Below, piece by piece: positions 1 to 64,000 of a DNA stretch of 64,000 nt. Made by a program: the position numbers and the translations under genes. The notes below the pieces were generated by a model. That model made no database searches. It had not been told where the DNA came from and worked only from the letters and a program-made list of their open reading frames with translations. This DNA comes from Altererythrobacter sp. TH136 (GTDB lineage Bacteria > Pseudomonadota > Alphaproteobacteria > Sphingomonadales > Sphingomonadaceae): assembly GCF_007065885.1 (NCBI RefSeq), contig NZ_CP041409.1, forward strand, positions 2,217,501 through 2,281,500, given 5' to 3'. Every line of letters starts with the position of its first letter. Position 1 is the stretch's first letter.

Positions 1-122
1 ATCAGCCCCTCGAAACTGCTCTGATATTATTTGAGATCAGGTTCGATTTGACTGCGCATCGGGTCCGCTACTCAGCGAAAATCCGCGCGGAGCACCCGCC
101 TCACGGCCCTTTTCGAGACATA

Positions 123-788
123 CTAAAGCGGAAGAAAGATGAGGGAAGCACCTCGAGTGCTGTCTCGGTCATCTCCAAAGACTTTTTCAAAGATTTGAGC
201 CCAGTGTTCAGCGCCGCCGTCGTCAAAAGCGGTGAATTCTTCCGCTCGGCCGCCGAGAAACGGGTTATCATCCCCAGAATCCATCTCGACAGGATCGGAG
301 GTTAGCCAGCGTCTATGCCGGTGTATGTGAAGGTCGTGGTGGCCCACGCCCGCGTTCGGTACGGGTATCTGCGATGGTCTAAGCCAAGCCGTGTGCGGAG
401 GGATCAACAAGCGTCGGCGATATCGCTCAATGTGATGCATGGTTGTAAATCGCGGAAGTGCATAACGGACAGCCACTCCGGCCAGCTCCAATGCTTGTAA
501 CTTTTGGTGCTGATCTCGCGCTTTGGTGCGATTGAGATGAAAAAGGTGTCCGGCGCCTTCCGGGTAAGCCCGCTTAAACTGAATATAAATGAAGCGCCCT
601 TGCAGACCGTAGGCCGCATCAAACCCCCAACGAGCTTCCTCCCGCAATGTCGGGCCCCACGCGAATGCGGGGCGGCGATGACGGGCAAATAGAAAATTTG
701 CGATCTCAATCGAGAGGTTGAGTTCTACGGTTTTCTCACTGATCGTTGCGGTCGCACTCCCAGCGGCCGCGATCGCAGAAGTCGCCAT
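123..788 (-). CDS. Uncharacterised protein, possible PD-(D/E)XK-like nuclease fold
   Basis: A 221-residue protein I cannot place in a named family. The ATG at 788 has a good ribosome binding site (GAGG five bases upstream), so it is probably a real gene. The first 75 residues carry a helix rich in Glu, then a Trp-Gly-Pro turn, a hydrophobic strand around GFDAA (about residues 54-58) and a second strand ending in IQFK (about 68-71). This E...D...QxK spacing resembles the active site of PD-(D/E)XK nucleases. The C-terminal half is His/Arg-rich and then acidic. It lies in an AT-richer segment beyond a tRNA-Ser, which suggests acquired DNA. The nuclease idea is inference; another fold is quite possible. 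Confidence 0.5.
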   Translation of the reverse strand: MATSAIAAAGSATATISEKTVELNLSIEIANFLFARHRRPAFAWGPTLREEARWGFDAAYGLQGRFIYIQFKRAYPEGAGHLFHLNRTKARDQHQKLQALELAGVAVRYALPRFTTMHHIERYRRRLLIPPHTAWLRPSQIPVPNAGVGHHDLHIHRHRRWLTSDPVEMDSGDDNPFLGGRAEEFTAFDDGGAEHWAQIFEKVFGDDRDSTRGASLIFLPL

Positions 789-1091
789 TTTACCTCACAA
801 ATTCGTGTGACAGCCTCGTTCCTGTCTTGTGGCGTTTTTTTGGCGAGATCATAGTGGATTACGGCAAAAGTGCTGGTCCCGCGCGGCCGATACGTGCACC
901 TGATATTGAGCATGTGGACTAGCGCAGCTCGGCAACTGATAGTGCTTTCTCGGAATTATGCCAGGAAGCAGGCGATGGGCGGTATGATCAGATGGTCCAT
1001 CAGGCGCTCAGAAGGGCGAAATTTCCCTCCAATTTTTGGCGTACGGGGGCAGCGCAAGCAAAATGGGGCCAATCCCCTTTCCATTTCAATT
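789..1091. other. Gene-poor gap
   Basis: About 300 bases with no open reading frame that has a plausible start, composition or recognisable product. It contains the leader of the leftward gene starting at 788. I see no terminator, repeat or RNA structure here. Confidence 0.4.
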
Positions 1092-1427
1092 TCATGGCGC
1101 AGAGGTGATCGTCATGGCGCTCCATCTGGCGATCTGGTGTAGCTTGTTCGATCTCGCATGGTGAAGGCCCAGGCTGCGAAAGTAGACCCATTTGAACCCT
1201 GAGCTATCGAAAAGCAGCAGACGAGATGGGGTGAATCCAACGGCCACAGTACAATGGTTGTAAGACCCCCAAATGAGCATCATTACCGGGCAACCAGCGC
1301 GGATGTGCGACTTGATGATGGTCATTGTCCGTCGTGAGGTCAGTCCGGTCTCGTGGCGCAATATGAACCTTCGCCGCACCTCGGTTCCAGCGATGTCCGG
1401 GACGTGAGCTACCACGTGCGCTGACAA
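1092..1427 (-). pseudogene. C-terminal part of a papain/C39-like cysteine peptidase-type protein, probably a remnant
   Basis: The 111-residue frame has the typical second half of C39-like or papain-like proteins: a helix ending in AGCPVMM, then a core with NHCTVAVGF (candidate catalytic His) followed by a strand ending LLLFDSSG (candidate Asp). No upstream Cys with the family context (QxxxCW) is present. The only start is a TTG without a ribosome binding site, and the frame is closed by a stop 82 bases further upstream, at 1509. The frame overlaps the end of the preceding gene by 19 bases. I read it as a truncated or frameshifted peptidase, but a short intact protein coupled to its upstream neighbour cannot be excluded. 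Confidence 0.4.
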
Positions 1428-1918
1428 TTCGTGACGTACCTTGTCCCGAAACGTAGGCGCAGTGGGAGGTCTGAAGGCAAGTTCCCGCCTCGCACAGGTG
1501 CAGGACTGCTAAAGACGAAGTTGCCTGTTCCCCAGTCCCACCTCTCCGAGTCTTTTTTCCAATCCGCACTGTGCCGGGGAATAGCCCCGCCAAGGATCAT
1601 GCGGCGGGGCGGACGCGGAGACTCAAACAGGACATACCACGTTCCAAAATTAGTCTGAGAGACCTGCGGGAATCGCGGCTCAAATGGCGTGACTCTCGTC
1701 GCTGTGTCTACAACCGCTGGTGCGACTGCAGGCGGTAAATCGATATCAACAGATGGGATCGCGCCAACATCAATCGACTCTGTCATGTAGAAGCAACTGA
1801 CTTCGATCGCGCGATCTTTGAGGCGGTCTGCAAGGAGTGCTTTCGCGCTAGCGTCTCCGCCGACATGAGGCGCAAGCTTCGTCACTGCTGCGCGAGCACC
1901 TATCCAGTCATCTGCCAT
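1409..1918 (-). CDS. Uncharacterised soluble protein
   Basis: A 169-residue protein starting at an ATG with a clear GGAGAG ribosome binding site six bases upstream; a GTG at 1936 is the alternative. The N-terminus (about residues 1-40) looks like a small helical module built around WIGARAAV and a DRLKDRAIE helix. The centre contains WYVLFESPRPPRR and a Trp-rich stretch near DWKKDSERWDW. No signal peptide or membrane segment is visible. The combination looks like small alphaproteobacterial hypothetical proteins found on accessory segments. Function unknown. Its end overlaps the peptidase-like remnant, so the two may once have formed a pair. Confidence 0.55.
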   Translation of the reverse strand: MADDWIGARAAVTKLAPHVGGDASAKALLADRLKDRAIEVSCFYMTESIDVGAIPSVDIDLPPAVAPAVVDTATRVTPFEPRFPQVSQTNFGTWYVLFESPRPPRRMILGGAIPRHSADWKKDSERWDWGTGNFVFSSPAPVRGGNLPSDLPLRLRFGTRYVTNCQRTW

Positions 1919-2141
1919 GCAAGTCTCTCCAAACACCGAGCATATGCGCTGTTACGACGGAAGAGCATCCGTAAAATCTAGGAAGAAGGGGGTGCAATTC
2001 GTGTCGAGCCAACATCCGTCGGCTTGCCTCGTTCAAACACGCAATGTTCGCCATTGTGCGCAGGAAGCCGCACTTGAAGTGGGCATCGGAATGGGCACGA
2101 TCAGGCTTCGTCGGAGAAAACGCTGCTTTTCCAATGAAGAG

Positions 2142-2234
2142 TGGCGGAGACGGAGGGATTCGAACCCTCGGTACCGGATTTACCAGTACGACGGTTTAGC
2201 AAACCGTTGGTTTCAGCCACTCACCCACGTCTCC
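2142..2234 (-). tRNA. tRNA-Ser(GCU)
   Basis: A 93-base class II tRNA on the minus strand with CCA encoded. The acceptor stem GGAGACG pairs with CGTCTCC, the anticodon stem is ACGGT/ACCGT around loop TTGCTAA (anticodon GCT), a long variable arm follows, and the T arm contains GGTTCGAATCC. Reads AGC/AGU serine codons. Its 3' end faces the AT-richer segment at 1-2141. Confidence 0.97.
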
Positions 2235-2418
2235 GGATCGCAGCGGCGAGCGGGCCCTATAGCGAGGGGGTTGGGGGGCGGCAAGGGCTGGAAAGCACGG
2301 TTAGGCGACTCGTTTCGCCGCAAAACGGATTCGTCTCGCCGCGCATTCATTGCCGCTTCACCGGCCAGCGCCTCTCTTGCCGACTGGAACCCCGCGACGC
2401 GGGAGACGGAGGGACATC

Positions 2419-3231
2419 ATGGGGACTTTCTCGCGCACCGCGCGCCGCGCCTGGACGGCAGCGCTGACCGCAGCGGCGCTGGCCGCGTCGCCGGCCGTGG
2501 CGCAGATCGAAACGGTCGATCCGAACGGCGGGATCGACGCCGATCTCGCCCAGCCGCAGCAGGCGCCGGGCGAAAACCCGGGTGAGCCCGCGCCTTATGA
2601 CGGCTCTACGACCTATACCGCGACGCCGCCGGACGGCGTGCCTGCCGAAACGGCGGCGGACTGGGCCGATCCGGTGGTCACCAGCGGCGATCCCTCGGTT
2701 GCCGCGAGTCAGGCCGCAGGGCAGCCTGCGGTCGCGGCGGCGCAGGGAGATACGTATAAGAAAGACGATCTGATCGGCGCGGCCGAAGGCGTGTTCGGCA
2801 AGGGCGCCGAAGGTGTCGCGCGGATGATCGAGGACCTGCTCGCCAAGCAGGGCGAGCCCAACGCCTACATCGTCGGACGCGAAGCCGGCGGCGCGTTCGT
2901 GGTCGGTGCGCGCTACGGTTCGGGCACGCTTTACCATAAGGTGGAAGGCCAGCGGCCGGTGTACTGGACGGGGCCCTCGATCGGGTTCGACGCGGGCGCC
3001 AACGCAGGCAACACCTTCGTGCTGGTCTACAACCTCTACGACACCGAGGAACTGTTCGAGCGCTATCCGGCGGGCGAGGGCGCGGCGTACGTGATCGGTG
3101 GCCTCAACGCGTCGTACATGCGCAAGGGCAACACGGTGCTCATCCCCATCCGCGTCGGCGCCGGGCTGCGCCTTGGCATCAACGCCGGCTACATGAAGTT
3201 TTCCAAGAAGCAGCGCTGGCTGCCGTTTTGA
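2419..3231 (+). CDS. DUF1134 (EipA-like) secreted envelope protein
   Basis: A 270-residue protein with an Arg-rich signal peptide and cleavage near AVAQ (about residue 29). A Pro/Ala-rich, low-complexity linker of about 80 residues follows, then a C-terminal DUF1134 domain (about 115-270) with many Gly/Tyr/Phe residues, for example AYIVGREAGGAFVVGARYG and the ending KKQRWLPF. DUF1134 is the domain of EipA, a periplasmic protein linked to envelope integrity in Brucella. A small beta-structured domain in the periplasm is expected here. The upstream in-frame ATG at 2350 would add 23 residues in front of the signal peptide and is unlikely. Transcribed alone, away from tRNA-Ser. Confidence 0.85.
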   Translation: MGTFSRTARRAWTAALTAAALAASPAVAQIETVDPNGGIDADLAQPQQAPGENPGEPAPYDGSTTYTATPPDGVPAETAADWADPVVTSGDPSVAASQAAGQPAVAAAQGDTYKKDDLIGAAEGVFGKGAEGVARMIEDLLAKQGEPNAYIVGREAGGAFVVGARYGSGTLYHKVEGQRPVYWTGPSIGFDAGANAGNTFVLVYNLYDTEELFERYPAGEGAAYVIGGLNASYMRKGNTVLIPIRVGAGLRLGINAGYMKFSKKQRWLPF

Positions 3232-3232
3232 C

Positions 3233-3253
3233 GCGCTAAACATTTTTTAGCGC
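3233..3253 (+). other. Inverted repeat downstream of the DUF1134 gene
   Basis: GCGCTAAA and TTTAGCGC form an eight-pair stem with a five-base loop (CATTT) immediately after the stop codon. There is no T tract after the stem, so termination is uncertain. Confidence 0.3.
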
Positions 3254-3320
3254 CGCCTTGCAGGGGGTCGTGGCCGGTTACCGGTTGCGGCCCCTTTCGC
3301 TTGCGGTAAACCGGCGCGCC

Positions 3321-4499
3321 ATGCTGGAACGCCTCAACCCCGCCGCCCCCGACGCGCTGCTCGCGCTGATCAAGCTCTATGCGGCCGATCCGCGCGGGGA
3401 CAAGATCGACCTCGGCGTGGGCGTGTACCGCACCGACGAGGGCGAGACGCCGGTATTCGCCGCCATCAAGGAGGCCGAGCGGCGGCTGGTCACGAGCCAG
3501 GCGTCCAAGTCCTACCTCGGACCGGAAGGCGACATGGGGTTTGTCGAGGGCCTGATGCCCTATGTCTTCGGCAAGGACGATCCCTCGATGGGCGGGCGGG
3601 TGCAGGGGATCCAGACCCCCGGCGGCACCGGCGCGGTGCGGATCGCGGTCGCGCTGGCCAAGGCTGCTGGCATCACCCGCGTCCATCTGGGCGTGCCGAG
3701 CTGGCCCAACCACGCGCAGATTTTGGCCGACCTTCCGCTCGAAATGGCGCCATTCGATCATGCGTGTGCCGATGGCACAGCCAACGCCGATGCCGTTCTG
3801 CAAGTGATCCGCGACGCGCGCGCGGGCGATGCGGTGCTGCTTCACGGTTGCTGCCACAATCCGACCGGGATCGATTACACGCCCGACCAGTGGCACGAAA
3901 TCGCCGCGGCACTGGCCGCGAGCAAGGCGCTGCCGATCATCGATCTTGCGTATCAGGGGCTCGGCTTTGGGATGGAGAAAGACGCGCACGGGCTGCGCGC
4001 CGTTCTGGCTGCCGTGCCCGAAGCGCTCGTCGCCTACAGCTGCGACAAGAACTTTGGCCTTTACCGCGACCGCGTGGGCGCGTTCTACGCCGTCGCGCAG
4101 GATGGCAGCCAGCTGCCGGCAATCATGTCAAACGCCGCCGCGCTCGCCCGGGCGAACTGGTCGATGCCGCCCGACCATGGCGCTGCGGCGGTGCGGCTGG
4201 TGCTGGAGGACGAGGCGCTGACCGCCCAGTGGCTGGACGAACTCGGCACCATGCGCCGCCGCATGCGCCAGGTGCGCGACCGGTTGGCGGCGGCGGGCCG
4301 GGTCGGCACGCTCGACCTGACGGCACTTGGCAGCCAGAACGGATTGTTCTCGATGCTGCCGCTGGACAAGGACCGGATCGCGCGGCTGCGGAGCGACCAC
4401 GCCATCTACATGGCCGGATCGGGGCGGATCAACATCGCGGGCCTGACGCAAGGCAACCTCGACAAGTTCATCGGTGCGCTCGCCGATGTCGCCGGCTGA
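3321..4499 (+). CDS. Aromatic/aspartate-type amino acid aminotransferase (class I fold, TyrB/AspC group)
   Basis: A 392-residue PLP enzyme. It opens with the family signature DPRGDKIDLGVGVY, has the GGTGAVR segment, HGCCHNPTGID (the conserved Asn-Pro-Thr-Gly), DLAYQG and the Schiff-base lysine in SCDKNFGLYRDRVGAF, with Arg near the C-terminus for the substrate carboxylate. It transfers amino groups between aromatic amino acids or aspartate and 2-oxoglutarate in the cytoplasm. The ATG at 3321 is chosen because family homology starts right there. The next gene overlaps its last 14 bases, so the two are probably co-transcribed. Confidence 0.9.
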   Translation: MLERLNPAAPDALLALIKLYAADPRGDKIDLGVGVYRTDEGETPVFAAIKEAERRLVTSQASKSYLGPEGDMGFVEGLMPYVFGKDDPSMGGRVQGIQTPGGTGAVRIAVALAKAAGITRVHLGVPSWPNHAQILADLPLEMAPFDHACADGTANADAVLQVIRDARAGDAVLLHGCCHNPTGIDYTPDQWHEIAAALAASKALPIIDLAYQGLGFGMEKDAHGLRAVLAAVPEALVAYSCDKNFGLYRDRVGAFYAVAQDGSQLPAIMSNAAALARANWSMPPDHGAAAVRLVLEDEALTAQWLDELGTMRRRMRQVRDRLAAAGRVGTLDLTALGSQNGLFSMLPLDKDRIARLRSDHAIYMAGSGRINIAGLTQGNLDKFIGALADVAG

Positions 4500-5040
4500 G
4501 CTCGACCGCCAGCCGACCTTGACCGGCGAGCGGCTGCTGCTGCGGCCGCTGCGCGCCGACGATTGGGATGCGCTCTATGCTGTCGCCGCCGATCCGCTGA
4601 TCTGGGAGCAACATCCGGCGAGCGACCGGTGGCAGGAACCGGTGTTTCGCGCGTATTTCGAAGACGCGCTGGCGCAGGGCGGCGCGCTGGTGGTGATCGA
4701 CCGGGCAAGCGGCGCGGTGATCGGCTCCTCACGCTTCCAGAACCTCGATCCGGTGGATGGCGGCTCGGTGGAGATCGGCTGGACCTTCCTCGCCCGGTCG
4801 CACTGGGGCGGTGCCTGCAACGCCGAACTGAAGCGGCTGATGCTGGCGCATGCGCTGGCCAGCGTGGAACGCGCGGTGTTCCGCGTGGGCGAGGGCAACC
4901 GGCGGTCGCGCGGCGCGATGGAGAAGATCGGCGGCCGACTGACCGATCGGATCGACATCACCCAGCTGCCGGCCGGCCCCGCGCGGCATGTGATCTACGA
5001 GATTGACCGCGCGGCCTTCGCTGCAGGTCCGCTGGCCTAG
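4486..5040 (+). CDS. GNAT-family N-acetyltransferase (RimJ/RimL type)
   Basis: A 184-residue acetyltransferase. It begins with GERLLLRPLRADDWDALY, the usual first strand and helix of the RimJ/RimL branch, continues with IGSSRFQNL and EIGWTFLARSHWGG, and has the acyl-CoA binding helix region ending in GEGNRRSRGAMEKIGG. Substrate unknown. It starts inside the end of the aminotransferase gene (14-base overlap), so translational coupling is likely. A second in-frame start at 4474 is possible but lies deeper in the upstream gene. Confidence 0.85.
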   Translation: MSPAELDRQPTLTGERLLLRPLRADDWDALYAVAADPLIWEQHPASDRWQEPVFRAYFEDALAQGGALVVIDRASGAVIGSSRFQNLDPVDGGSVEIGWTFLARSHWGGACNAELKRLMLAHALASVERAVFRVGEGNRRSRGAMEKIGGRLTDRIDITQLPAGPARHVIYEIDRAAFAAGPLA

Positions 5041-5048
5041 CGCAAATG

Positions 5049-5079
5049 AAAAAGGCGGACCGCATCGCTGCGGCCCGCC
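5049..5079 (-). terminator. Rho-independent terminator of the DUF4136 lipoprotein gene
   Basis: An eleven-pair stem (GGCGGACCGCA / TGCGGCCCGCC, one A-C mismatch that becomes a G-U pair in the minus-strand transcript) with loop TCGC, followed on the minus strand by five T. It sits between convergent genes and may also stop the plus-strand transcript weakly. Confidence 0.75.
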
Positions 5080-5113
5080 CTTCGTGCTCAAAGTCTGTCG
5101 GAGGTCGTCCGGT

Positions 5114-5815
5114 TCAGCGCCGGCGCTGGGCCGCCTGGTTCTCCGGCGCCACCGAGATGCGCACGGTTTCGCCGCTGCGGCCGGGGAAGTCGGTGAACAG
5201 CGCCTGCACCAGGTTCGGCACCAGATACGGCAGGCGGTTGGAGGTGGAGACCGCTTCGGCCTTGCCTTCGAACAGACGCTCGCCGGTGGCGCGGCGGTCG
5301 ATCTTCAAGTCGATGCCGCTGGTGTAGACGGTGTAGACGTCCAGCCCGTTGTCGAAGAACGGATCGTGGAAGCCATAGCTCCACGGACGGGCGAAATAGC
5401 CGCGGCCGTAGTAGCCCGGCCGGTAGAAGCCGCGATACCCGAAGCGGCTATAGCCGTACCAGGGACTATAGAACGGATCGACGAAGCCGGTCCGGCGCAC
5501 GCGCTCACGGCCGCGATCGACACCATAGTCGAAGCGGACCAGCAGGTCGGCGCTCTGCACATCGTTCACCGGCGTATAGCCGAGCGCGGCCATCCGGTCG
5601 GCGACCTGATGGGCGTACTGCGAGAATTCGAGGCCGCCAGCCAGCGCCGGGTCGTCGGCCACGACGGTGAAGGTCTGGCCCTGCGGAGCGGGCAGCGCAC
5701 TTTGGAAACGCTGCACGTTGGCGTTGAACGGGGTCGCACAAGCCGCCAGTGCGCCGAGTGCCAGCGGCACGGCGATCATCTTCAGCTTGCGACCCCAATT
5801 GGTCAGAATGGACAT
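5114..5815 (-). CDS. DUF4136 lipoprotein with aromatic-rich centre
   Basis: A 233-residue predicted outer-envelope lipoprotein. The signal peptide ends in the lipobox LAAC with Cys at residue 25. A DUF4136 domain follows (conserved DPALAGGLEFSQYAHQVADRMAALGY-like start, about residues 50-90, and a C-terminal DLKIDRRATGERLFEGKAEA strand pair). Between them lies an insert of about 45 residues composed largely of Tyr, Phe, Arg and Gly. The ATG at 5815 has an AAGGGG ribosome binding site. Function unknown; DUF4136 proteins are small periplasm-facing lipoproteins common in Sphingomonadales. Confidence 0.8.
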   Translation of the reverse strand: MSILTNWGRKLKMIAVPLALGALAACATPFNANVQRFQSALPAPQGQTFTVVADDPALAGGLEFSQYAHQVADRMAALGYTPVNDVQSADLLVRFDYGVDRGRERVRRTGFVDPFYSPWYGYSRFGYRGFYRPGYYGRGYFARPWSYGFHDPFFDNGLDVYTVYTSGIDLKIDRRATGERLFEGKAEAVSTSNRLPYLVPNLVQALFTDFPGRSGETVRISVAPENQAAQRRR

Positions 5816-5970
5816 GGTGCGAACCCCTTTTTCCTGATGCAAACGCGCAGCTATCCAAGGCCCACCACCTCAGGCGCAAGCTGTCATCAATGCGGCAGGG
5901 TGTAAAGTAGGTGCGGTGAACCGAGATTGAACGGGCGGCTTAGCAAAAAGCAGGCCAGTCGTGGTGACGG

Positions 5971-6972
5971 CTACCGCACCAGGCCGAGTGCAGCGTACGC
6001 GGCATCGAGCGTCGGGCGGCCGATCTCACGGGCCTTTGCGCTGCCGCGGGCCAGGATCGCATCCAGTTCCTCCCGGTCGTCCAGCAGTTCGCGGAAGCGG
6101 GCGGAGATCGGCGTCAGCGTTTCCACCAGCAGTTCTCCCAGCGCCGGCTTGAACGCGCCGAACCCCTGTCCGCCGAAGCGAGCCAGTACCTGCCCGGTGC
6201 TTTCGCCCGAGAGCGCGCTATAGATCGTCACCAGGTTGAGGGCTTCGGTCCGCCCTTCCAATCCTGCCGCCTCCGATGGCAGCGGCTCGGCGTCGGTTTT
6301 CGCTTTCCTGACCTTCTGCATGACCAGATCGGCATCATCGACCAGGTTGATCCGGCTCATGTCGGATGGATCGGACTTGCTCATCTTGGCGCCGCCGTCG
6401 CGCAGGCTCATGATCCGGGCCGCGCCGGGCGGGATGATCGGGTCGGGGGCGGTGAAAGTCTCGCCGAAATCGTTGTTGAATTTTTGTGCGATGTCGCGGG
6501 CCAGTTCCAGATGCTGCTTCTGGTCCTCACCCACCGGCACGTGAGTCGCCTGGTAGAGCAGCACGTCGGCGGCCTGAAGCACCGGATAAGCGAACAGCGC
6601 GACCGACTGGCCCTCGCGGTTCTTGCCCGCCTTGTCCTTCCACTGCGTCATCCGGTTGAGCCAACCCATGCGGGCGGTACCGTTGAGCAGCCATTGGAGC
6701 TCCGCATGCGCGGGCACCTGCGCCTGGTTGAACAGGATCGAGCGGGCGGGGTCGATCCCGCAGGCAACCAGCGCCGCCGCCATCTCCAGCGTCGCGCGCT
6801 TCAGTTCGGCCGGATCGTGGGCCATGCTGATCGCGTGCAGGTCAGCCAGGAAGAACAGCGCCTGGCTGCCTTGCGGAAGTTCGTCCTGCATCCGCACCCA
6901 GTTGCGGATCGCGCCCAGGTAGTTGCCGAGATGAAGGTTGCCGGTGGGCTGGATGCCGGAGACGACACGCAT
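5971..6972 (-). CDS. trpS: Tryptophan--tRNA ligase
   Basis: A 333-residue class I aminoacyl-tRNA synthetase that charges tRNA-Trp. The HIGH-type signature appears as TGNLHLGN (residues 11-18), the tryptophan pocket as [17 protein letters not shown] and [17 protein letters not shown], and the second signature as GAKMSKSD (about 191-198). Length is normal for a bacterial enzyme. It follows murJ with only three bases between them, so the pair forms an operon. Confidence 0.97.
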
Positions 6973-6975
6973 GGA

Positions 6976-8571
6976 TTATTCCGAAAGATCGACCGGTTGT
7001 GCGGGCCGCCGGCGCCGTAGCTGGGCGAGCAGGTCCTTGTCGAGCGCGCCGAGCACGAATGCGGCGGCGAAGAACACCGTGCCGCCGCCGGCAACCAGCA
7101 CCGCGAGCGACCAGACGCGCTCCACCACGCTGCCGCCGTAGCGATCGCCAAGCAGCGGCATTAGCCACCACAGAAACGCAGCCATGACCGCCGTCGCCAG
7201 CAGCTGGCGCGCGATCTTGCCTGCCAGCTTGCCCGTCAATCGGAACCACCCGCGCATCTGCAGCACGGCGTACAGCGTCAGCACGTTGAGCGTGGCGGTC
7301 ACCGCCGTCGCAGCGGCGAGGCCGACGATGCCGTAACGCGGCACGACATAGAAATTGAGCGCGATGTTCACCGTCAGCGCCCCCGCGGCGACCAGCACCG
7401 GGGTGCGGGTATCTTCGCGGCTGAAGAACGCCGGCTGGAACACCTTGACCAGCACATAGGCGGGCAAACCGCAGACCAGCGCCACCACGATATTGGCCAT
7501 CACCGCGCCGTCGGCCAGGGTCATCTTGCCGCCGACGAAGAACGCGGTGACGAACGCCGGGGCGCAGATCGCCAGCGCGACCGCGGCGGGCAGGGTCAGC
7601 AGCGTCCCGATCTCCACCGCATTCCCCTGCAGGCGTTGCGCTTCCGCCTTGTTGTCCTGCTGGATGTGCCGCGCCAGCATCGGCAGGATCGCGGTGCCGA
7701 GCGCGATGCCGAAGATGCCCAGCGGCATCTGGTTCAGCCGGTCGGCCAGCTTCAGCAGCGTCAGTGAACCCTGCGGCAGCGAAGTGGCGAAGAACGTGTC
7801 GACCAGCTGGCTGATCTGGTAGATGCCCGCGCCAAAGGTGGCCGGCAGGATCAGCATCCCCAGCCGCTTGACTTCCGGCGTGAAGCGCGGGCGCCGGATC
7901 GCCAGCCGCACCCCCGCGCGCCTGGCCGACCAGCTCATGTAAGCGAGCTGGACCACGCCCGACAGCGACAGCGAGATCGCCAGCGCCCAGGCAACCACGG
8001 AGTCGCTGCCGTCATCGCCGCGCAGGTACCAGCCGACCAGGATACCGCCGATCATCACGATGTTGAGGAACACCGGCGCAAAGGCACCCGGACCGAAGCG
8101 GCTGCGCGCATTGAGCACGCCCGACAGCATCGCGACCAGGCTGACCAGCGCCAGGTAGGGAAAGGTCATCCGGCTGAGTTCGACCGACAGCTCGAACTTG
8201 CCCGGCACCTCGCCGTATTCGCGGGCGAGCAGCCAGACGATCCCCGGCATCACGATCATGCAGACGGCGGAGAACGCCAGCAGCACCCAGACGAACACGC
8301 TCAGCACGTCACCAGCGAACCGGTCCGCGCCTTCTTCCCCGCCGTCCCCGTGCAGCGTGCGCGAATACATCGGCACGAACGCCACGCTGAACGCGCCTTC
8401 CGCGAACAGCCGCCGGAAGGTGTTGGGCAGGGTGAAGGCCAGCTGCCACGCATCCGCCGCCAGCCCGGCGCCCAGCACGCGAGCGAGCAGCATGTCGCGC
8501 ACGAAGCCGAACACGCGGCTGATCGCGGTCAGGCCGCCGATCGTGCCGACGCTGCGGACGAGGCTGGTCAT
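6976..8571 (-). CDS. murJ: Lipid II flippase MurJ
   Basis: A 531-residue polytopic membrane protein of the MVF family. The N-terminus SRVFGFVRDMLLARVLGAG and the first-helix segment ADAWQLAFTLPNTFRRLFAEGAFSVAFVP are characteristic of MurJ/MviN, and about 14 hydrophobic segments follow. It flips lipid-linked peptidoglycan precursor across the inner membrane. Transcribed just upstream of trpS. Essential in most Gram-negative bacteria. Confidence 0.95.
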   Translation of the reverse strand: MTSLVRSVGTIGGLTAISRVFGFVRDMLLARVLGAGLAADAWQLAFTLPNTFRRLFAEGAFSVAFVPMYSRTLHGDGGEEGADRFAGDVLSVFVWVLLAFSAVCMIVMPGIVWLLAREYGEVPGKFELSVELSRMTFPYLALVSLVAMLSGVLNARSRFGPGAFAPVFLNIVMIGGILVGWYLRGDDGSDSVVAWALAISLSLSGVVQLAYMSWSARRAGVRLAIRRPRFTPEVKRLGMLILPATFGAGIYQISQLVDTFFATSLPQGSLTLLKLADRLNQMPLGIFGIALGTAILPMLARHIQQDNKAEAQRLQGNAVEIGTLLTLPAAVALAICAPAFVTAFFVGGKMTLADGAVMANIVVALVCGLPAYVLVKVFQPAFFSREDTRTPVLVAAGALTVNIALNFYVVPRYGIVGLAAATAVTATLNVLTLYAVLQMRGWFRLTGKLAGKIARQLLATAVMAAFLWWLMPLLGDRYGGSVVERVWSLAVLVAGGGTVFFAAAFVLGALDKDLLAQLRRRRPAQPVDLSE

Positions 8572-8618
8572 GCGGGTCCGGTCAACTGAGGTTCAGCCGC
8601 CGGGGCGGGCGATTCGGG

Positions 8619-9155
8619 TCAGGCCTGGCCGACGGGCGGCTGAATGCCCCCTGCGGCCGCTTCTTCCTCAGCCCGGCGCTGGAGTTGCTGCATGTAAAGG
8701 CCGTTGAAATCGACCGGATCGACCATCAGCGGCTGGAAGCCCAGGTCGCGGGTCGCGTCGGCGATCACCCGGCGGGCGAACGGGAACAGGATGCGCGGCG
8801 CCTCGGCATAGAGAAACGCGTGGGCGTGGTCCTCGGGCAGGTTGCGCAGCCCGATGAGGCCGCAATAGGCGAGTTCGATCAGGTACAGATCGCCTTCGTC
8901 GGTCTTGGCGGTAACCTTGATCTTCAGTTCGACCTCGTGAACTTCATCGTTCACCCGTTCGGCACCGATATTGAACTGCAGGTCGATGGCGGGCGCGCCC
9001 TGCCACTGGAAACACGCTGGCGCGTTGGGGTTTTCGACCGACAAATCCTTGACGTACTGCGAGATGACGCCCGCCACCGGCTGGGTGTCCGCGCCGTTGC
9101 CGGCGGCATCGTTGTCGAGGTTGAGATCGGTCAGCACGTCGCCTTCGTCGGCCAT
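8619..9155 (-). CDS. secB: Protein-export chaperone SecB
   Basis: A 178-residue cytoplasmic export chaperone that keeps preproteins unfolded and delivers them to SecA. Diagnostic segments are ISQYVKDLSVENPNAP, the LKIKVTAKT strand, and the peptide groove region LPEDHAHAFLYAEAPRILFPFARRV. The ATG at 9155 gives the usual short acidic N-terminus (MADEGD); the longer frame upstream has no homology. The Glu/Ala/Gln-rich tail is normal for alphaproteobacterial SecB. Divergent from the Tim44-like gene, as is usual in this group. Confidence 0.95.
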   Translation of the reverse strand: MADEGDVLTDLNLDNDAAGNGADTQPVAGVISQYVKDLSVENPNAPACFQWQGAPAIDLQFNIGAERVNDEVHEVELKIKVTAKTDEGDLYLIELAYCGLIGLRNLPEDHAHAFLYAEAPRILFPFARRVIADATRDLGFQPLMVDPVDFNGLYMQQLQRRAEEEAAAGGIQPPVGQA

Positions 9156-9370
9156 GATATGCGGGTATCCTGCAGCGGTGAGCGCGGGACCTGCCCCGGC
9201 TCGATCTCTGGCGCGCCTAGCACCGGCGGCAGAGCATCGCAACGGCGCACCCGATTGGCGACTTCATGCGTTGTTCGTTTGCCATCGCGTCCTATCTAGG
9301 GCACGTTCAGATCCCACGCGGCAGACGGGTGTTGGCGTCCTGCCCGAGCAAGCGAAAGACGAGTTCGTCC

Positions 9371-10024
9371 GTGATAATCCAGATCGTCATCCTAGCGATG
9401 ATTGCCGCGTTCCTTGGTTTGCGCCTCTATTCGGTGCTGGGGCGACGCGCTGAGCACGAGGAAGAGCCCGTGCCCACCCGCTTCGATGCCGTCGATACGC
9501 AGGCGCGCCCCACCGCGCCGCAGCTGCGTTCGGCCCAGCCGTTCCGTCCGGCCGCGATCGAAGGCGCGCTGCCGGCGGTCGAGGCCGGGGTGCGCGACAT
9601 CGCTGCGGCCGACCGGACATTCGACCTTGGCACGTTTCTCGACGGGGCGAAGGGTGCATACGGCATGGTGCTGGAAGCATTCTGGCAGGGTGACCGCGAC
9701 ACGCTGAAGCAGCTGTGCGACGACGACGTCTATGACGGTTTCGACGCGGCGATCACCGCCCGGGAGGCTGCCGGTGAGACGCTGGACAACCGGCTGGTCC
9801 GAATCGAAGATGCCAAGATCGATATGGCTGAACTGGTCGGCAAGACCGCGCGGGTAACCGTCCGCTTCGTCGCTGACATCGCCGCCGTGACCCGCGACAA
9901 GGACGGGCAAGTGGTTGCCGGTTCGCTCGACGACGCGATCGAGACGCGCGACCTGTGGACGTTCAAGCGCGACGTCAGGGAAGCCGATCCGCACTGGTTG
10001 GTCGACGAGACCGACGAGGGCTGA
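9371..10024 (+). CDS. Tim44/TimA-family putative adaptor protein
   Basis: A 217-residue protein with one N-terminal membrane anchor (about residues 1-18), an acidic and Pro-rich spacer, and a Tim44-like domain from about residue 75 (FLDGAKGAYGMVLEAFWQGD, then LCDDDVYDGF). The start is a GTG at 9371, because the hydrophobic anchor begins there and upstream residues do not fit. In mitochondria Tim44 links the import motor to the membrane; the bacterial relatives have no settled function. The divergent secB and downstream mltA fit an envelope role. Confidence 0.8.
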   Translation: MIIQIVILAMIAAFLGLRLYSVLGRRAEHEEEPVPTRFDAVDTQARPTAPQLRSAQPFRPAAIEGALPAVEAGVRDIAAADRTFDLGTFLDGAKGAYGMVLEAFWQGDRDTLKQLCDDDVYDGFDAAITAREAAGETLDNRLVRIEDAKIDMAELVGKTARVTVRFVADIAAVTRDKDGQVVAGSLDDAIETRDLWTFKRDVREADPHWLVDETDEG

Positions 10025-10047
10025 GAGCTTTTAACGAAGGAGCGGGC

Positions 10048-11223
10048 ATGCGCGGAAAGCTGGCGGCAGTCGCCGCGCTGCTGACGATTGCGGTGGCCGG
10101 CTGCCGCATGGTGCCGCCTCCGGTCGACACTCCGCCTTTGCCAGCGCCCAGCAGCGCGATCAGCGCGGGGCTGCGCGCCGGTCCGTCCATCGCATCGCTG
10201 GGTATGCGGTCGGCCGACGCAGCGGGCGCGCTCGCCAGCTTCCGCGAAAGCTGCCCCAAGCTGCTGGCGCGCACCGATGCCAGCGGCCTCACCACCGGAT
10301 CGCAGTGGGAACCGGCTTGCACCGCCGTCAGCGGCTGGGGGCAGGGGGACGCCGGCGCATTCTTCGAACGGTATTTCGAAACCGCGCAGGTGGGCGCGGG
10401 CGAGGCGTTCGCCACCGGCTATTACGAACCTGACATCGCCGGCAGCCGCGTGCGCCTGCCGGGCTATGACGTGCCCGTCTACGCCATGCCGCCCGAACTG
10501 GTGCGCGGCTGGCCGGACGACATTGCGCCGAGCGAACGGACCGGCCGCGCGCCGCTGGGACGGATGGACGCCTCGGGCAAGTTCGTGCCCTATTACGAGC
10601 GCGCGGAGATCGTCGCGGGCGCGCTCGCCAATCGCGGGCTGGAGATCGCCTGGGCGCGTGATCCGATCGAATTCTTCTTCCTGCAGATCCAGGGGTCGGG
10701 CCGGCTGGTGGCGCCCGACGGATCGGTCATGCGCATCGGTTATGCCGGGCAGAACGGCCGAGAGTATGTCGGCCTCGGCGCGGTGATGCGCGAGCGGGGG
10801 CTGATCGGCCCCGGCACGCCGTACGCGACCTCGATGCAGGGCATCATGAGTTATTTGCGCGCACACCCCGCCGAAGGGGCGGCGCTGATGAACGAGAACA
10901 AGAGCTGGATCTTCTTCCAGGAACTGAAGGGCGATGGCCCGCTGGGCGCGCTCGGGGTGCCGGTGCGGCGTGAAAGCTCGGTCGCCGCCGATCCCGCCTA
11001 TGTGCCGCTCGGCGCGCCGGTCTGGCTACAGATGGATCGGCCCGAGGCGAACGGCCTGTGGATCGCGCAGGACACCGGCGGCGCGATCAAGGGCGCCAAC
11101 CGGTTCGACACGTTCTGGGGCGCAGGCGGCGACGCGCGCACAATCGCCGGCGGGATGAGCGCGCGCGGCAGGGCGCTGATCCTGCTGCCCAAGGGGACGG
11201 TCGCCCGGCTTACGTCGCGGTGA
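10048..11223 (+). CDS. mltA: Membrane-bound lytic murein transglycosylase A
   Basis: A 391-residue lipoprotein. Signal peptide with lipobox AVAGC (Cys 19). The MltA domain follows, with GYYEPDIAGSR, the FFLQIQGSGRL strand and VRIGYAGQNGREY, and a C-terminal 3D domain ending in IAQDTGGAIKGANRFDTFWG (catalytic Asp in AQDTG). It cleaves the MurNAc-GlcNAc bond of peptidoglycan with 1,6-anhydro formation. Ribosome binding site GAAGGAG nine bases upstream. Overlaps the smr gene at its stop. Confidence 0.95.
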   Translation: MRGKLAAVAALLTIAVAGCRMVPPPVDTPPLPAPSSAISAGLRAGPSIASLGMRSADAAGALASFRESCPKLLARTDASGLTTGSQWEPACTAVSGWGQGDAGAFFERYFETAQVGAGEAFATGYYEPDIAGSRVRLPGYDVPVYAMPPELVRGWPDDIAPSERTGRAPLGRMDASGKFVPYYERAEIVAGALANRGLEIAWARDPIEFFFLQIQGSGRLVAPDGSVMRIGYAGQNGREYVGLGAVMRERGLIGPGTPYATSMQGIMSYLRAHPAEGAALMNENKSWIFFQELKGDGPLGALGVPVRRESSVAADPAYVPLGAPVWLQMDRPEANGLWIAQDTGGAIKGANRFDTFWGAGGDARTIAGGMSARGRALILLPKGTVARLTSR

Positions 11224-11774
11224 AACCCCCGCGCGGCCTCACGGCGGAGGAGGCCGCTGCGTGGGCGCAGGTCGCCTCGACCGTGAAGCCCCTCGCTCCC
11301 CGCAAGCCGGTTAGCGGGGATGCCGCAACGGCGGTGGCCGCCGCAGCGCCGGCGGCCTCGCCTCCCGCTGCCAGACCGGCGTCACGCCCGCCCGCGCCCG
11401 TCCCGCCGCCTGCGCCGCCGGCGCCATCGGGCCATCTGGACGCGACCTGGGATCGCAAGCTGGCCCGCGGCACACTCAGTCCCGACTACACGCTCGATCT
11501 TCATGGGCACACGCTCGATTCCGCGCATGGACGCTTGATCGACGGGGTGGCACAGGCCCGCGCCATGGGCGCCCGGGTGGTGCTGCTGATCACCGGCAAG
11601 CCGCGCCCGGTCGAAGCAGCGGACCGGGGCGTTCGTCGCGGCGCCATTCGCGCCAAGGTGCTCGATTGGCTTGCCGCCAGTTCGCACGCGCCCGCGATCG
11701 CATCGATCCGCGGCGCGCATATCCGTCACGGGGGCGAGGGCGCGCTGTACCTGGTGCTCAAGAAAGGGCGATGA
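11220..11774 (+). CDS. Smr-domain protein
   Basis: A 184-residue protein with a GTG start that overlaps the mltA stop by four bases (GTGA). The N-terminal 75 residues are a Pro/Ala-rich linker. The C-terminal Smr (small MutS-related) domain carries LDLHGHTLDSAH (the DLHG motif), the VLLITGKPRP loop in place of the usual TGKG, and the closing HGGEGALYLVLKK. Smr domains are nucleic-acid nucleases or nicking domains; the specific target is unknown. The pairing with mltA is common in Sphingomonadales and is probably only co-transcription. Confidence 0.9.
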   Translation: MKPPRGLTAEEAAAWAQVASTVKPLAPRKPVSGDAATAVAAAAPAASPPAARPASRPPAPVPPPAPPAPSGHLDATWDRKLARGTLSPDYTLDLHGHTLDSAHGRLIDGVAQARAMGARVVLLITGKPRPVEAADRGVRRGAIRAKVLDWLAASSHAPAIASIRGAHIRHGGEGALYLVLKKGR

Positions 11775-11805
11775 GCTCCCGGCGCGGGTCGGTCGCCTGA
11801 TACGA

Positions 11806-11836
11806 AAAAAGCCCCCGGCATCGCTGCCGGGGGCTC
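11806..11836 (-). terminator. Rho-independent terminator of katG
   Basis: A perfect eleven-pair stem AGCCCCCGGCA / TGCCGGGGGCT with loop TCGC. On the minus strand it runs into six T. It lies 22 bases beyond the katG stop. Confidence 0.9.
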
Positions 11837-11857
11837 ACTAGTACGTTTAGCCGCCGA

Positions 11858-14107
<2,250 letters not shown>

Positions 14108-14175
14108 TTAGAAGAAGAGGATGCCGTGGACGGGATCAACCGTCCAATCGATTAATTGGGACTTATTGAGTGATA

Positions 14176-14184
14176 CACCCGATA
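14176..14184 (-). promoter_or_regulatory. Candidate peroxide-regulator site upstream of katG (TATCGGGTG)
   Basis: The minus strand reads TATCGGGTG, followed by TATC. The identical 9-mer, in the same orientation and at a similar distance from the start codon, precedes ahpC at 16605-16613. An OxyR-type activator is the natural candidate, but no oxyR gene is in view. Confidence 0.4.
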
Positions 14185-14194
14185 AACCGACGGC

Positions 14195-15775
14195 CTAGGC
14201 CGCCTGGGCGAGCGGCTCGTTCCGGATCAGGTAATCGAACGCTGACAGCGCGGCCTTGGAGCCTTCGCCCATCGCCACCACGATCTGCTTGTACGGCACG
14301 GTGGTCGCGTCGCCAGCGGCGAAAATCCCAGGGAGGGAGGTGCGGCCTTCCTCGTCGGTGACGATCTCCCCGTGCTGCGAAAGCTTCAGGCCGCTGTCCT
14401 TCAGCCACTCGGTGTTGGGGACCAGACCGATCTGCACGAACACGCCTTCGAGCGCGATCTGCTGTTCTTCGCCGGTGGAACGGTTCTTCCACTTCAGACC
14501 CGACACCCGGGTGCCATCGCCCAGCACCTCGGTGGTCTGCGCGCTGGTCAGGATATCGACGTTGCCCATGCTCTGCAGCTTGGCCTGCAAGACCGCGTCG
14601 GCGCGCAGCTGGCTGTCGAATTCGATCAGCGTGACGTGCCCGACGATCTTGGCGAGGTCGATCGCCGCCTCCACGCCCGAATTGCCGCCACCGATCACCG
14701 CGATCCGCTTGCCCTTGAACAGCGGGCCATCGCAGTGCGGGCAATAGGCGACACCCTTGTTGCGGTACTCCGCCTCGCCCGGGACGCCGAGATTGCGCCA
14801 GCGGGCGCCGGTGGCCAGGATCAGGCTGCGCGCCTGCAGCCGGCCGCCGCCTGCGAAGTGCACGGTGTGCAAGCCGCCGCTGTCCGCCGCCGGCTCAAGC
14901 CGCTCGGCCTCCGACAGGTTGATCAGCTCCACCGCATTCGCATCGACCTGCGCCTTGAGCTCACCGGCGAGCCTGGGCCCTTCGGTGTAAGCCGTGCCGG
15001 GCAGGTTCTCGATCCCGAGCGTGTCATTGAGCTGGCCGCCGAACCGCTCCGCGGCGATGCCGGTGGAGAAGCCCTTGCGCGCCGTATAGATCGCGGATGC
15101 GACCCCGGCGGGGCCGCCGCCGATCACGAGCACCTCGAACGGGGGCCTGGCGGACAGCTTTTCCGCCGCCGCAGCGGCCGCGCCGGTATCGAGCCGGGCA
15201 ACGATCTCGGCCAGTTCCAGCTTGCCGTTCCAGAACGGCTCGCCGTTCAGGAAGGTCGCCGGGACGGCGAGCACGCCCCGCTCCTCGACCTCGGCCTGAT
15301 ACGCGCCGCCTTCGATCAGCGTGGCGGTCACGCGCGGGTTCTCGAACGCCATCAGCGTCAGCGCCTGCACCACGTCGGGGCAGTTGTGGCACGACAGCGA
15401 GAAATACATCTCGAAGGCGAAATCGCCCTCCAGGTTGCGCACCTGTTCCAGCAGCTCTGGCGCGACCTTGGGCGGATGCCCGCCTGCCCACAGCAGCGCG
15501 AGCACCAGCGAGGTGAATTCGTGCCCCATCGGCAGCCCGGCAAAGCGGACCCACTTCGCCGGATCGCTCGCCCGGCGAATAAGGAAGCTGGGCCGGCGCG
15601 CGTCGTCACCGTCGAAACTGGCGCTGACATCGTCGTGCAGCGCGGCGATCTCGGTCAGCAGTTCGCGGGTCTGGGCGGACTTGGGCCCGTCATCCAGCGA
15701 GGCGACGAGCTCGATCGGCTCGCGCAGGTTGGCGAGGTAAGTCTTGAGCTGGGTCTGCATCGCGGTGTCGAGCAT
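14195..15775 (-). CDS. ahpF: Alkyl hydroperoxide reductase subunit F
   Basis: A 526-residue flavoprotein that passes electrons from NAD(P)H to AhpC. The N-terminal tandem thioredoxin-fold region has a redox CHNC (about residue 130). The thioredoxin-reductase-like part has FAD motif [19 protein letters not shown], the second redox centre CPHCDG (about 345), the NAD-binding [16 protein letters not shown], and the C-terminal [15 protein letters not shown]-like flavin segment (written here as [14 protein letters not shown]). Lies downstream of ahpC with a hairpin between the two genes. Confidence 0.96.
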
Positions 15776-15801
15776 GAATGGTCCTGTATCTGGAAGAGGG
15801 C

Positions 15802-15840
15802 AAAAGGCCCGGGGCGTGCTTCGAGGGTTGCCCCGGGCCT
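15802..15840 (-). terminator. Intercistronic hairpin between ahpC and ahpF (partial terminator)
   Basis: The arms GGCCCGGGGC and GCCCCGGGCC form a ten-pair perfect stem with a 14-base loop. On the minus strand it is followed by TTTTG. This would attenuate transcription from ahpC into ahpF, giving more peroxiredoxin than reductase. Confidence 0.65.
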
Positions 15841-15928
15841 TCCAGCGGCCCGAGCTTGGACTCGGGCTCTTGAACCGCAGGCAGCGCTCCGAAAGGGGGA
15901 GGAAGCGCGCCCGCGGGAAGGGGTGTCG

Positions 15929-16495
15929 TTACAGCTTGCCGACAAGGTCTAGGCTGGGGGCGAGGGTCGCTTCACCCTCTTCCCACGCGGCCGGGCACAC
16001 CTGGCCGGGGTTGTTGCGGACATACTGGGCGGCGCGGATCTTGCGGACCAGCTCGTTGGCGTTGCGGCCGACGCCTTCGCTGGTGATCTCGACCAGCTGG
16101 ATCACACCATCGGGGTCGACCACGAACGTCGCGCGGTCAGCCAAACCCTGGCCTTCACGCAGCACGCCGAAGTTGTTCGACAGGACGTGGTTCTGGTCGC
16201 CCAGGAACGGGAAGGTCAGCTTGCCGATCTTGTCGCTGCTGTCGTGCCAGGCCTTGTGGCTGAAGTGCGTGTCGGTGCTGACGGCGAACACTTCGACGCC
16301 GAGCTTCTGGAGCATCGCGTAATGCTCGCCCAGGTCTTCCAGCTCGGTCGGGCAGACGAACGTGAAGTCCGCGGGATAGAAGAAGAACACCGCCCACTTG
16401 CCGGCGACGTCGCCGTCGGTGACCTGGTAAAATTCCTGGCCCGCCTTGAACGCGGTTGCGGTAAACGGCTGAAGTTGGCTGCCGACGATACCCAT
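15929..16495 (-). CDS. ahpC: Alkyl hydroperoxide reductase peroxiredoxin AhpC
   Basis: A 188-residue typical 2-Cys peroxiredoxin. The peroxidatic Cys is in FTFVCPTEL (about residue 49) and the resolving Cys in GQVCPAAWEEGE near the C-terminus. The ATG at 16495 gives MGIVGSQLQPF, the standard N-terminus. It reduces hydrogen peroxide and organic peroxides, and is recycled by AhpF encoded immediately downstream. Confidence 0.97.
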   Translation of the reverse strand: MGIVGSQLQPFTATAFKAGQEFYQVTDGDVAGKWAVFFFYPADFTFVCPTELEDLGEHYAMLQKLGVEVFAVSTDTHFSHKAWHDSSDKIGKLTFPFLGDQNHVLSNNFGVLREGQGLADRATFVVDPDGVIQLVEITSEGVGRNANELVRKIRAAQYVRNNPGQVCPAAWEEGEATLAPSLDLVGKL

Positions 16496-16551
16496 TACGT
16501 GTTGTCTCCTGCTTGGATGTGCTTGAAATTCCACGACGGGAGATAAGGTGT

Positions 16552-16564
16552 GTTGCAGTGCAAC
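16552..16564. promoter_or_regulatory. Perfect palindrome GTTGCAGTGCAAC upstream of ahpC
   Basis: A 13-base perfect inverted repeat centred on G, about 57 bases before the ahpC start. It resembles the TGTTGCACTGCACAA element upstream of the phasin gene at 60727. The repressor is unknown; PhaR-type regulators bind TGCA-rich palindromes. Confidence 0.45.
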
Positions 16565-16604
16565 CAAGGCGATTGTTGCGATTGCGAAGATCGGGAAACT
16601 CGAT

Positions 16605-16613
16605 CACCCGATA
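16605..16613 (-). promoter_or_regulatory. Candidate peroxide-regulator site upstream of ahpC (TATCGGGTG)
   Basis: The minus strand reads TATCGGGTGATC about 110 bases before the ahpC start. It matches the element before katG at 14176-14184 in sequence, orientation and distance. Confidence 0.4.
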
Positions 16614-16739
16614 CGGACTGCCGTCAAACGATGAGCCCCGCGGGTAACCTGTAAATACGTCGCATTTCGCAACCTGATGTTAATCAAACCGGACCACGAA
16701 AGAAAAAAAGGGGTCGCATCCCGGCAGCCACAGTGAGCC

Positions 16740-17078
16740 ATGATGCCCAACACGACCTCCCTTGCCGATCGCCGCCGTGCGCTCCGCTATGACACCACCA
16801 TCAAGGCCGTGATCCGGACGAGCCAGGGCGCCCGCCACGCGGTCGTCCTCTACGATCTGTCCGAAGGGGGATGCGCGCTGACCGCCAGCGGCCACCCGCT
16901 GGCGCCGGGCGTTTCGTACGGACTCAAGATCAACGGCCTGGAAACGCTGGGCTCGGTGGCCGCCTGGGCCAACGGGCAGAGCGCGGGGCTGGAGTTTCAA
17001 CACGCGTTGCATCCGGCGGTCGCCGACCATCTGGTGCGTTTGCATCCCCCGGTCGAAGAGGAACCGGACCATGCCTGA
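16740..17078 (+). CDS. PilZ-domain protein (first of two)
   Basis: A 112-residue single PilZ domain. The RRRALRYD start (RxxxR, residues 11-17) and the DLSEGGCAL loop (D/NxSxxG) are the two c-di-GMP-binding motifs, and both are intact. A second ATG three bases later is equally possible. Probably a cytoplasmic c-di-GMP effector with unknown partner. The next gene is a second PilZ protein on the same strand. Confidence 0.85.
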   Translation: MMPNTTSLADRRRALRYDTTIKAVIRTSQGARHAVVLYDLSEGGCALTASGHPLAPGVSYGLKINGLETLGSVAAWANGQSAGLEFQHALHPAVADHLVRLHPPVEEEPDHA

Positions 17079-17131
17079 TCCGCGCGCGGACGAGTCTTCC
17101 GTGCCTGATACCTTGGAGGGGCGCTGAACCT

Positions 17132-17551
17132 ATGGAGCGCCGAGCCAGTCCGCGCCGCACGGTCAACCTGTCGGTGGTCTGCCGCGTGCCCGCCTCGCCG
17201 CATTCCGCCCGGATCCTCGACGTGTCGCAGTCCGGTTGCCGCCTCGCCCTGTCGCAAGGGCATGTGCTGCTCGGATCGACGGTGCACGTCACGTTGACCA
17301 ACGCGCTGCAGATCAGCGGCACGGTGACCTGGTCGCACGGCGCCGAAGTTGGCGTTCGGTTCCACCGCCGGCTGTCGGACCGGCAAGCGATCGACCTGGG
17401 TATCATGGACGGTCCGCCGACCCCTGAAGAGAAGACTGACACCGTGTACAGCGCCCCCGGCGGAGGGTTGCACCACTGGGTGCGCCGGGTCATGGGCTGG
17501 AAATCGACCCATGCGGGACCGCCTGGCGACCAGCCCCCGGCCGCAAAATAA
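17132..17551 (+). CDS. PilZ-domain protein (second of two)
   Basis: A 139-residue protein. The PilZ domain (about 1-90) opens with RRASPRRTVNL (the RxxxR motif) and has DVSQSGCRLAL (DxSxxG). A poorly conserved tail ends in a Pro-rich segment. GGAGG lies upstream of the ATG at 17132. It follows the first PilZ gene by about 50 bases, so the pair is likely co-transcribed and may respond jointly to c-di-GMP. Confidence 0.85.
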   Translation: MERRASPRRTVNLSVVCRVPASPHSARILDVSQSGCRLALSQGHVLLGSTVHVTLTNALQISGTVTWSHGAEVGVRFHRRLSDRQAIDLGIMDGPPTPEEKTDTVYSAPGGGLHHWVRRVMGWKSTHAGPPGDQPPAAK

Positions 17552-17578
17552 CCCCCACGACCGGCGCAAGGCCGCCGA

Positions 17579-18646
17579 TCAGCCGCACTGGGCGCGGTGC
17601 AGCAACTTGTGGTCAGCCAGAACGAGTGCCATCATCGCCGCCACCACCGGGGTGCCGCGGATACCCACGCATGGATCGTGCCGGCCGCGGGTCGCGATTT
17701 CGGCTGCGTTTCCGTCCCGGTCGATCGTCTCTACCGGGGTCAGGATCGAGCTGGTCGGCTTGAATGCGACCCGCACGACCACCGGCTGGCCGGTGGAGAT
17801 GCCGCCGGCGATGCCGCCCGCGTGGTTGGCCGCGAACTGGGGGCCGTTCTCGCTCGGCCGCATCGGGTCCGCATTTTGCTCGCCCGTCAGTCGCGCAGCG
17901 GCGAACCCGTCGCCGATCTCGACTGCCTTGACCGCGTTGATGCCCATCATCGCGGCGGCCAGATCGGCGTCCAGCTTGGCATAGATCGGAGCGCCCCAGC
18001 CGGCGGGGAGACCGTACGCGACACATTCGACCACTGCGCCCAGCGACGATCCGGCGAGGCGGGCCCGGTCGACTAGCCCGGCCCACCGCTCGGCTGCGGC
18101 GGCGTCGGGCGACCAGAACGGGTTGGCGCCGATCTGCGCCGCGTCGAAGGCGCCGCGATCGATCGGGTCGCCGCCGATCTCGACCACATAGGCTTCGATC
18201 CGCACTTCGGGGATGACCAGCCGCGCGATCGCGCCCGCCGCGACCCGCGCGGCGGTCTCGCGCGCCGAGGAGCGCCCGCCGCCGCGATAGTCGCGCAAGC
18301 CGTACTTGGCGTCATAGGCGTAGTCGGCGTGGCCCGGACGATAGGCATTGGCGACGTCCGAATAATCCTTCGACCGCTGGTCGACGTTCTCGATCATCAG
18401 GCTGATCGGAGTGCCGGTGGTCCGGCCCTCGAAGGTGCCCGACAGGATGCGCACCGCGTCCGGCTCCTGCCGCTGCGTGGTGAACTTGTTTTGCCCCGGC
18501 CGGCGCGCATCGAGGAACGGCTGGATGTCGTCCTCGCTCAGCGACAGGCCGGGCGGACAGCCATCGAGGAGCGCGCCCAGCGCCGGCCCGTGGCTCTCCC
18601 CCCAGGTCGTCATCCGCAGCACGCGCCCGAAAGTGTTCCAGCTCAT
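17579..18646 (-). CDS. aroC: Chorismate synthase
   Basis: A 355-residue enzyme of the last shikimate step, converting EPSP to chorismate with reduced FMN. Visible signatures are [19 protein letters not shown] at the N-terminus, [39 protein letters not shown] and the C-terminal [17 protein letters not shown]. The ATG at 18646 gives the canonical MSWNTFG start. Divergent from ruvA. Its product feeds the prephenate dehydratase gene found at 38098-39015. Confidence 0.97.
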
Positions 18647-18917
18647 GACCGCTGCATAACCCACCTGCCGCCGGTGTCGAGCGCGGGCGGGACGCGCTTT
18701 GCTAGGGCCTGCCCACATTTTCCTACATCCGCGCGATCTGCCAGAACGTGGCCATGGCCTTACGCAATGCCGCACCTGTCCGGCAGTTCATGGCTTCGCC
18801 CGATCCGGATTTTCTTCGCCTGAACAGTGTGACACGTGTGACAGATCGCCGACGGGCGCGGTGGACGATACGCGCGCGGCGCTGGTCAAACGGCCGCGCG
18901 TCGGCCAAGAACAAAGC

Positions 18918-19514
18918 ATGATTGCCAAGCTTAAGGGCCTGCTTGATGAAACCGGCGCCGACTGGGCGGTGATCGACGTCGCGGGCGTGGGCTACCTGGT
19001 CCACTGTTCCAGCAAGACGCTCGCCGCGCTGGGCGAGCCGGGGGAGGGCTGCACGCTGTTCACCGATCTGCAGGTAAGCGAGAACGATATGCGCCTGCTC
19101 GGCTTCGCCACCGCGGGGGAGCGCGACTGGTTCCGCCTGCTGACCCAGGTGCAAGGGGTTGGCAGCAAGGTGGCGCTGGCGATCCTCTCGGCATTGAGCA
19201 CGGAGGACGTGCAACGCGCCTGCTCGGCGGGAGACGCCGCTACCATCGCGCGGGCGCAGGGCGTCGGTCCCAAGCTCGCCAGCCGCATCGTCAACGAACT
19301 GGCCGACAAGGCAGGCGCGCTCCCCACCGCGCCCGGCAGCGTCGCCACGCTGCCCAAGGGCGGGGCGAGTGCGGACGCGGTCAGCGCGTTGCAGAACCTC
19401 GGCTTCAAGCCCGCCGTCGCCGCTGCCGCCGTGGCGCGCGCGATCGACGAGCTGGGCGACGGGGCGGGCGAAGGTGACCTAATCCGCGTGGCATTGCGAA
19501 AGGCCGCGGGATGA
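18918..19514 (+). CDS. ruvA: Holliday junction branch migration protein RuvA
   Basis: A 198-residue DNA-binding subunit of the RuvAB branch migration complex. The N-terminal OB domain has [11 protein letters not shown] and VGYLVHCS; the helix-hairpin-helix repeats are [16 protein letters not shown] and [16 protein letters not shown]; the C-terminal domain (about 150-198) that touches RuvB begins [15 protein letters not shown]. The usual upstream partner ruvC is not in this window. Coupled by a 4-base overlap (ATGA) to a doxX-like gene. Confidence 0.96.
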
Positions 19515-19927
19515 ACCTGAAGCTCAACAACCTGGCCCGGTACAGCGACCTGACGCTGTTCGCTTTGCGCGCGCTGACGGGGGCGTTCCTGATTCACGAA
19601 ACGTGGGACAACGTAAGCAGCGCCGCGCGGATGACCGAATTCGTCGAGTTCCTCGGCCAGTTCGGGTTTCCGGCCCCGGCGCTGCTGGCGCCGTTGTCGG
19701 TCGCGATCCAGTTCGGATGCGGCATCCTGCTGGTCGCGGGGTTGCTGACCCGTGTGGCGGGCCTGCTGATCGCCGCCAACTTCGTGGTTGCGGTGCTGAC
19801 GGTGCACTGGGACGAGGCGTTTCGCGGATGGTGGCCGGCGATCGTGCTGGTGTTCCTGGGGCTGCATTTCGCTGCGGCAGGCTCCGGCAGGTTCGGGCTC
19901 GATGGCTTGTTCGGGAAGCGCCGTTGA
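19511..19927 (+). CDS. DoxX-family membrane protein inserted between ruvA and ruvB
   Basis: A 138-residue protein with four predicted membrane helices. The segments [47 protein letters not shown] and the short C-terminal FGLDGLF are typical of the DoxX/DoxD group, whose bacterial members are linked to quinone or thiol redox chemistry but mostly uncharacterised. It overlaps ruvA by four bases and ruvB by four bases, so translation of all three is coupled. Confidence 0.85.
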
Positions 19928-20970
19928 CCGACGAAGAGCGCCTCACCGCACCTGCCCGGTTGCCCGACGACCCCGACGCCGCGCTGCGCCCGAAGTCGCT
20001 TGGCGAATTCGTCGGGCAAGAAGCGGCGCGGGAGAACCTGCGCGTGTTCGTCGATGCCGCGCGCGGGCGGGGCGAGGCGCTTGATCATGTGCTGTTCTTC
20101 GGCCCCCCGGGCCTCGGCAAGACGACGCTGGCGCAGATCGTCGCCAAGGAACTGGGCGTGGGGTTTCGCGCCACCAGCGGCCCGGTCATCGGCAAGGCCG
20201 GCGATCTGGCAGCGCTGCTGACCAATCTCGAAGCGAACGACGTCCTGTTCATCGACGAAATCCACCGCCTCAATCCGGTGGTGGAAGAAGTGCTCTACCC
20301 GGCGATGGAGGACCGCGCACTCGACCTGATCATTGGCGAAGGTCCGTCGGCGCGGTCGGTCCGGATCGATCTGCCGCCGTTCACGCTGATCGGCGCCACC
20401 ACGCGGCAGGGACTGCTGACGACGCCGCTGCGCGACCGGTTCGGTATCCCGGTGCGATTGAATTTCTACACGGTGGAGGAACTGGAACGGGTCGTGACGC
20501 GGGGCGCGCGGCTCCTGGGGCTGGCGCTCGATCCCGGCGGTGCGCGCGAGATCGCCCGCCGCAGCCGGGGCACGCCGCGGGTGTCCGGACGGCTGCTGCG
20601 ACGGGTGCGGGATTTCGCGCACGTGGCAGGGGACGTAACGGTGACGGCGGCGATCGCGGACCAGGCGCTGACCCGGCTGGAGATCGATCGGCTCGGCCTG
20701 GATGCGATGGACCGGCGCTATCTTCGCATGATCGCGGACATCTACAAAGGGGGGCCGGTGGGGGTCGAAACGCTGGCCGCCGGGCTCGCCGAGCCGCGCG
20801 ACACCGTGGAAGAGGTGGTGGAGCCCTATCTGATCCAGCTGGGGCTGGTCGCGCGCACCGCACGGGGCCGCTGCCTCAACGATGCCGGCTGGACGCATCT
20901 CGACCTGCGGCCGCCTGCCGGCTCCCAGACCGGGCTGTTCGACGAAGGCGCCGCAACGCCAAAAGGTTAA
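19924..20970 (+). CDS. ruvB: Holliday junction branch migration ATPase RuvB
   Basis: A 348-residue AAA+ motor. Walker A is [13 protein letters not shown] (about residue 58-70), Walker [10 protein letters not shown], sensor 1 LIGATTR and arginine finger region LRDRFGI; the C-terminal winged helix is at about 270-340 ([13 protein letters not shown]). The start is a TTG at 19924, overlapping the doxX stop (TTGA), because homology begins there and no ATG or GTG fits. It drives branch migration with RuvA. Confidence 0.95.
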
Positions 20971-21175
20971 GCGCGCCACCCCAAGCGGTGTCACTTTGGG
21001 ACGGAAGCCGCCGTGCGCACCCTGCGGCACCCGAAAAGCGCGTTAGTCGGGCCATTATGATGATTAACGCAATTGTCCGTTCCGGGCGCGTGACGTTTGC
21101 TCATGACACAGGGACGCATCCCCGTCGGACACGCCGACCCGGACCGGCCCGCTGAGGTAAACGAGAGACAAGCTC

Positions 21176-22186
21176 ATGTCGGTAAAGATGGCCCTGGCGA
21201 AACTGTCCGCGACCGCGGCGGGCACCGTGCTACTGGCAGGCGGAGCGGTCCACATGGCGGAGAAGCCGAAGGCTCATCCGACCAGCGTCAAGCAGACCAA
21301 GCAGATCAAGCACAAGGCCGTGCGTCACGCCAAGCCGCGCCACGTCGCCAAGCGGAACACGCCGCGCCCGGTCACTCGCCAGCGCCACATCGTCCGGCGC
21401 GAGGTTGTCGAGTGCGTACCCGCCGGGCCGATCGCGGGAGGCTATACCCCGATGCCGGCCGCGCCGATCGCTGGCGCCGACTGCGCGCCCGCTTACCAGA
21501 TTGCCCTGGCGGCGGTGCCTCTGCCTGCACCGATGCCGCCGGTCAGCGGCGGCAGCGGCGGAGTGACCGTGGTCGGCGGCAGCGGTGGCTTCGGCGGCGG
21601 GGGCGGCTTCTTCGGCGGGTTCTTTGGCGGCGGCGGATCGAGCGGCGGCAGCGTGGTCGTCAGCTCCACCACGACCGGTTCGACCTCGGGCAGCTCGAGC
21701 TCGTCGGGCGGTATCGTCATCGACATCGACAATTCGAACAACGGCGGTTCGACCTCGACCTCCACCGGCGGCAGCTCCACCTCGACATCCAGCGGCGGCA
21801 GCTCCACTTCGACTTCGACCGGGGGGATCACGAGCACCACGTCGACCAGTTCGGGGAACGTGACCTCGACCTCCAGCTCAGGCAATGTGACCTCGACCTC
21901 GAGTTCAGGAAACGTGACCTCGACCTCCAGCTCCTCGGGGAACGTGTCGACCAGCACGTCGAGCTCGGGCAACATCACCAGCAGCACTTCGAGCTCGTCG
22001 TCGACATCCAGCTCGACCAGCAGTTCGACCAGTTCCTCCACCTCGTCGTCCACCTCCAGCTCGACCTCATCGTCCAGCTCGGGGACGAGCGGTACGCCGG
22101 TGCCCGCGCCGCCGATGATGGTGCTGTTTGGCGCCGCCGCGGCCGCCGTCCTGGCCCGCCGCAAGAAAGCTCCCAAGGCGGACTGA
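21176..22186 (+). CDS. Secreted Ser/Thr-repeat protein with PEP-CTERM-like C-terminal anchor
   Basis: A 336-residue protein. N-terminal signal-like helix (residues 1-28), a Lys/His/Arg-rich stretch (about 30-75), a Gly-rich stretch (about 120-160), then about 140 residues of Ser/Thr repeats such as GNVTSTSSS and SSSTSSST. The end is VPAPPMMVLFGAAAAAVLARRKK: a Pro-rich motif, a hydrophobic helix and a basic tail, which matches the layout of PEP-CTERM sorting signals although the tripeptide is PAP rather than PEP. Such proteins are usually processed by an exosortase and glycosylated. Function unknown. Lone gene with its own terminator. Confidence 0.75.
   Translation: MSVKMALAKLSATAAGTVLLAGGAVHMAEKPKAHPTSVKQTKQIKHKAVRHAKPRHVAKRNTPRPVTRQRHIVRREVVECVPAGPIAGGYTPMPAAPIAGADCAPAYQIALAAVPLPAPMPPVSGGSGGVTVVGGSGGFGGGGGFFGGFFGGGGSSGGSVVVSSTTTGSTSGSSSSSGGIVIDIDNSNNGGSTSTSTGGSSTSTSSGGSSTSTSTGGITSTTSTSSGNVTSTSSSGNVTSTSSSGNVTSTSSSSGNVSTSTSSSGNITSSTSSSSSTSSSTSSSTSSSTSSSTSSSTSSSSSGTSGTPVPAPPMMVLFGAAAAAVLARRKKAPKAD
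21840..22090 (+). repeat. Tandem Ser/Thr-coding repeat
   Basis: Repeats coding GNVTSTSSS (three near-identical copies between about 21856 and 21945) followed by a run of SSST units. The DNA is a degenerate series of TCG, AGC, ACC and TCC codons. Confidence 0.7.
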
Positions 22187-22212
22187 GCCTCGAAGCGCTC
22201 CGCCCTAACGAG

Positions 22213-22246
22213 AAGGGGCGGCCCCCGCGAGGGAGCCGCCCCTTTT
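22213..22246 (+). terminator. Rho-independent terminator after the Ser/Thr-repeat gene
   Basis: The arms AAGGGGCGGC and GCCGCCCCTT, with an inner CCC/GGG pairing, are followed by TTTT. It lies between convergent genes and may also serve acnA in reverse. Confidence 0.8.
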
Positions 22247-22266
22247 GCTTAGCGCGCGCTGGGCGG

Positions 22267-24942
<2,676 letters not shown>

Positions 24943-25063
24943 CGTGCGAAACAGTCCTTGATCTGGGCTTGGTGGATGCGCGCGCACCTGCGCGCATGAC
25001 GGCTGGAGGTCAAGGTGGGGGCGGGCAGGAAAATGCTTGGGTCGGCGCAAGCAGGCCCGGCGG

Positions 25064-25957
25064 CTAAACCACCACCTGCTCAGGCTTGGACGATGCGCCG
25101 CGCGTGGCGACCCAGCATCCAGCGACGATCAGCAGCGCACCGGCAAAGGTCGCCCCCGACACCGGTTCACGGAAGAACAGCCAGCCGAACAACGCCGCCC
25201 ACAGGAAACCGCTGTATTCAAGCGGCGCGAGGCGCTGGGTTTCGGCGCGGGCATAGCCCCAGGTGAACAGCAGCGCGCCTGACACCGACAACACCGCGCT
25301 CACGCCGATGTCGATCCACGCCGCTTGCTCCGGCAACCGGAGAAAGAACGGGGCAAAGCCGATCAGCACCAGGAACGTCACCCCGTTCTGGAACGCGGCG
25401 ACCTCCAGCGGTTTCGCCACCAGCGCCTGCTGCCGCTGGAGGACCAGGTTCCATGCGTAGAGCACAGCCGATGCGAGGACCGCGGCGATCCCCAGCGGTG
25501 CCCCGTCTCCCATGGCCTCGCGCCACAACTTGCCAGCGAGGATGACCATCACCCCGACCAATCCCAGCAGCGCCCCGATGATGGCCCGGCGCCCGACCGT
25601 CTCGCCCAGCAGCCAGCTTGCCAGGAACAGGGCGATCAGCGGGGCGATGAAGCTGATGGCGATCGTCTGCGCCAGGGGCAGGACGGTGAGGGCGAAGAAA
25701 AACAGAAACGCCATCGCTGCAACCACGGCCCCGCGGATCAGGTGGATCTTGAGGATCGTCCGCGCGGGCCAGCGGCCCCCACTCGCCAGCCACGCCGGCG
25801 CGGCGATCGCGAAACCGATCGGCGCCCGCAGCAGCAGCGCGCTATAGGCTCCGACCGCCAGGCTGGCGCTTTTCATCCACGCGTCCATCCAGCTCAAGAG
25901 CCCGATTGCGGCGAACACCACCAGCACGGGCAGCAAGGGGTGATCGGCGCGTGGCAT
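25064..25957 (-). CDS. EamA-family (drug/metabolite) transporter
   Basis: A 297-residue inner-membrane protein with about ten hydrophobic segments in two repeated EamA halves. Visible landmarks are [29 protein letters not shown] at the start, [20 protein letters not shown] at the end of the first half, and [20 protein letters not shown] at the end of the second. Substrate cannot be told from sequence. The ATG at 25957 is preferred to an upstream alternative. Confidence 0.9.
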
Positions 25958-26112
25958 GGCGCGAGTGCGCCTCGTGGCAATCGTGCCACCGGTCAAGCGG
26001 GATTCAGCCGAGCTTCAGCCGCGCGCGTTGAAGGAGGCGGGGCGGCTGCGCTAAAGCGGCAGCGCGACATGGCGGCTCGGTGGAGTTGCGCACCAGATCA
26101 AGGGGCATACGA

Positions 26113-27525
26113 GTGAGCAAGGGTTCGATGGGCAAGTGGATGATCGGCGCGGCGCTGGCGGCAATCCCGGCAGCCGCCATTGCGGCCCCCGGCCAACCCG
26201 GGCCCAAGGCACCGGAGAACATCCTTCCGCCCGAACCGCCGACCGTAACCGCCGCACAGGTCCCGGCCGGTTCGGACGAAGTGACTTCTTCGCGCATGAA
26301 GGCGTTCGAGACCGTGCAATCGGTTGCGCCGGACGTGCAGCCTTGGAACGTGGCCGATGCGCAGGCGCTTGCCGCGGTGATCGCGGGCATCGGTGCTGAA
26401 GGGCTCGATCCCAAGGACTATCAGCTTGCCGAATTGCAGGCGGCGATCGCCCGCGGACCGGGCGGGGCGCTCGATCAGGCGGCCAGCCGTAGCTTTGCCT
26501 GGTTGGTCGAGGATCTGCGCGACGGACGCACGCCGATGGAGGCGCGCAAGCAGTGGTTCGTGGTCGATCCCGATCCCGATCGCTACCGCACCGCTGATGT
26601 GATGGCGCAGGCGCTGCGGAGCCATTCCGTCGCGGCGACGCTGGCTTCGCTCAATCCCGAGCACCCCGATTATGCCGCGCTGAAGGCTGAACTCGCGACC
26701 GCCGCGCCTGCGCAACGCAAGCTGATCCGGGCCAACATGGACCGCTGGCGGTGGTTGGCGAAGGATTTGGGTAGTCAGTACCTGATCACCAACGTGCCCG
26801 AATATCAGTTGCGCCTGACGGTGAACGACAAGATCATCAGCACCTACCGTACGATCGTCGGCAAGCCGGGCCGCACCGCCACGCCGCAGCTCGCCGAGAC
26901 GGTCGAAGGGGTGATCTTCAACCCGACCTGGACCGTCCCGCAGTCGATCGTGAAGGGCGAGGGGCTGGGCGCGAAGGTGCTCGGCAATCCGGGCTGGGCG
27001 AAAGCCGCCGGCTACAAGGGCACACGCGACCCCAAGACCGGGTTCGTCACTGTCGTCCAGCAGCCGGGCGCGAACAATTCGCTCGGCCTGATGAAGGTCG
27101 ACATGCCGAACCCGCACGCGATCTTCCTGCACGACACGCCCAACCGCAACCTGTTCAACCAGGAGAACCGCGCATTGAGCCACGGCTGCATCCGCACCGA
27201 GCGGGCGCAGGAACTGGCGATCACGCTGGCTATCCTGGGCAATCTCGCCACCACGCCCGAAACCCGCAAGGCGGCGGCGGACGAGGCGGTGGCGATCAGC
27301 ACCAGCGGCAAGTACACCCGGGTGCCGGTGCAGAAGACGATGCCGGTCTACATCACCTATTTCACGATGGGCCGCGACATTACCGGCAAGCTGCGTCAAT
27401 TCAACGACATCTACGGCCGTGACGCCCCGGTCCTCGCGAGCCTCGACGCGCCCCGCCAGGCGAACCGCGCCCGCGCGACGAGCGAGGAAGCGGTCGAGAT
27501 CGTGGACGATCTGCAGACGACCTGA
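26113..27525 (+). CDS. L,D-transpeptidase (YcbB/LdtD-like)
   Basis: A 470-residue exported peptidoglycan cross-linking enzyme. Signal peptide at about residues 1-25 (KWMIGAALAAIPAAAIAAP). A scaffold region includes AVIAGIGAEGLDPKDY and ANMDRWRWLAKDLG, typical of the large YcbB-type enzymes. The YkuD catalytic domain (about 240-390) has the PRTATPQ-like strand, IFLHDTPNRNLFNQE and the active motif ALSHGCIRTE with His and Cys. The GTG at 26113 is chosen for its AAGGGG ribosome binding site; an ATG at 26128 is the alternative. It links 3-3 meso-DAP cross-bridges. Confidence 0.88.
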   Translation: MSKGSMGKWMIGAALAAIPAAAIAAPGQPGPKAPENILPPEPPTVTAAQVPAGSDEVTSSRMKAFETVQSVAPDVQPWNVADAQALAAVIAGIGAEGLDPKDYQLAELQAAIARGPGGALDQAASRSFAWLVEDLRDGRTPMEARKQWFVVDPDPDRYRTADVMAQALRSHSVAATLASLNPEHPDYAALKAELATAAPAQRKLIRANMDRWRWLAKDLGSQYLITNVPEYQLRLTVNDKIISTYRTIVGKPGRTATPQLAETVEGVIFNPTWTVPQSIVKGEGLGAKVLGNPGWAKAAGYKGTRDPKTGFVTVVQQPGANNSLGLMKVDMPNPHAIFLHDTPNRNLFNQENRALSHGCIRTERAQELAITLAILGNLATTPETRKAAADEAVAISTSGKYTRVPVQKTMPVYITYFTMGRDITGKLRQFNDIYGRDAPVLASLDAPRQANRARATSEEAVEIVDDLQTT

Positions 27526-27637
27526 ACACTGGCAGTGCCGTCGTTCGGTGATGAGCCGGGCGACGGCATCCGGTCGGGTGGGAGATGAGCGCGCGGACCG
27601 GGATCAGGTCCAGGGCGGCGGGGCCGGAGCTGGAACC

Positions 27638-28351
27638 TTAGAACCCGCCCGGCACCAACGGCGGCTGAGGGGTGCCTTCGGGGACCAGCAGTTGCAGGTC
27701 CCGGGGCGGTTGGGTGACGGTCTCGCCGCCCGGGCCAAGCCCCAGCTTGTCGGCGTAGAGCAGCCGCCCGCCGCCCAACCGCAGCAGGGCCAGTTTGAAA
27801 TTGGCATCGCTCATGGCGAAGCAGCCGTTCGACCGGCCAAGCTTGCCATACTGCGCCAGGTGCGACGGCTCCGCATAGCTTGCCCGGTGCATCACGATCG
27901 CGCGGTCAAGCGCGTTGGAATTGGTCGGATCGCGTCCTTCCAGCCGGATCGAGGTGCCGTACTTCCCGGTGTACCACCCGAAGGTCATGTACGCGCCGCG
28001 GCTGGTGCACCACGATTCGTGGACGTTGGAGAAATAGTCGAGCCAGCCGTCATGCTCCGGATCGGAACCCATGCCATGTGCCACGTGGTAACTGTCGACC
28101 ACGCCGCGCTCCAGATCGACGAAGTGGAAGCGCGGGTCGGACGAGCGTAGCCCGAAATCGGCCACTCCGACCACATCGCGAGCCCACAGGCCGGCGCCGT
28201 GCTTAGCGAGTTGCTCTTGTGCAATGGCAAACAGGCGGCGGTCACGCGGGCCCAACGAGGTGGGCACGGCGGGCACCTGCGCGCGCACCGGCAATGCCGT
28301 GAGCGCCGCACCAGCGGCTAGAGTTCCCTTGAGGAGGTCGCGCCGATTCAT
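27638..28351 (-). CDS. Murein L,D-transpeptidase catalytic domain family protein
   Basis: A 237-residue protein with a twin-arginine type leader (NRRDLLKG, residues 2-9) and a hydrophobic stretch ending near PVRAQ. The YkuD_2-type domain has DLERGVVDSYHVAHGMGSD, HRASYAEPSHLAQYGKLG and the catalytic GRSNGCFAMS with Cys. The family is thought to act on peptidoglycan, but its exact reaction is less settled than for classical Ldt enzymes. Convergent with the larger L,D-transpeptidase. Confidence 0.85.
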   Translation of the reverse strand: MNRRDLLKGTLAAGAALTALPVRAQVPAVPTSLGPRDRRLFAIAQEQLAKHGAGLWARDVVGVADFGLRSSDPRFHFVDLERGVVDSYHVAHGMGSDPEHDGWLDYFSNVHESWCTSRGAYMTFGWYTGKYGTSIRLEGRDPTNSNALDRAIVMHRASYAEPSHLAQYGKLGRSNGCFAMSDANFKLALLRLGGGRLLYADKLGLGPGGETVTQPPRDLQLLVPEGTPQPPLVPGGF

Positions 28352-28393
28352 GGGCAAAGGACTAGCGCAGCAATTCTAACGGAGCGCTGAACC

Positions 28394-29554
28394 TCACTCG
28401 GCAGCCTCCGCCATTCCCGCGTCGCTCATCTCCGCCTCGATCTCGGCCGCCTTCGCTTCCACCAAACTGACGATGTGTTCGATCATTGTCTCGGACTGCA
28501 CGTGGTGATCGGTGACGCCCGACAGGTACACCATATGCTTGCCCGCGCCGCCGCCGGTGATGCCGATGTCGGTTTCGCGCGCTTCCCCGGGTCCGTTGAC
28601 CACGCAGCCGAGCACTGACAGGCTCATCGGCGTCTTGATGTGCTCAAGCCGCTTCTCCAGCGCTTCGACCGTGCGGATGACGTCGAAGCCCTGCCGCGAA
28701 CACGATGGGCACGACACGATCCGCACGCCCCTGGTGCGCAGGCCCAGGCTCTTGAGAATTTCGAAGCCGACCCGCACTTCCTGTTCCGGTTCAGCGGACA
28801 GGCTGACGCGGATCGTGTCGCCGATGCCCGCCCACAGCAGGTTGCCGATGCCGATGCTGGACTTGACGGTGCCGCCGATCAGCCCGCCTGCTTCGGTGAT
28901 GCCGAGGTGCAGCGGGCAATCGACTGCTTCGGCCAGCCCCATGTAGGCTGACACGGCAAGAAAAACGTCGCTTGCCTTAACCGCCACCTTGAATTCGTGA
29001 AAGTCGTGGTCCTGCAACAGCTTGATATGGTCGAGCGCGCTTTCCACCAGCGCTTCGGGGCAAGGCTCGCCGTATTTTTCCAGCAGGTCCGGCTCGAGCG
29101 ATCCGGCGTTGACCCCGATCCGGATCGCACAGCCGTTCGCCTTGGCGGCGCGGACCACTTCGGCAACCCGCTCGCTGGAGCCAATGTTGCCGGGATTGAT
29201 CCTGAGGCACGCCGCGCCTTTGTCGGCCGCTTCCAGCGCGCGCTTGTAGTGAAAGTGAATGTCGGCGACGATCGGCACCTTGGCCGCACGGGTGATCTGA
29301 TCGAAGTTCGCGGTGCTATCAGGCGTCGGGCAGGACACGCGGATGATGTCCGCGCCCGCATCCTCACACCGGCGGATTTGGTCGATCGTCGCCCCGACAT
29401 CCTCCGTGGGCGTGTTGGTCATCGTCTGCACGCTGATCGGCGCATCGCCGCCGACCGGAACGTTGCCGACCATGATCTGGCGGGACTGACGGCGGACGAT
29501 GTCGCGCCATGGACGGATCGAGGACAAAATCTGGTGCTCCTTGCCGCCGTGCAT
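28394..29554 (-). CDS. ispG: 4-hydroxy-3-methylbut-2-enyl-diphosphate synthase (flavodoxin/ferredoxin)
   Basis: A 386-residue enzyme of the MEP isoprenoid pathway that converts MEcPP to HMBPP. The TIM-barrel half begins [20 protein letters not shown]. The [4Fe-4S] ligands are in [12 protein letters not shown] (CxxC) and [11 protein letters not shown]. The ATG at 29554 (MHGGKEH) is picked because the open frame above it runs antisense through the next gene and has no homology. It is divergent from the CorA/ZntB gene, only 25 bases apart, so the two promoters overlap. Confidence 0.95.
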
Positions 29555-29579
29555 ATAGAGGCCGCTCGATGAAGGAGCA

Positions 29580-30665
29580 ATGACAGCGCCCCATGACACC
29601 TTCGATGACAATCGAATGCAGTTGCGGCATGGCATCCGCATGGTGAAGACGACCCGCGATCCGACTGACCACAGCGATGAGAGCGGACCCCTGCTGTTCG
29701 GCCGGGTGCTCGATGGGCAAGGCAGCGGTCGGCCGATCCGGTGGGACGAGGCGCAGGGGTGGCAGTCCTCCGTGCCGGGCGAAGTGCTGTGGCTGCACCT
29801 CGACCGCGTGAGCGAGGGGATGGGCGACTGGCTGCAAAGTGAGTTGCTCATTGCCGAGCCGATCGCCGAACTGCTGACCAGCGACGACACCCGGCCGCGG
29901 GCATTCCGCGAGGGGGACGCGCTCGTCGCTACGTTGCGAGGCATCAATTTCAATCCCGGCGCGGACCCCGAAGACATGGTTTCGCTCCAGATGTGGAGCG
30001 ACGGCCGGCGGGTAATCACCCTGCGGCGCAATCCATCGCAGACCCCACGCGACGTTCTGGCGGACGTCGATGCCGGCAAGGGGCCGCTGGATGCCGGCGG
30101 GCTGGTGACCGCGCTCACCGAAAACCTGGTCCATCGGATGAATCGCGCAATCGTCGACATGAACGACGAGATCGACCGGCTGGAAGAACACGGCGACGAC
30201 GACAGCGACAGCGAGGCACGCCTGCGCAAGATCGCTGTCATCCGCCGAAACTGCCTCGCTCTGCAACGCCACATGGGGCCACAGCACGTGGCGCTGGAGG
30301 CGATCCGCCACGATGCGCCCGCCTGGTTCGAAGAGCACGACCGGCGCGAGATCGGCGAGACGATCGCGCTGCTGCGCCGCTTCCTTGACGATATCGACGT
30401 CAGCAAGGAAAGCGCGGTAGTGCTGATGGACGAGCTCAGGAGCCGGGCCCTCGCCCGCTCCGAAAAGACCAACCGGCGGCTCACTCTGGTCGCCACGGTG
30501 TTCCTGCCGCTCAGCTTTCTGGTCGGCCTGTTCGGGATCAACGTCGGCGGGATGCCGTGGGCCGAGATACCGGGCCATCCGCGCGGTTTCTGGTTCGTTA
30601 CCGGACTGTGCCTGGTGTTCGCCGTCGTGACCATATGGCTGTTCCGGCGCTGGAGGTGGCTGTAA
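29580..30665 (+). CDS. CorA-family divalent cation transporter, ZntB type
   Basis: A 361-residue membrane protein with a large N-terminal cytoplasmic domain, a coiled alpha region (about 170-290) and two C-terminal membrane helices. The selectivity loop reads [11 protein letters not shown], with GIN in place of the GMN of magnesium CorA; GIN/GVN followed by GG is usual in ZntB proteins, which move zinc. A GGAG ribosome binding site lies three to six bases upstream of the ATG at 29580. Substrate, Zn2+ or another divalent cation, is inferred. Confidence 0.88.
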
Positions 30666-30696
30666 CGGCAGTTCGCCGAAGCAGGATACCGGGTTG

Positions 30697-31206
30697 CTAG
30701 AGAGGCAGTTCGTAGAGGAACTCGTCGTCGCGGTGCTGGCCGACCCAGAAGTCGATGTCGGCCACGTGCCGGAACCCGAACCGTTGGTAGAACCGCTGCG
30801 CGCCGAAGTTCTCGCTGTAGACCGACAACTGCATCGCGTCGCAATGTCGTTGCCGGGCCTGGTCGATCGCGCGGTGCAGCAGCGCGCTGCCAATGCCGTG
30901 GCCGGGTTCGCAATAGAGCTGGCCAAGGATGCACGGGCTGCGCGGGTGGGGATCGGGCCGCGCATCGAACCGCGCGCCGAACTCCACCGTCGAATAGCCG
31001 GCGATGCGCTGGTCCTGATCAGCGACAGTGAGCACCTTGTCGGGATCGGCGATGATCGCCGAGAAGCGGTCGGGAGAACGATATTCATCGAGAAACGCCG
31101 CCAGGTCCTCGGCCGCGTACAGGTGACCAAAGGCCCGGGTGAAGGACTGGCGCGAGAACGCCACGAGCTCATCGACGTCGGCGGCGGTTGCGGATCGTAG
31201 ACGCAT
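30697..31206 (-). CDS. GNAT-family N-acetyltransferase
   Basis: A 169-residue acetyltransferase. Strand-helix start [22 protein letters not shown], the acyl-CoA loop [24 protein letters not shown] (Q/RxxGxG/A type, here GHGIGS), and the C-terminal [18 protein letters not shown] with YxxxGF. Substrate unknown. Convergent with the ZntB-type gene. Confidence 0.88.
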
Positions 31207-31443
31207 CGCTGGTCACCTAGGGCGTGCGCACGAATCCCGCCAGCCGCCACGAATGCTTGCGAGCGTTTCCGCACGGTCGCCCGGACCCGGTTGGCCCGGT
31301 GCCACGGGACTCGACAAGCGGCGTCAGAAGCGTAGCTTCCACCTGCCGAGGGGCCGGCCCACAGGGGGAATGAGGTCGCCCGACTCCAGAGCAATGGCGG
31401 AGGCGCAATCGTGCGCCGGCCGCGCATTGGGAGTCTCGAGCAT

Positions 31444-31893
31444 ATGACCAAGTTTTCCATGACCGCGCTGAGCGCGCTGGCGCTTGCGCTGGCGGTACCG
31501 CACGCCGCCGTTGCCCAGTCGGCTTACCCGGTCGATCCTGCCGATTACGTCGAAATGGGCATGATCAAGATCGATGACGGTCACGATCTCGAATACGCCA
31601 ATTACCTGGCGCAAAGTTGGCGCAAGTCGCAGGACTACGCCAAGCAACAAGGGTGGATCAGCGACTACCAGATCTGGGCGAACAGCAATGCCCGGGATGG
31701 CGAAGCCGACATCTACCTCGTCACGTGGTTTCCCGCCTTTGCCGATGCCGCCGAAGGCATGCGCCGCAACAAGCTGTTCCTTGAACACATGAAGAGCACC
31801 GAGGCGCAGATGCAGGCCGAATCGGGCAAACGCGCAACGTATCGCAAACAGATGGGATCGATGCTGTTCCGCCAGATGAAGTGGAACCGCTGA
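31444..31893 (+). CDS. Secreted uncharacterised protein
   Basis: A 149-residue protein with a clear signal peptide and cleavage near AVAQ (about residue 25). The mature part is compact, with YVEMGMIKIDDGHDLEYANYLAQSW, a Trp-rich core (WISDYQIW, LVTWFPAF) and a helical end with many Met and Lys. The layout of a strand, helix and strand pair recalls NIPSNAP/dimeric alpha-beta barrel proteins, but I cannot assign it. Located between a GNAT gene and the RDD-SpoIIM cluster, on the opposite strand to both. Confidence 0.7.
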   Translation: MTKFSMTALSALALALAVPHAAVAQSAYPVDPADYVEMGMIKIDDGHDLEYANYLAQSWRKSQDYAKQQGWISDYQIWANSNARDGEADIYLVTWFPAFADAAEGMRRNKLFLEHMKSTEAQMQAESGKRATYRKQMGSMLFRQMKWNR

Positions 31894-31923
31894 CCCCCTT
31901 GACCGCGCGCGGGGCGGACAGGG

Positions 31924-32841
31924 TCAGTTGCTGAACTTGTCCGCCTTGCGCCGGCCAAAGCGCATCCCGCCTTCCAGCCGGGAGCGAAGCTGGGCGTAGT
32001 AGGCTTCCAGAAAGGCGCGCTCGTCCCCGGCACCGGGGTGCCAGCCGATCTTGCGGCAGATCGCCGCGTGAACCGAAGCCAGCGCGGCCGGGTTGCCGTC
32101 GCGCAAGACCCGTTCCAGCGTCTGCAGTTCGTGCTCTCCATAGACCGCCAGATCGTCGTCGCCGAAACGATAGCGCGCGCCGGTGACCTCGCTGGTCCCC
32201 CTTGCTCCCACCGCGGTCGAGAGCGCCTGAGGCAGCTTTGGGCGCGGTGCTTCGACCACCCAGGTCCCTGCCACGACGTCACCGGCGCGCAGCGCATCCC
32301 GGTTGAAGAACGGGAACAGCATGAAGCCGAGGAACCACAGCGCTCCAGCGACGCCGGCTGCGCCCGTCTGGCCGGTCGGCGCAGACATCAACAGGATCAC
32401 CGGCATGAAGAACTCGATGTCGCGCAGCAGATTGCGCGCGATCACCGCCTCGGCGGTCAGCCGCGCCGCACCTTCACCGGGCGCAGCGCGGGCGGCCACG
32501 CGGATGCCGGCGGCGCGCTTGCCCGGCGTAGCGCCGCGGGGGCCAAGCTCGAAGGCGATGAAGTAGCCGTTCCACGCAAGGAACCACGCGAGTGTCCACG
32601 AAACGCCCAGGAATTCGCCCGCTCCGCTGGTCGCCGCGCCATCCAGCGCGCGGAGCCCGCCCGCGACCCACGCGATCAGGAACGTGAGCGCGACCGCGCC
32701 GAACGTGAGGATCAGGTAATCGAGAATGAATGCGCCAAATCGGGCGGCACGGCTGGCGACCACGAACGTCAGGGCGATGCCTTCCGGGGTGATCACCTCG
32801 CGCCGGCGCTTCGTGTCGTACGGAATGACGGCGCCGGTCAT
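31924..32841 (-). CDS. RDD-family membrane protein
   Basis: A 305-residue protein, last gene of a six-gene cluster. The RDD domain (about 20-180) begins FVVASRAARFGAFILDYLILT with the Arg-Asp-type motif on the first helix, has GYFIAFELGPRGATPGKRAAGIRV (the usual G-x-T-x-G-K loop), and three hydrophobic segments. A soluble tail of about 110 residues follows. RDD proteins are membrane proteins of mostly unknown function, some proposed as exchangers or transporters. Its start overlaps the SpoIIM gene end by four bases. Confidence 0.85.
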   Translation of the reverse strand: MTGAVIPYDTKRRREVITPEGIALTFVVASRAARFGAFILDYLILTFGAVALTFLIAWVAGGLRALDGAATSGAGEFLGVSWTLAWFLAWNGYFIAFELGPRGATPGKRAAGIRVAARAAPGEGAARLTAEAVIARNLLRDIEFFMPVILLMSAPTGQTGAAGVAGALWFLGFMLFPFFNRDALRAGDVVAGTWVVEAPRPKLPQALSTAVGARGTSEVTGARYRFGDDDLAVYGEHELQTLERVLRDGNPAALASVHAAICRKIGWHPGAGDERAFLEAYYAQLRSRLEGGMRFGRRKADKFSN

Positions 32842-33866
32842 GCGTCAGCTGCGCTGGCCGATCGGCCAAAGGCGAAGAAGTAGGCGAGCCAGAACAGCAG
32901 CATCGCGCCGCCGATCAGCAGCCGGTCCCACGTCTGCCCGACCAACTCGCGGGCGAATGCTTCCAGCACCGCCGCTACCACCAGCATCAGCACCACGCCC
33001 GCCATCACTGTCGCTGCCCGCCGGCCGGCGGCGGCGGTCGCAGGCAGCAGCGCGCGCTTCCCGGGGAAGGCCATCGACCGGCCGACGTGGATGCCGGCCG
33101 CGCCAGCCAGGAGGATGGCGAACAGTTCGGTCGAGCCGTGGACCGACAGCCACGCGGCGAATTCGAGCGTCAAGCCTTGCCCGGCAAACAGCCACAGCAT
33201 CGCGCCAAGGGTGGCCATCTCCTTCAGCAGGATCAGCAAGGTGGGAATGCCGAACGCAAAGCCCAGCGCGAAGGCCAGGATCGAAACGCTGGCGTTGTTC
33301 TGGAACAGGTAAGCGGCAAAACCGGACAGGCCCGCTGCGCTGCTCTCGGTGCCCAAAGCCTGCAGCAGCACCTCTCGGCTGGCGCCCGGCACGCGGGTGT
33401 CGGTGAACTGGCTGGGGACGAGGCTCCAGTACCATTCCTGATCCTGCGCGACGAGCAGCCAGCCGGCGACGGCCCCGGCGATCATCACCGCCAGCGCGAT
33501 CAGGATATCGGGCCAGATCGCACGCACCGCCCGGCTGAGTCCGCCGCCAAGGAACCCGGCGAGCCACCGTGCGAAGCCCTGACGCGGGCCATAGACCTGG
33601 AACCACGCCCGGCGGACGAGGCTTTCGAGCCAGGCGATGGTCGCGGCATCGAGCGACGTCTCGCGCGCCACCGCCAGGCTGGATGCCGCCGTACGGTAGA
33701 GCGCGGGCAAGGCGAGCACGTCTTCGTCGCTGAGCTTGCGCAGGCGGCCCGTTTCCATCCGCCGGACAATCTGCTCCAGCCGCCGCCAGTCGTCCTCGCG
33801 GCTCAGGCGGAACCGGTCGGAACGCAGGATCGCGGCTTCGATCGCATCGGGGGCAAGGTCGCTCAT
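32838..33866 (-). CDS. Stage II sporulation protein M-like (SpoIIM domain) membrane protein
   Basis: A 342-residue protein. The soluble N-terminal part (about 1-95) is helical; a SpoIIM-type integral membrane domain (about 100-330) has five or six hydrophobic segments, with FLFQNNASVSILAFALGFAFGIPT-like and STELFAILLAGAAGIHVG as landmarks (the first is seen here as YLFQNNASVSILAFALG). The name is historical and does not imply sporulation. The ATG at 33866 is preceded by the overlapping DUF58 stop (ATGA). Confidence 0.85.
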   Translation of the reverse strand: MSDLAPDAIEAAILRSDRFRLSREDDWRRLEQIVRRMETGRLRKLSDEDVLALPALYRTAASSLAVARETSLDAATIAWLESLVRRAWFQVYGPRQGFARWLAGFLGGGLSRAVRAIWPDILIALAVMIAGAVAGWLLVAQDQEWYWSLVPSQFTDTRVPGASREVLLQALGTESSAAGLSGFAAYLFQNNASVSILAFALGFAFGIPTLLILLKEMATLGAMLWLFAGQGLTLEFAAWLSVHGSTELFAILLAGAAGIHVGRSMAFPGKRALLPATAAAGRRAATVMAGVVLMLVVAAVLEAFARELVGQTWDRLLIGGAMLLFWLAYFFAFGRSASAADA

Positions 33867-35173
33867 CCGATGGCTCCCTCGCGTTTGACGTCCAGGTAAC
33901 GGTCGATCAACCGGTAGCCGATCGCGTTCCACGGCGCTTCGATGACGTCGATCCCGCGCTGGCGCAGCCGCTGCAGAACCAGCGCGCGCTGGCGGGCCAG
34001 GGTGTCGGCCGTAACGGCGGTGGCCAGCGCATCCAGGCTGTCGGGCTCCGCCGCCTGCAGCTCGGCCAGTTCGCTGTCCTCGATGGTGACAAACAGGACC
34101 AAGTGTCGCTCCACCAGCCGCCCGAGACTTTCGATCATCAGTTCGGCACTGGTGGGATCGGTGAAGTCGGAGAACAGCACCACCAAGCTGCGCCGCTGGA
34201 GCCGCTGGGACAGAGTGGCCAGCGCCAGGGTAAAATTCGGTTCCTCCGCATGATAGTCCAGCCCGGCGGCCGCGCTTTTCAGGTAGTGAAACGCGCGGGT
34301 GTCGCCGTGGAACGGCGTAAGCACCAGCGGCCGGCGGGCAAAGCCGAACAGCGCCACCCGGTCGCCGCCCTTGAGCGCCACATAGGCCGCGCTCAGCGCA
34401 GCGGTCACCGCCCGGTCGATCCGCGGCAGGCCATCGACCGGCTCGCACATCGACTGGCCGCAATCGAACGCGAACACGATCTGGTTGTTGCGCTCGGCCT
34501 CGTTCTCGCGGGCGAACAGGCGGGTGTGGCGGCTGCTGGTCTTCCAGTCGATCCGCCGCCGGTCCATGCCGGGTTGATATTCCGAGAGCGCTTCGAACTG
34601 GGTGCCCTCTCCGCGGATGCGCCGCGCGATGAGGCCGACCTCCGTATTGCGGAGGAAGTGCTGCAGGGTGGGGCTGCGGATTGGCGACAGGTCGGGCCAG
34701 ATCCGCAACTGGCGCTCGAGCGGCACGGAAAACTGCCGGGCGCCGAGGCCCAGCGGGCCGCTCCAGCGCAGCCAGAGATGAGAGAGGGCGGCGGTGCCCC
34801 GGCGGTTGGGGACGAGCACCGCTTCCCCCTGCCACGCGCCGTCGCGCGGCGTCAGCGCGACATTGGCCTGACCCGATCGCGCGAGTCGGGGATCGACTGC
34901 AAGCGCCGCATCCACTCCGCGCGCGCGGCCATCGCCGATGTCGGCCATCACCGTCAGCGTCACCGGCTCCCCGATCTCGGCATCTTCGGGCACCGTGACC
35001 CGCCACTCCGCCAACCCGCCCGCGAGCATTGCATCGATCAGTACCAGCGCGACCAGCATCACCCCCGCCAAAGGTGCCACGACCCACGCGCCGGGCGCGG
35101 AAGCGGCGATCACCAGCGCGACCGGCGCGGCCAGCATGGCGAACAGCGCGGCACGGGGGGCGGGGACGATCAT
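33863..35173 (-). CDS. DUF58-domain protein (von Willebrand A-like)
   Basis: A 436-residue membrane-anchored protein. Two N-terminal hydrophobic helices (about 8-55), a beta-rich region, then the DUF58 signature REYQPGMDRRRIDWKTSSR-type (seen as SEYQPGMDRRRIDWKTSSRH, about 195-213) and a von Willebrand A-like fold with a degenerate metal-site start FAFDCGQSM. Such proteins work with MoxR ATPases, as here with the next gene upstream. Overlaps the SpoIIM gene by four bases. Confidence 0.9.
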   Translation of the reverse strand: MIVPAPRAALFAMLAAPVALVIAASAPGAWVVAPLAGVMLVALVLIDAMLAGGLAEWRVTVPEDAEIGEPVTLTVMADIGDGRARGVDAALAVDPRLARSGQANVALTPRDGAWQGEAVLVPNRRGTAALSHLWLRWSGPLGLGARQFSVPLERQLRIWPDLSPIRSPTLQHFLRNTEVGLIARRIRGEGTQFEALSEYQPGMDRRRIDWKTSSRHTRLFARENEAERNNQIVFAFDCGQSMCEPVDGLPRIDRAVTAALSAAYVALKGGDRVALFGFARRPLVLTPFHGDTRAFHYLKSAAAGLDYHAEEPNFTLALATLSQRLQRRSLVVLFSDFTDPTSAELMIESLGRLVERHLVLFVTIEDSELAELQAAEPDSLDALATAVTADTLARQRALVLQRLRQRGIDVIEAPWNAIGYRLIDRYLDVKREGAIG

Positions 35174-35175
35174 CG

Positions 35176-36138
35176 CTAGCGCGGCGCCTCGGTCTGCTCG
35201 ACCAGTTCTCCGACGAGCTGCTCGACCTGTCGGCCTTCGATCTCGGCGGCGGGACTGAGTGTCAAGCGGTGCCGCAGGACCGAAGCGGCGAGTGCCTTGA
35301 CGTCGTCGGGAAGCACATAGTCGCGCCCTTCCAGCGCCGCGCGGGCGCGAGCTGCCTTGGCGAGCTGAACCGCAGCGCGCGGTGAAGCGCCGGTGGCGAG
35401 ATCGCTCGTTTCACGCGTCGCGCGCACCAGCCGCACCACATAATCGACGATATCCCCGGCGACTGTCACCTGATCGAGGGCGGCGGAGGCACCGGTGAGC
35501 CGGGCGGCGTCGGTCACCGGACCGACCCCGAACTCGGCCGGACGCGGCGGGCCGAGCCGCTGGGCGAAGCGGCTGACGATCGCAGCTTCCTCTTGCGGAG
35601 CGGGATAAGCCACCAGCAGCTTGAACAGGAAGCGATCGAGCTGCGCCTCGGGCAAGGGATAGACGCCCTGGCTCTCAATCGGATTCTGCGTTGCGATCAC
35701 CATGAATCGCTCTGGCAGGGCGTGAGTCTCGCCGTCGAGCGTCACCCGCCGCTCCTGCATCGCTTCGAGCAGCGCGGCCTGGGTCTTGGGCGGGGTGCGG
35801 TTGATTTCGTCCGCCAGCAGCAGGTCGCAGAAGATGGGCCCGCGGGTCAGGGTGAACTGGCTGGTCTGGAAGTTGAACAGGTTGGAGCCGAGGATATCGC
35901 CCGGCAGCAGGTCGGGGGTAAACTGGATGCGCCCGAAATCCAGGCCCAGCGCGGCGGCAAAGCACTGGGCGAGGAACGTCTTGGCGGTGCCCGGCGGACC
36001 CTCCAGCAGGACGTGGCCTTCCGCGAGCAGCGCGACCAGCAAATGCTCGACGATCTGTTCCTGCCCGACCACGGCCTTGGCGACTTCGCCGCGGATGGCG
36101 GCGGCCAGGTCGCGCATCTCGTCGAGGGTCATGGTCAT
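35176..36138 (-). CDS. MoxR-family AAA+ ATPase
   Basis: A 320-residue ATPase. Walker A is EGPPGTAKTFLAQ (about residue 40-52), Walker B LLLADEINR, sensor 1 VIATQNPIE and the arginine-finger region LDRFLFKL; a helical lid follows. MoxR proteins act as chaperone-like ATPases that activate partner enzymes or complexes, usually those with von Willebrand A domains such as the DUF58 protein encoded two bases downstream. A second in-frame ATG lies six bases after the first. Confidence 0.93.
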   Translation of the reverse strand: MTMTLDEMRDLAAAIRGEVAKAVVGQEQIVEHLLVALLAEGHVLLEGPPGTAKTFLAQCFAAALGLDFGRIQFTPDLLPGDILGSNLFNFQTSQFTLTRGPIFCDLLLADEINRTPPKTQAALLEAMQERRVTLDGETHALPERFMVIATQNPIESQGVYPLPEAQLDRFLFKLLVAYPAPQEEAAIVSRFAQRLGPPRPAEFGVGPVTDAARLTGASAALDQVTVAGDIVDYVVRLVRATRETSDLATGASPRAAVQLAKAARARAALEGRDYVLPDDVKALAASVLRHRLTLSPAAEIEGRQVEQLVGELVEQTEAPR

Positions 36139-37403
36139 CGGGCGTTGATCCTTTCGAGCGACTTGAGGGCGTGCGCCGCGCGCAGCGTCTGCGATGGTCC
36201 GCGCGCGGCGCGCAAGCGGTCGGCCAGCTCGCTGAAGCTGGGACCGTCCGGCGCGCGGCGTGCCAGGGCGGCGTCGATTGCGGCCGGGTCGGCGCTACGC
36301 AGGCCAAACGACGCGGCGAGCCTGCGGGCGACGAGATCGGCGAACGGTGCGCCCAGCAGATGCAGCCGTCCGCTGCGGCGGATGAAGCCTGCGGCGTTGG
36401 CGGCGAGGCGCGTCTTGCCGAAAGCGATCGCCCGATCCTCCGCCACCGGCGCGCCGAAGCGGCCGAACGCGCGCCATCCCACCACCAGCAATGCCAGCAA
36501 CAGGGACAGCGTCGCGGCAAGAAAAGGCGGTTGGAAGGCGAGCGTGAGCAGGTTCTTGTTCGCCCCGAACCCGTTAAGCGTGAGATCGAACACCACCGGA
36601 ACGTCCTGCCCCTCGCGCGCCGCCTCGATCACCTTGGCCGCTAGCAAGGCGCGGTTGCGATCAGCCAGCCCATAGTTGTTGAACAGGTCCGGCTCGAACG
36701 CGACCACCAGGCTCCACTTATCGCTATCGCACTCCGCATCCGGAGCCGGGGCGCGGGCCGCGGCGTCGAGCACCGGATAGCAGCCGTGGTCGTCGGCATA
36801 GGCCACTAAATCGCGGCCACCCGAGTCGCGCACCAGGCTGGTCCAGGCGCCTTCCTCCAGCCCCAACACCTGATCGCGATCGGGCAATTGGCCGGCAAGG
36901 TCCATGCCCTGCCAGTCAGTGCCGCCGGGCAGCCGGGCAAGTCTGACGGTCATTTGTTGCGGGTCAGTCAGTTCATCGGTCCAGCGCGGCCGGCCTGCGC
37001 CGAGCATTTGGACCCACCCCTGCTTGGTATTCGTCAGCGAGGCGGGGACGGTGACGCTGTTCCACTTCGGCAGAATCAGCAGAGTCGAGCCCGAATAGCG
37101 CCGCCGCTCGATGATCTCGGCAATGTCGTCGGGATCGCTCCACTGGGTGGGAGTAAGCACCAGCAGCGATTCGCCGGTGAGCTTGCCCGGACTGCGCGAC
37201 AGGGTGACGTCATAGCCCTGCTTCTGCAGCATTGCGGCAAGCCCGGCATAGCCATCGAGTCCCTGGCTCCGCGCGTGGCCGCTGCCACTTCCCCCGCCCG
37301 GTCCGGTATCGCCCTGTCCGATGAAGTACAGCAGCGCGATGAAAGTCGCCGTGCCGAACAGCACCGCGCCCAGCACTGCGCGCGGGCTGAACGACCCGCT
37401 CAT
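36135..37403 (-). CDS. DUF4350-domain membrane protein
   Basis: A 422-residue protein with an N-terminal membrane helix (about 8-28), a periplasmic DUF4350 region (about 45-260; begins GLDGYAGLAAMLQKQGYDVTLS, followed by a Rossmann-like LLVLTPTQW strand) and a second membrane helix near 308-325. DUF4350 proteins are found with MoxR and DUF58 proteins and are uncharacterised. It overlaps both neighbours by four bases. The ATG at 37403 (MSGSFSP) is chosen for homology. Confidence 0.85.
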   Translation of the reverse strand: MSGSFSPRAVLGAVLFGTATFIALLYFIGQGDTGPGGGSGSGHARSQGLDGYAGLAAMLQKQGYDVTLSRSPGKLTGESLLVLTPTQWSDPDDIAEIIERRRYSGSTLLILPKWNSVTVPASLTNTKQGWVQMLGAGRPRWTDELTDPQQMTVRLARLPGGTDWQGMDLAGQLPDRDQVLGLEEGAWTSLVRDSGGRDLVAYADDHGCYPVLDAAARAPAPDAECDSDKWSLVVAFEPDLFNNYGLADRNRALLAAKVIEAAREGQDVPVVFDLTLNGFGANKNLLTLAFQPPFLAATLSLLLALLVVGWRAFGRFGAPVAEDRAIAFGKTRLAANAAGFIRRSGRLHLLGAPFADLVARRLAASFGLRSADPAAIDAALARRAPDGPSFSELADRLRAARGPSQTLRAAHALKSLERINAR

Positions 37404-38062
37404 GCGCGCGCCGGCAGCCGGGCAAGAGCGAACTCGGCATACGCGGCGCGGGCCGCGTGCCAATCTTCGGCCCCGAGCGCGCGCAAGGCAAACAGGCTGC
37501 GCTCCACCCGCCCGGCGATCGTGCCGAACGCGGTGCGCGCGCCGTCAGGTAACGCGGGCAGGGCGGCCAGCTCGCGTGCGGTGGTCGCGGGTTCGACGAG
37601 GTCGGGACGGGCAGCGGCGATCTGGCCGACGCTGCGCTTCAGCAGTAGGTGCGTCGCCTCATCGAAGCGGCCTTGCGCGGCGAGCGCGTCGGCATCCTCC
37701 AGTAGCGCGAGCGCATCGCCTGCCGCGGGAATCCAGCCGCCGTCCTCCGACGCCTGTTGCTGTCTGGGGCGCCAGTGAAGCGCGGGAGACAGCATCCGCC
37801 ACAGCAACAGGGCAAGTGCGGCGATCGCGATGGCAAGAAGCACCCATTTGAATATCGGCCAGCTTAAGCCCAGCGCACGGCCGACGGGCGCCAGCACGTC
37901 TCCCAACCATCCGAACAGCGCATCGAGCCAGCCCGGTTCGGGCGGAGCTTCCTGGGGAATCTGTACCGGCGCGAACTGGATCGAATCGTCGGCGCGCACC
38001 GCGTCCCATGCCTTGGCAGGATCGCCGATCTGCCCCGTTCCCCCGATGCTGCCAGTCGTCAC
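37400..38062 (-). CDS. DUF4129-domain protein
   Basis: A 220-residue protein, first gene of the MoxR cluster. A short Gln/Pro-rich start, an amphipathic region, a membrane helix WPIFKWVLLAIAIAALALLLWRM (about 90-110) and a C-terminal cytoplasmic DUF4129 tail with EDADALAAQGRFDEATHLLLKRSV. The DUF4129 tail often contacts MoxR-type partners. A GTG at 38062 is the start; the longer frame runs into the pheA coding region. No strong ribosome binding site is visible. Confidence 0.75.
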   Translation of the reverse strand: MTTGSIGGTGQIGDPAKAWDAVRADDSIQFAPVQIPQEAPPEPGWLDALFGWLGDVLAPVGRALGLSWPIFKWVLLAIAIAALALLLWRMLSPALHWRPRQQQASEDGGWIPAAGDALALLEDADALAAQGRFDEATHLLLKRSVGQIAAARPDLVEPATTARELAALPALPDGARTAFGTIAGRVERSLFALRALGAEDWHAARAAYAEFALARLPARA

Positions 38063-38097
38063 CGACCGGTGGTGACACGGCGCACCCGCAGGCGCAA

Positions 38098-39015
38098 CTA
38101 ACCGCGCACGCGTTCCTGGCGATAGGTCCCGAGGATGCGCAGTTCCTTGCAATGAAAGGCGAGCTCGTCGAGCGCCCGGTCGACCGCCGGTTCGCCCGGC
38201 GCGCCGATGATGTCGGCATAGAACATCGTCGCGGAAAAGCTCGCGCCGGCCTGGTAACTTTCCAGTTTCGTCATGTTCACGCCGTTGGTCGCGAACCCGC
38301 CCATCGCCTTGTACAACGCCGCCGGCACGTTCTTTACCTCGAACACGAACGTGGTGATCGCCGGCCCCCTGACCGTCGCAGCAGCGAGCGGCTGCCGTGC
38401 CAGCATCAGGAAGCGGGTGGTGTTGTCGGCCGCGTCCTCGACATCATGTTCCGCAATTTGCAGGCCGTAGAGCTCGGCGGCGAGCGGCGGAGCGATCGCC
38501 GCGAGGCCCGGCTCCCCCCGCTCCGACACATGCGCCGCGGCGCCGGCGGTGTCGGCATAGCTCAACGGCACGATGCCCCGCTCGCGCAGGAACCGGCGCG
38601 ACTGGCCGAGCGCTTGAGGATGGCTGTAGGCCGCCTCGAACGGGCCCATGGTCCCGTCCGCGCCGGCCAGCGCCATCAGCGCGTGGTTGATGCGCAGGAA
38701 GTGCTCAGCCACGATGTGCAGGCCGCTTTCCGGGAGCAGAAAGTGGATGTCGGCTACCCGCCCATGCTGGCTGTTCTCGACCGGGATGGCTGCGCTGCCG
38801 GCGCGTCCGGCTTTTACCGCGTCGATCGCGTCTTCGAAGCTGAAGCACGGCAACGGCAGGCAGCCGGGTGCCATCTCGGTGGCGGCGCGATGCGAATTGG
38901 CCCCCGGTGCCCCGGCAAAAGCGACCGCGCGCGCCGGGTCCGCGGCGGCGGCGGACTGCATCGCCTTCACCAGCGATCGGGCGGGTGCGGGGAACGAGGA
39001 TTGAAAGCTGTCCAT
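38098..39015 (-). CDS. pheA: Prephenate dehydratase
   Basis: A 305-residue monofunctional enzyme of phenylalanine synthesis converting prephenate to phenylpyruvate. It has FAGAPGANSHRAA at the start, the substrate signature IPVENSQHGRVADIH, ALGQSRRFL, the catalytic Thr-containing ADNTTRFLMLAR, and an ACT domain (about 215-300) with VPAALYKAMGGFATNGVNMTKLES for allosteric Phe binding. No chorismate mutase domain is fused. Its ATG at 39015 is preferred over an upstream frame. Downstream is the DUF4129 gene. Confidence 0.96.
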   Translation of the reverse strand: MDSFQSSFPAPARSLVKAMQSAAAADPARAVAFAGAPGANSHRAATEMAPGCLPLPCFSFEDAIDAVKAGRAGSAAIPVENSQHGRVADIHFLLPESGLHIVAEHFLRINHALMALAGADGTMGPFEAAYSHPQALGQSRRFLRERGIVPLSYADTAGAAAHVSERGEPGLAAIAPPLAAELYGLQIAEHDVEDAADNTTRFLMLARQPLAAATVRGPAITTFVFEVKNVPAALYKAMGGFATNGVNMTKLESYQAGASFSATMFYADIIGAPGEPAVDRALDELAFHCKELRILGTYRQERVRG

Positions 39016-39155
39016 CTGGCGCTTGCGCCTAACGGCGCGGCAATCGCCGGGCAAGCCGCACGACCAGATGCGCGGGCACTTGCGCGCGCGCGGCGCCCTG
39101 ACTAGAGCGCGGCGCAACCATTTTCCTTCCGCCTTTCTTCCGGATCACGCACCCC

Positions 39156-39851
39156 ATGCAAGACCGCTTCAATACCGCCGCCGGCTGGGTCCTGTTTTCA
39201 GGCATCGTCGCGCTTGGTCTGTCGAGCGTCAGCGCGAAATACTTCACCGCCGACAAGCCGCACCGCCCCGAACAGATGGGCTATCCCATCGAGGGCGTGG
39301 TCGAGGAAGGTGAAGGCGGCGCGGACGCAGGGCCGGGTCTGGCGGTGCTGCTCGCTTCAGGCGATGTCGCTGCGGGTGAGAAGGCGGCGCAGGGCCGCTG
39401 CGGCACTTGCCATACCTTCGATCAGGGCGGCGCCGTGAAGCAGGGACCTAACCTCTACGGGGTCATGGGCACGCCGATCGGCAAGCACGCAGCGGGGTAT
39501 GCGTATTCTAGCGCGTTGTCGGGTCACGGCGGCGAATGGTCGTACGAGAACATGGACGCGTGGCTCGCCAGCCCGAAGGCGTTCGCGCCTGGCACCAAGA
39601 TGAGCTTTGCTGGCCTGTCGAACGGGCAGGACCGAGCGAACATCATCCTTTATCTGAAGCAGCAGGGTGGCGGACCCGCTTTGCCGACTCCGGAAGCGGC
39701 AGCGCCTGCCGGCGATGCGGCAGAAGCTGCCGCCGCCGGCGATCCTTCCGCCACTGCCGGGCCGGCCGAAAAGCCTGGCATGGATGCAGCCGGCGCGGTC
39801 GCGGCCCCGGTGACCGACGGGCCGCTGAACACGAACAAGGGCGAGAACTAA
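39156..39851 (+). CDS. Membrane-anchored c-type cytochrome
   Basis: A 231-residue protein. An N-terminal uncleaved helix (about 10-28, GWVLFSGIVALGLSSVSA) anchors it to the membrane. The cytochrome c domain has one haem site CGTCH (about residue 82-86), GPNLYGVMGTPIG, and the axial Met in PGTKMSFAG. A C-terminal tail of about 60 residues is Ala/Pro/Gly-rich and has no homology. It likely carries electrons between the bc1 complex and terminal oxidases (CycM type). The role is inferred. Confidence 0.9.
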   Translation: MQDRFNTAAGWVLFSGIVALGLSSVSAKYFTADKPHRPEQMGYPIEGVVEEGEGGADAGPGLAVLLASGDVAAGEKAAQGRCGTCHTFDQGGAVKQGPNLYGVMGTPIGKHAAGYAYSSALSGHGGEWSYENMDAWLASPKAFAPGTKMSFAGLSNGQDRANIILYLKQQGGGPALPTPEAAAPAGDAAEAAAAGDPSATAGPAEKPGMDAAGAVAAPVTDGPLNTNKGEN

Positions 39852-39882
39852 GCCGGTATTCCCGCCGGTCAGCGCAACCTGA

Positions 39883-40086
39883 CTAGCGCCTATGCTTGCG
39901 GCCCGGATGCGGGGGGTGTTCCTCCGATTCGCGCGCGTCCTGCCGCTGCCGCCGCTCGTTCGCCCGGCGCCGCTTGCGCTCGGCGGCCTTGGTCGCGCTG
40001 GTGTGGCGGCGCATGCTCTCGATCCAGATAAGCGCCGCAATCAGCAACGCGGTCACTGCGATGACCAGGATGACGTGCGTCGTCAC
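39883..40086 (-). CDS. Possible small basic membrane protein
   Basis: A 67-residue frame starting at GTG. The first 23 residues are a single hydrophobic helix (VILVIAVTALLIAALIWI), followed by a strongly basic Arg/Lys-rich tail. This layout is typical of genuine small membrane proteins. No convincing ribosome binding site is seen. Convergent with the cytochrome gene and 93 bases downstream of rlmE. It could instead be a random frame. Confidence 0.45.
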   Translation of the reverse strand: MTTHVILVIAVTALLIAALIWIESMRRHTSATKAAERKRRRANERRQRQDARESEEHPPHPGRKHRR

Positions 40087-40179
40087 GAGAAGGGCGCAGC
40101 GGCATACATCGAAGGCGTGTGCGTGCGCCGATTGACGCGAATAGTCCAGTTTGGGCGAACTCGGGCGTTGGGCGCACCG

Positions 40180-40851
40180 TCAGGTAAGCGGATCGCCCTT
40201 GAAGCCCTGTGCGATCACGTACCACTCGCTCGACCCCTTCCGGCTGGCGGGCGGCTTGGCGTGCTTGACCGTGCGGAAATGCTTTTTCAGCAGCGCCAGG
40301 ATCTCCGCGTCGGTCCCGCCGGCGAACACCTTCGCGACGAACGCACCGCCGGGTTCGAGGTGTTCCACGGCGAACCACGCGGCCGCTTCGACCAGGCCCA
40401 TCGTCCGCAGGTGATCGGTTTGCTTGTGACCGACCGTGTTGGCGGCCATGTCGGACAGCACGAGATCTGCCTTGCCGCCAAGCGCTTCGGCCAGCTTCGC
40501 GGGCGCATCGTCGGACATGAAGTCCATCTGCAGCAGCGTGACGCCCTCGATCGGGTCGGTCTCCAGCAGATCGATGCCGACCACGCTTGCCTTGGGACGC
40601 AGCTTGCGCACCACCTGGCTCCACCCGCCCGGCGCGATGCCGAGGTCGATCACCCGGTGAACGCCCTTCAATACGCCGAATTTCTCGTCGAGTTCGATCA
40701 GCTTGTATGCCGCGCGGCTGCGATACCCCTCGGCCTTGGCCTGCTGGACGTACGGGTCGTTGAGCTGGCGCGACAGCCAGCGATTGGACGACGCGGTGCG
40801 TCCGCGCGCGGTCTTGACCCGCTTGGTCGTATCGCCGCCGCCGCGGGTCAT
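40180..40851 (-). CDS. rlmE: 23S rRNA (uridine(2552)-2'-O)-methyltransferase RlmE
   Basis: A 223-residue SAM-dependent methyltransferase of the FtsJ family. It has [16 protein letters not shown] with the first catalytic Lys, [12 protein letters not shown] (SAM motif I), [12 protein letters not shown] (catalytic Asp), and FVAKVFAGG with the second Lys. It methylates U2552 of 23S rRNA late in 50S assembly. A basic N-terminal extension of about 25 residues is normal for alphaproteobacteria. Its ATG overlaps the ppx stop by four bases. Confidence 0.95.
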
Positions 40852-42005
40852 GCCGCAGGCCTGGGCGGGGCGGGGGTGCCGGCCATCAGGCTGCGCAGGA
40901 TGCCTTCGCGAATCCCCCGATCGGCCACGCCCAGCCGTTCTGCCGGCCAGATGTCGAGGATCGATTCCAGGATCGCGCAGCCCGCGACGACCAGGTCCGC
41001 GCGGTCCGGCCCGATGCACGGGAGGGTCTGCCGCTCATCAAGATCCATCACCGACAGCCGCTCGCTGATGGCGCGCATCGCTTGCGCCGGCACGATCAGC
41101 CCGTCGACCGCGCGGCGATCGTACTGCGGCAGCTCGAGATGCAGGCTGGCGAGTGTCGTTACGGTTCCGCTGGTGCCCAGCAGGCGGATATCCTCCGCCC
41201 GCGAAGCGTCGGCGATGCGCTCGGCGAACGGTGCAAAGCTATCCGACACCAGCATCCGCATCTGCCGATAGCGGCCGAGCCGGGTGGCGGCGTCGTCTTC
41301 TGCGCGGCCGACGGTGTCGGTCAGCGAGACCACGCCCCACGGCACGCTGGCCCAGTCTATGATCCGCGGCACGCGTTCGCCCGGCTCGATCAGCACCAGT
41401 TCGGTTGACCCGCCGCCGATGTCGAAGATCACCGCCGGCCCGTGGCCCTGTTCCAGCAGGATATGACAGCCCAGGACCGCGAGTCGGGCTTCCTCCTGCG
41501 CCGAGATGATGTCGAGCGCGATGCCGGTTTCCTCGCGCACGCGATCAATGAAGTCCGCCCCATTGGCGGCGCGCCGGCAGGCTTCGGTGGCAACCGAGCG
41601 GGCCAGCGACACGTTGCGGCGCCGCAACTTGTCGGCGCAGACGTGGAGCGCCGCGAGCGCCCGGTCCATCGCCTCGTCGCTCAGGCGGCCGCTGTGCGCG
41701 AGTCCCTCGCCCAGCCGCACGACTCGGCTGAACGCGTCGATCACCGTGAAGTTTTCGCCGGAAGGGCGCGCAATCAGCAGCCGGCAGTTGTTGGTGCCCA
41801 GATCGAGCGCGGCATAGGCCTGCCGACGGGGTTCGCCGGTGGCCGGCGCGCCGGTGCGCAAGGCGGTGCCGCGATGTGCGCTGGGATCGGACGGCGAGGG
41901 GCGCTTGTAGCGGAAATCGGCTACTTTGCCGGACGGTTTGCCCCCGTTGCTGCGCGTCCTGTTCCTGGCGCTCCTGACTTTGTCCGGCGGAGAGACATCC
42001 GCCAT
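40848..42005 (-). CDS. Exopolyphosphatase/pppGpp phosphohydrolase (Ppx/GppA family)
   Basis: A 385-residue enzyme of the ASKHA fold. A basic, low-complexity N-terminal extension (about 1-55) precedes the family start [16 protein letters not shown] (phosphate 1 loop), and [14 protein letters not shown] (phosphate 2) and [10 protein letters not shown] follow. The short version lacks the HD-like C-terminal half, as in many alphaproteobacteria. It hydrolyses polyphosphate or pppGpp. The ATG at 42005 is preferred; an ATG at 42038 is the alternative. It precedes rlmE with a 4-base overlap. Confidence 0.9.
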
Positions 42006-42196
42006 TTCAATGCTTTCTGTTCCTCCCGCCAGACGCATCGGGCGCGCCGCGCGGGGACCTGGCGACAATGCTAGCGGGCTGCGTGCCAGTCGGCAAGCTC
42101 GCCGGGACACAGTCGCTCCAGCGCGCTTGACCTTGGTCGCGGACGAACCTAAGTGCGCCTCCTCGCGGACCGGCCCCTGGCCGCCACCCGCGCCGG

Positions 42197-42270
42197 TGCC
42201 CCGTCCTCTAATGGTAAGAGAGCGGACTCTGACTCCGTCAATCAAGGTTCGAATCCTTGCGGGGCATCCA
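42197..42270 (+). tRNA. tRNA-Gln(CUG)
   Basis: A 74-base tRNA with CCA encoded. Acceptor TGCCCCG / CGGGGCA, anticodon stem GCGGA / TCCGT around loop CTCTGAC (anticodon CTG) and T arm AAGGTTCGAATCCTT. It lies between the divergent ppx and the RluE-type gene. Decodes CAG. Confidence 0.95.
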
Positions 42271-42335
42271 GCTTTTCAGGTTCGGCTGATCATGCAAGCC
42301 CGCGGCTCCTCCCTTGCTTTGCCAGCACTTTGTCG

Positions 42336-42875
42336 ATGTCGCTGATTGCATTCAACAAGCCGATGAATGTCCTGTCGCAGTTCACCGACCGCGGCAGCGA
42401 AACCACGCGCGCCACGCTGTCGGACTTCATCGATCCGCCCGGAGTCTATCCAGCCGGCCGGCTCGACCGCGACAGCGAGGGGCTGCTGTTGCTGACCGAC
42501 GACGGCCGGTTGCAAGCGCGCATTGCCGATCCGCGGTTCAAGCTGGAAAAGACTTATCTGGTGCAGGTGGAAGGCACGCCGGACGACGCGGCGCTGGGCC
42601 AACTGCGGCGCGGCGTAGTGCTCACCGATGGGCCGACCCGTCCTGCGCGCGCCGAGTTGATCGAGCCGCCCGCCCTGTGGCCGCGCGATCCGCCGGTCCG
42701 GTTTCGCAAGAGCGTACCTGACGCGTGGCTGCGCCTTTCCATCAGCGAGGGACGCAATCGCCAGGTACGGCGGATGACCGCTGCGGTCGGTCTGCCGACC
42801 TTGAGGCTGGTGCGCTGGCGGATCGGCGAGTGGGACCTCGCCGGTCTCGCACCCGGCGAATGGCGATTGGTGTAA
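42336..42875 (+). CDS. 23S rRNA pseudouridine synthase, RluE type
   Basis: A 179-residue RsuA/RluE family synthase without an S4 domain. The conserved start [17 protein letters not shown], the catalytic motif [20 protein letters not shown] (Asp in RLD) and the C-terminal [25 protein letters not shown] are all present. RluE modifies U2457 of 23S rRNA; the assignment within the family is by length and lack of S4. The ATG at 42336 follows the tRNA-Gln closely. Confidence 0.92.
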
Positions 42876-42918
42876 GCGGTTATTGCCGCGCGCCGGCTTG
42901 CCGCCTATCGGCGCGCCA

Positions 42919-43791
42919 ATGACCGAAAAAGAAGAACGCGATCTCACCGAACGCAAGTTTTACCCCGCCGAGCAGGAAGCTGCCTTCTCCGACAAGGCCA
43001 GCCCCGACACACCACAGACCCGTGACCCCGCATACCGGCTGGCATTTCGCGATGTCGAATTCCTGCTGCGCGAGGAACTGCGTCCGGTGCGCTTCCAACT
43101 GGAGTTGCTGAAGCCCGAAATGCTGCTCGACGAGGCGGGGGTTGGATCGACCCTCGTGATGTACGGCTCCGCCCGCATTCCATCACCCGATCACGCCGCT
43201 ATGCTGGTCGAGAACGCCTCGCCCGAAAACCGCGTGGTGGCCGAGCGGCTGGCGGCCAAGGCCAAGTACTATGACGAGGCGTACAAGCTTGCACGGATGG
43301 TTAGCGAGCGAGCGATCGTCGAGAATGGCGAGCGCCAGTTCGTCATCTGCTCTGGCGGCGGCCCCTCGATCATGGAAGCTGCCAACAAGGGCGCGAACGA
43401 TGCCGGTGCCGAATCGATCGGGCTCAATATCGTCCTGCCGCACGAGCAGGCGCCCAACGAATATGTCACCCCGCACCTGTCGTTCCAGTTTCACTATTTC
43501 GCGCTGCGCAAGATGCACTTCCTGCTCCGCGCGCGGGCGGTGGCGGTGTTCCCCGGCGGGTTCGGCACGTTCGACGAGTTCTTCGAGCTGCTGACCCTGA
43601 TCCAGACCGGCAAGATGAAGCCGATGCCGATCCTGTTGTTCGGCAAGGATTTCTGGACCCGGGTGATCGACTGGGACGCGTTCGCCGAGGAAGGGACGAT
43701 CTCCCGCGCCGACCTCGATCTGTTTCGCTGGTGTGAAACCGCCGACGAGGCCTGGGGCCACATCGCAGCGTTCTACGACATCAAGGATTGA
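42919..43791 (+). CDS. LOG family (TIGR00730) Rossmann-fold protein
   Basis: A 290-residue protein. An N-terminal extension of about 75 residues precedes the core VMYGSARIPSPDHA. The nucleotide-binding motif is SGGGPSIMEAANKGA and the catalytic motif is FPGGFGTFDEFFELL (PGGxGTxxE). LOG proteins cleave nucleoside 5'-monophosphates to bases and ribose 5-phosphate and can release cytokinins; they are often misnamed lysine decarboxylases. Substrate here is inferred. Confidence 0.9.
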   Translation: MTEKEERDLTERKFYPAEQEAAFSDKASPDTPQTRDPAYRLAFRDVEFLLREELRPVRFQLELLKPEMLLDEAGVGSTLVMYGSARIPSPDHAAMLVENASPENRVVAERLAAKAKYYDEAYKLARMVSERAIVENGERQFVICSGGGPSIMEAANKGANDAGAESIGLNIVLPHEQAPNEYVTPHLSFQFHYFALRKMHFLLRARAVAVFPGGFGTFDEFFELLTLIQTGKMKPMPILLFGKDFWTRVIDWDAFAEEGTISRADLDLFRWCETADEAWGHIAAFYDIKD

Positions 43792-43811
43792 GCGCCCGGC
43801 TGGTGCGCGCC

Positions 43812-44609
43812 TCAGGTAGGGGTGCGCACGGCCTGGTGACCAAGCGGACCTGAGCCGTCGCCGAAGCCGGGCGCGTGCTCGATTGCCGCACGTACAAACC
43901 GGCGCGCCAGTCGCACCGCGTTGGTCAGCGGCTGCCCGTGCGCGAGCAGCGTCGCCACCGCGGACGACAGGGTGCAGCCGGTGCCGTGCGTGTGGCGCGT
44001 TTCGATGCGGGGATCATCGAAGTTGGCGAAGTCCCCGTCCGCCAGCACCAGCATATCGAGCACCCGGTCGCCTTCGGCGTGCCCGCCCTTCGCCAGCACG
44101 GCGCAGCTGTGCTGTTCGACCAGCATATGGGCCGCGGCGGCAACCGACTCGTGGGTGCCAACGGGCATTCCGGTTAGCGCGGTCAGTTCCGGCAGGTTGG
44201 GCGTAACCAGCGTGGCGATGTCCATCAGCGGGGCGAATGCGGCGATCGTGTCGTCGTCGGCCAGCACCCCGCCGCTGGTGGCGACCATCACCGGATCGAA
44301 CACGATACTGCCGCTGAAGCTCTTCAGCAGCCGGGCGACCACGTGGGCGATGGCCGGCGAACCGAGCATTCCGATCTTGATCGCATCGGCGCCGATGTCG
44401 GACAGGCAGGATTCGATCTGCGCTTCGACCAGTTCCGCCGACAGGGGCACCACGGCTTGCACCCCGCGGGTGTTCTGCGCGGTGATCGCGGTGATTGCAG
44501 TCATGCCATAGCCGCCGAGCATGGCGATCGTCTTGAGGTCGGCCTGGATGCCCGCGCCCCCTGAGCTGTCGGACCCGGCGATCGCCAGCACCCGGGGCGG
44601 GGCGCTCAC
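43812..44609 (-). CDS. thiD: Hydroxymethylpyrimidine/phosphomethylpyrimidine kinase ThiD
   Basis: A 265-residue ribokinase-fold enzyme that phosphorylates HMP and HMP-P for thiamine synthesis. The start RVLAIAGSDSSGGAGIQADLKT, ITAQNTRGV, DPVMVATSGG and the C-terminal HTHGTGCTLSSAVATLLAHG (catalytic Asp replaced by Gly-Thr-Gly-Cys pattern of the family) are seen. The start is a GTG at 44609, overlapping the DUF1272 stop by four bases. No TPP riboswitch is seen upstream. Confidence 0.93.
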   Translation of the reverse strand: MSAPPRVLAIAGSDSSGGAGIQADLKTIAMLGGYGMTAITAITAQNTRGVQAVVPLSAELVEAQIESCLSDIGADAIKIGMLGSPAIAHVVARLLKSFSGSIVFDPVMVATSGGVLADDDTIAAFAPLMDIATLVTPNLPELTALTGMPVGTHESVAAAAHMLVEQHSCAVLAKGGHAEGDRVLDMLVLADGDFANFDDPRIETRHTHGTGCTLSSAVATLLAHGQPLTNAVRLARRFVRAAIEHAPGFGDGSGPLGHQAVRTPT

Positions 44610-44830
44610 GACTGGAATTTCCGCTCGCTGCTCGGCGGAAACTTCGCGTGGAGCGCCTTGGCCCGGGCGGGGCGGTCCATCAGTTCGCCGCTGCAGTTGG
44701 GACAACGATCGTCCAGCGCCTCGGCGCATTCCGCGCAGAAAGTACATTCGAAGCTGCAGATGAACGCGCCGGGATGTTCAGCCGGAAGATCCGCGCCGCA
44801 GCGTTCGCAGTCGGGCCGCATCTCCAGCAT
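44606..44830 (-). CDS. DUF1272 zinc-ribbon-like protein
   Basis: A 74-residue small protein with four paired cysteine knuckles (CERCG, CSFECTFCAEC, CPNC) typical of DUF1272. It is squeezed between glmM and thiD: its ATG overlaps the glmM stop by one base and its stop overlaps the thiD start by four. A zinc-binding protein of unknown function. Confidence 0.88.
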   Translation of the reverse strand: MLEMRPDCERCGADLPAEHPGAFICSFECTFCAECAEALDDRCPNCSGELMDRPARAKALHAKFPPSSERKFQS

Positions 44831-46167
44831 CAGGCGGCCTCGCGCACCGCATCGCAGATCGCATCGACCACCCGCTCGACCTGCGCGGCGTCGTCGCCTT
44901 CGGCCATGACCCGGATCAGCGGCTCGGTGCCGGAGGGACGGATCACCAGTCGGCCCTTGCCGGTCAGTTCGCCGTTTGCGTCGGCGATCACCGCCTTGAC
45001 CCGCGCATCGTCCAGCGGTTTGCCGCCGGAATAGCGGACGTTCTTGAGCAGCTGGGGCACCGGCTCGAATTGATGCAGCAGCTCGCTCGCCCGCTTACCC
45101 GATCGCACGAGGCTGGCGAGCACCCGCAGCGCGGCGACGGTGCCGTCGCCGGTGGTCGCATAATCGAGCAGGATCATGTGTCCCGACTGCTCGCCGCCAA
45201 CGTTGAATCCGCCCGCGCGCATCCGCTCCAGCACATGACGGTCGCCCACTTGGGTGCGCTCCAGTGTCAGACCCTCTCCCGCAAGAAACCGCTCCAGTCC
45301 CAGGTTCGACATCACTGTCGCCACTACGCCGCCGCCGCGTAGCGCGTCCTTTTCGCGCATCCTGAGGGCAATCACGGCCATCAGCTGGTCACCGTCGACC
45401 GCCTGCCCCTTTTCATCGACGACGATCAGCCGGTCAGCGTCGCCGTCGAGGGCGATGCCGATGTCCGCGCCTTCTTCGACCACCCTGGCCTGCAGGGCCG
45501 CGAGAGAGGTGGAGCCGACGTCGCGGTTGATGTTCGTGCCGTTAGGAGCGACGCCGATCGTCACGACCTCCGCGCCCAGTTCCCAGATCGCGCTCGGCGC
45601 CACCTGGTAGGCCGCGCCGTGGGCGCAATCGACCACGACCTTGAGGCCGTCGAACCGCAAGTCGCTGGCGACTGATTGCTTGACCGCGTGAATGTAGCGG
45701 CCACGCGCATCCTCAATCCGGCGGGCGCGGCCGATCAGCTCGGCTTCGGCCAGCACCGGCTCTGCCTCCAGCAGCGCCTCGATCGCCAGCTCGTCGGCAT
45801 CGGACAACTTGAAACCATCGGGTCCGAACAGCTTGATGCCGTTATCCTCGAACGGATTGTGGCTGGCGCTGATCATGACGCCCAGATCGGCGCGCATCTC
45901 GCGCGTTAGCAAGGCGATCGCGGGGGTGGGCAGGGGGCCGGTCATGATCACGTCCATGCCCACGCTTGTGAAGCCGGCGACCAGCGCGCTTTCCATCATG
46001 TAGCCCGACAGGCGGGTGTCTTTGCCAATCACCACCCGGTGGCGGTGGTCGCCACGCAGGAAATGGTGGCCGGCGGCCTGGCCCACCTTCATCGCGACGG
46101 CAGCGGTGATCACACCTGCATTGGTGCGCCCGCGAATGCCGTCGGTGCCGAAAAATTTGCGTGCCAT
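44830..46167 (-). CDS. glmM: Phosphoglucosamine mutase
   Basis: A 445-residue enzyme that converts glucosamine-6-phosphate to glucosamine-1-phosphate for peptidoglycan and LPS. It has [14 protein letters not shown] at the start, the phosphoserine loop [18 protein letters not shown], the metal loop [27 protein letters not shown] and the phosphate-binding [12 protein letters not shown]. The ATG at 46167 (MARKFF) matches the family. First gene of glmM-DUF1272-thiD. Confidence 0.97.
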
Positions 46168-46269
46168 ATGCGTCCCTTGCTCTGGCTTTGATCTGCAGTC
46201 CGCCGCTTTGCCGCCCACCGCGCGCGATGTCACTAGCCTGTGCGGGCGAAGGCGCTACTGTCCGCCGCG

Positions 46270-47562
46270 ATGGATCGGACCAACACCGCACAACCCGCCG
46301 CCACGCGCCGCCAGTTGATTACCGTGAGCATCCCCGCCGGGTGGACGCTGGCAGGGTTGATCGCGGGACTTGGGGCCGGCGTGCTGCTGGCGCGAACCGA
46401 GGTGGCGGAGCCGGTGCTGGCGTTCGCCGGTCCGGTCGGATCGCTCTGGCTGCGTGCGTTGCAGGTGACGATCGTGCCGCTGGTCGCCGCGCTGCTGGTG
46501 ATCGGCATCGCGCAAATGGCCCAGGCCGCCCGGGCGGGAGCGGCCGCGCGGCGGATGCTTGGCTGGGTGATCGCGGTGCTGGTGACCTCCGGCGTCATAG
46601 GCGTGCTGCTGACGCCGGTGCTGCTGCGCCTGTTTCCGCCGCCCGCCGCCGCCGCCGGGGTGCTGTCCGCAGGGGGCGAGGCGCAGGAAGTGCCGGGGAT
46701 CGGCGCATTCATCGAATCGCTGGTCGCGCCGAACATCGTCGCCGCTGCGGCGGAAACTGCGATGTTGCCGCTTACCCTGTTCTTCGTCGCCTTCGCGCTC
46801 GCCGTGGTGCGCTTGCCGGACGAACAACGCGAGTTGTTGCTGGGGGTATTCCGCGCGCTCGCCAACACGATGCTGCTGATCATCGGCGCGGTGCTGTGGG
46901 TTGCCCCTGTGGGTGTGTTCGCCCTTGCGCTGGGGGTCGGCGCGGCCAGCGGCGGCGCGGCATTCGCGACCCTGGCGCACTATATCCTAGTGGTCACGGC
47001 GGTCGGCACGACACTGCTGGTTGGCGGCTACTTGCTGGCGTGGCTGGCCGGAGGTATTTCGCCGCTGCGGTTCGGCCGCGCGATGATCCCCGCGCAGGCG
47101 GTCGCGCTGTCGACCCAGAGTTCGCTCGCCAGTCTGCCGGCGATGCTCGACAGCGCCGAACGGCTGAAGGTGCGCGAGGAGACCGCCGAATTCGTTCTGC
47201 CGCTGAGCGTCGCGATCCTGCGCGCCACCAGCCCGGCGATGAACATCGCGGTGGCGATGTACGTGGCGCACCTTGCCGGCGTGGACCTGACCCCGATGGC
47301 GATGATTGCCGGTGTCGCCGTGGCGATCGTGATCGCGATCGGATCGGTCAGCCTGCCGGGCACGATCAGCTTCGTCATCTCCATCGGCCCGATCGCCTTG
47401 GCGATGGGGGTTCCGATCGGGCCGCTCGCGTTGCTGGTGGCGGTAGAAATGATGCCGGACATCATGCGCACCATCGCCAACGTGACAATGGACGTGGCGG
47501 TCACCACGGCGGTCGATCGGCACCAGCCGGCAGCCGATCCCTCAGACGCGTTGCAACCCTAG
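46270..47562 (+). CDS. Dicarboxylate/amino acid:cation symporter (DAACS family)
   Basis: A 430-residue inner-membrane carrier with eight helices and two re-entrant loops. Conserved family segments are ALSTQSSLASLPAML (the serine-rich hairpin), LPLSVAILRATSPAMNIAVA and GTISFVISIGPIALAMGVP. Members move glutamate, aspartate, succinate or fumarate with Na+ or H+; the substrate is not decided by sequence. Divergent from glmM. The ATG at 46270 is preferred to one 30 bases upstream. Confidence 0.88.
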   Translation: MDRTNTAQPAATRRQLITVSIPAGWTLAGLIAGLGAGVLLARTEVAEPVLAFAGPVGSLWLRALQVTIVPLVAALLVIGIAQMAQAARAGAAARRMLGWVIAVLVTSGVIGVLLTPVLLRLFPPPAAAAGVLSAGGEAQEVPGIGAFIESLVAPNIVAAAAETAMLPLTLFFVAFALAVVRLPDEQRELLLGVFRALANTMLLIIGAVLWVAPVGVFALALGVGAASGGAAFATLAHYILVVTAVGTTLLVGGYLLAWLAGGISPLRFGRAMIPAQAVALSTQSSLASLPAMLDSAERLKVREETAEFVLPLSVAILRATSPAMNIAVAMYVAHLAGVDLTPMAMIAGVAVAIVIAIGSVSLPGTISFVISIGPIALAMGVPIGPLALLVAVEMMPDIMRTIANVTMDVAVTTAVDRHQPAADPSDALQP

Positions 47563-47628
47563 CGCGCGCCGCGCATTGGTGTAACGAACCCCCTTGTCAT
47601 TCACGCCAGCCCTCCACAGGAGACATCC

Positions 47629-48240
47629 ATGGCCTTTGAAGTCACCCCGCTGCCTTATGAACCCACCGCGCTCGACCCCGCGATCAGCGCCGAAACGCTG
47701 AGCTTCCACCACGGCAAACATCACAAGGCGTACATCGACAAGACCAACGCCGCGATCGCCGGGACCGATCTGGAGAACGCCGCGCTCGAGAATGTGATCA
47801 AGAGCGCGCGGGGCCAGAACCAGGGTCTGTTCAACAATTCCGCGCAGAGCTGGAATCACGGGTTCTACTGGCACTCGCTGACGCCTTCGTCCGGTCAGCC
47901 CTCGGAGGAACTGCAGAGCATGATCGACAGCGCCTTCGGCTCGACCGAAGCGCTGGAAACGCAGTTGAAGGAGCGCGGCGTCGGCCACTTCTCCAACGGC
48001 TGGGTGTGGCTGATCGAGCGTGGCGGCAAGCTGGAGATCGGCGAAACGCACGATGGCGACACGTTTGCCGATCAGGACGCCAACCCACTGCTGGTCATCG
48101 ACCTGTGGGAACACGCCTATTACCTCGACCACCAGAACCTGCGGCCGAAGTATCTGGAAGAAGTCGTCGGCGGTAAGCTGAACTGGGCGTTCGCGGCCGA
48201 GAACCTCAACCGTGGCACCACCTGGAAGTATCCCTGCTAG
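47629..48240 (+). CDS. sodB: Superoxide dismutase [Fe], Fe/Mn family
   Basis: A 203-residue dismutase. Metal ligands are His27 (LSFHHGKHH), His in SWNHGFYWHSL, and Asp and His in VIDLWEHAYYLDHQ. The residue pattern (QSWNHGFYW, FNNSAQ with Gln before the second His) points to the iron-type enzyme. It converts superoxide to peroxide, which AhpC and KatG encoded in this window can remove. Transcribed alone with a good terminator. Confidence 0.95.
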   Translation: MAFEVTPLPYEPTALDPAISAETLSFHHGKHHKAYIDKTNAAIAGTDLENAALENVIKSARGQNQGLFNNSAQSWNHGFYWHSLTPSSGQPSEELQSMIDSAFGSTEALETQLKERGVGHFSNGWVWLIERGGKLEIGETHDGDTFADQDANPLLVIDLWEHAYYLDHQNLRPKYLEEVVGGKLNWAFAAENLNRGTTWKYPC

Positions 48241-48265
48241 GCTGACAACGCTGACGCAATGAGAG

Positions 48266-48298
48266 CGGCTCGCTGCGTTCGGCGCAGCGGGCCGTTTT
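48266..48298 (+). terminator. Rho-independent terminator of sodB
   Basis: The arms CGGCTCGCTGCG and CGCAGCGGGCCG (one T-G wobble) close on a TTCGG loop and are followed by TTTT. It starts 25 bases after the sodB stop. Confidence 0.85.
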
Positions 48299-48299
48299 G

Positions 48300-49526
48300 C
48301 TATTCAGCGACGGCAGGCGATCCTTCTGCCCTGGGCTCGGCTTCCGGATCGCGCTCGATGAACAGCGGCTCGCCAAAGATGAAGCCGACCAGGTTCGGCC
48401 GGCCGACATGGTCAAAAAAGGCGGTCAGCGTCAGCAGGATCGGCACCGAGAGCAGCGCCCCGAACACGCCCCAGATCCACGAGAAATAGCTGAGCGCGAT
48501 CAGGATCAGTACGGGGTTCATGGTGAACCGCGCGCCCAGGATCGACGGGGTGAAGGCGTTCGATTCCACCGCATGAAGCGACAGATATGCCGCCGCCGGG
48601 ATGACCCCCACCCATGCCGTGTCTGCGGTGCCCACCCCGTACAGGGCGAGAAGCGCGGTCATCATGAGAGGGCCGATGTATGGCAGGAAGTTAAGTAGCG
48701 CCGCGAGGCCGCCCCACATGACCGGCGCGTCGAGGCCGAATGCCCAGGCGCCAAGGCCCACGATCACGCCGACGCAGCCGTTGATCCAGGTGACGGTCAG
48801 GATGTAGGCCGCGACCCGGTCTTGCACGTCGCGCACGATCCGCGCGGCTTTCAGGCTGGCGCCCAGATCGGCGCGCTCCAGCATCAGCCGGCGCCGCATC
48901 CGCACCCGCGCCTCCACCAGGAAAAAGGTCATCAACAAGGTGAGCAGCGTTTCCAGCACCACGCTGGGAGTCGCATAAGCGAACTGTTCCAGCACCGACG
49001 GCGTGGCGACCACCACTTCGTTGCCCGATTGGCCTGTCAATTCGGCCAGCCGGTCGTTGGCGGCGGCAAGCCATGAGAACTGAGCGCGCAGTTCGCTGAA
49101 CCGCTGGCCGATCTGGTCGATAATCTTGGGCAGGGTGTCGAACAGTGCCAGTGCGGGCTGCAGGATCAGCAGGCCGGCAAGGACTATCCCCGCCAGCAGC
49201 ACGAGCAGCGCGGTGAGCGAGGCCAGAACATTGGGCAGGCCCCATTCCGCCAGCTTGTCAGCCAGCGGTGCCAGCACGATGGTCAGGATCAACGCCGTGA
49301 CCAGCGGCAGGAAGACCACCGACCCGATCGACAGCACGAACGGAAGCGCGAGAAACAGTCCCAATCCAAGGATCAGCACCAGCGCGGAAATCAGCCGCAA
49401 TTCCTGCGCCGCAAAGGTCATTCGCGCGGTACGCATTGCGCGCACGGCCGGTGAGACCTCGACGTGCTCGGACGAGGGCGCATCTTCGCCCCCGCCGGCC
49501 ACGGGAGGAGTCGGTGCCTTGGTCAT
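48300..49526 (-). CDS. AI-2E family transporter (YdiK/PerM-like)
   Basis: A 408-residue membrane protein of the AI-2E family, with about eight hydrophobic segments. The landmark is the C-terminal NFLPYIGPLMMT, and NPVLILIALSYFSWIWGVFGALLSVPILLT closely follows the family pattern. A charged N-terminal tail of about 30 residues precedes the first helix. Most members are not autoinducer transporters but ion- or unknown-substrate carriers. It lies 68 bases downstream of ecfG and may be part of its transcript. Confidence 0.85.
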   Translation of the reverse strand: MTKAPTPPVAGGGEDAPSSEHVEVSPAVRAMRTARMTFAAQELRLISALVLILGLGLFLALPFVLSIGSVVFLPLVTALILTIVLAPLADKLAEWGLPNVLASLTALLVLLAGIVLAGLLILQPALALFDTLPKIIDQIGQRFSELRAQFSWLAAANDRLAELTGQSGNEVVVATPSVLEQFAYATPSVVLETLLTLLMTFFLVEARVRMRRRLMLERADLGASLKAARIVRDVQDRVAAYILTVTWINGCVGVIVGLGAWAFGLDAPVMWGGLAALLNFLPYIGPLMMTALLALYGVGTADTAWVGVIPAAAYLSLHAVESNAFTPSILGARFTMNPVLILIALSYFSWIWGVFGALLSVPILLTLTAFFDHVGRPNLVGFIFGEPLFIERDPEAEPRAEGSPAVAE

Positions 49527-49594
49527 GCCCGCCTCATCTGCTGCGAATGGTGTCCGCGATCCTGCCCCTGCGATCAGCGGCGATCAAGCGGACA

Positions 49595-50206
49595 TCAGCG
49601 CGTCGGCTCGCTCACGCCGTTGCCGGCGGCGACCTCGTCGAGTTCCTCGAGGATGGCGCGGTGCGCGTTGACGTCGGCGATCGCACGCTGGGGAATGTCT
49701 CCCTCGTCCAGCATCGCGGTCAGCGCGGCCCGGGCGCGACCCACGCGGCTCTTGATCGTGCCGACGGCGCAGCCGCAGATTTGCGCCGCTTCCTCGTAGG
49801 AAAAGCCGCCCGCGCCGACCAGCAGCAGCGCCTCGCGCCGTTCAGGCGGCAGGGTAAGCAGCGCCCGGCGCATGTCCGACAGGTGGATCGGCTCCTCCTG
49901 CCCGGCCGGGGCCGTCAGGATCCGTTCGGCCACCGTTTCATCATAGTCGCCCCTGAACCGGTTCCGGCGCATGTCGGTCAGGTACGCGTTGCGCAGGATC
50001 ACGAATGTCCAGGCGCGCATGGAGGTGCCGGGTTCGAAGCGTTCCTGCGCGGCCCAGGCCTTGAGCAGGGTTTCCTGCACCAGGTCATCTGCCATGTCAG
50101 GACGGCCGCACAAGCCGCGAGCGAACGCCCGCAGGTGCGGCACGACGCCGGTCAGTTCGCGCTTGAAGTCGGCCTTTTGCGAGACCGTCCGCTGCTCGTC
50201 GGACAT
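49595..50206 (-). CDS. ecfG: RNA polymerase sigma factor EcfG (general stress response)
   Basis: A 203-residue ECF sigma factor of the alphaproteobacterial EcfG group. Sigma region 2 contains ARGLCGRPDMADDLVQETLLKAW and RAWTFVILRNAYLTDMRR; region 4 contains LPPERREALLLVGAGGFSYEEAAQICGCAVGTIKSRVGRAR. It directs RNA polymerase to GGAAC-N16/17-CGTT promoters and is held by NepR, encoded just upstream with a one-base stop-start overlap. A matching box precedes the nepR-ecfG unit, which suggests autoregulation. Confidence 0.95.
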   Translation of the reverse strand: MSDEQRTVSQKADFKRELTGVVPHLRAFARGLCGRPDMADDLVQETLLKAWAAQERFEPGTSMRAWTFVILRNAYLTDMRRNRFRGDYDETVAERILTAPAGQEEPIHLSDMRRALLTLPPERREALLLVGAGGFSYEEAAQICGCAVGTIKSRVGRARAALTAMLDEGDIPQRAIADVNAHRAILEELDEVAAGNGVSEPTR

Positions 50207-50424
50207 CAGTTCTTGCGGTCCAGCTGGGCCAGCAGTTCGCTGAACTGGTCGGGCAAGGGTTCATCGACAACCGAATCATACAGTTGGCGGAGGCCCGAGG
50301 CCCAACCCGGCTTGTCGGTCTTGCCTGGTGTTTGCTGCTTCACGGTCTTGCCATCCTTGCTCGCGGGGTTGCCGCTCGCCCGGCGCGCGTCGCTTTTCGC
50401 TTTATTGTCCAATTCCAGCCCCAT
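50206..50424 (-). CDS. nepR: Anti-sigma factor NepR
   Basis: A 72-residue acidic-basic protein. A disordered N-terminus rich in Lys, Gly and Thr precedes the NepR core LRQLYDSVVDEPLPDQFSEL, which forms the two helices that bind EcfG or, on stress, phosphorylated PhyR. The ATG at 50424 (MGLELDNK) gives the usual length. Co-transcribed with ecfG. Confidence 0.92.
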   Translation of the reverse strand: MGLELDNKAKSDARRASGNPASKDGKTVKQQTPGKTDKPGWASGLRQLYDSVVDEPLPDQFSELLAQLDRKN

Positions 50425-50491
50425 CCCATTCGACCAACACGAAATCACGGCGCGCGCGTTCACACACACCGAGTTTCGGACCCATGGGCAG

Positions 50492-50518
50492 GGAACGAAG
50501 CTTGCGTGGCTTGGTTCC
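50492..50518. promoter_or_regulatory. Bidirectional EcfG-type promoter between nepR and the histidine kinase
   Basis: On the minus strand the sequence reads GGAAC (50518-50514), 16 bases, CGTT (50497-50494), a perfect EcfG consensus before nepR. On the plus strand the same DNA reads GGAAC (50492-50496), 16 bases, GGTT (50513-50516) before the kinase. The two -35 and -10 boxes overlap each other. Confidence 0.75.
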
Positions 50519-50525
50519 CTCCACG

Positions 50526-52262
50526 ATGGCCGCGGTGCAGCCAGTATTCACAGGTGTGTTAGTTGGGGGCCGGGTAAGCTTTTTGGAAGAGTCCGATATC
50601 CATTCCCGGCGCACCCGGCGCTGGCTGGTTTCCTATCCGCGCGCGACCCCGCTGGCGATCTTCCTGCTGATCGCGGCGATCACGGCGTTGAGCGTGTTTG
50701 CCATCGAGCGCGGTGAGTACCGGCGCGAGGAAGCCCGGCTGAGCGAGACTGCCAAGGCGATCGCCTCGGCGATCGAACGGCGCGGCAACACGTCCTCGGC
50801 TTATCTCCGCGCGGGCGCTGCATTATTCGGCACGGTCAAGACCGTGCCGCCCAGCCTGTTCCGGCGGTTTGTCAGCGAACTGCGGCTCGACGCGGATTAT
50901 CGCGGCGCCGAAGGCATCGGCTGGGCGGAAGCGATCTCGCCGGCGCAGCTTGCTACGTACCAGGCGCGGATGGAGACGGAGAGGCCCGGCGCCCGACCGG
51001 TGTATCCGCGCCCGGACGGGCGGCTCGGGCAGATGACGCCGATCACATATCTGCTCCCGGATACCGAGCGAAACCGGCGGGCGCTGGGCTTCGACATGTA
51101 TTCCGATCCAATCCGCCGTGCGGCGATGGAGGAGGCCGAGCGAGCAGTGCGGCCTACTGCCAGCGGGCCGGTGGTGCTGGTGCAGGAAGAGGACGGCCGC
51201 CGTTCGACCGGCTTCCTGATATACATGCCCGTGTTCGATCAGGTATCGGAAGCGCGGCGGCTCAAGGGCTTTCTGTACAGTCCGTTCAATGCGCGCGATT
51301 TCCTGACCTCTGCGCTGCAGCTCGAGACGCGCAATGACATGGGCATCCGGCTCTATGATGGCGACGCCGATCCGGGGAACCTGCTGGCCGAGATCGCGCC
51401 CGACGAACGCACCGGTCGCACGATGACGGAGCGGGTCATGGTCGCAAACCGGCCGATGACCTTGGCGATCGAATCGACCCGCGGCGCATCGCTGTCGATG
51501 CTGTCGATGCTGACCCTGCTGTTCGGCCTGCTGGTCGCCAGCTTGTTGATGGTCGTCGCGCGTCTGCTCACCCAGCAAGCGGTCGAGGACCAGGCCTCGC
51601 TTGAATGGCTGGCGGAGCAAAACTCGATCCGCGACACGCTGACGCGCGAACTCAACCATCGGGTGAAGAACACGCTCGCTAACGTGCTGTCGATCGTCAG
51701 CCTGACACGGCGGCGCGCGCATAGCCTGGATGAATTTGCCGAAGGGCTGGACGGGCGCATCCGCGCGCTGTCAGCCACCCACGACCTGCTGACGCAATCG
51801 GACTGGGGGACAACTCCCATCGGGTCGGTCATCGAAGCCGAGCTGACCCCCTATGCCCGGGCGGAAGGGTCGCTGGAGATCGGCGGCCCCCATGTGGAAC
51901 TGGCGCCGAACGACGCGCTCTCGCTCGGGCTCGCGGTGCACGAGTTGGCCACCAACGCGGCCAAGTACGGCGCGCTGTCGACCGCCGCTGGCAACGTGCG
52001 GATCACCTGGGCGCTCGACCGTCCTGACCTCGTCAGCGTGCGGTGGGTCGAAACCGGGGGTCCGCCCGTGCCGCAGGATCGTCCGCGCGGCTTCGGCACC
52101 GACCTGATCGAGAAGATCGTGGCGCATGAACTGCGGCACCCGGTGGAGCTGTCCTTCAACCCCGGCGGCGTGTCGTGCACCCTGTACGTACCTGTCCGGG
52201 TACGCAGCGAGTTCGAGATCCGCGCCCGCCGCCGATCGGAAGCTGCCGCCAAGGCGAAGTAA
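50526..52262 (+). CDS. CHASE-domain HWE-type sensor histidine kinase of the general stress response
   Basis: A 578-residue membrane kinase. A first helix (LAIFLLIAAITALSVFAI, about 32-50) precedes a periplasmic CHASE domain (about 80-265, with EGIGWAEAISPAQLATYQ and MPVFDQ), a second helix (about 310-330), then a HWE/HisKA_2 domain with the phosphorylatable His in ELNHRVKNTLANV, and an ATPase domain with AVHELATNAAKYGAL and GFGTDLIEKIV. Such PAK kinases phosphorylate PhyR. The start is uncertain: ATG 50526 sits just after the -10 box; GTG 50556 is the alternative, and an upstream ATG at 50484 would lie before the promoter. Confidence 0.85.
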   Translation: MAAVQPVFTGVLVGGRVSFLEESDIHSRRTRRWLVSYPRATPLAIFLLIAAITALSVFAIERGEYRREEARLSETAKAIASAIERRGNTSSAYLRAGAALFGTVKTVPPSLFRRFVSELRLDADYRGAEGIGWAEAISPAQLATYQARMETERPGARPVYPRPDGRLGQMTPITYLLPDTERNRRALGFDMYSDPIRRAAMEEAERAVRPTASGPVVLVQEEDGRRSTGFLIYMPVFDQVSEARRLKGFLYSPFNARDFLTSALQLETRNDMGIRLYDGDADPGNLLAEIAPDERTGRTMTERVMVANRPMTLAIESTRGASLSMLSMLTLLFGLLVASLLMVVARLLTQQAVEDQASLEWLAEQNSIRDTLTRELNHRVKNTLANVLSIVSLTRRRAHSLDEFAEGLDGRIRALSATHDLLTQSDWGTTPIGSVIEAELTPYARAEGSLEIGGPHVELAPNDALSLGLAVHELATNAAKYGALSTAAGNVRITWALDRPDLVSVRWVETGGPPVPQDRPRGFGTDLIEKIVAHELRHPVELSFNPGGVSCTLYVPVRVRSEFEIRARRRSEAAAKAK

Positions 52263-52293
52263 GCGCTGAGCGAGGTGAGCGGCCGATACGAAA

Positions 52294-52321
52294 TGAGCGG
52301 CCAGTCGCCCGGCCGCTCATC
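52294..52321 (+). terminator. Hairpin between the kinase and phyR
   Basis: ATGAGCGGCC and GGCCGCTCAT form a ten-pair perfect stem with an 8-base loop, followed by CATGTTTCTT. It lies between convergent genes; the T tract is interrupted, so efficiency is uncertain. Confidence 0.55.
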
Positions 52322-52344
52322 ATGTTTCTTCTGGAAGTGGTAGC

Positions 52345-53142
52345 TCAGCCGAACGGGCGGCTCGATCCGAAGAACAACGCCTGGCTGATGGCCGCGCGTA
52401 CCGTCGATTCCTGGAACGGCTTGGTCACCAGGTACGTCGGTTCCGGCCGGTCGCCGGTCAGCAGCCGCTCAGGATATGCCGTGATGAAAATCACCGGGAC
52501 GCTGTCGATCGCCAGGATGTCGTCCACCGCGTCCAGGCCGGAGGATCCATCCGCCAGCTGGATATCGGCGAGCACGAGGCCCGGAGTGCGCTCTGCCACG
52601 ACTTCCTGCGCTTGGGTGCGGGTCGCCGCGGTGCCGCAGATCTCGTGTCCGAGTGACCGGACGAGGTCTTCGAGCTGCATCGAGATCAGCGGCTCGTCCT
52701 CGATGATCAGGACGCTGGTCGAGGACTCGCGATCGATTTCCTGGACCGCTTCCTTGACCATCGATTCCACGTCGGCGGCGCTCATGTCCATCACTTCGGC
52801 CGCTTCGGGAATCGAGAAATCCTCCAGCGTCGTCAGCAGCAGTGCCTGGCGATTGAGCGGCGTGATCGTGCGCAAGCGGTCCTGCGCCGCATGCTCATGG
52901 TTTGAGCTCGCGGCTTCATCGTCGCTGCCTACTTCCAGGTAAGCGCTGGACCAGACCTTGTTGAACGCCTTGTAGAGCGGCACGCGGCCACCCGAGAGCG
53001 AATTTTTCAGCGCGTCGTCGGCCAGCGCAGCCTCAAGCGTGGCGCGCACGAATGCGTCGCCGGTATGTTGTGAACCAGTTAGAGCCCGCGCGTAACGGCG
53101 CAGATACGGCAGATTGGCGGCGACTTGATCCCCGAGCGACAT
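52345..53142 (-). CDS. phyR: General stress response regulator PhyR (sigma-like output, receiver)
   Basis: A 265-residue response regulator with the PhyR layout. The N-terminal sigma-like domain (about 1-125) mimics an ECF sigma factor (LPYLRRYARALTGSQHTGD, LRTITPLNRQALLLTTLEDFSIPEAAEVM). The C-terminal receiver (about 140-258) has IIEDEPL, phospho-acceptor Asp in LVLADIQLAD, TAYPE and VTKPFQ. When phosphorylated it binds NepR and frees EcfG. An EcfG-type promoter lies 32 bases upstream of its start, which has the ribosome binding site GGGAAGGGA. Confidence 0.97.
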   Translation of the reverse strand: MSLGDQVAANLPYLRRYARALTGSQHTGDAFVRATLEAALADDALKNSLSGGRVPLYKAFNKVWSSAYLEVGSDDEAASSNHEHAAQDRLRTITPLNRQALLLTTLEDFSIPEAAEVMDMSAADVESMVKEAVQEIDRESSTSVLIIEDEPLISMQLEDLVRSLGHEICGTAATRTQAQEVVAERTPGLVLADIQLADGSSGLDAVDDILAIDSVPVIFITAYPERLLTGDRPEPTYLVTKPFQESTVRAAISQALFFGSSRPFG

Positions 53143-53173
53143 GCATTCCCTTCCCGTAAAAGTCTCGCGCGTA

Positions 53174-53198
53174 AACGGAACGGCGCTGCTATTGTTCC
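53174..53198 (-). promoter_or_regulatory. EcfG-type promoter of phyR
   Basis: The minus strand reads GGAAC (53198-53194), 16 bases, CGTT (53177-53174). A transcript would start near 53167, about 25 bases before the phyR ATG. Confidence 0.75.
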
Positions 53199-53368
53199 GC
53201 TGAAAGTTTGGCAAGCGAAGTCGCCGGTGCCGGTGGGAGAGTCTCCATGCGGACTCAATTGCGGCGGTCGTTCTGACCCACATATCCCCGTCAGCCGGGC
53301 ATATTAATCAAGCATTTCAAACGCATGTGATAAAAAATCAGCGGTCGACGATTTTTTTCGGGTCCTTG

Positions 53369-53393
53369 GGAACGCCCAAACGGGTGGATCATT
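53369..53393 (+). promoter_or_regulatory. Possible degenerate EcfG-type promoter of the small RNA
   Basis: GGAAC (53369-53373), 16 bases, CATT (53390-53393). One base differs from the CGTT consensus. It points at the small RNA candidate immediately downstream. Confidence 0.35.
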
Positions 53394-53396
53394 TTA

Positions 53397-53492
53397 TCCT
53401 TGTCACCGCCGAGACCCCCCCTCCCGTCCAAGCGGCTGGTGATACGATCCCGAAGGGCCTTCGCTCTCCAAGAGAGCGAAGGCCTTTTTTTT
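53397..53492 (+). ncRNA. Candidate trans-acting small RNA with C-rich loop
   Basis: About 95 bases without a coding frame of note. A 5' stem-loop pairs TCACCGCC (53403-53410) with GGCTGGTGA (53434-53442, one bulged T), closing a 23-base loop that exposes a C-rich run CCCCCCCTCCC (53415-53425). Such a C-rich loop can pair with Shine-Dalgarno sequences. The 3' end is a 13-pair perfect terminator stem with a three-base loop and eight T (53456-53492). There is no protein gene on this strand for the terminator to serve. Transcription start is assumed from a weak box upstream. Confidence 0.65.
53456..53492 (+). terminator. Strong rho-independent terminator of the candidate small RNA
   Basis: GGCCTTCGCTCTC and GAGAGCGAAGGCC form 13 perfect pairs around loop CAA, followed by TTTTTTTT (53485-53492). 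The reverse direction lacks a T tract, so it acts on the plus strand. Confidence 0.93.
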
Positions 53493-53560
53493 AAGATTTT
53501 CTGCGCACGAAATGGCTCGGCTGCCATGCACCGAAAGGATTTCCGCGCGCGCGCCGTCCG

Positions 53561-53992
53561 CTAAGCGAGCGCTTGCTTGAGCCGGCCCAGCAGGCCGGGG
53601 CGAGGCGGTTGGCGGAGCGCCGCGATCAGGTCGTTGTGATCGTACGGCTTGGCAAGCACCGGGCCCAGTTCTGCGATCTCGGGCGGGATGTCCTGCGGTG
53701 CGCCGGTCGAAAAGACGATCCGTGGCGGCTTGGGACCGACCGAGTTGACCAGTTCGGCCAACGCCCAGCCATCGTCCCGGTCAGCGAGATGGACATCGAG
53801 CACCATCCCATCGGGCCGCGTATCGCGCAGAACCGCCAGCGCCTCCGCTGTCGTGCTGCACATCTTGACCTCGGTAGCGCCGCCATCGAGCAGGGCCTGT
53901 TCGATCGCCATCGCGATCAATGGATCGTCTTCCACCAGCAGGACAACGCCCAGCGGGAGGTTCTTGCTCGTTCGTGCCGGACGTCTGGCCAC
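53561..53992 (-). CDS. Single-domain response regulator, FATGUY-like
   Basis: A 143-residue receiver without output domain. The acidic pocket is LLVEDDPL, the phospho-acceptor Asp is in GMVLDVHLAD, and the switch region reads IVFSTGAP followed by LAKPYD. The FSTG stretch and Tyr after KP recall the FATGUY group (F-A-T-G-x-Y), to which the SdrG regulator of Sphingomonas stress signalling belongs. It has a short basic N-terminal tail. Lies near phyR with its own EcfG-type box upstream. Assignment to SdrG is inference. Confidence 0.8.
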   Translation of the reverse strand: MARRPARTSKNLPLGVVLLVEDDPLIAMAIEQALLDGGATEVKMCSTTAEALAVLRDTRPDGMVLDVHLADRDDGWALAELVNSVGPKPPRIVFSTGAPQDIPPEIAELGPVLAKPYDHNDLIAALRQPPRPGLLGRLKQALA

Positions 53993-54046
53993 TTCAAATC
54001 CCTCACGCTCGGACCGGGCGCGGCGGCCCGACCATCCGTAAAGCCA

Positions 54047-54072
54047 AACGGCAAGGAACGCGCGGCCGTTCC
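54047..54072 (-). promoter_or_regulatory. EcfG-type promoter upstream of the single-domain regulator
   Basis: The minus strand reads GGAAC (54072-54068), 17 bases, CGTT (54050-54047), about 55 bases before the start at 53992. Spacing of 17 is within the known range. Confidence 0.55.
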
Positions 54073-54133
54073 CCGTTCGCGCTTCACTGTGCCCCGATTG
54101 CGCCGCACCGTGTCGCGTTTGCCACGCCCGGCG

Positions 54134-55288
54134 TCAGAGTGCTTTCTCGTAGATCACGTACGCACGGTTTTCGTGGCCGTTGATGGCATCGGCGATCGCG
54201 ACCATTCCCTGGTTGTCTTCCAGGATCCAGCCGAATTCGCCCCGGGTGGCGCCGTACCGCCGGATGGCCTCATGCCGGATAGTCTCGATCATCATGAAGG
54301 CCAGCTGGCTGGCCGTGCGCGACGCTTGCAGGCGCTTGCGAACGCCCATCAGCGGAACCCGCATCGTGCGCATCCGCGGTTTTCGCAGCCAGAGCAACAG
54401 CTTGGCCCAGCCGAACGGGAACAGGCGACCCTTCAGGGGGGCGAGCGCTTCGTTGAGGTCGGGCAAGGTCATCATGAAAGCGACCGGCTCGCCATCGTAC
54501 TCGGCGATCATGATCAGGTCCTCAAACACGATCGGCCGGAATTTCTTGCCCGCGTAGGCGATCTCCGCCTCGGTAAAGGGCACGAAACCCCAGTTATCCG
54601 ACCACGCATCGTTGAGGATTTCCAGGATCAGCCGCGCTTCCTCGTCGAACCGCGACTTGTCCACCTTGCGGATGCGGATGCGTGTATTCTTCTCGCCCGC
54701 CGCTACGATCCGCTGGATCAGCGGGGGAAAGTCGTTGGTGATGTCGATTTCATAGGTGAGCAGGCGCTTGGTCGGGGAATAGCCACCGCTGCTTTCGATC
54801 CACTGGGCATAGCGGGCCGGCTGGTGTCCCATCATCACGGTGGGAGGATGGTCATGGCCGCGCACCAGCTGGCCCGGCTCCTCCCAGACCGACATGCTCA
54901 GGGGGGCGAGCACGCGGGTCATGCCCTGATCGCGCAACCAGTCTTCGGCATGACGGATCAGCGCGTGGGCAACGTCCTCGTCCTCGGCTTCAAGCAGGCC
55001 CCAGTTGCCGGTGCCGGGCCCCATGCCCTGTTCCGGCGGCTGCGCCACCGCGAGGTGATCGATGTGCGCGGAAATCCGTCCCACAACCCGGCCGCCGTCG
55101 CGGGCGATGACCTGGTGGACCGTCGCATGTTCGAAGAACGGGTTCTTGCCCGGGGTGACAAGCTCGATCGCTTCCATCCGCAGCGGCGCAACCCAGTTGG
55201 GGTCGGAGCCGTTCAGGCGATAACTGAGATCGACGAATTCGCGCCGGTCGCGCTTGCTGGCGACGGGGGTGAACTCTATCTTGCGCAT
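54134..55288 (-). CDS. Conserved protein of GNAT-like fold
   Basis: A 384-residue protein without signal peptide. The N-terminus MRKIEFTPVASKRDRREFVDLSYRLNG-type (residues 1-27) and the central TRVLAPLSMSVWEEPGQLVRG are typical of a widespread alphaproteobacterial family related to N-acetyltransferases; the second half has DEPVAFMMTLPDLNEAL-like (seen as GEPVAFMMTLPDLNEAL) and ends in GHENRAYVIYEKAL. Substrate unknown. It lies convergent to nothing and divergent to the desaturase gene. Confidence 0.7.
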   Translation of the reverse strand: MRKIEFTPVASKRDRREFVDLSYRLNGSDPNWVAPLRMEAIELVTPGKNPFFEHATVHQVIARDGGRVVGRISAHIDHLAVAQPPEQGMGPGTGNWGLLEAEDEDVAHALIRHAEDWLRDQGMTRVLAPLSMSVWEEPGQLVRGHDHPPTVMMGHQPARYAQWIESSGGYSPTKRLLTYEIDITNDFPPLIQRIVAAGEKNTRIRIRKVDKSRFDEEARLILEILNDAWSDNWGFVPFTEAEIAYAGKKFRPIVFEDLIMIAEYDGEPVAFMMTLPDLNEALAPLKGRLFPFGWAKLLLWLRKPRMRTMRVPLMGVRKRLQASRTASQLAFMMIETIRHEAIRRYGATRGEFGWILEDNQGMVAIADAINGHENRAYVIYEKAL

Positions 55289-55396
55289 GGGATCCTCCCG
55301 ACCTCGTTCATTTCGCATAACGCGCGAAGCGGTTATGGACCCCGCGTGGGTCGGCCGCGCCGGATAGGCTGCGGGACTTGATCGGAAAAGCCAGAA

Positions 55397-56521
55397 ATGA
55401 CCGCCTCGACTGCTTCCTCACCTGTTCAATCCGCTGGTCCCCCGGCTTACTCCGGTGCGCGCACGGAAGACGACAAGGCGCTGCTGCGCGCGGCAGCCGA
55501 ACTGACCCGCGACATCAGCACCGCCAAGCCGCACATCTACTGGTCCGACATGCTGCTTTCAGCCGCTGTGGGGTACGCCGCGCTGGCCGGCGCGATCCTG
55601 GCCCCCGCATTATGGCAGACCATCGCGCTGGGCGTGATCTCGACGCTGGCGTTGTACCGCGCGTTGCTGTTCATCCATGAACTCACTCACTTGCATCGCA
55701 ATGCGCTGCCCGGATTTCGGACGACCTGGAACCTGCTGGTCGGCATCCCGATGCTCACCCCGTCGTTCATGTACGAGGACGGGCACACGATCCATCATTC
55801 GCGCAAGCGCTATGGCACCCGCGATGACCCGGAATACCTGCCGCTGGCGCTGATGAAGCCGTGGAGCCTGCCTCTGTTCGTGCTGATCGCGTTGCTCGCG
55901 CCCATCGGACTGGTGCTGCGCTTCGGCGTGCTCGCGCCGCTTGGCCTGTTCATTCCCGCCCTGCGGCGGGCGAACTGGGCGCGCTTTTCCACTTTGGCCA
56001 TCAACCCCGAATTCCGCCGCCGCCCGGCCGACCCGCAGAATCGTCGCCGGTTCGCATGGCTGGAAGCGGGTGCCGCGCTATGGGGCATGGCGCTGATCGC
56101 CAGCGTCTTTGTGATCGGCTGGCAACCCCTGGTGGTGGCGCTGGCCATCTTCTCAGCCGTGGCGGTGCTCAACCAGTTGCGGACCTTGGTGGCGCACTTG
56201 TGGGAAAACGAGGGTGAGGCGATGAGTGTGACTGCTCAGTACCTCGACACCGCGAACGTTCCCCCGCCGGGATGGATCGCTGCCTTGTGGGCGCCGGTGG
56301 GTTTGCGGTTCCACGCTCTGCACCACTTGCTGCCGTCGTTGCCGTACCACTCGCTTGGCGAAGCGCACCGGAGATTGACCGCGCACGAAGCGGCCAGCGT
56401 TACTTATGGCAAGGCGCACTATCGTGGCATGGCGCCGCTGATCGGGCGGATCGCATCGAGCACCATGCGTGGCCGCCCGCAGCAGGCCGAGCCGGCAGGT
56501 GACACCGTCCAGGCAAGCTGA
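55397..56521 (+). CDS. Membrane fatty acid desaturase
   Basis: A 374-residue di-iron desaturase. The three histidine boxes are FIHELTHLHR (about 92-101), HTIHHSRKR and FHALHHLLPS (about 310-319). About four hydrophobic segments surround them, including LLSAAVGYAALAGAILAPALW. An N-terminal disordered stretch of about 25 residues precedes the domain. It introduces a double bond into a membrane lipid acyl chain or a carotenoid-like substrate; the exact substrate is not decided. Divergent from the GNAT-like gene. Confidence 0.88.
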   Translation: MTASTASSPVQSAGPPAYSGARTEDDKALLRAAAELTRDISTAKPHIYWSDMLLSAAVGYAALAGAILAPALWQTIALGVISTLALYRALLFIHELTHLHRNALPGFRTTWNLLVGIPMLTPSFMYEDGHTIHHSRKRYGTRDDPEYLPLALMKPWSLPLFVLIALLAPIGLVLRFGVLAPLGLFIPALRRANWARFSTLAINPEFRRRPADPQNRRRFAWLEAGAALWGMALIASVFVIGWQPLVVALAIFSAVAVLNQLRTLVAHLWENEGEAMSVTAQYLDTANVPPPGWIAALWAPVGLRFHALHHLLPSLPYHSLGEAHRRLTAHEAASVTYGKAHYRGMAPLIGRIASSTMRGRPQQAEPAGDTVQAS

Positions 56522-56562
56522 GCGCGCCCCCGGACACACACTCGACCTGAGACGGATACAAG

Positions 56563-56596
56563 AAAGGGGCCGCCTCCTGAGAGACGGCCCCTTTTG
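56563..56596 (+). terminator. Rho-independent terminator of the desaturase gene
   Basis: GGGGCCG and CGGCCCC form a seven-pair stem, extended by AAA/TTT, with TTTT after it. It follows the desaturase stop by about 40 bases. Confidence 0.82.
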
Positions 56597-56639
56597 TACG
56601 CCGGCCACAAAGGGTCGGGCGTGACGATCGCTTAAGCGA

Positions 56640-56927
56640 TTACTGCGCGGTCGCGGTTGCGGTCGGCGTTGCGCCGGCACCCATCGTCGCACCAGCGTCA
56701 ACCGAAGCGCCAGCAGCCGGAGCGGCAGTCGTGTCGGTTGCCATCGGGTCGGTCGCCATGGCGGTGTCGGTCGCCATCGGGTCGGTCGCCATCGCGGTGT
56801 CGGCAGCCATCGGCTCCGTCATCGTGGTGTCGGCGGCGGCATCGGTTGCGACGGTGTCGGTTTCAGCGTCGCCGCCGCAGGCGGTCAGGGCGAGAGCGGC
56901 GATCAGGGGAAATGCAAACTTCTTCAT
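56640..56927 (-). CDS. Small repeat lipoprotein (Thr/Asp/Met/Ala)
   Basis: A 95-residue protein with a lipoprotein signal (ALALTAC, Cys about residue 17) and a low-complexity mature part made of near-repeats TDPMATDTAMA, then an Ala/Gly/Thr-rich end. The composition (Asp and Thr, few hydrophobics) suggests an extended, disordered chain. An EcfG-type box lies 32 bases upstream of the ATG at 56927. Function unknown. Confidence 0.7.
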   Translation of the reverse strand: MKKFAFPLIAALALTACGGDAETDTVATDAAADTTMTEPMAADTAMATDPMATDTAMATDPMATDTTAAPAAGASVDAGATMGAGATPTATATAQ

Positions 56928-56958
56928 GGGGTCGGACTCCTCGGGATAGTTCCCGGTC

Positions 56959-56983
56959 AACCGGATAGCGCCGCCAAAGTTCC
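56959..56983 (-). promoter_or_regulatory. EcfG-type promoter of the small lipoprotein
   Basis: The minus strand reads GGAAC (56983-56979), 16 bases, GGTT (56962-56959). It is the same variant -10 as in the kinase promoter. Confidence 0.5.
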
Positions 56984-56993
56984 GCCGCAATTG

Positions 56994-58091
56994 CTATTCT
57001 TCAGTCCGGATCAGAACGGTCTCGCCGATCAGCGCGAACAGGACGAAAGGCGCCCACGCCGCGAGCAAGGGGGGATACCCGCCGAAATTGCCCATCGCGA
57101 GCGCGGCGTTGTCCACCACGAAGTACGCAAAGCCCAACGCCATCCCGATCGCTGCCCGGACCAGTACCTGACCCGACCGGGCCAGCCCGAACGCGGCCAC
57201 CGCGCCAAGCAGCGGCATCAGGACCGATGACAGGGGGCCGGCAAGCTTGTGCCACCACTTGGCCTTCAGTTCGGCCGTGCGGCGGCCGGCGGCTTCGTAG
57301 TCGGCGATCGACTGGCGGAGCTGCCAGAACGACTGCGCGTCGGCATCGACACTACCGAGCGCGACCTGCTCCGGCGTGATCTGCGAAGCGACGACCTCGC
57401 TTGAGACCGCTTCGCTGCGCGCGCCCGCGACATCGAAGCGCTCCGCGTTCTCCAGTCGCCACCCGGGGTTGGCGTACACCGCCCGCGCGGCACGCACCTG
57501 ATCGGCGATCGCCCCGGTTGGAGAACGGCGATACCAGGTGACTCCGGTCAATTCGGTGCCGGCGCCCGTGCCACTGACGCTGGCGGCCGTCAGGATATTG
57601 GTCCCGTCGGTGAGGTAGAGATTGGTTCTGGTGCCCGAATCCAGCGGCACTTTGCGAAACTCGTTGGCATCCCATGCCTTCAGGGTCGCGTTGGCGCGGG
57701 TCACCACGCGTTCGTTGAACGCGAAGCTGCCGACGCCCACGATCAGTGCGGTGAGCAACAGCGGCGCGAGGATCTGGTGCGCCGACAGCCCCGCGGCCTT
57801 CATCGAGATGACTTCGCTGTTCTGGTTGAGGCCCACCAGGGTGATGATGGTCGCCAGCAGAACCGAATACGGCAGGAACCGCGCCACCAACTGCGGCGCG
57901 CGCAAGGTGGCGTAGGTCCAGATTTCCGCTTGCCCGTTGCCCGGCACGGCCAGGATCTTGCCGGTGCTCGACAGCAGGTCGAGCATCAGCAGCACCAGCA
58001 CCAGCATCACCAGCACCGCCAGGATGCGCACCACAAACAGCTTTGCGAGGTAAAGCGTCAACGTGCGCGAGGGAAAGAAATCGAGCTGCAT
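56994..58091 (-). CDS. lptG: LPS export ABC transporter permease LptG
   Basis: A 365-residue inner-membrane permease with two blocks of three helices around a periplasmic beta-jellyroll (about 120-280). The first block starts TLTLYLAKLFVVRILAVLVMLVLVLLMLDLL, and TIITLVGLNQNSEVISMKAAGLS is the conserved cytoplasmic coupling segment that meets LptB. It moves LPS out of the membrane together with LptF, encoded six bases upstream. Confidence 0.93.
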   Translation of the reverse strand: MQLDFFPSRTLTLYLAKLFVVRILAVLVMLVLVLLMLDLLSSTGKILAVPGNGQAEIWTYATLRAPQLVARFLPYSVLLATIITLVGLNQNSEVISMKAAGLSAHQILAPLLLTALIVGVGSFAFNERVVTRANATLKAWDANEFRKVPLDSGTRTNLYLTDGTNILTAASVSGTGAGTELTGVTWYRRSPTGAIADQVRAARAVYANPGWRLENAERFDVAGARSEAVSSEVVASQITPEQVALGSVDADAQSFWQLRQSIADYEAAGRRTAELKAKWWHKLAGPLSSVLMPLLGAVAAFGLARSGQVLVRAAIGMALGFAYFVVDNAALAMGNFGGYPPLLAAWAPFVLFALIGETVLIRTEE

Positions 58092-58097
58092 CGGGAT

Positions 58098-59330
58098 CTA
58101 CTCGGCCGGCGCCGCGACCAGCGGCAGCGTTCGCCCGCGGCGGCGGAACAGCGCGCGCAATCGTTTGCCGAGCTTGGAGAACGCAGCCTCCAGGGCGCCG
58201 ATCGCCTGCCCGCCCGGGACATAGGCGACCCGCCAGTACATCCACAGGATCAAGGCTGCGAACAGGGCAAAGGGCAACCACAGCGCCAGCGTGGGATCGA
58301 ACCGGCCCAGCGTGGCCACGTCCTCTGCGTACTGATTGATCTTGTGATAGGAGACGACCATCACGATCGCCACGAACACCCCCAGCGCGCTGCTCGATCG
58401 CTTGGGCGGGACCGCCAGCGCCACCGCCAGCAGCGGCATCAGCAGCATCATCACCACTTCCACCAGGCGGAAGTTGAAGCTCGCCCGGCTGCCGTCACGC
58501 TGTTCTTCGGTGGTCTGCCGTTCTCCCCAGCCGATCCGCAGCAATTCGGGCAGGATATACTCGCGCTCGGCATCGCCGCGGCTGCGGAACTTGGCCACTG
58601 TGGGCAGGTCGATCGGCAGGTCGTGCCGGGTGAAGCTGAGCACCCGCGGGGTCGACCGGCCGCCCATGTCCTGCACGATCACCCCATCTGTCAGACGCAG
58701 GATGATCGTGTCGGGACTGTCGATTGTGGCGAGGAAAGAGCCTTCCTTGGCGGAGATCGACAGTACGTCGCCCTTGGTGCTGGAAACGCGCGCGAAGATG
58801 CCGATCAGCCGGCGCCCGTCGTCCTCGCTCCGCTCGATCCTGAGCGCCATGCGGTCCTTCAGGGTGGTGAATTCTCCCACCTTGATCGACGCGCCCAGCG
58901 CGCCCGAGCGCAATTCGTAGTCGAGCCGTTCGTACCAGTACCGGCTGACCGGCTGGACATAGAACACCAGCGCGATGTTCACCGCGATCAGCACTGCGGC
59001 GATGGCGTAGGGCACGCGCAGCAGCCGGGTATAGCCAAGCCCGACCGCGCGCATGATGTCCAGTTCGCTGGAGATGGCGAGCTTGCGGAACGCGAACAGG
59101 ATTCCCAGCAGCAGGCCCAGCGGGATCGCCAGCGATGCGTATTCGGGCATCATCGTCGCCAGCATCTTGAACACGACGTCGACCGGGCCACCCTGGACGG
59201 CCACGAAATCGAGCAAACGCAGCATCTTGTCGAGCACCAGCAGCGACGCGGCGAGCGCGAACACGCCCAGCATCGGGATGATCGTCAGCCGTAGGATGTA
59301 GCGGTCAAGAGCGGGCAGGAAATTGAACAA
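58098..59330 (-). CDS. lptF: LPS export ABC transporter permease LptF
   Basis: A 410-residue partner of LptG. The first helix block RYILRLTIIPMLGVFALAASLLVLDKMLRLLDFV and the coupling helix RKLAISSELDIMRAVGLG are conserved; a periplasmic beta-domain (about 125-265) and three C-terminal helices follow. The start is uncertain: the TTG at 59330 gives MFNFLPALDRYIL, close to the family N-terminus, and an ATG at 59390 would add 20 residues without homology. Followed by lptG. Confidence 0.9.
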   Translation of the reverse strand: MFNFLPALDRYILRLTIIPMLGVFALAASLLVLDKMLRLLDFVAVQGGPVDVVFKMLATMMPEYASLAIPLGLLLGILFAFRKLAISSELDIMRAVGLGYTRLLRVPYAIAAVLIAVNIALVFYVQPVSRYWYERLDYELRSGALGASIKVGEFTTLKDRMALRIERSEDDGRRLIGIFARVSSTKGDVLSISAKEGSFLATIDSPDTIILRLTDGVIVQDMGGRSTPRVLSFTRHDLPIDLPTVAKFRSRGDAEREYILPELLRIGWGERQTTEEQRDGSRASFNFRLVEVVMMLLMPLLAVALAVPPKRSSSALGVFVAIVMVVSYHKINQYAEDVATLGRFDPTLALWLPFALFAALILWMYWRVAYVPGGQAIGALEAAFSKLGKRLRALFRRRGRTLPLVAAPAE

Positions 59331-59440
59331 GGGCGGGTGCGGTCTTCTTGGCTGGTGGCGCGTGTTAGCGGCAAATCCGCCGCCGGTCATGCCCCGTCAG
59401 GGTGTGTCAACGCGCCTGCACCGCGCGCAGGATGTCAGTT

Positions 59441-59806
59441 TCAGGCTTTCTCCAGCGTGCATTGGAGGGGATGCTGGTTCTGGCGCGCGAAGTCCATCAC
59501 CTGGTTCACCTTCGTTTCGGCGACTTCATAGGGAAACACGCCGCACACGCCGACGCCCCGCTGGTGGACATGCAGCATCACCCGGGTAGCCTGTTCCATG
59601 TCCATCCGGAAAAACCGCTTCAGCACGATCACCACGAACTCCATCGGAGTGTAGTCGTCATTGAGCATCAGCACTTTGTACTGGCTGGGCTTCTTGGGCT
59701 TGGCACGGGTCTTGGTGGCGATACCGATCTGGTCGTCTGTGCCCTCGTCCTCGTCCCGCCCGGCGGAGCGGGTAGGGCTGGCGCAGGGGGGGAAGCGATC
59801 GGTCAT
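59441..59806 (-). CDS. clpS: ATP-dependent Clp protease adaptor ClpS
   Basis: A 121-residue N-end rule adaptor. A disordered N-terminal stretch precedes the core [17 protein letters not shown] (conserved Asn-Asp-Asp), [26 protein letters not shown], with the hydrophobic N-degron pocket. It delivers substrates with destabilising N-terminal residues to ClpAP. The ATG at 59806 is chosen over a longer open frame. Confidence 0.95.
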
Positions 59807-59887
59807 CAGGCGCGCAATATCGTATCGAACGGGCTGGCTGCAAGATGGCGAGCGCGAGTTAGGGCTGCGCAAGCGACCGCGGACACG

Positions 59888-59922
59888 AAAAACGGGCCGG
59901 ACGGCTCTCACCGTCCGGCCCG
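59888..59922 (-). terminator. Rho-independent terminator of the phasin gene
   Basis: CGGGCCGGACGG and CCGTCCGGCCCG form 12 perfect pairs with a six-base loop, followed on the minus strand by five T. It lies 25 bases after the phasin stop. Confidence 0.92.
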
Positions 59923-59946
59923 CTGATTGTTCGCCTGAAGCAATGC

Positions 59947-60711
59947 TTACGCGGCCACGTTCATCCGCTCGGCGGCCACGCTCATGCGGGTCGAGATCGG
60001 CGCGAACGCGTCGTTGACCAGCTTGACCGAAACTTCGGCGTTCCTGGAAGCGCGCGCGACCGCGGCGTCGAAGTTGCGGCGGGCGATCTCGCCCTGCAGC
60101 TTGAACAGCTCGGTCGGGCTCTTGACCGCGGCCATCGCCTTGAGGTCGGCGGTCAGGGTTTCGAAAGCGCCCTTGGCGGCTTCGATCTCATCGCGCGCCA
60201 TGTCCTGCACGCCGGTGCCCACGATCTTGCCCGATTCCACGAGCGCTTCGACGTTGCCCTTGGTGAACTCGGTCATCTCGCCGGCATAGGTCTGCAGCCG
60301 GTCGTAAGCGGCCTTGGCACGCTCCTGCGCCTGGGCGGCGGTGTTCTTGATGCCCTGGGTGAACTCTGTCGTCTGGGTGGTGGTGGTTTCCATGATCTTG
60401 TCCTTCAATTGCGAGATGGTGGGGATCGCACGCTGGGGAGCGGCGATAGTGTCTTGCCCGGCCGGCGCGGCCTGTTCGGCACGGTCGGGCGTGGAAGTGA
60501 CGGGGGCGTCGCTCTTGCGAGCGGCCTTCGCGGCGCTGAACTTGCGCCCTGACTTTCCGGTAGCCTTGGCCGGCGAAGTCTTCATGCCCGCAACCGCGAG
60601 GGCGATCTTGGACGTGTCAGTCGGGGAGACGTCGATTTTCGCGTCAGGCTTCGGCGCTTCCGCAGCTACGGCTTTGACGTTCTGACCCTGGTCATCGGCG
60701 GCATCGGCCAT
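59947..60711 (-). CDS. phaP: Phasin (PHA granule-associated protein)
   Basis: A 254-residue protein with a long Ala/Lys/Pro-rich N-terminal extension (about 1-105) that resembles histone-like or DNA-binding tails, followed by a helical Phasin_2-type domain (about 106-254) with [42 protein letters not shown]. Phasins coat polyhydroxyalkanoate granules. The PHA synthase gene lies immediately upstream on the same strand. Candidate TGCA-type operators sit before the start. Confidence 0.9.
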
Positions 60712-60726
60712 CGGATTTCGCTCCTA

Positions 60727-60741
60727 TGTTGCACTGCACAA
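60727..60741. promoter_or_regulatory. TGCA-type operator candidate upstream of phaP
   Basis: TGTTGCACTGCACAA, an imperfect inverted repeat about 16 bases before the phaP start. A related copy in the opposite orientation (TTGTGCGGTGCAGCA) lies at 60773-60787. PhaR-type repressors bind TGCA-rich sequences near phasin genes; this is a candidate. Confidence 0.5.
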
Positions 60742-60772
60742 ATAAGCAGTAGAAGAGCGAAGTCAAGGATTT

Positions 60773-60787
60773 TTGTGCGGTGCAGCA
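60773..60787. promoter_or_regulatory. Second TGCA-type operator candidate upstream of phaP
   Basis: TTGTGCGGTGCAGCA matches the reverse complement of the element at 60727-60741 at 13 of 15 positions. Together they form a spaced inverted repeat in the phaC-phaP gap. Confidence 0.45.
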
Positions 60788-60818
60788 TTTGCGTCTGCTG
60801 CCGGAGTCGGTCAGCTGG

Positions 60819-62672
60819 TTATCGGGTCATCACATAGCGACCGGGGGCATCCTCGACCACCGTGTCTCCCGCCGCGCCGGGTACGCGCTTGCCCTCGGCG
60901 GGCACCATCGTGCCGCCGCGGTTTTCGATCCAGGCGCGCCAGTGCGGCCACCAGCTGCCCTTGTGCTCCGTCGCGCCCGCGACGAAATCATCCAGCGAGG
61001 CGGCAGCGCTGTCGCCGGTCCAGTACTGGTACTTGCCCGCGTCAGGATGGTTGACGACGCCCGCGATGTGGCCGGACCCGGCCAGCACGAACGTGGTGTC
61101 GCCGCGCACATGGCGGGTCATCCGCCAGACGCTTTCAGCCGGAGCGATGTGGTCCTCGCGCCCCGCCTGAATATAGATCGGGGTTTCGATCCGGGTCAGA
61201 TCGATCGGGGTGCCATCTGCTTCCAGCGCATCGGGCACCACCAGCTTGTTGCCGCGATAGAGGTCGCGCAGATAATCACCGTGCCATTTGGCGGGCAGGT
61301 TGGTGACGTCGCCGTTCCAGTGCAGCAGGTCGAACGCCGGGTAATCCTCGCCCAGCAGGTAGTTGTTGACCACGTAGTTCCAGATCAGGTCGCGCCCGCG
61401 CAGCAGGTTGAATGTCGCGGCCATGTATCGCCCGTCGAGATAGCCGTCCTTGGCGATGTTGCCGATCATCTCGAGCTGGCCATCGTCGATGAAATGCTTG
61501 AGCTCGCCCGCCTTCTCGAAATCGACCTGCGCGGTGAAGAAGGTGGCCGATGCGACCTTTCCGGCCTCGCCCCGCCGCGCCTGGATCGCGAGCACCGCCG
61601 CGAGCGTGGTCCCTGATACGCAGTACCCGATGGCATGGATGGCGGGCACGGCCAGCCGTTCACGGACAATGTCGATCGCCTCCATCTGGGCGCGGATGTA
61701 GTCGTCCCACACGACGTCCTTCATGCTCGCGTCGGCCGACTTCCAGCTGACGATGAATACGCTCAGTCCCTGATCTACCGCCCACTTGATGAAGCTTTTC
61801 TTCGGCGTCAGATCGAGGATGTAGAACCGGTTGATCCACGGCGGGAAGATCACCAGCGGGGTTTCGAGCACCTGATCGGTCGATGGGGAGTACTGGATCA
61901 GCTGATACAACGACCCCTCGTGCACCACCTTCCCCGGAGTGACGGCGATATTCTCGCCCAGCTTGAACGCATCGGGATCGGTATGCGTGAGCTGGCCACG
62001 CTCCAGATCCTGGATCAGGTGCCGCATCCCCTTTACCAGGTTCTCGCCCTTGCTCTCGATCGTGCGCTGGAGGACGACGGGGTTGGTGGCGAGGAAGTTG
62101 TCCGGGCTCATCGCCTCGACGAGCGCCTTGGTGGCGAAGGTCAACTGCTCCTTCTTTTCGGCGTCGATGCCCGGCGCCTGCTCGGCCGCCTTGGTCATGG
62201 TCTCGGCGACCATCAGGTAGGTCTGATGAAGCAGCGCGAACGCGGGATGGTTGCGCCACGCCGGATCGGCAAAGCGCTTGTCAGCGCGCGGCAGTTCAGG
62301 CTCGGCCGCGCCGGCGCTCATCGCACCGGCGGCGACGGTCTGCCACAGCTTCATGCCTTCTTCGGCCATGCTCTGCGTGGCGGCCAGGCCCTGCTGCGCA
62401 GCGGCTTGCCACCCCTGGCTCATCACCATGAACTGCATCGGGTCGAACGCATGGGCCGGATCGCCCGCCGCGCTGGCTTTGGCGGACACGAACTCCAGCC
62501 ACATCGCCTGCAGCTTGCGCGCAGTATCCGACCACGCGCCGATCTCGGCCCAGTCGGTCATCACCTGCGGCGTACCACCGGGCATGAGCCCACCCCACAC
62601 CTGGCGCATCGCGTCGCCCTGGCTGTTCCACAGCGCGGTGAACGGATCGGGGCTGCGGTCGTCGTCGGCCAT
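60819..62672 (-). CDS. phaC: Class I polyhydroxyalkanoate synthase
   Basis: A 617-residue polymerase of 3-hydroxyacyl-CoA into PHA. The N-terminal region (about 1-210) is helical; the alpha/beta-hydrolase catalytic half has PLVIFPPWINRFYILDLTP, FIVSWKSADAS, the nucleophile Cys in HAIGYCVSGTTLAAV (about residue 350), and the catalytic Asp and His in QAGREDHIAPAESV and SGHIAGVVNHPD. Length is normal for class I. Upstream of phaP on the same strand, with about 107 bases between them. Confidence 0.96.
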   Translation of the reverse strand: MADDDRSPDPFTALWNSQGDAMRQVWGGLMPGGTPQVMTDWAEIGAWSDTARKLQAMWLEFVSAKASAAGDPAHAFDPMQFMVMSQGWQAAAQQGLAATQSMAEEGMKLWQTVAAGAMSAGAAEPELPRADKRFADPAWRNHPAFALLHQTYLMVAETMTKAAEQAPGIDAEKKEQLTFATKALVEAMSPDNFLATNPVVLQRTIESKGENLVKGMRHLIQDLERGQLTHTDPDAFKLGENIAVTPGKVVHEGSLYQLIQYSPSTDQVLETPLVIFPPWINRFYILDLTPKKSFIKWAVDQGLSVFIVSWKSADASMKDVVWDDYIRAQMEAIDIVRERLAVPAIHAIGYCVSGTTLAAVLAIQARRGEAGKVASATFFTAQVDFEKAGELKHFIDDGQLEMIGNIAKDGYLDGRYMAATFNLLRGRDLIWNYVVNNYLLGEDYPAFDLLHWNGDVTNLPAKWHGDYLRDLYRGNKLVVPDALEADGTPIDLTRIETPIYIQAGREDHIAPAESVWRMTRHVRGDTTFVLAGSGHIAGVVNHPDAGKYQYWTGDSAAASLDDFVAGATEHKGSWWPHWRAWIENRGGTMVPAEGKRVPGAAGDTVVEDAPGRYVMTR

Positions 62673-62767
62673 TGATGCTCTCCGGGTGCGCTAGTTGTTT
62701 CACCAGCGTCGATATTCGCTTACAGCCAAACGCGCGGGTGCGCACCCCGCTCCAGCGATTGGGACCG

Positions 62768-63967
62768 ATGACCGACGAATTCTACCGCATGAAGCGCCTG
62801 CCGCCCTACGTGATCGCCGAAGTCAATGGGATGCGCGCGGCCGCCCGCGCGAGCGGCAAGGACATCATCGACCTGGGCATGGGGAACCCCGATCTGCCGC
62901 CCCCGCCGCACGTCATCGAAAAGCTGGTTGAGGTCGCGCAAAAGCCCGATGCCCACGGCTATTCGCAATCCAAGGGCATCCCCGGTCTGCGCCGTGCGCA
63001 GGCGAACTATTATGGCCGCCGTTTCGGGGTGGACCTCGATCCGGAAACCGAGGTCGTCGTCACGATGGGTTCGAAGGAGGGGCTCGCCAGCCTCGCCACC
63101 GCGATCACCGCGCCGGGCGATGTCGTGCTGGCGCCCAATCCCAGCTACCCGATCCACACCTTCGGGTTCATCATCGCCGGGGCCACCATCCGCAGCGTGC
63201 CGACTACGCCGGACGAGGATTATTTTCGCAGCCTGGAAAAGGCGATGGCCTTCACTGTGCCGCGGCCAAGCATCCTGGTGGTGAACTATCCCTCCAACCC
63301 CACGGCCGAGACGGTGGACCTGGCGTTCTATGAGCGGCTGGTGGCGTGGGCGAAGGAGAACCGGGTGTGGGTCATCTCCGACCTCGCCTATTCCGAGCTT
63401 TATTATGACGGCAAGCCGACCGTCTCGATCCTGCAGGTGCCGGGCGCGAAGGACATCGCGGTCGAGTTCACCTCGCTCAGCAAGACGTATTCGATGGCCG
63501 GCTGGCGGATCGGCTTCGCGGTCGGCAACCAGCAGCTGATCGCGGCGATGACGCGGGTGAAAAGCTACCTCGATTACGGCGCGTTCACCCCGATCCAGGC
63601 GGCCGCCTGCGCGGCGCTCAACGGCCCGCAGGACATAGTCGAGAAGAACCGCGCGCTGTATCACAAGCGGCGCGACGTGCTGGTCGAGGTGTTCGGGCGC
63701 GCCGGATGGGACATCCCGCCGCCCGCCGCCAGCATGTTCGCCTGGGCACCGCTGCCACCGGCACTGGCGCACATGGGCAGCCTGGAGTTTTCGAAGCAGA
63801 TGCTCACCCAGGCGCAAGTCGCGGTCGCGCCCGGCGTGGGCTACGGCGAGGACGGCGAGGGGTTCGTGCGCATCGCGCTGGTCGAGAACGAGCAGCGCCT
63901 GCGTCAGGCCGCGCGCAACGTGCGCCGCTGGTTCCAGTCGATGGGGGTGAACGCCAGCGCCGCCTGA
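62768..63967 (+). CDS. alaC: Pyridoxal-phosphate aminotransferase, alanine transaminase AlaC type
   Basis: A 399-residue class I aminotransferase. It begins FYRMKRLPPYVIAEVNGMRAAAR, has IDLGMGNPDLP, VNYPSNPTAETVD (Asn-Pro-Thr), ISDLAYSELYYDG, the Schiff-base Lys in TSLSKTYSMAGWRIGFAVG and the carboxylate-binding Arg in FVRIALVENEQRL. This matches AlaC-type glutamate-pyruvate aminotransferases. The ATG at 62768 is chosen for homology. It is divergent from phaC. Confidence 0.88.
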   Translation: MTDEFYRMKRLPPYVIAEVNGMRAAARASGKDIIDLGMGNPDLPPPPHVIEKLVEVAQKPDAHGYSQSKGIPGLRRAQANYYGRRFGVDLDPETEVVVTMGSKEGLASLATAITAPGDVVLAPNPSYPIHTFGFIIAGATIRSVPTTPDEDYFRSLEKAMAFTVPRPSILVVNYPSNPTAETVDLAFYERLVAWAKENRVWVISDLAYSELYYDGKPTVSILQVPGAKDIAVEFTSLSKTYSMAGWRIGFAVGNQQLIAAMTRVKSYLDYGAFTPIQAAACAALNGPQDIVEKNRALYHKRRDVLVEVFGRAGWDIPPPAASMFAWAPLPPALAHMGSLEFSKQMLTQAQVAVAPGVGYGEDGEGFVRIALVENEQRLRQAARNVRRWFQSMGVNASAA

Positions 63968-64000
63968 CGGCTTGGCACGGGCGGGGCGCTCCCCACATCG

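Follow-up and report, generated by a model that had tools for sequence, protein, structure and literature searches.

What occupies the plus strand between phyR and the neighbouring single-domain response regulator gene in Altererythrobacter sp. TH136? The original prediction, made from the letters of a 64,000-nucleotide stretch of contig NZ_CP041409.1 (the whole of which we call the window), placed a stress-induced small RNA (sRNA) with a C-rich loop at this point in the general stress response locus. Below we ask whether this element is a gene of its own, how widely it is kept, whether it belongs with an sRNA already described and what its RNA might bind. The features are as follows, with coordinates in the window.

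49595..50206, minus strand: ECF sigma factor, read as ecfG because it adjoins nepR
50206..50400, minus strand: nepR (Pfam PF18557; start codon not settled)
52345..53142, minus strand: phyR, anti-anti-sigma response regulator (NCBIfam PhyR family, Pfam PhyR_sigma2)
53148..53157, minus strand: phyR ribosome-binding region ACGGGAAGGG; candidate target, able to pair with the sRNA loop apart from one mismatch
53174..53198, minus strand: phyR promoter, EcfG-type consensus GGAAC-N16-CGTT (from sequence; N16-CGTT in 79 of 90 loci)
53369..53393, plus strand: EcfG-type sRNA promoter, GGAAC (53369-53373), N16, CATT (53390-53393) (from sequence; conserved box)
53401..53492, plus strand: small RNA gene, about 92 nt predicted (strand from promoter and T-run)
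53401..53444, plus strand: 5' stem-loop of 11 pairs, a single U being bulged out of the 3' arm (predicted fold)
53415..53425, plus strand: C-rich apical loop CCCCCCCTCCC (C7-T-C3), followed by conserved GTCC; proposed seed region
53456..53492, plus strand: intrinsic terminator, 13 perfect pairs, loop CAA, T8 (sequence and fold)
53561..53992, minus strand: single-domain response regulator (receiver; Pfam PF00072)

A CHASE-HWE histidine kinase is also part of the stress locus. Elsewhere in the window there is a katG-type catalase-peroxidase gene (11858-14074, minus strand), and just upstream of it an AhpF-like gene (14195-15775; named from its translation).

Both genes that flank the element lie on the minus strand, as had been predicted. 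The proposed check was worded as an alignment of the region downstream of phyR, and this wording must be corrected: phyR is a minus-strand gene with its own box at 53198-53174, which puts the element upstream of phyR, the two promoters diverging. The predicted GGAAC-N16-CATT box was read just 5' of the start, and the predicted 13-pair terminator with its eight T could be read directly on the plus strand (arms 53456-53468 and 53472-53484; T8 at 53485-53492). The orientation of the promoter and the T-run together assign the sRNA to the plus strand. We placed its 5' end at 53401 from the position of the -10 element and from the point where conservation begins. The 5' stem pairs TGTCACCGCCG (53401-53411) with CGGC-T-GGTGATA (53433-53444); the stem-loop and its C-rich loop stand as described, but we count 21 bases in the loop rather than 23. 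The predicted fold of the RNA has a free energy of -45.5 kcal/mol, against -24.3 +/- 2.95 kcal/mol for shuffled sequences (n = 200; z = -7.2).

The element was present in 11 of 11 genomes of the genus. The genus alignment shows near-identity in the RNA body and at the -35 and -10, against divergence in the spacer and in the two flanks; conservation in all 11 genomes inside diverged flanks puts the element far beyond chance. A search of the family gave a match in 85 of 199 sampled genomes, 84 of which were read as real; the match in G177 was rejected since only the terminator matched and none of the locus genes was present. The family matches and the genus set (92), minus G177, make up the 91 loci used here. 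Within them the loop core CCCTCCCGTCC is exact in 91/91, although part of this conservation arises by construction, since the loci were found via RNA similarity. It is preceded by a C-run of 5 to 8, a variation in length that argues against a reading frame. phyR lies beside the sRNA on the opposite strand in all 91 loci, at a distance of up to ~2.4 kb. About 40 of the 96 sampled genera retain the promoter box together with the C-rich loop and the two stems.

The promoter box was not selected for by the search, because the aligned part starts after GGAAC in 78 of the 84 family matches. GGAAC was nevertheless found at 91/91 loci, followed by N16-CATT in 80, N16-CGTT in three, N17-CATT in one and other letters in seven; CATT or CGTT at a spacing of N16-17 thus occurs at 84/91. 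A set of named records (at least 119 stretches, overlapping the sampled genomes in part) was found by the loop, and for this reason tests the promoter only: GGAAC-N16 was seen in 118/119, with CATT in 98 and CGTT in 10. At the phyR promoter, the 90 loci gave N16-CGTT in 79, N17-CGTT in two and N16-AGTT in one, with no box found in eight. Across some 90 genomes, then, the divergent promoters keep different -10 elements, CATT at the sRNA and CGTT at phyR. The original prediction had noted that CATT is one base off the EcfG consensus. According to the accessible part of a study of Sphingopyxis granuli (PMC7083833), the CATT promoter of mltA2 was transcribed in vitro with EcfG factors; output fell when CGTT was replaced by CATT and rose when CATT was replaced by CGTT. 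CATT therefore appears to be a working, if weaker, EcfG -10 in that system, and the assignment of the off-consensus box to EcfG is strengthened. By the same in vitro standard, the sRNA promoter would be weaker than that of phyR.

To look at the structure across carriers, we aligned 85 sequences, for which RNAalifold predicted both stems. With both stems taken together, 95.8% of 1979 cells were paired, and double-sided changes were seen in 10 of 24 pairs, where shuffled alignments had a mean of 7.2 (2/500 reached 10). The covariation score was 0.217, compared with 0.134 for shuffled alignments and at most 0.082 for slid versions. Covariation was to be looked for in both stems. It is strong in the terminator, which supplies most of it (8 of 10 counted pairs changed on both sides); stem 1 shows little variation and gives a weak signal. 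Stem 1 was paired in 98.1% of 933 cells over the 85 sequences; its double changes amount to two pairs (reached by 21/500 shuffles) or three cells (4/500), and its pair types were no more numerous than in shuffled alignments (192/500). Column pair 5/50 of this stem is GU in 39 sequences, AU in 28 and GC in 18, and is never broken in the 85.

Do these hairpins need a gene of their own? They are strong and intergenic, and transcription of the receiver gene (53561-53992) runs in their direction, so that they might be read as a terminator or 3' UTR element of the neighbouring minus-strand genes. Several features make this very improbable: the T-run is on the plus strand only; the -35 that is kept at every one of the 91 loci is EcfG-type and in plus orientation; the loop core stays exact at all of these loci while the terminator stem varies; and the receiver gene was not found beside the sRNA at several loci (for example L020, L033 and L052). 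We put at about 0.85 the probability that the element is a stand-alone, EcfG-dependent gene for a trans-acting sRNA of the general stress response. Counted against this reading are the weak covariation of stem 1, the off-consensus CATT, the seven of 91 loci with other -10 letters and a search for perfect-complement targets (below) whose matches mainly reflect a Shine-Dalgarno bias.

From these data we infer a pathway of transcription, EcfG dependence and pairing. PhyR would bind NepR and sigma-EcfG would be freed; sigma-EcfG would read the sRNA from the conserved off-consensus promoter GGAAC-N16-CATT; and the intrinsic terminator would end the transcript at ~92 nt. The invariant loop CCCCCC(C)UCCCGUCC may then base-pair with target mRNAs at G-rich leaders or ribosome-binding sites and so affect how well they are translated or how stable they are, in the manner of the C-rich stretch in Caulobacter GsrN. 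Comparison alone suggests a possible further step, in which the phyR mRNA is itself a target; this would give negative feedback.

The distribution of the sRNA was followed with a covariance model (R1) run on 296 genomes of the order at an E-value of 0.01. There were matches in 102, of which 90 scored at least 66.8 bits (these were counted by score, and the locus was inspected in some). Two further matches, G340 (36.9 bits) and G310 (32.7 bits), lie beside phyR and have a diverged loop, giving 92 carriers in 296 genomes. The remaining 10, at 32.1 bits or less, were not counted; in the three that were checked (G300, G308 and G373), phyR is on another contig. Of the comparison proposed across the Sphingomonadales, the outcome is thus that promoter, loop and both stems are conserved within one branch and not throughout the order. 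In a class-wide search with R1 (E 0.1), 21 of 385 genomes matched; four matches were strong, all in the window's own family. The other 17 were at or below 32 bits, and outside the family there were no more matches than expected by chance in the 385 genomes under strict large-search filters. The best of the weak class matches, G705 (E 2.9e-4), was rejected: its assembly is fragmented and the phyR-like matches are on other contigs. Among the matches listed, named carriers are mostly Erythrobacteraceae and Novosphingobium; record titles include Novosphingobium, Erythrobacter, Qipengyuania, Porphyrobacter, Croceicoccus, Altererythrobacter, Tsuneonella and related genera, together with one Blastomonas record and metagenome-assembled genomes, some labelled only Alphaproteobacteria or Proteobacteria. 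The predicted family is well conserved and, judged from its promoters, EcfG-linked in the Erythrobacteraceae and part of Novosphingobium.

Among the family loci that gave no sRNA match, there are 16 in which a GGAAC-N16 box, upstream of phyR and divergent from it, precedes a protein frame; inspection of these 16 revealed no sRNA-like element. Seven of the seven complete frames behind the box are NepR by Pfam, and that of L272 is long and kinase-like. Since the divergent box leads into nepR there (7/7 frames), the spot upstream of phyR appears, where tested, to be used differently in family genomes that lack the sRNA. In L347 and L348 (~2030-2110, minus strand) we observed diverged members of the sRNA family, in which the C-run of the loop is now UUCUU and CUCCCGUCC is kept.

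Is this an sRNA already known under another name? With Rfam 15 at gathering thresholds, no model matched the sRNA, and the whole window gave only two tRNAs. A relaxed search of 458 bases returned five matches up to E 5, all under their cut-offs. Two of these are alphaproteobacterial sRNAs that share the two-hairpin layout and the C-rich first loop, RF01521 (CC1840; 22.5 bits, gathering 50) and RF02344 (ar14; 18.5 bits, gathering 58.8), and both were rejected on score. Run on the 385 class genomes at E 0.001, RF01521 was found in none, the window's own genome included, and the control Caulobacter vibrioides was detected. One sphingomonad sRNA, SuhB of Sphingopyxis granuli, is reportedly known. 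Among the papers listed, titles and the starts of abstracts in the open-access literature on Erythrobacter and sphingomonad sRNAs, Novosphingobium aromaticivorans sRNAs and C-rich loops held no description of this RNA. The accessible part of PMC6599016, on the EcfG regulon of S. melonis, contains no occurrence of sRNA, small RNA or non-coding, and PMC12559287 makes no mention of GsrN or SigT. As far as these literature and Rfam searches reach, the family is undescribed.

The closest counterpart in design is GsrN of Caulobacter crescentus (ccna_R0081), which the accessible text of PMC5869019 describes as an sRNA of ~100 nt that depends on SigT and binds the leader of katG through a C-rich 5' loop, the site being the first 7 nt of the mRNA. 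Processing into a stable 5' half and stabilisation by Hfq are further marks of GsrN. The same text reports relatives in the Rhizobiaceae and others, predicted by locus, expression or promoter. Those of Rhizobium etli, Sinorhizobium meliloti and Brucella abortus, and the other predicted GsrN-like RNAs (PMC5869019), are known to us by the description in that text, and share with the present sRNA the EcfG box, nearness to the stress locus and a C-rich 5' loop. Erythrobacter litoralis, an out-group in that study, is given there as having no apparent gsrN-like gene (PMC5869019); several other named Erythrobacter records carry the sRNA described here, among the matches listed.

GsrN and the present sRNA have in common an EcfG/SigT-type promoter, a length of ~100 nt, a 5' stem-loop that exposes a C-rich stretch, an intrinsic terminator and a place near ecfG, nepR and phyR, which is the usual one in species related to GsrN's. 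This similar plan, with a single-stranded C-run in the 5' stem-loop, is what favours the idea that the sRNA is the gsrN ortholog, diverged beyond sequence recognition and doing the same core job. We regard this as possible but doubtful. Run with default filters and with E-values allowed up to 10, R1 gave no match in the 72,369 bases taken from around phyR in five other alphaproteobacterial genomes (L342-L346), two of which hold putative gsrN-like loci that R1 did not see. The architecture differs as well. Here C7-U-C3-GUCC is in the apical loop, whereas in the gsrN-like loci a C7-GAC occupies an internal loop, with a second hairpin above it; and those loci lie downstream of phyR on the same strand, unlike the present sRNA, which is divergent from phyR in every locus examined. 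The -10 is CATT here as a rule, and there is no obvious katG site: the leader of katG, as taken from the sequence, had no strong match to the loop (-9.6 kcal/mol, with 70/500 shuffled loops as good). On paper the sRNA would work like GsrN, and no homology was detected by our searches.

The two gsrN-like genes (L342 at 6396, minus strand; L343 at 7390, plus strand) lie just downstream of a Caulobacter-like phyR and both contain GACGCCCCCCCGAC; one has CGTT and the other CATT at the -10, and both fold as a 5' stem-loop and a terminator. PhyR of these genomes is 80% and 76% identical to chain 3n0r, which we take to be Caulobacter PhyR. At L346 (5034, plus strand; genome G747), ~1.3 kb from phyR, an EcfG box precedes a terminator and, ahead of it, a stem-loop whose loop holds CCCCC; this is possibly another GsrN-like RNA.

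What might a stand-alone sRNA at this locus pair with? The phyR leader is the nearest candidate. It was compared in the 90 of 91 carriers with a resolved phyR start, with L289 and L291 set apart as a diverged class. A GGAAGGG motif was seen at the phyR ribosome-binding site in 65/90 carriers (GGGAAGGG in 51 and GGAAGGG in a further 14), in 0/21 sphingomonads without a detected sRNA and in 0/25 other alphaproteobacteria. The median energy of the loop-phyR duplex was -15.1 kcal/mol in carriers, versus -8.5 and -9.1 kcal/mol in the same two comparison groups, with the pairing of the phyR sites to the anti-Shine-Dalgarno sequence near-equal in the three (-7.0, -7.0 and -6.4 kcal/mol). No more than a tenth of shuffled loops were as good in 58/90, 3/21 and 5/25, respectively. 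In the window's own genome the phyR leader paired with the loop at -17.4 kcal/mol, a value equalled by 6/500 shuffled loops. Leaders of two further genes at these loci, the receiver and an acetyltransferase, had the motif in 5/46 and 2/52, against 62/91 for phyR.

These comparisons would fit local negative feedback as the main job of the sRNA, its loop occluding the phyR ribosome-binding site and damping the response once EcfG is active. We consider this rather unlikely. The motif is absent at phyR in 25/90 carriers, in 48/103 leaders of the named records (phyR start resolved in 103 of 119 stretches; motif present in 55/103, the set overlapping the carriers) and in 9/16 further carriers with a canonical loop (present in 7/16), and it is these modest rates, 55/103 and 7/16, that hold our estimate down. 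Moreover, the carriers form one branch, so that the contrast in the motif is close to a single evolutionary event. A rough scan of the window, with the best start taken for each of 53 frames, placed phyR 11th, and an acetyltransferase leader of the same genome pairs better (-19.6 kcal/mol, 15/500 shuffled loops as good). Caulobacter GsrN is also described as having no feedback on stress-response transcription, in the accessible text of PMC5869019. The four genomes with a changed loop (L347, L348, L358 and L359) lack the phyR motif too, which says little given how modest the motif rates are elsewhere. The fuller scenario, in which a new sRNA family was fixed beside phyR in the Erythrobacteraceae and part of Novosphingobium under the weaker CATT promoter and its loop binds GGGAAGGG at phyR, cutting PhyR synthesis after the onset of the response, is likewise offered only tentatively.

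For targets elsewhere, we searched for perfect complements of the loop with the pattern GGGAGGGGN{2,12}ATG, using the reversed pattern as a control. The window's own genome gave 13 matches at 12 sites versus four for the control, and the 11 genus genomes gave 141 versus 65. As the motif resembles a Shine-Dalgarno sequence, this excess is no proof of targets; by eye, a few leader strings recur among the matches in the genus. Candidates in the own genome include a PilZ-like protein, a homoserine dehydrogenase and a small membrane protein (all named from translations). In the same genome, at L337 (~1501), ACGGGAGGGGGG complements the loop perfectly over 12 bases; it immediately precedes a 10-codon frame and, in antisense orientation, is close to where a hydrolase-like gene begins.

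In alphaproteobacteria, GsrN is the one sRNA arm of the general stress response that has been studied well. By analogy, such an arm acting after transcription is plausible here also, an idea that is not wholly new since GsrN, which the original prediction did not name, is a precedent (PMC5869019, accessible text). For the Erythrobacter side of the tree, the element provides a well-conserved candidate stress sRNA whose promoter, structure and locus are delimited at base level. The contrast of CATT and CGTT in some 90 genomes suggests that promoter strength within the locus is under selection. If the pairing of loop and phyR leader is true, the general stress response would be subject to negative feedback at the post-transcriptional level.
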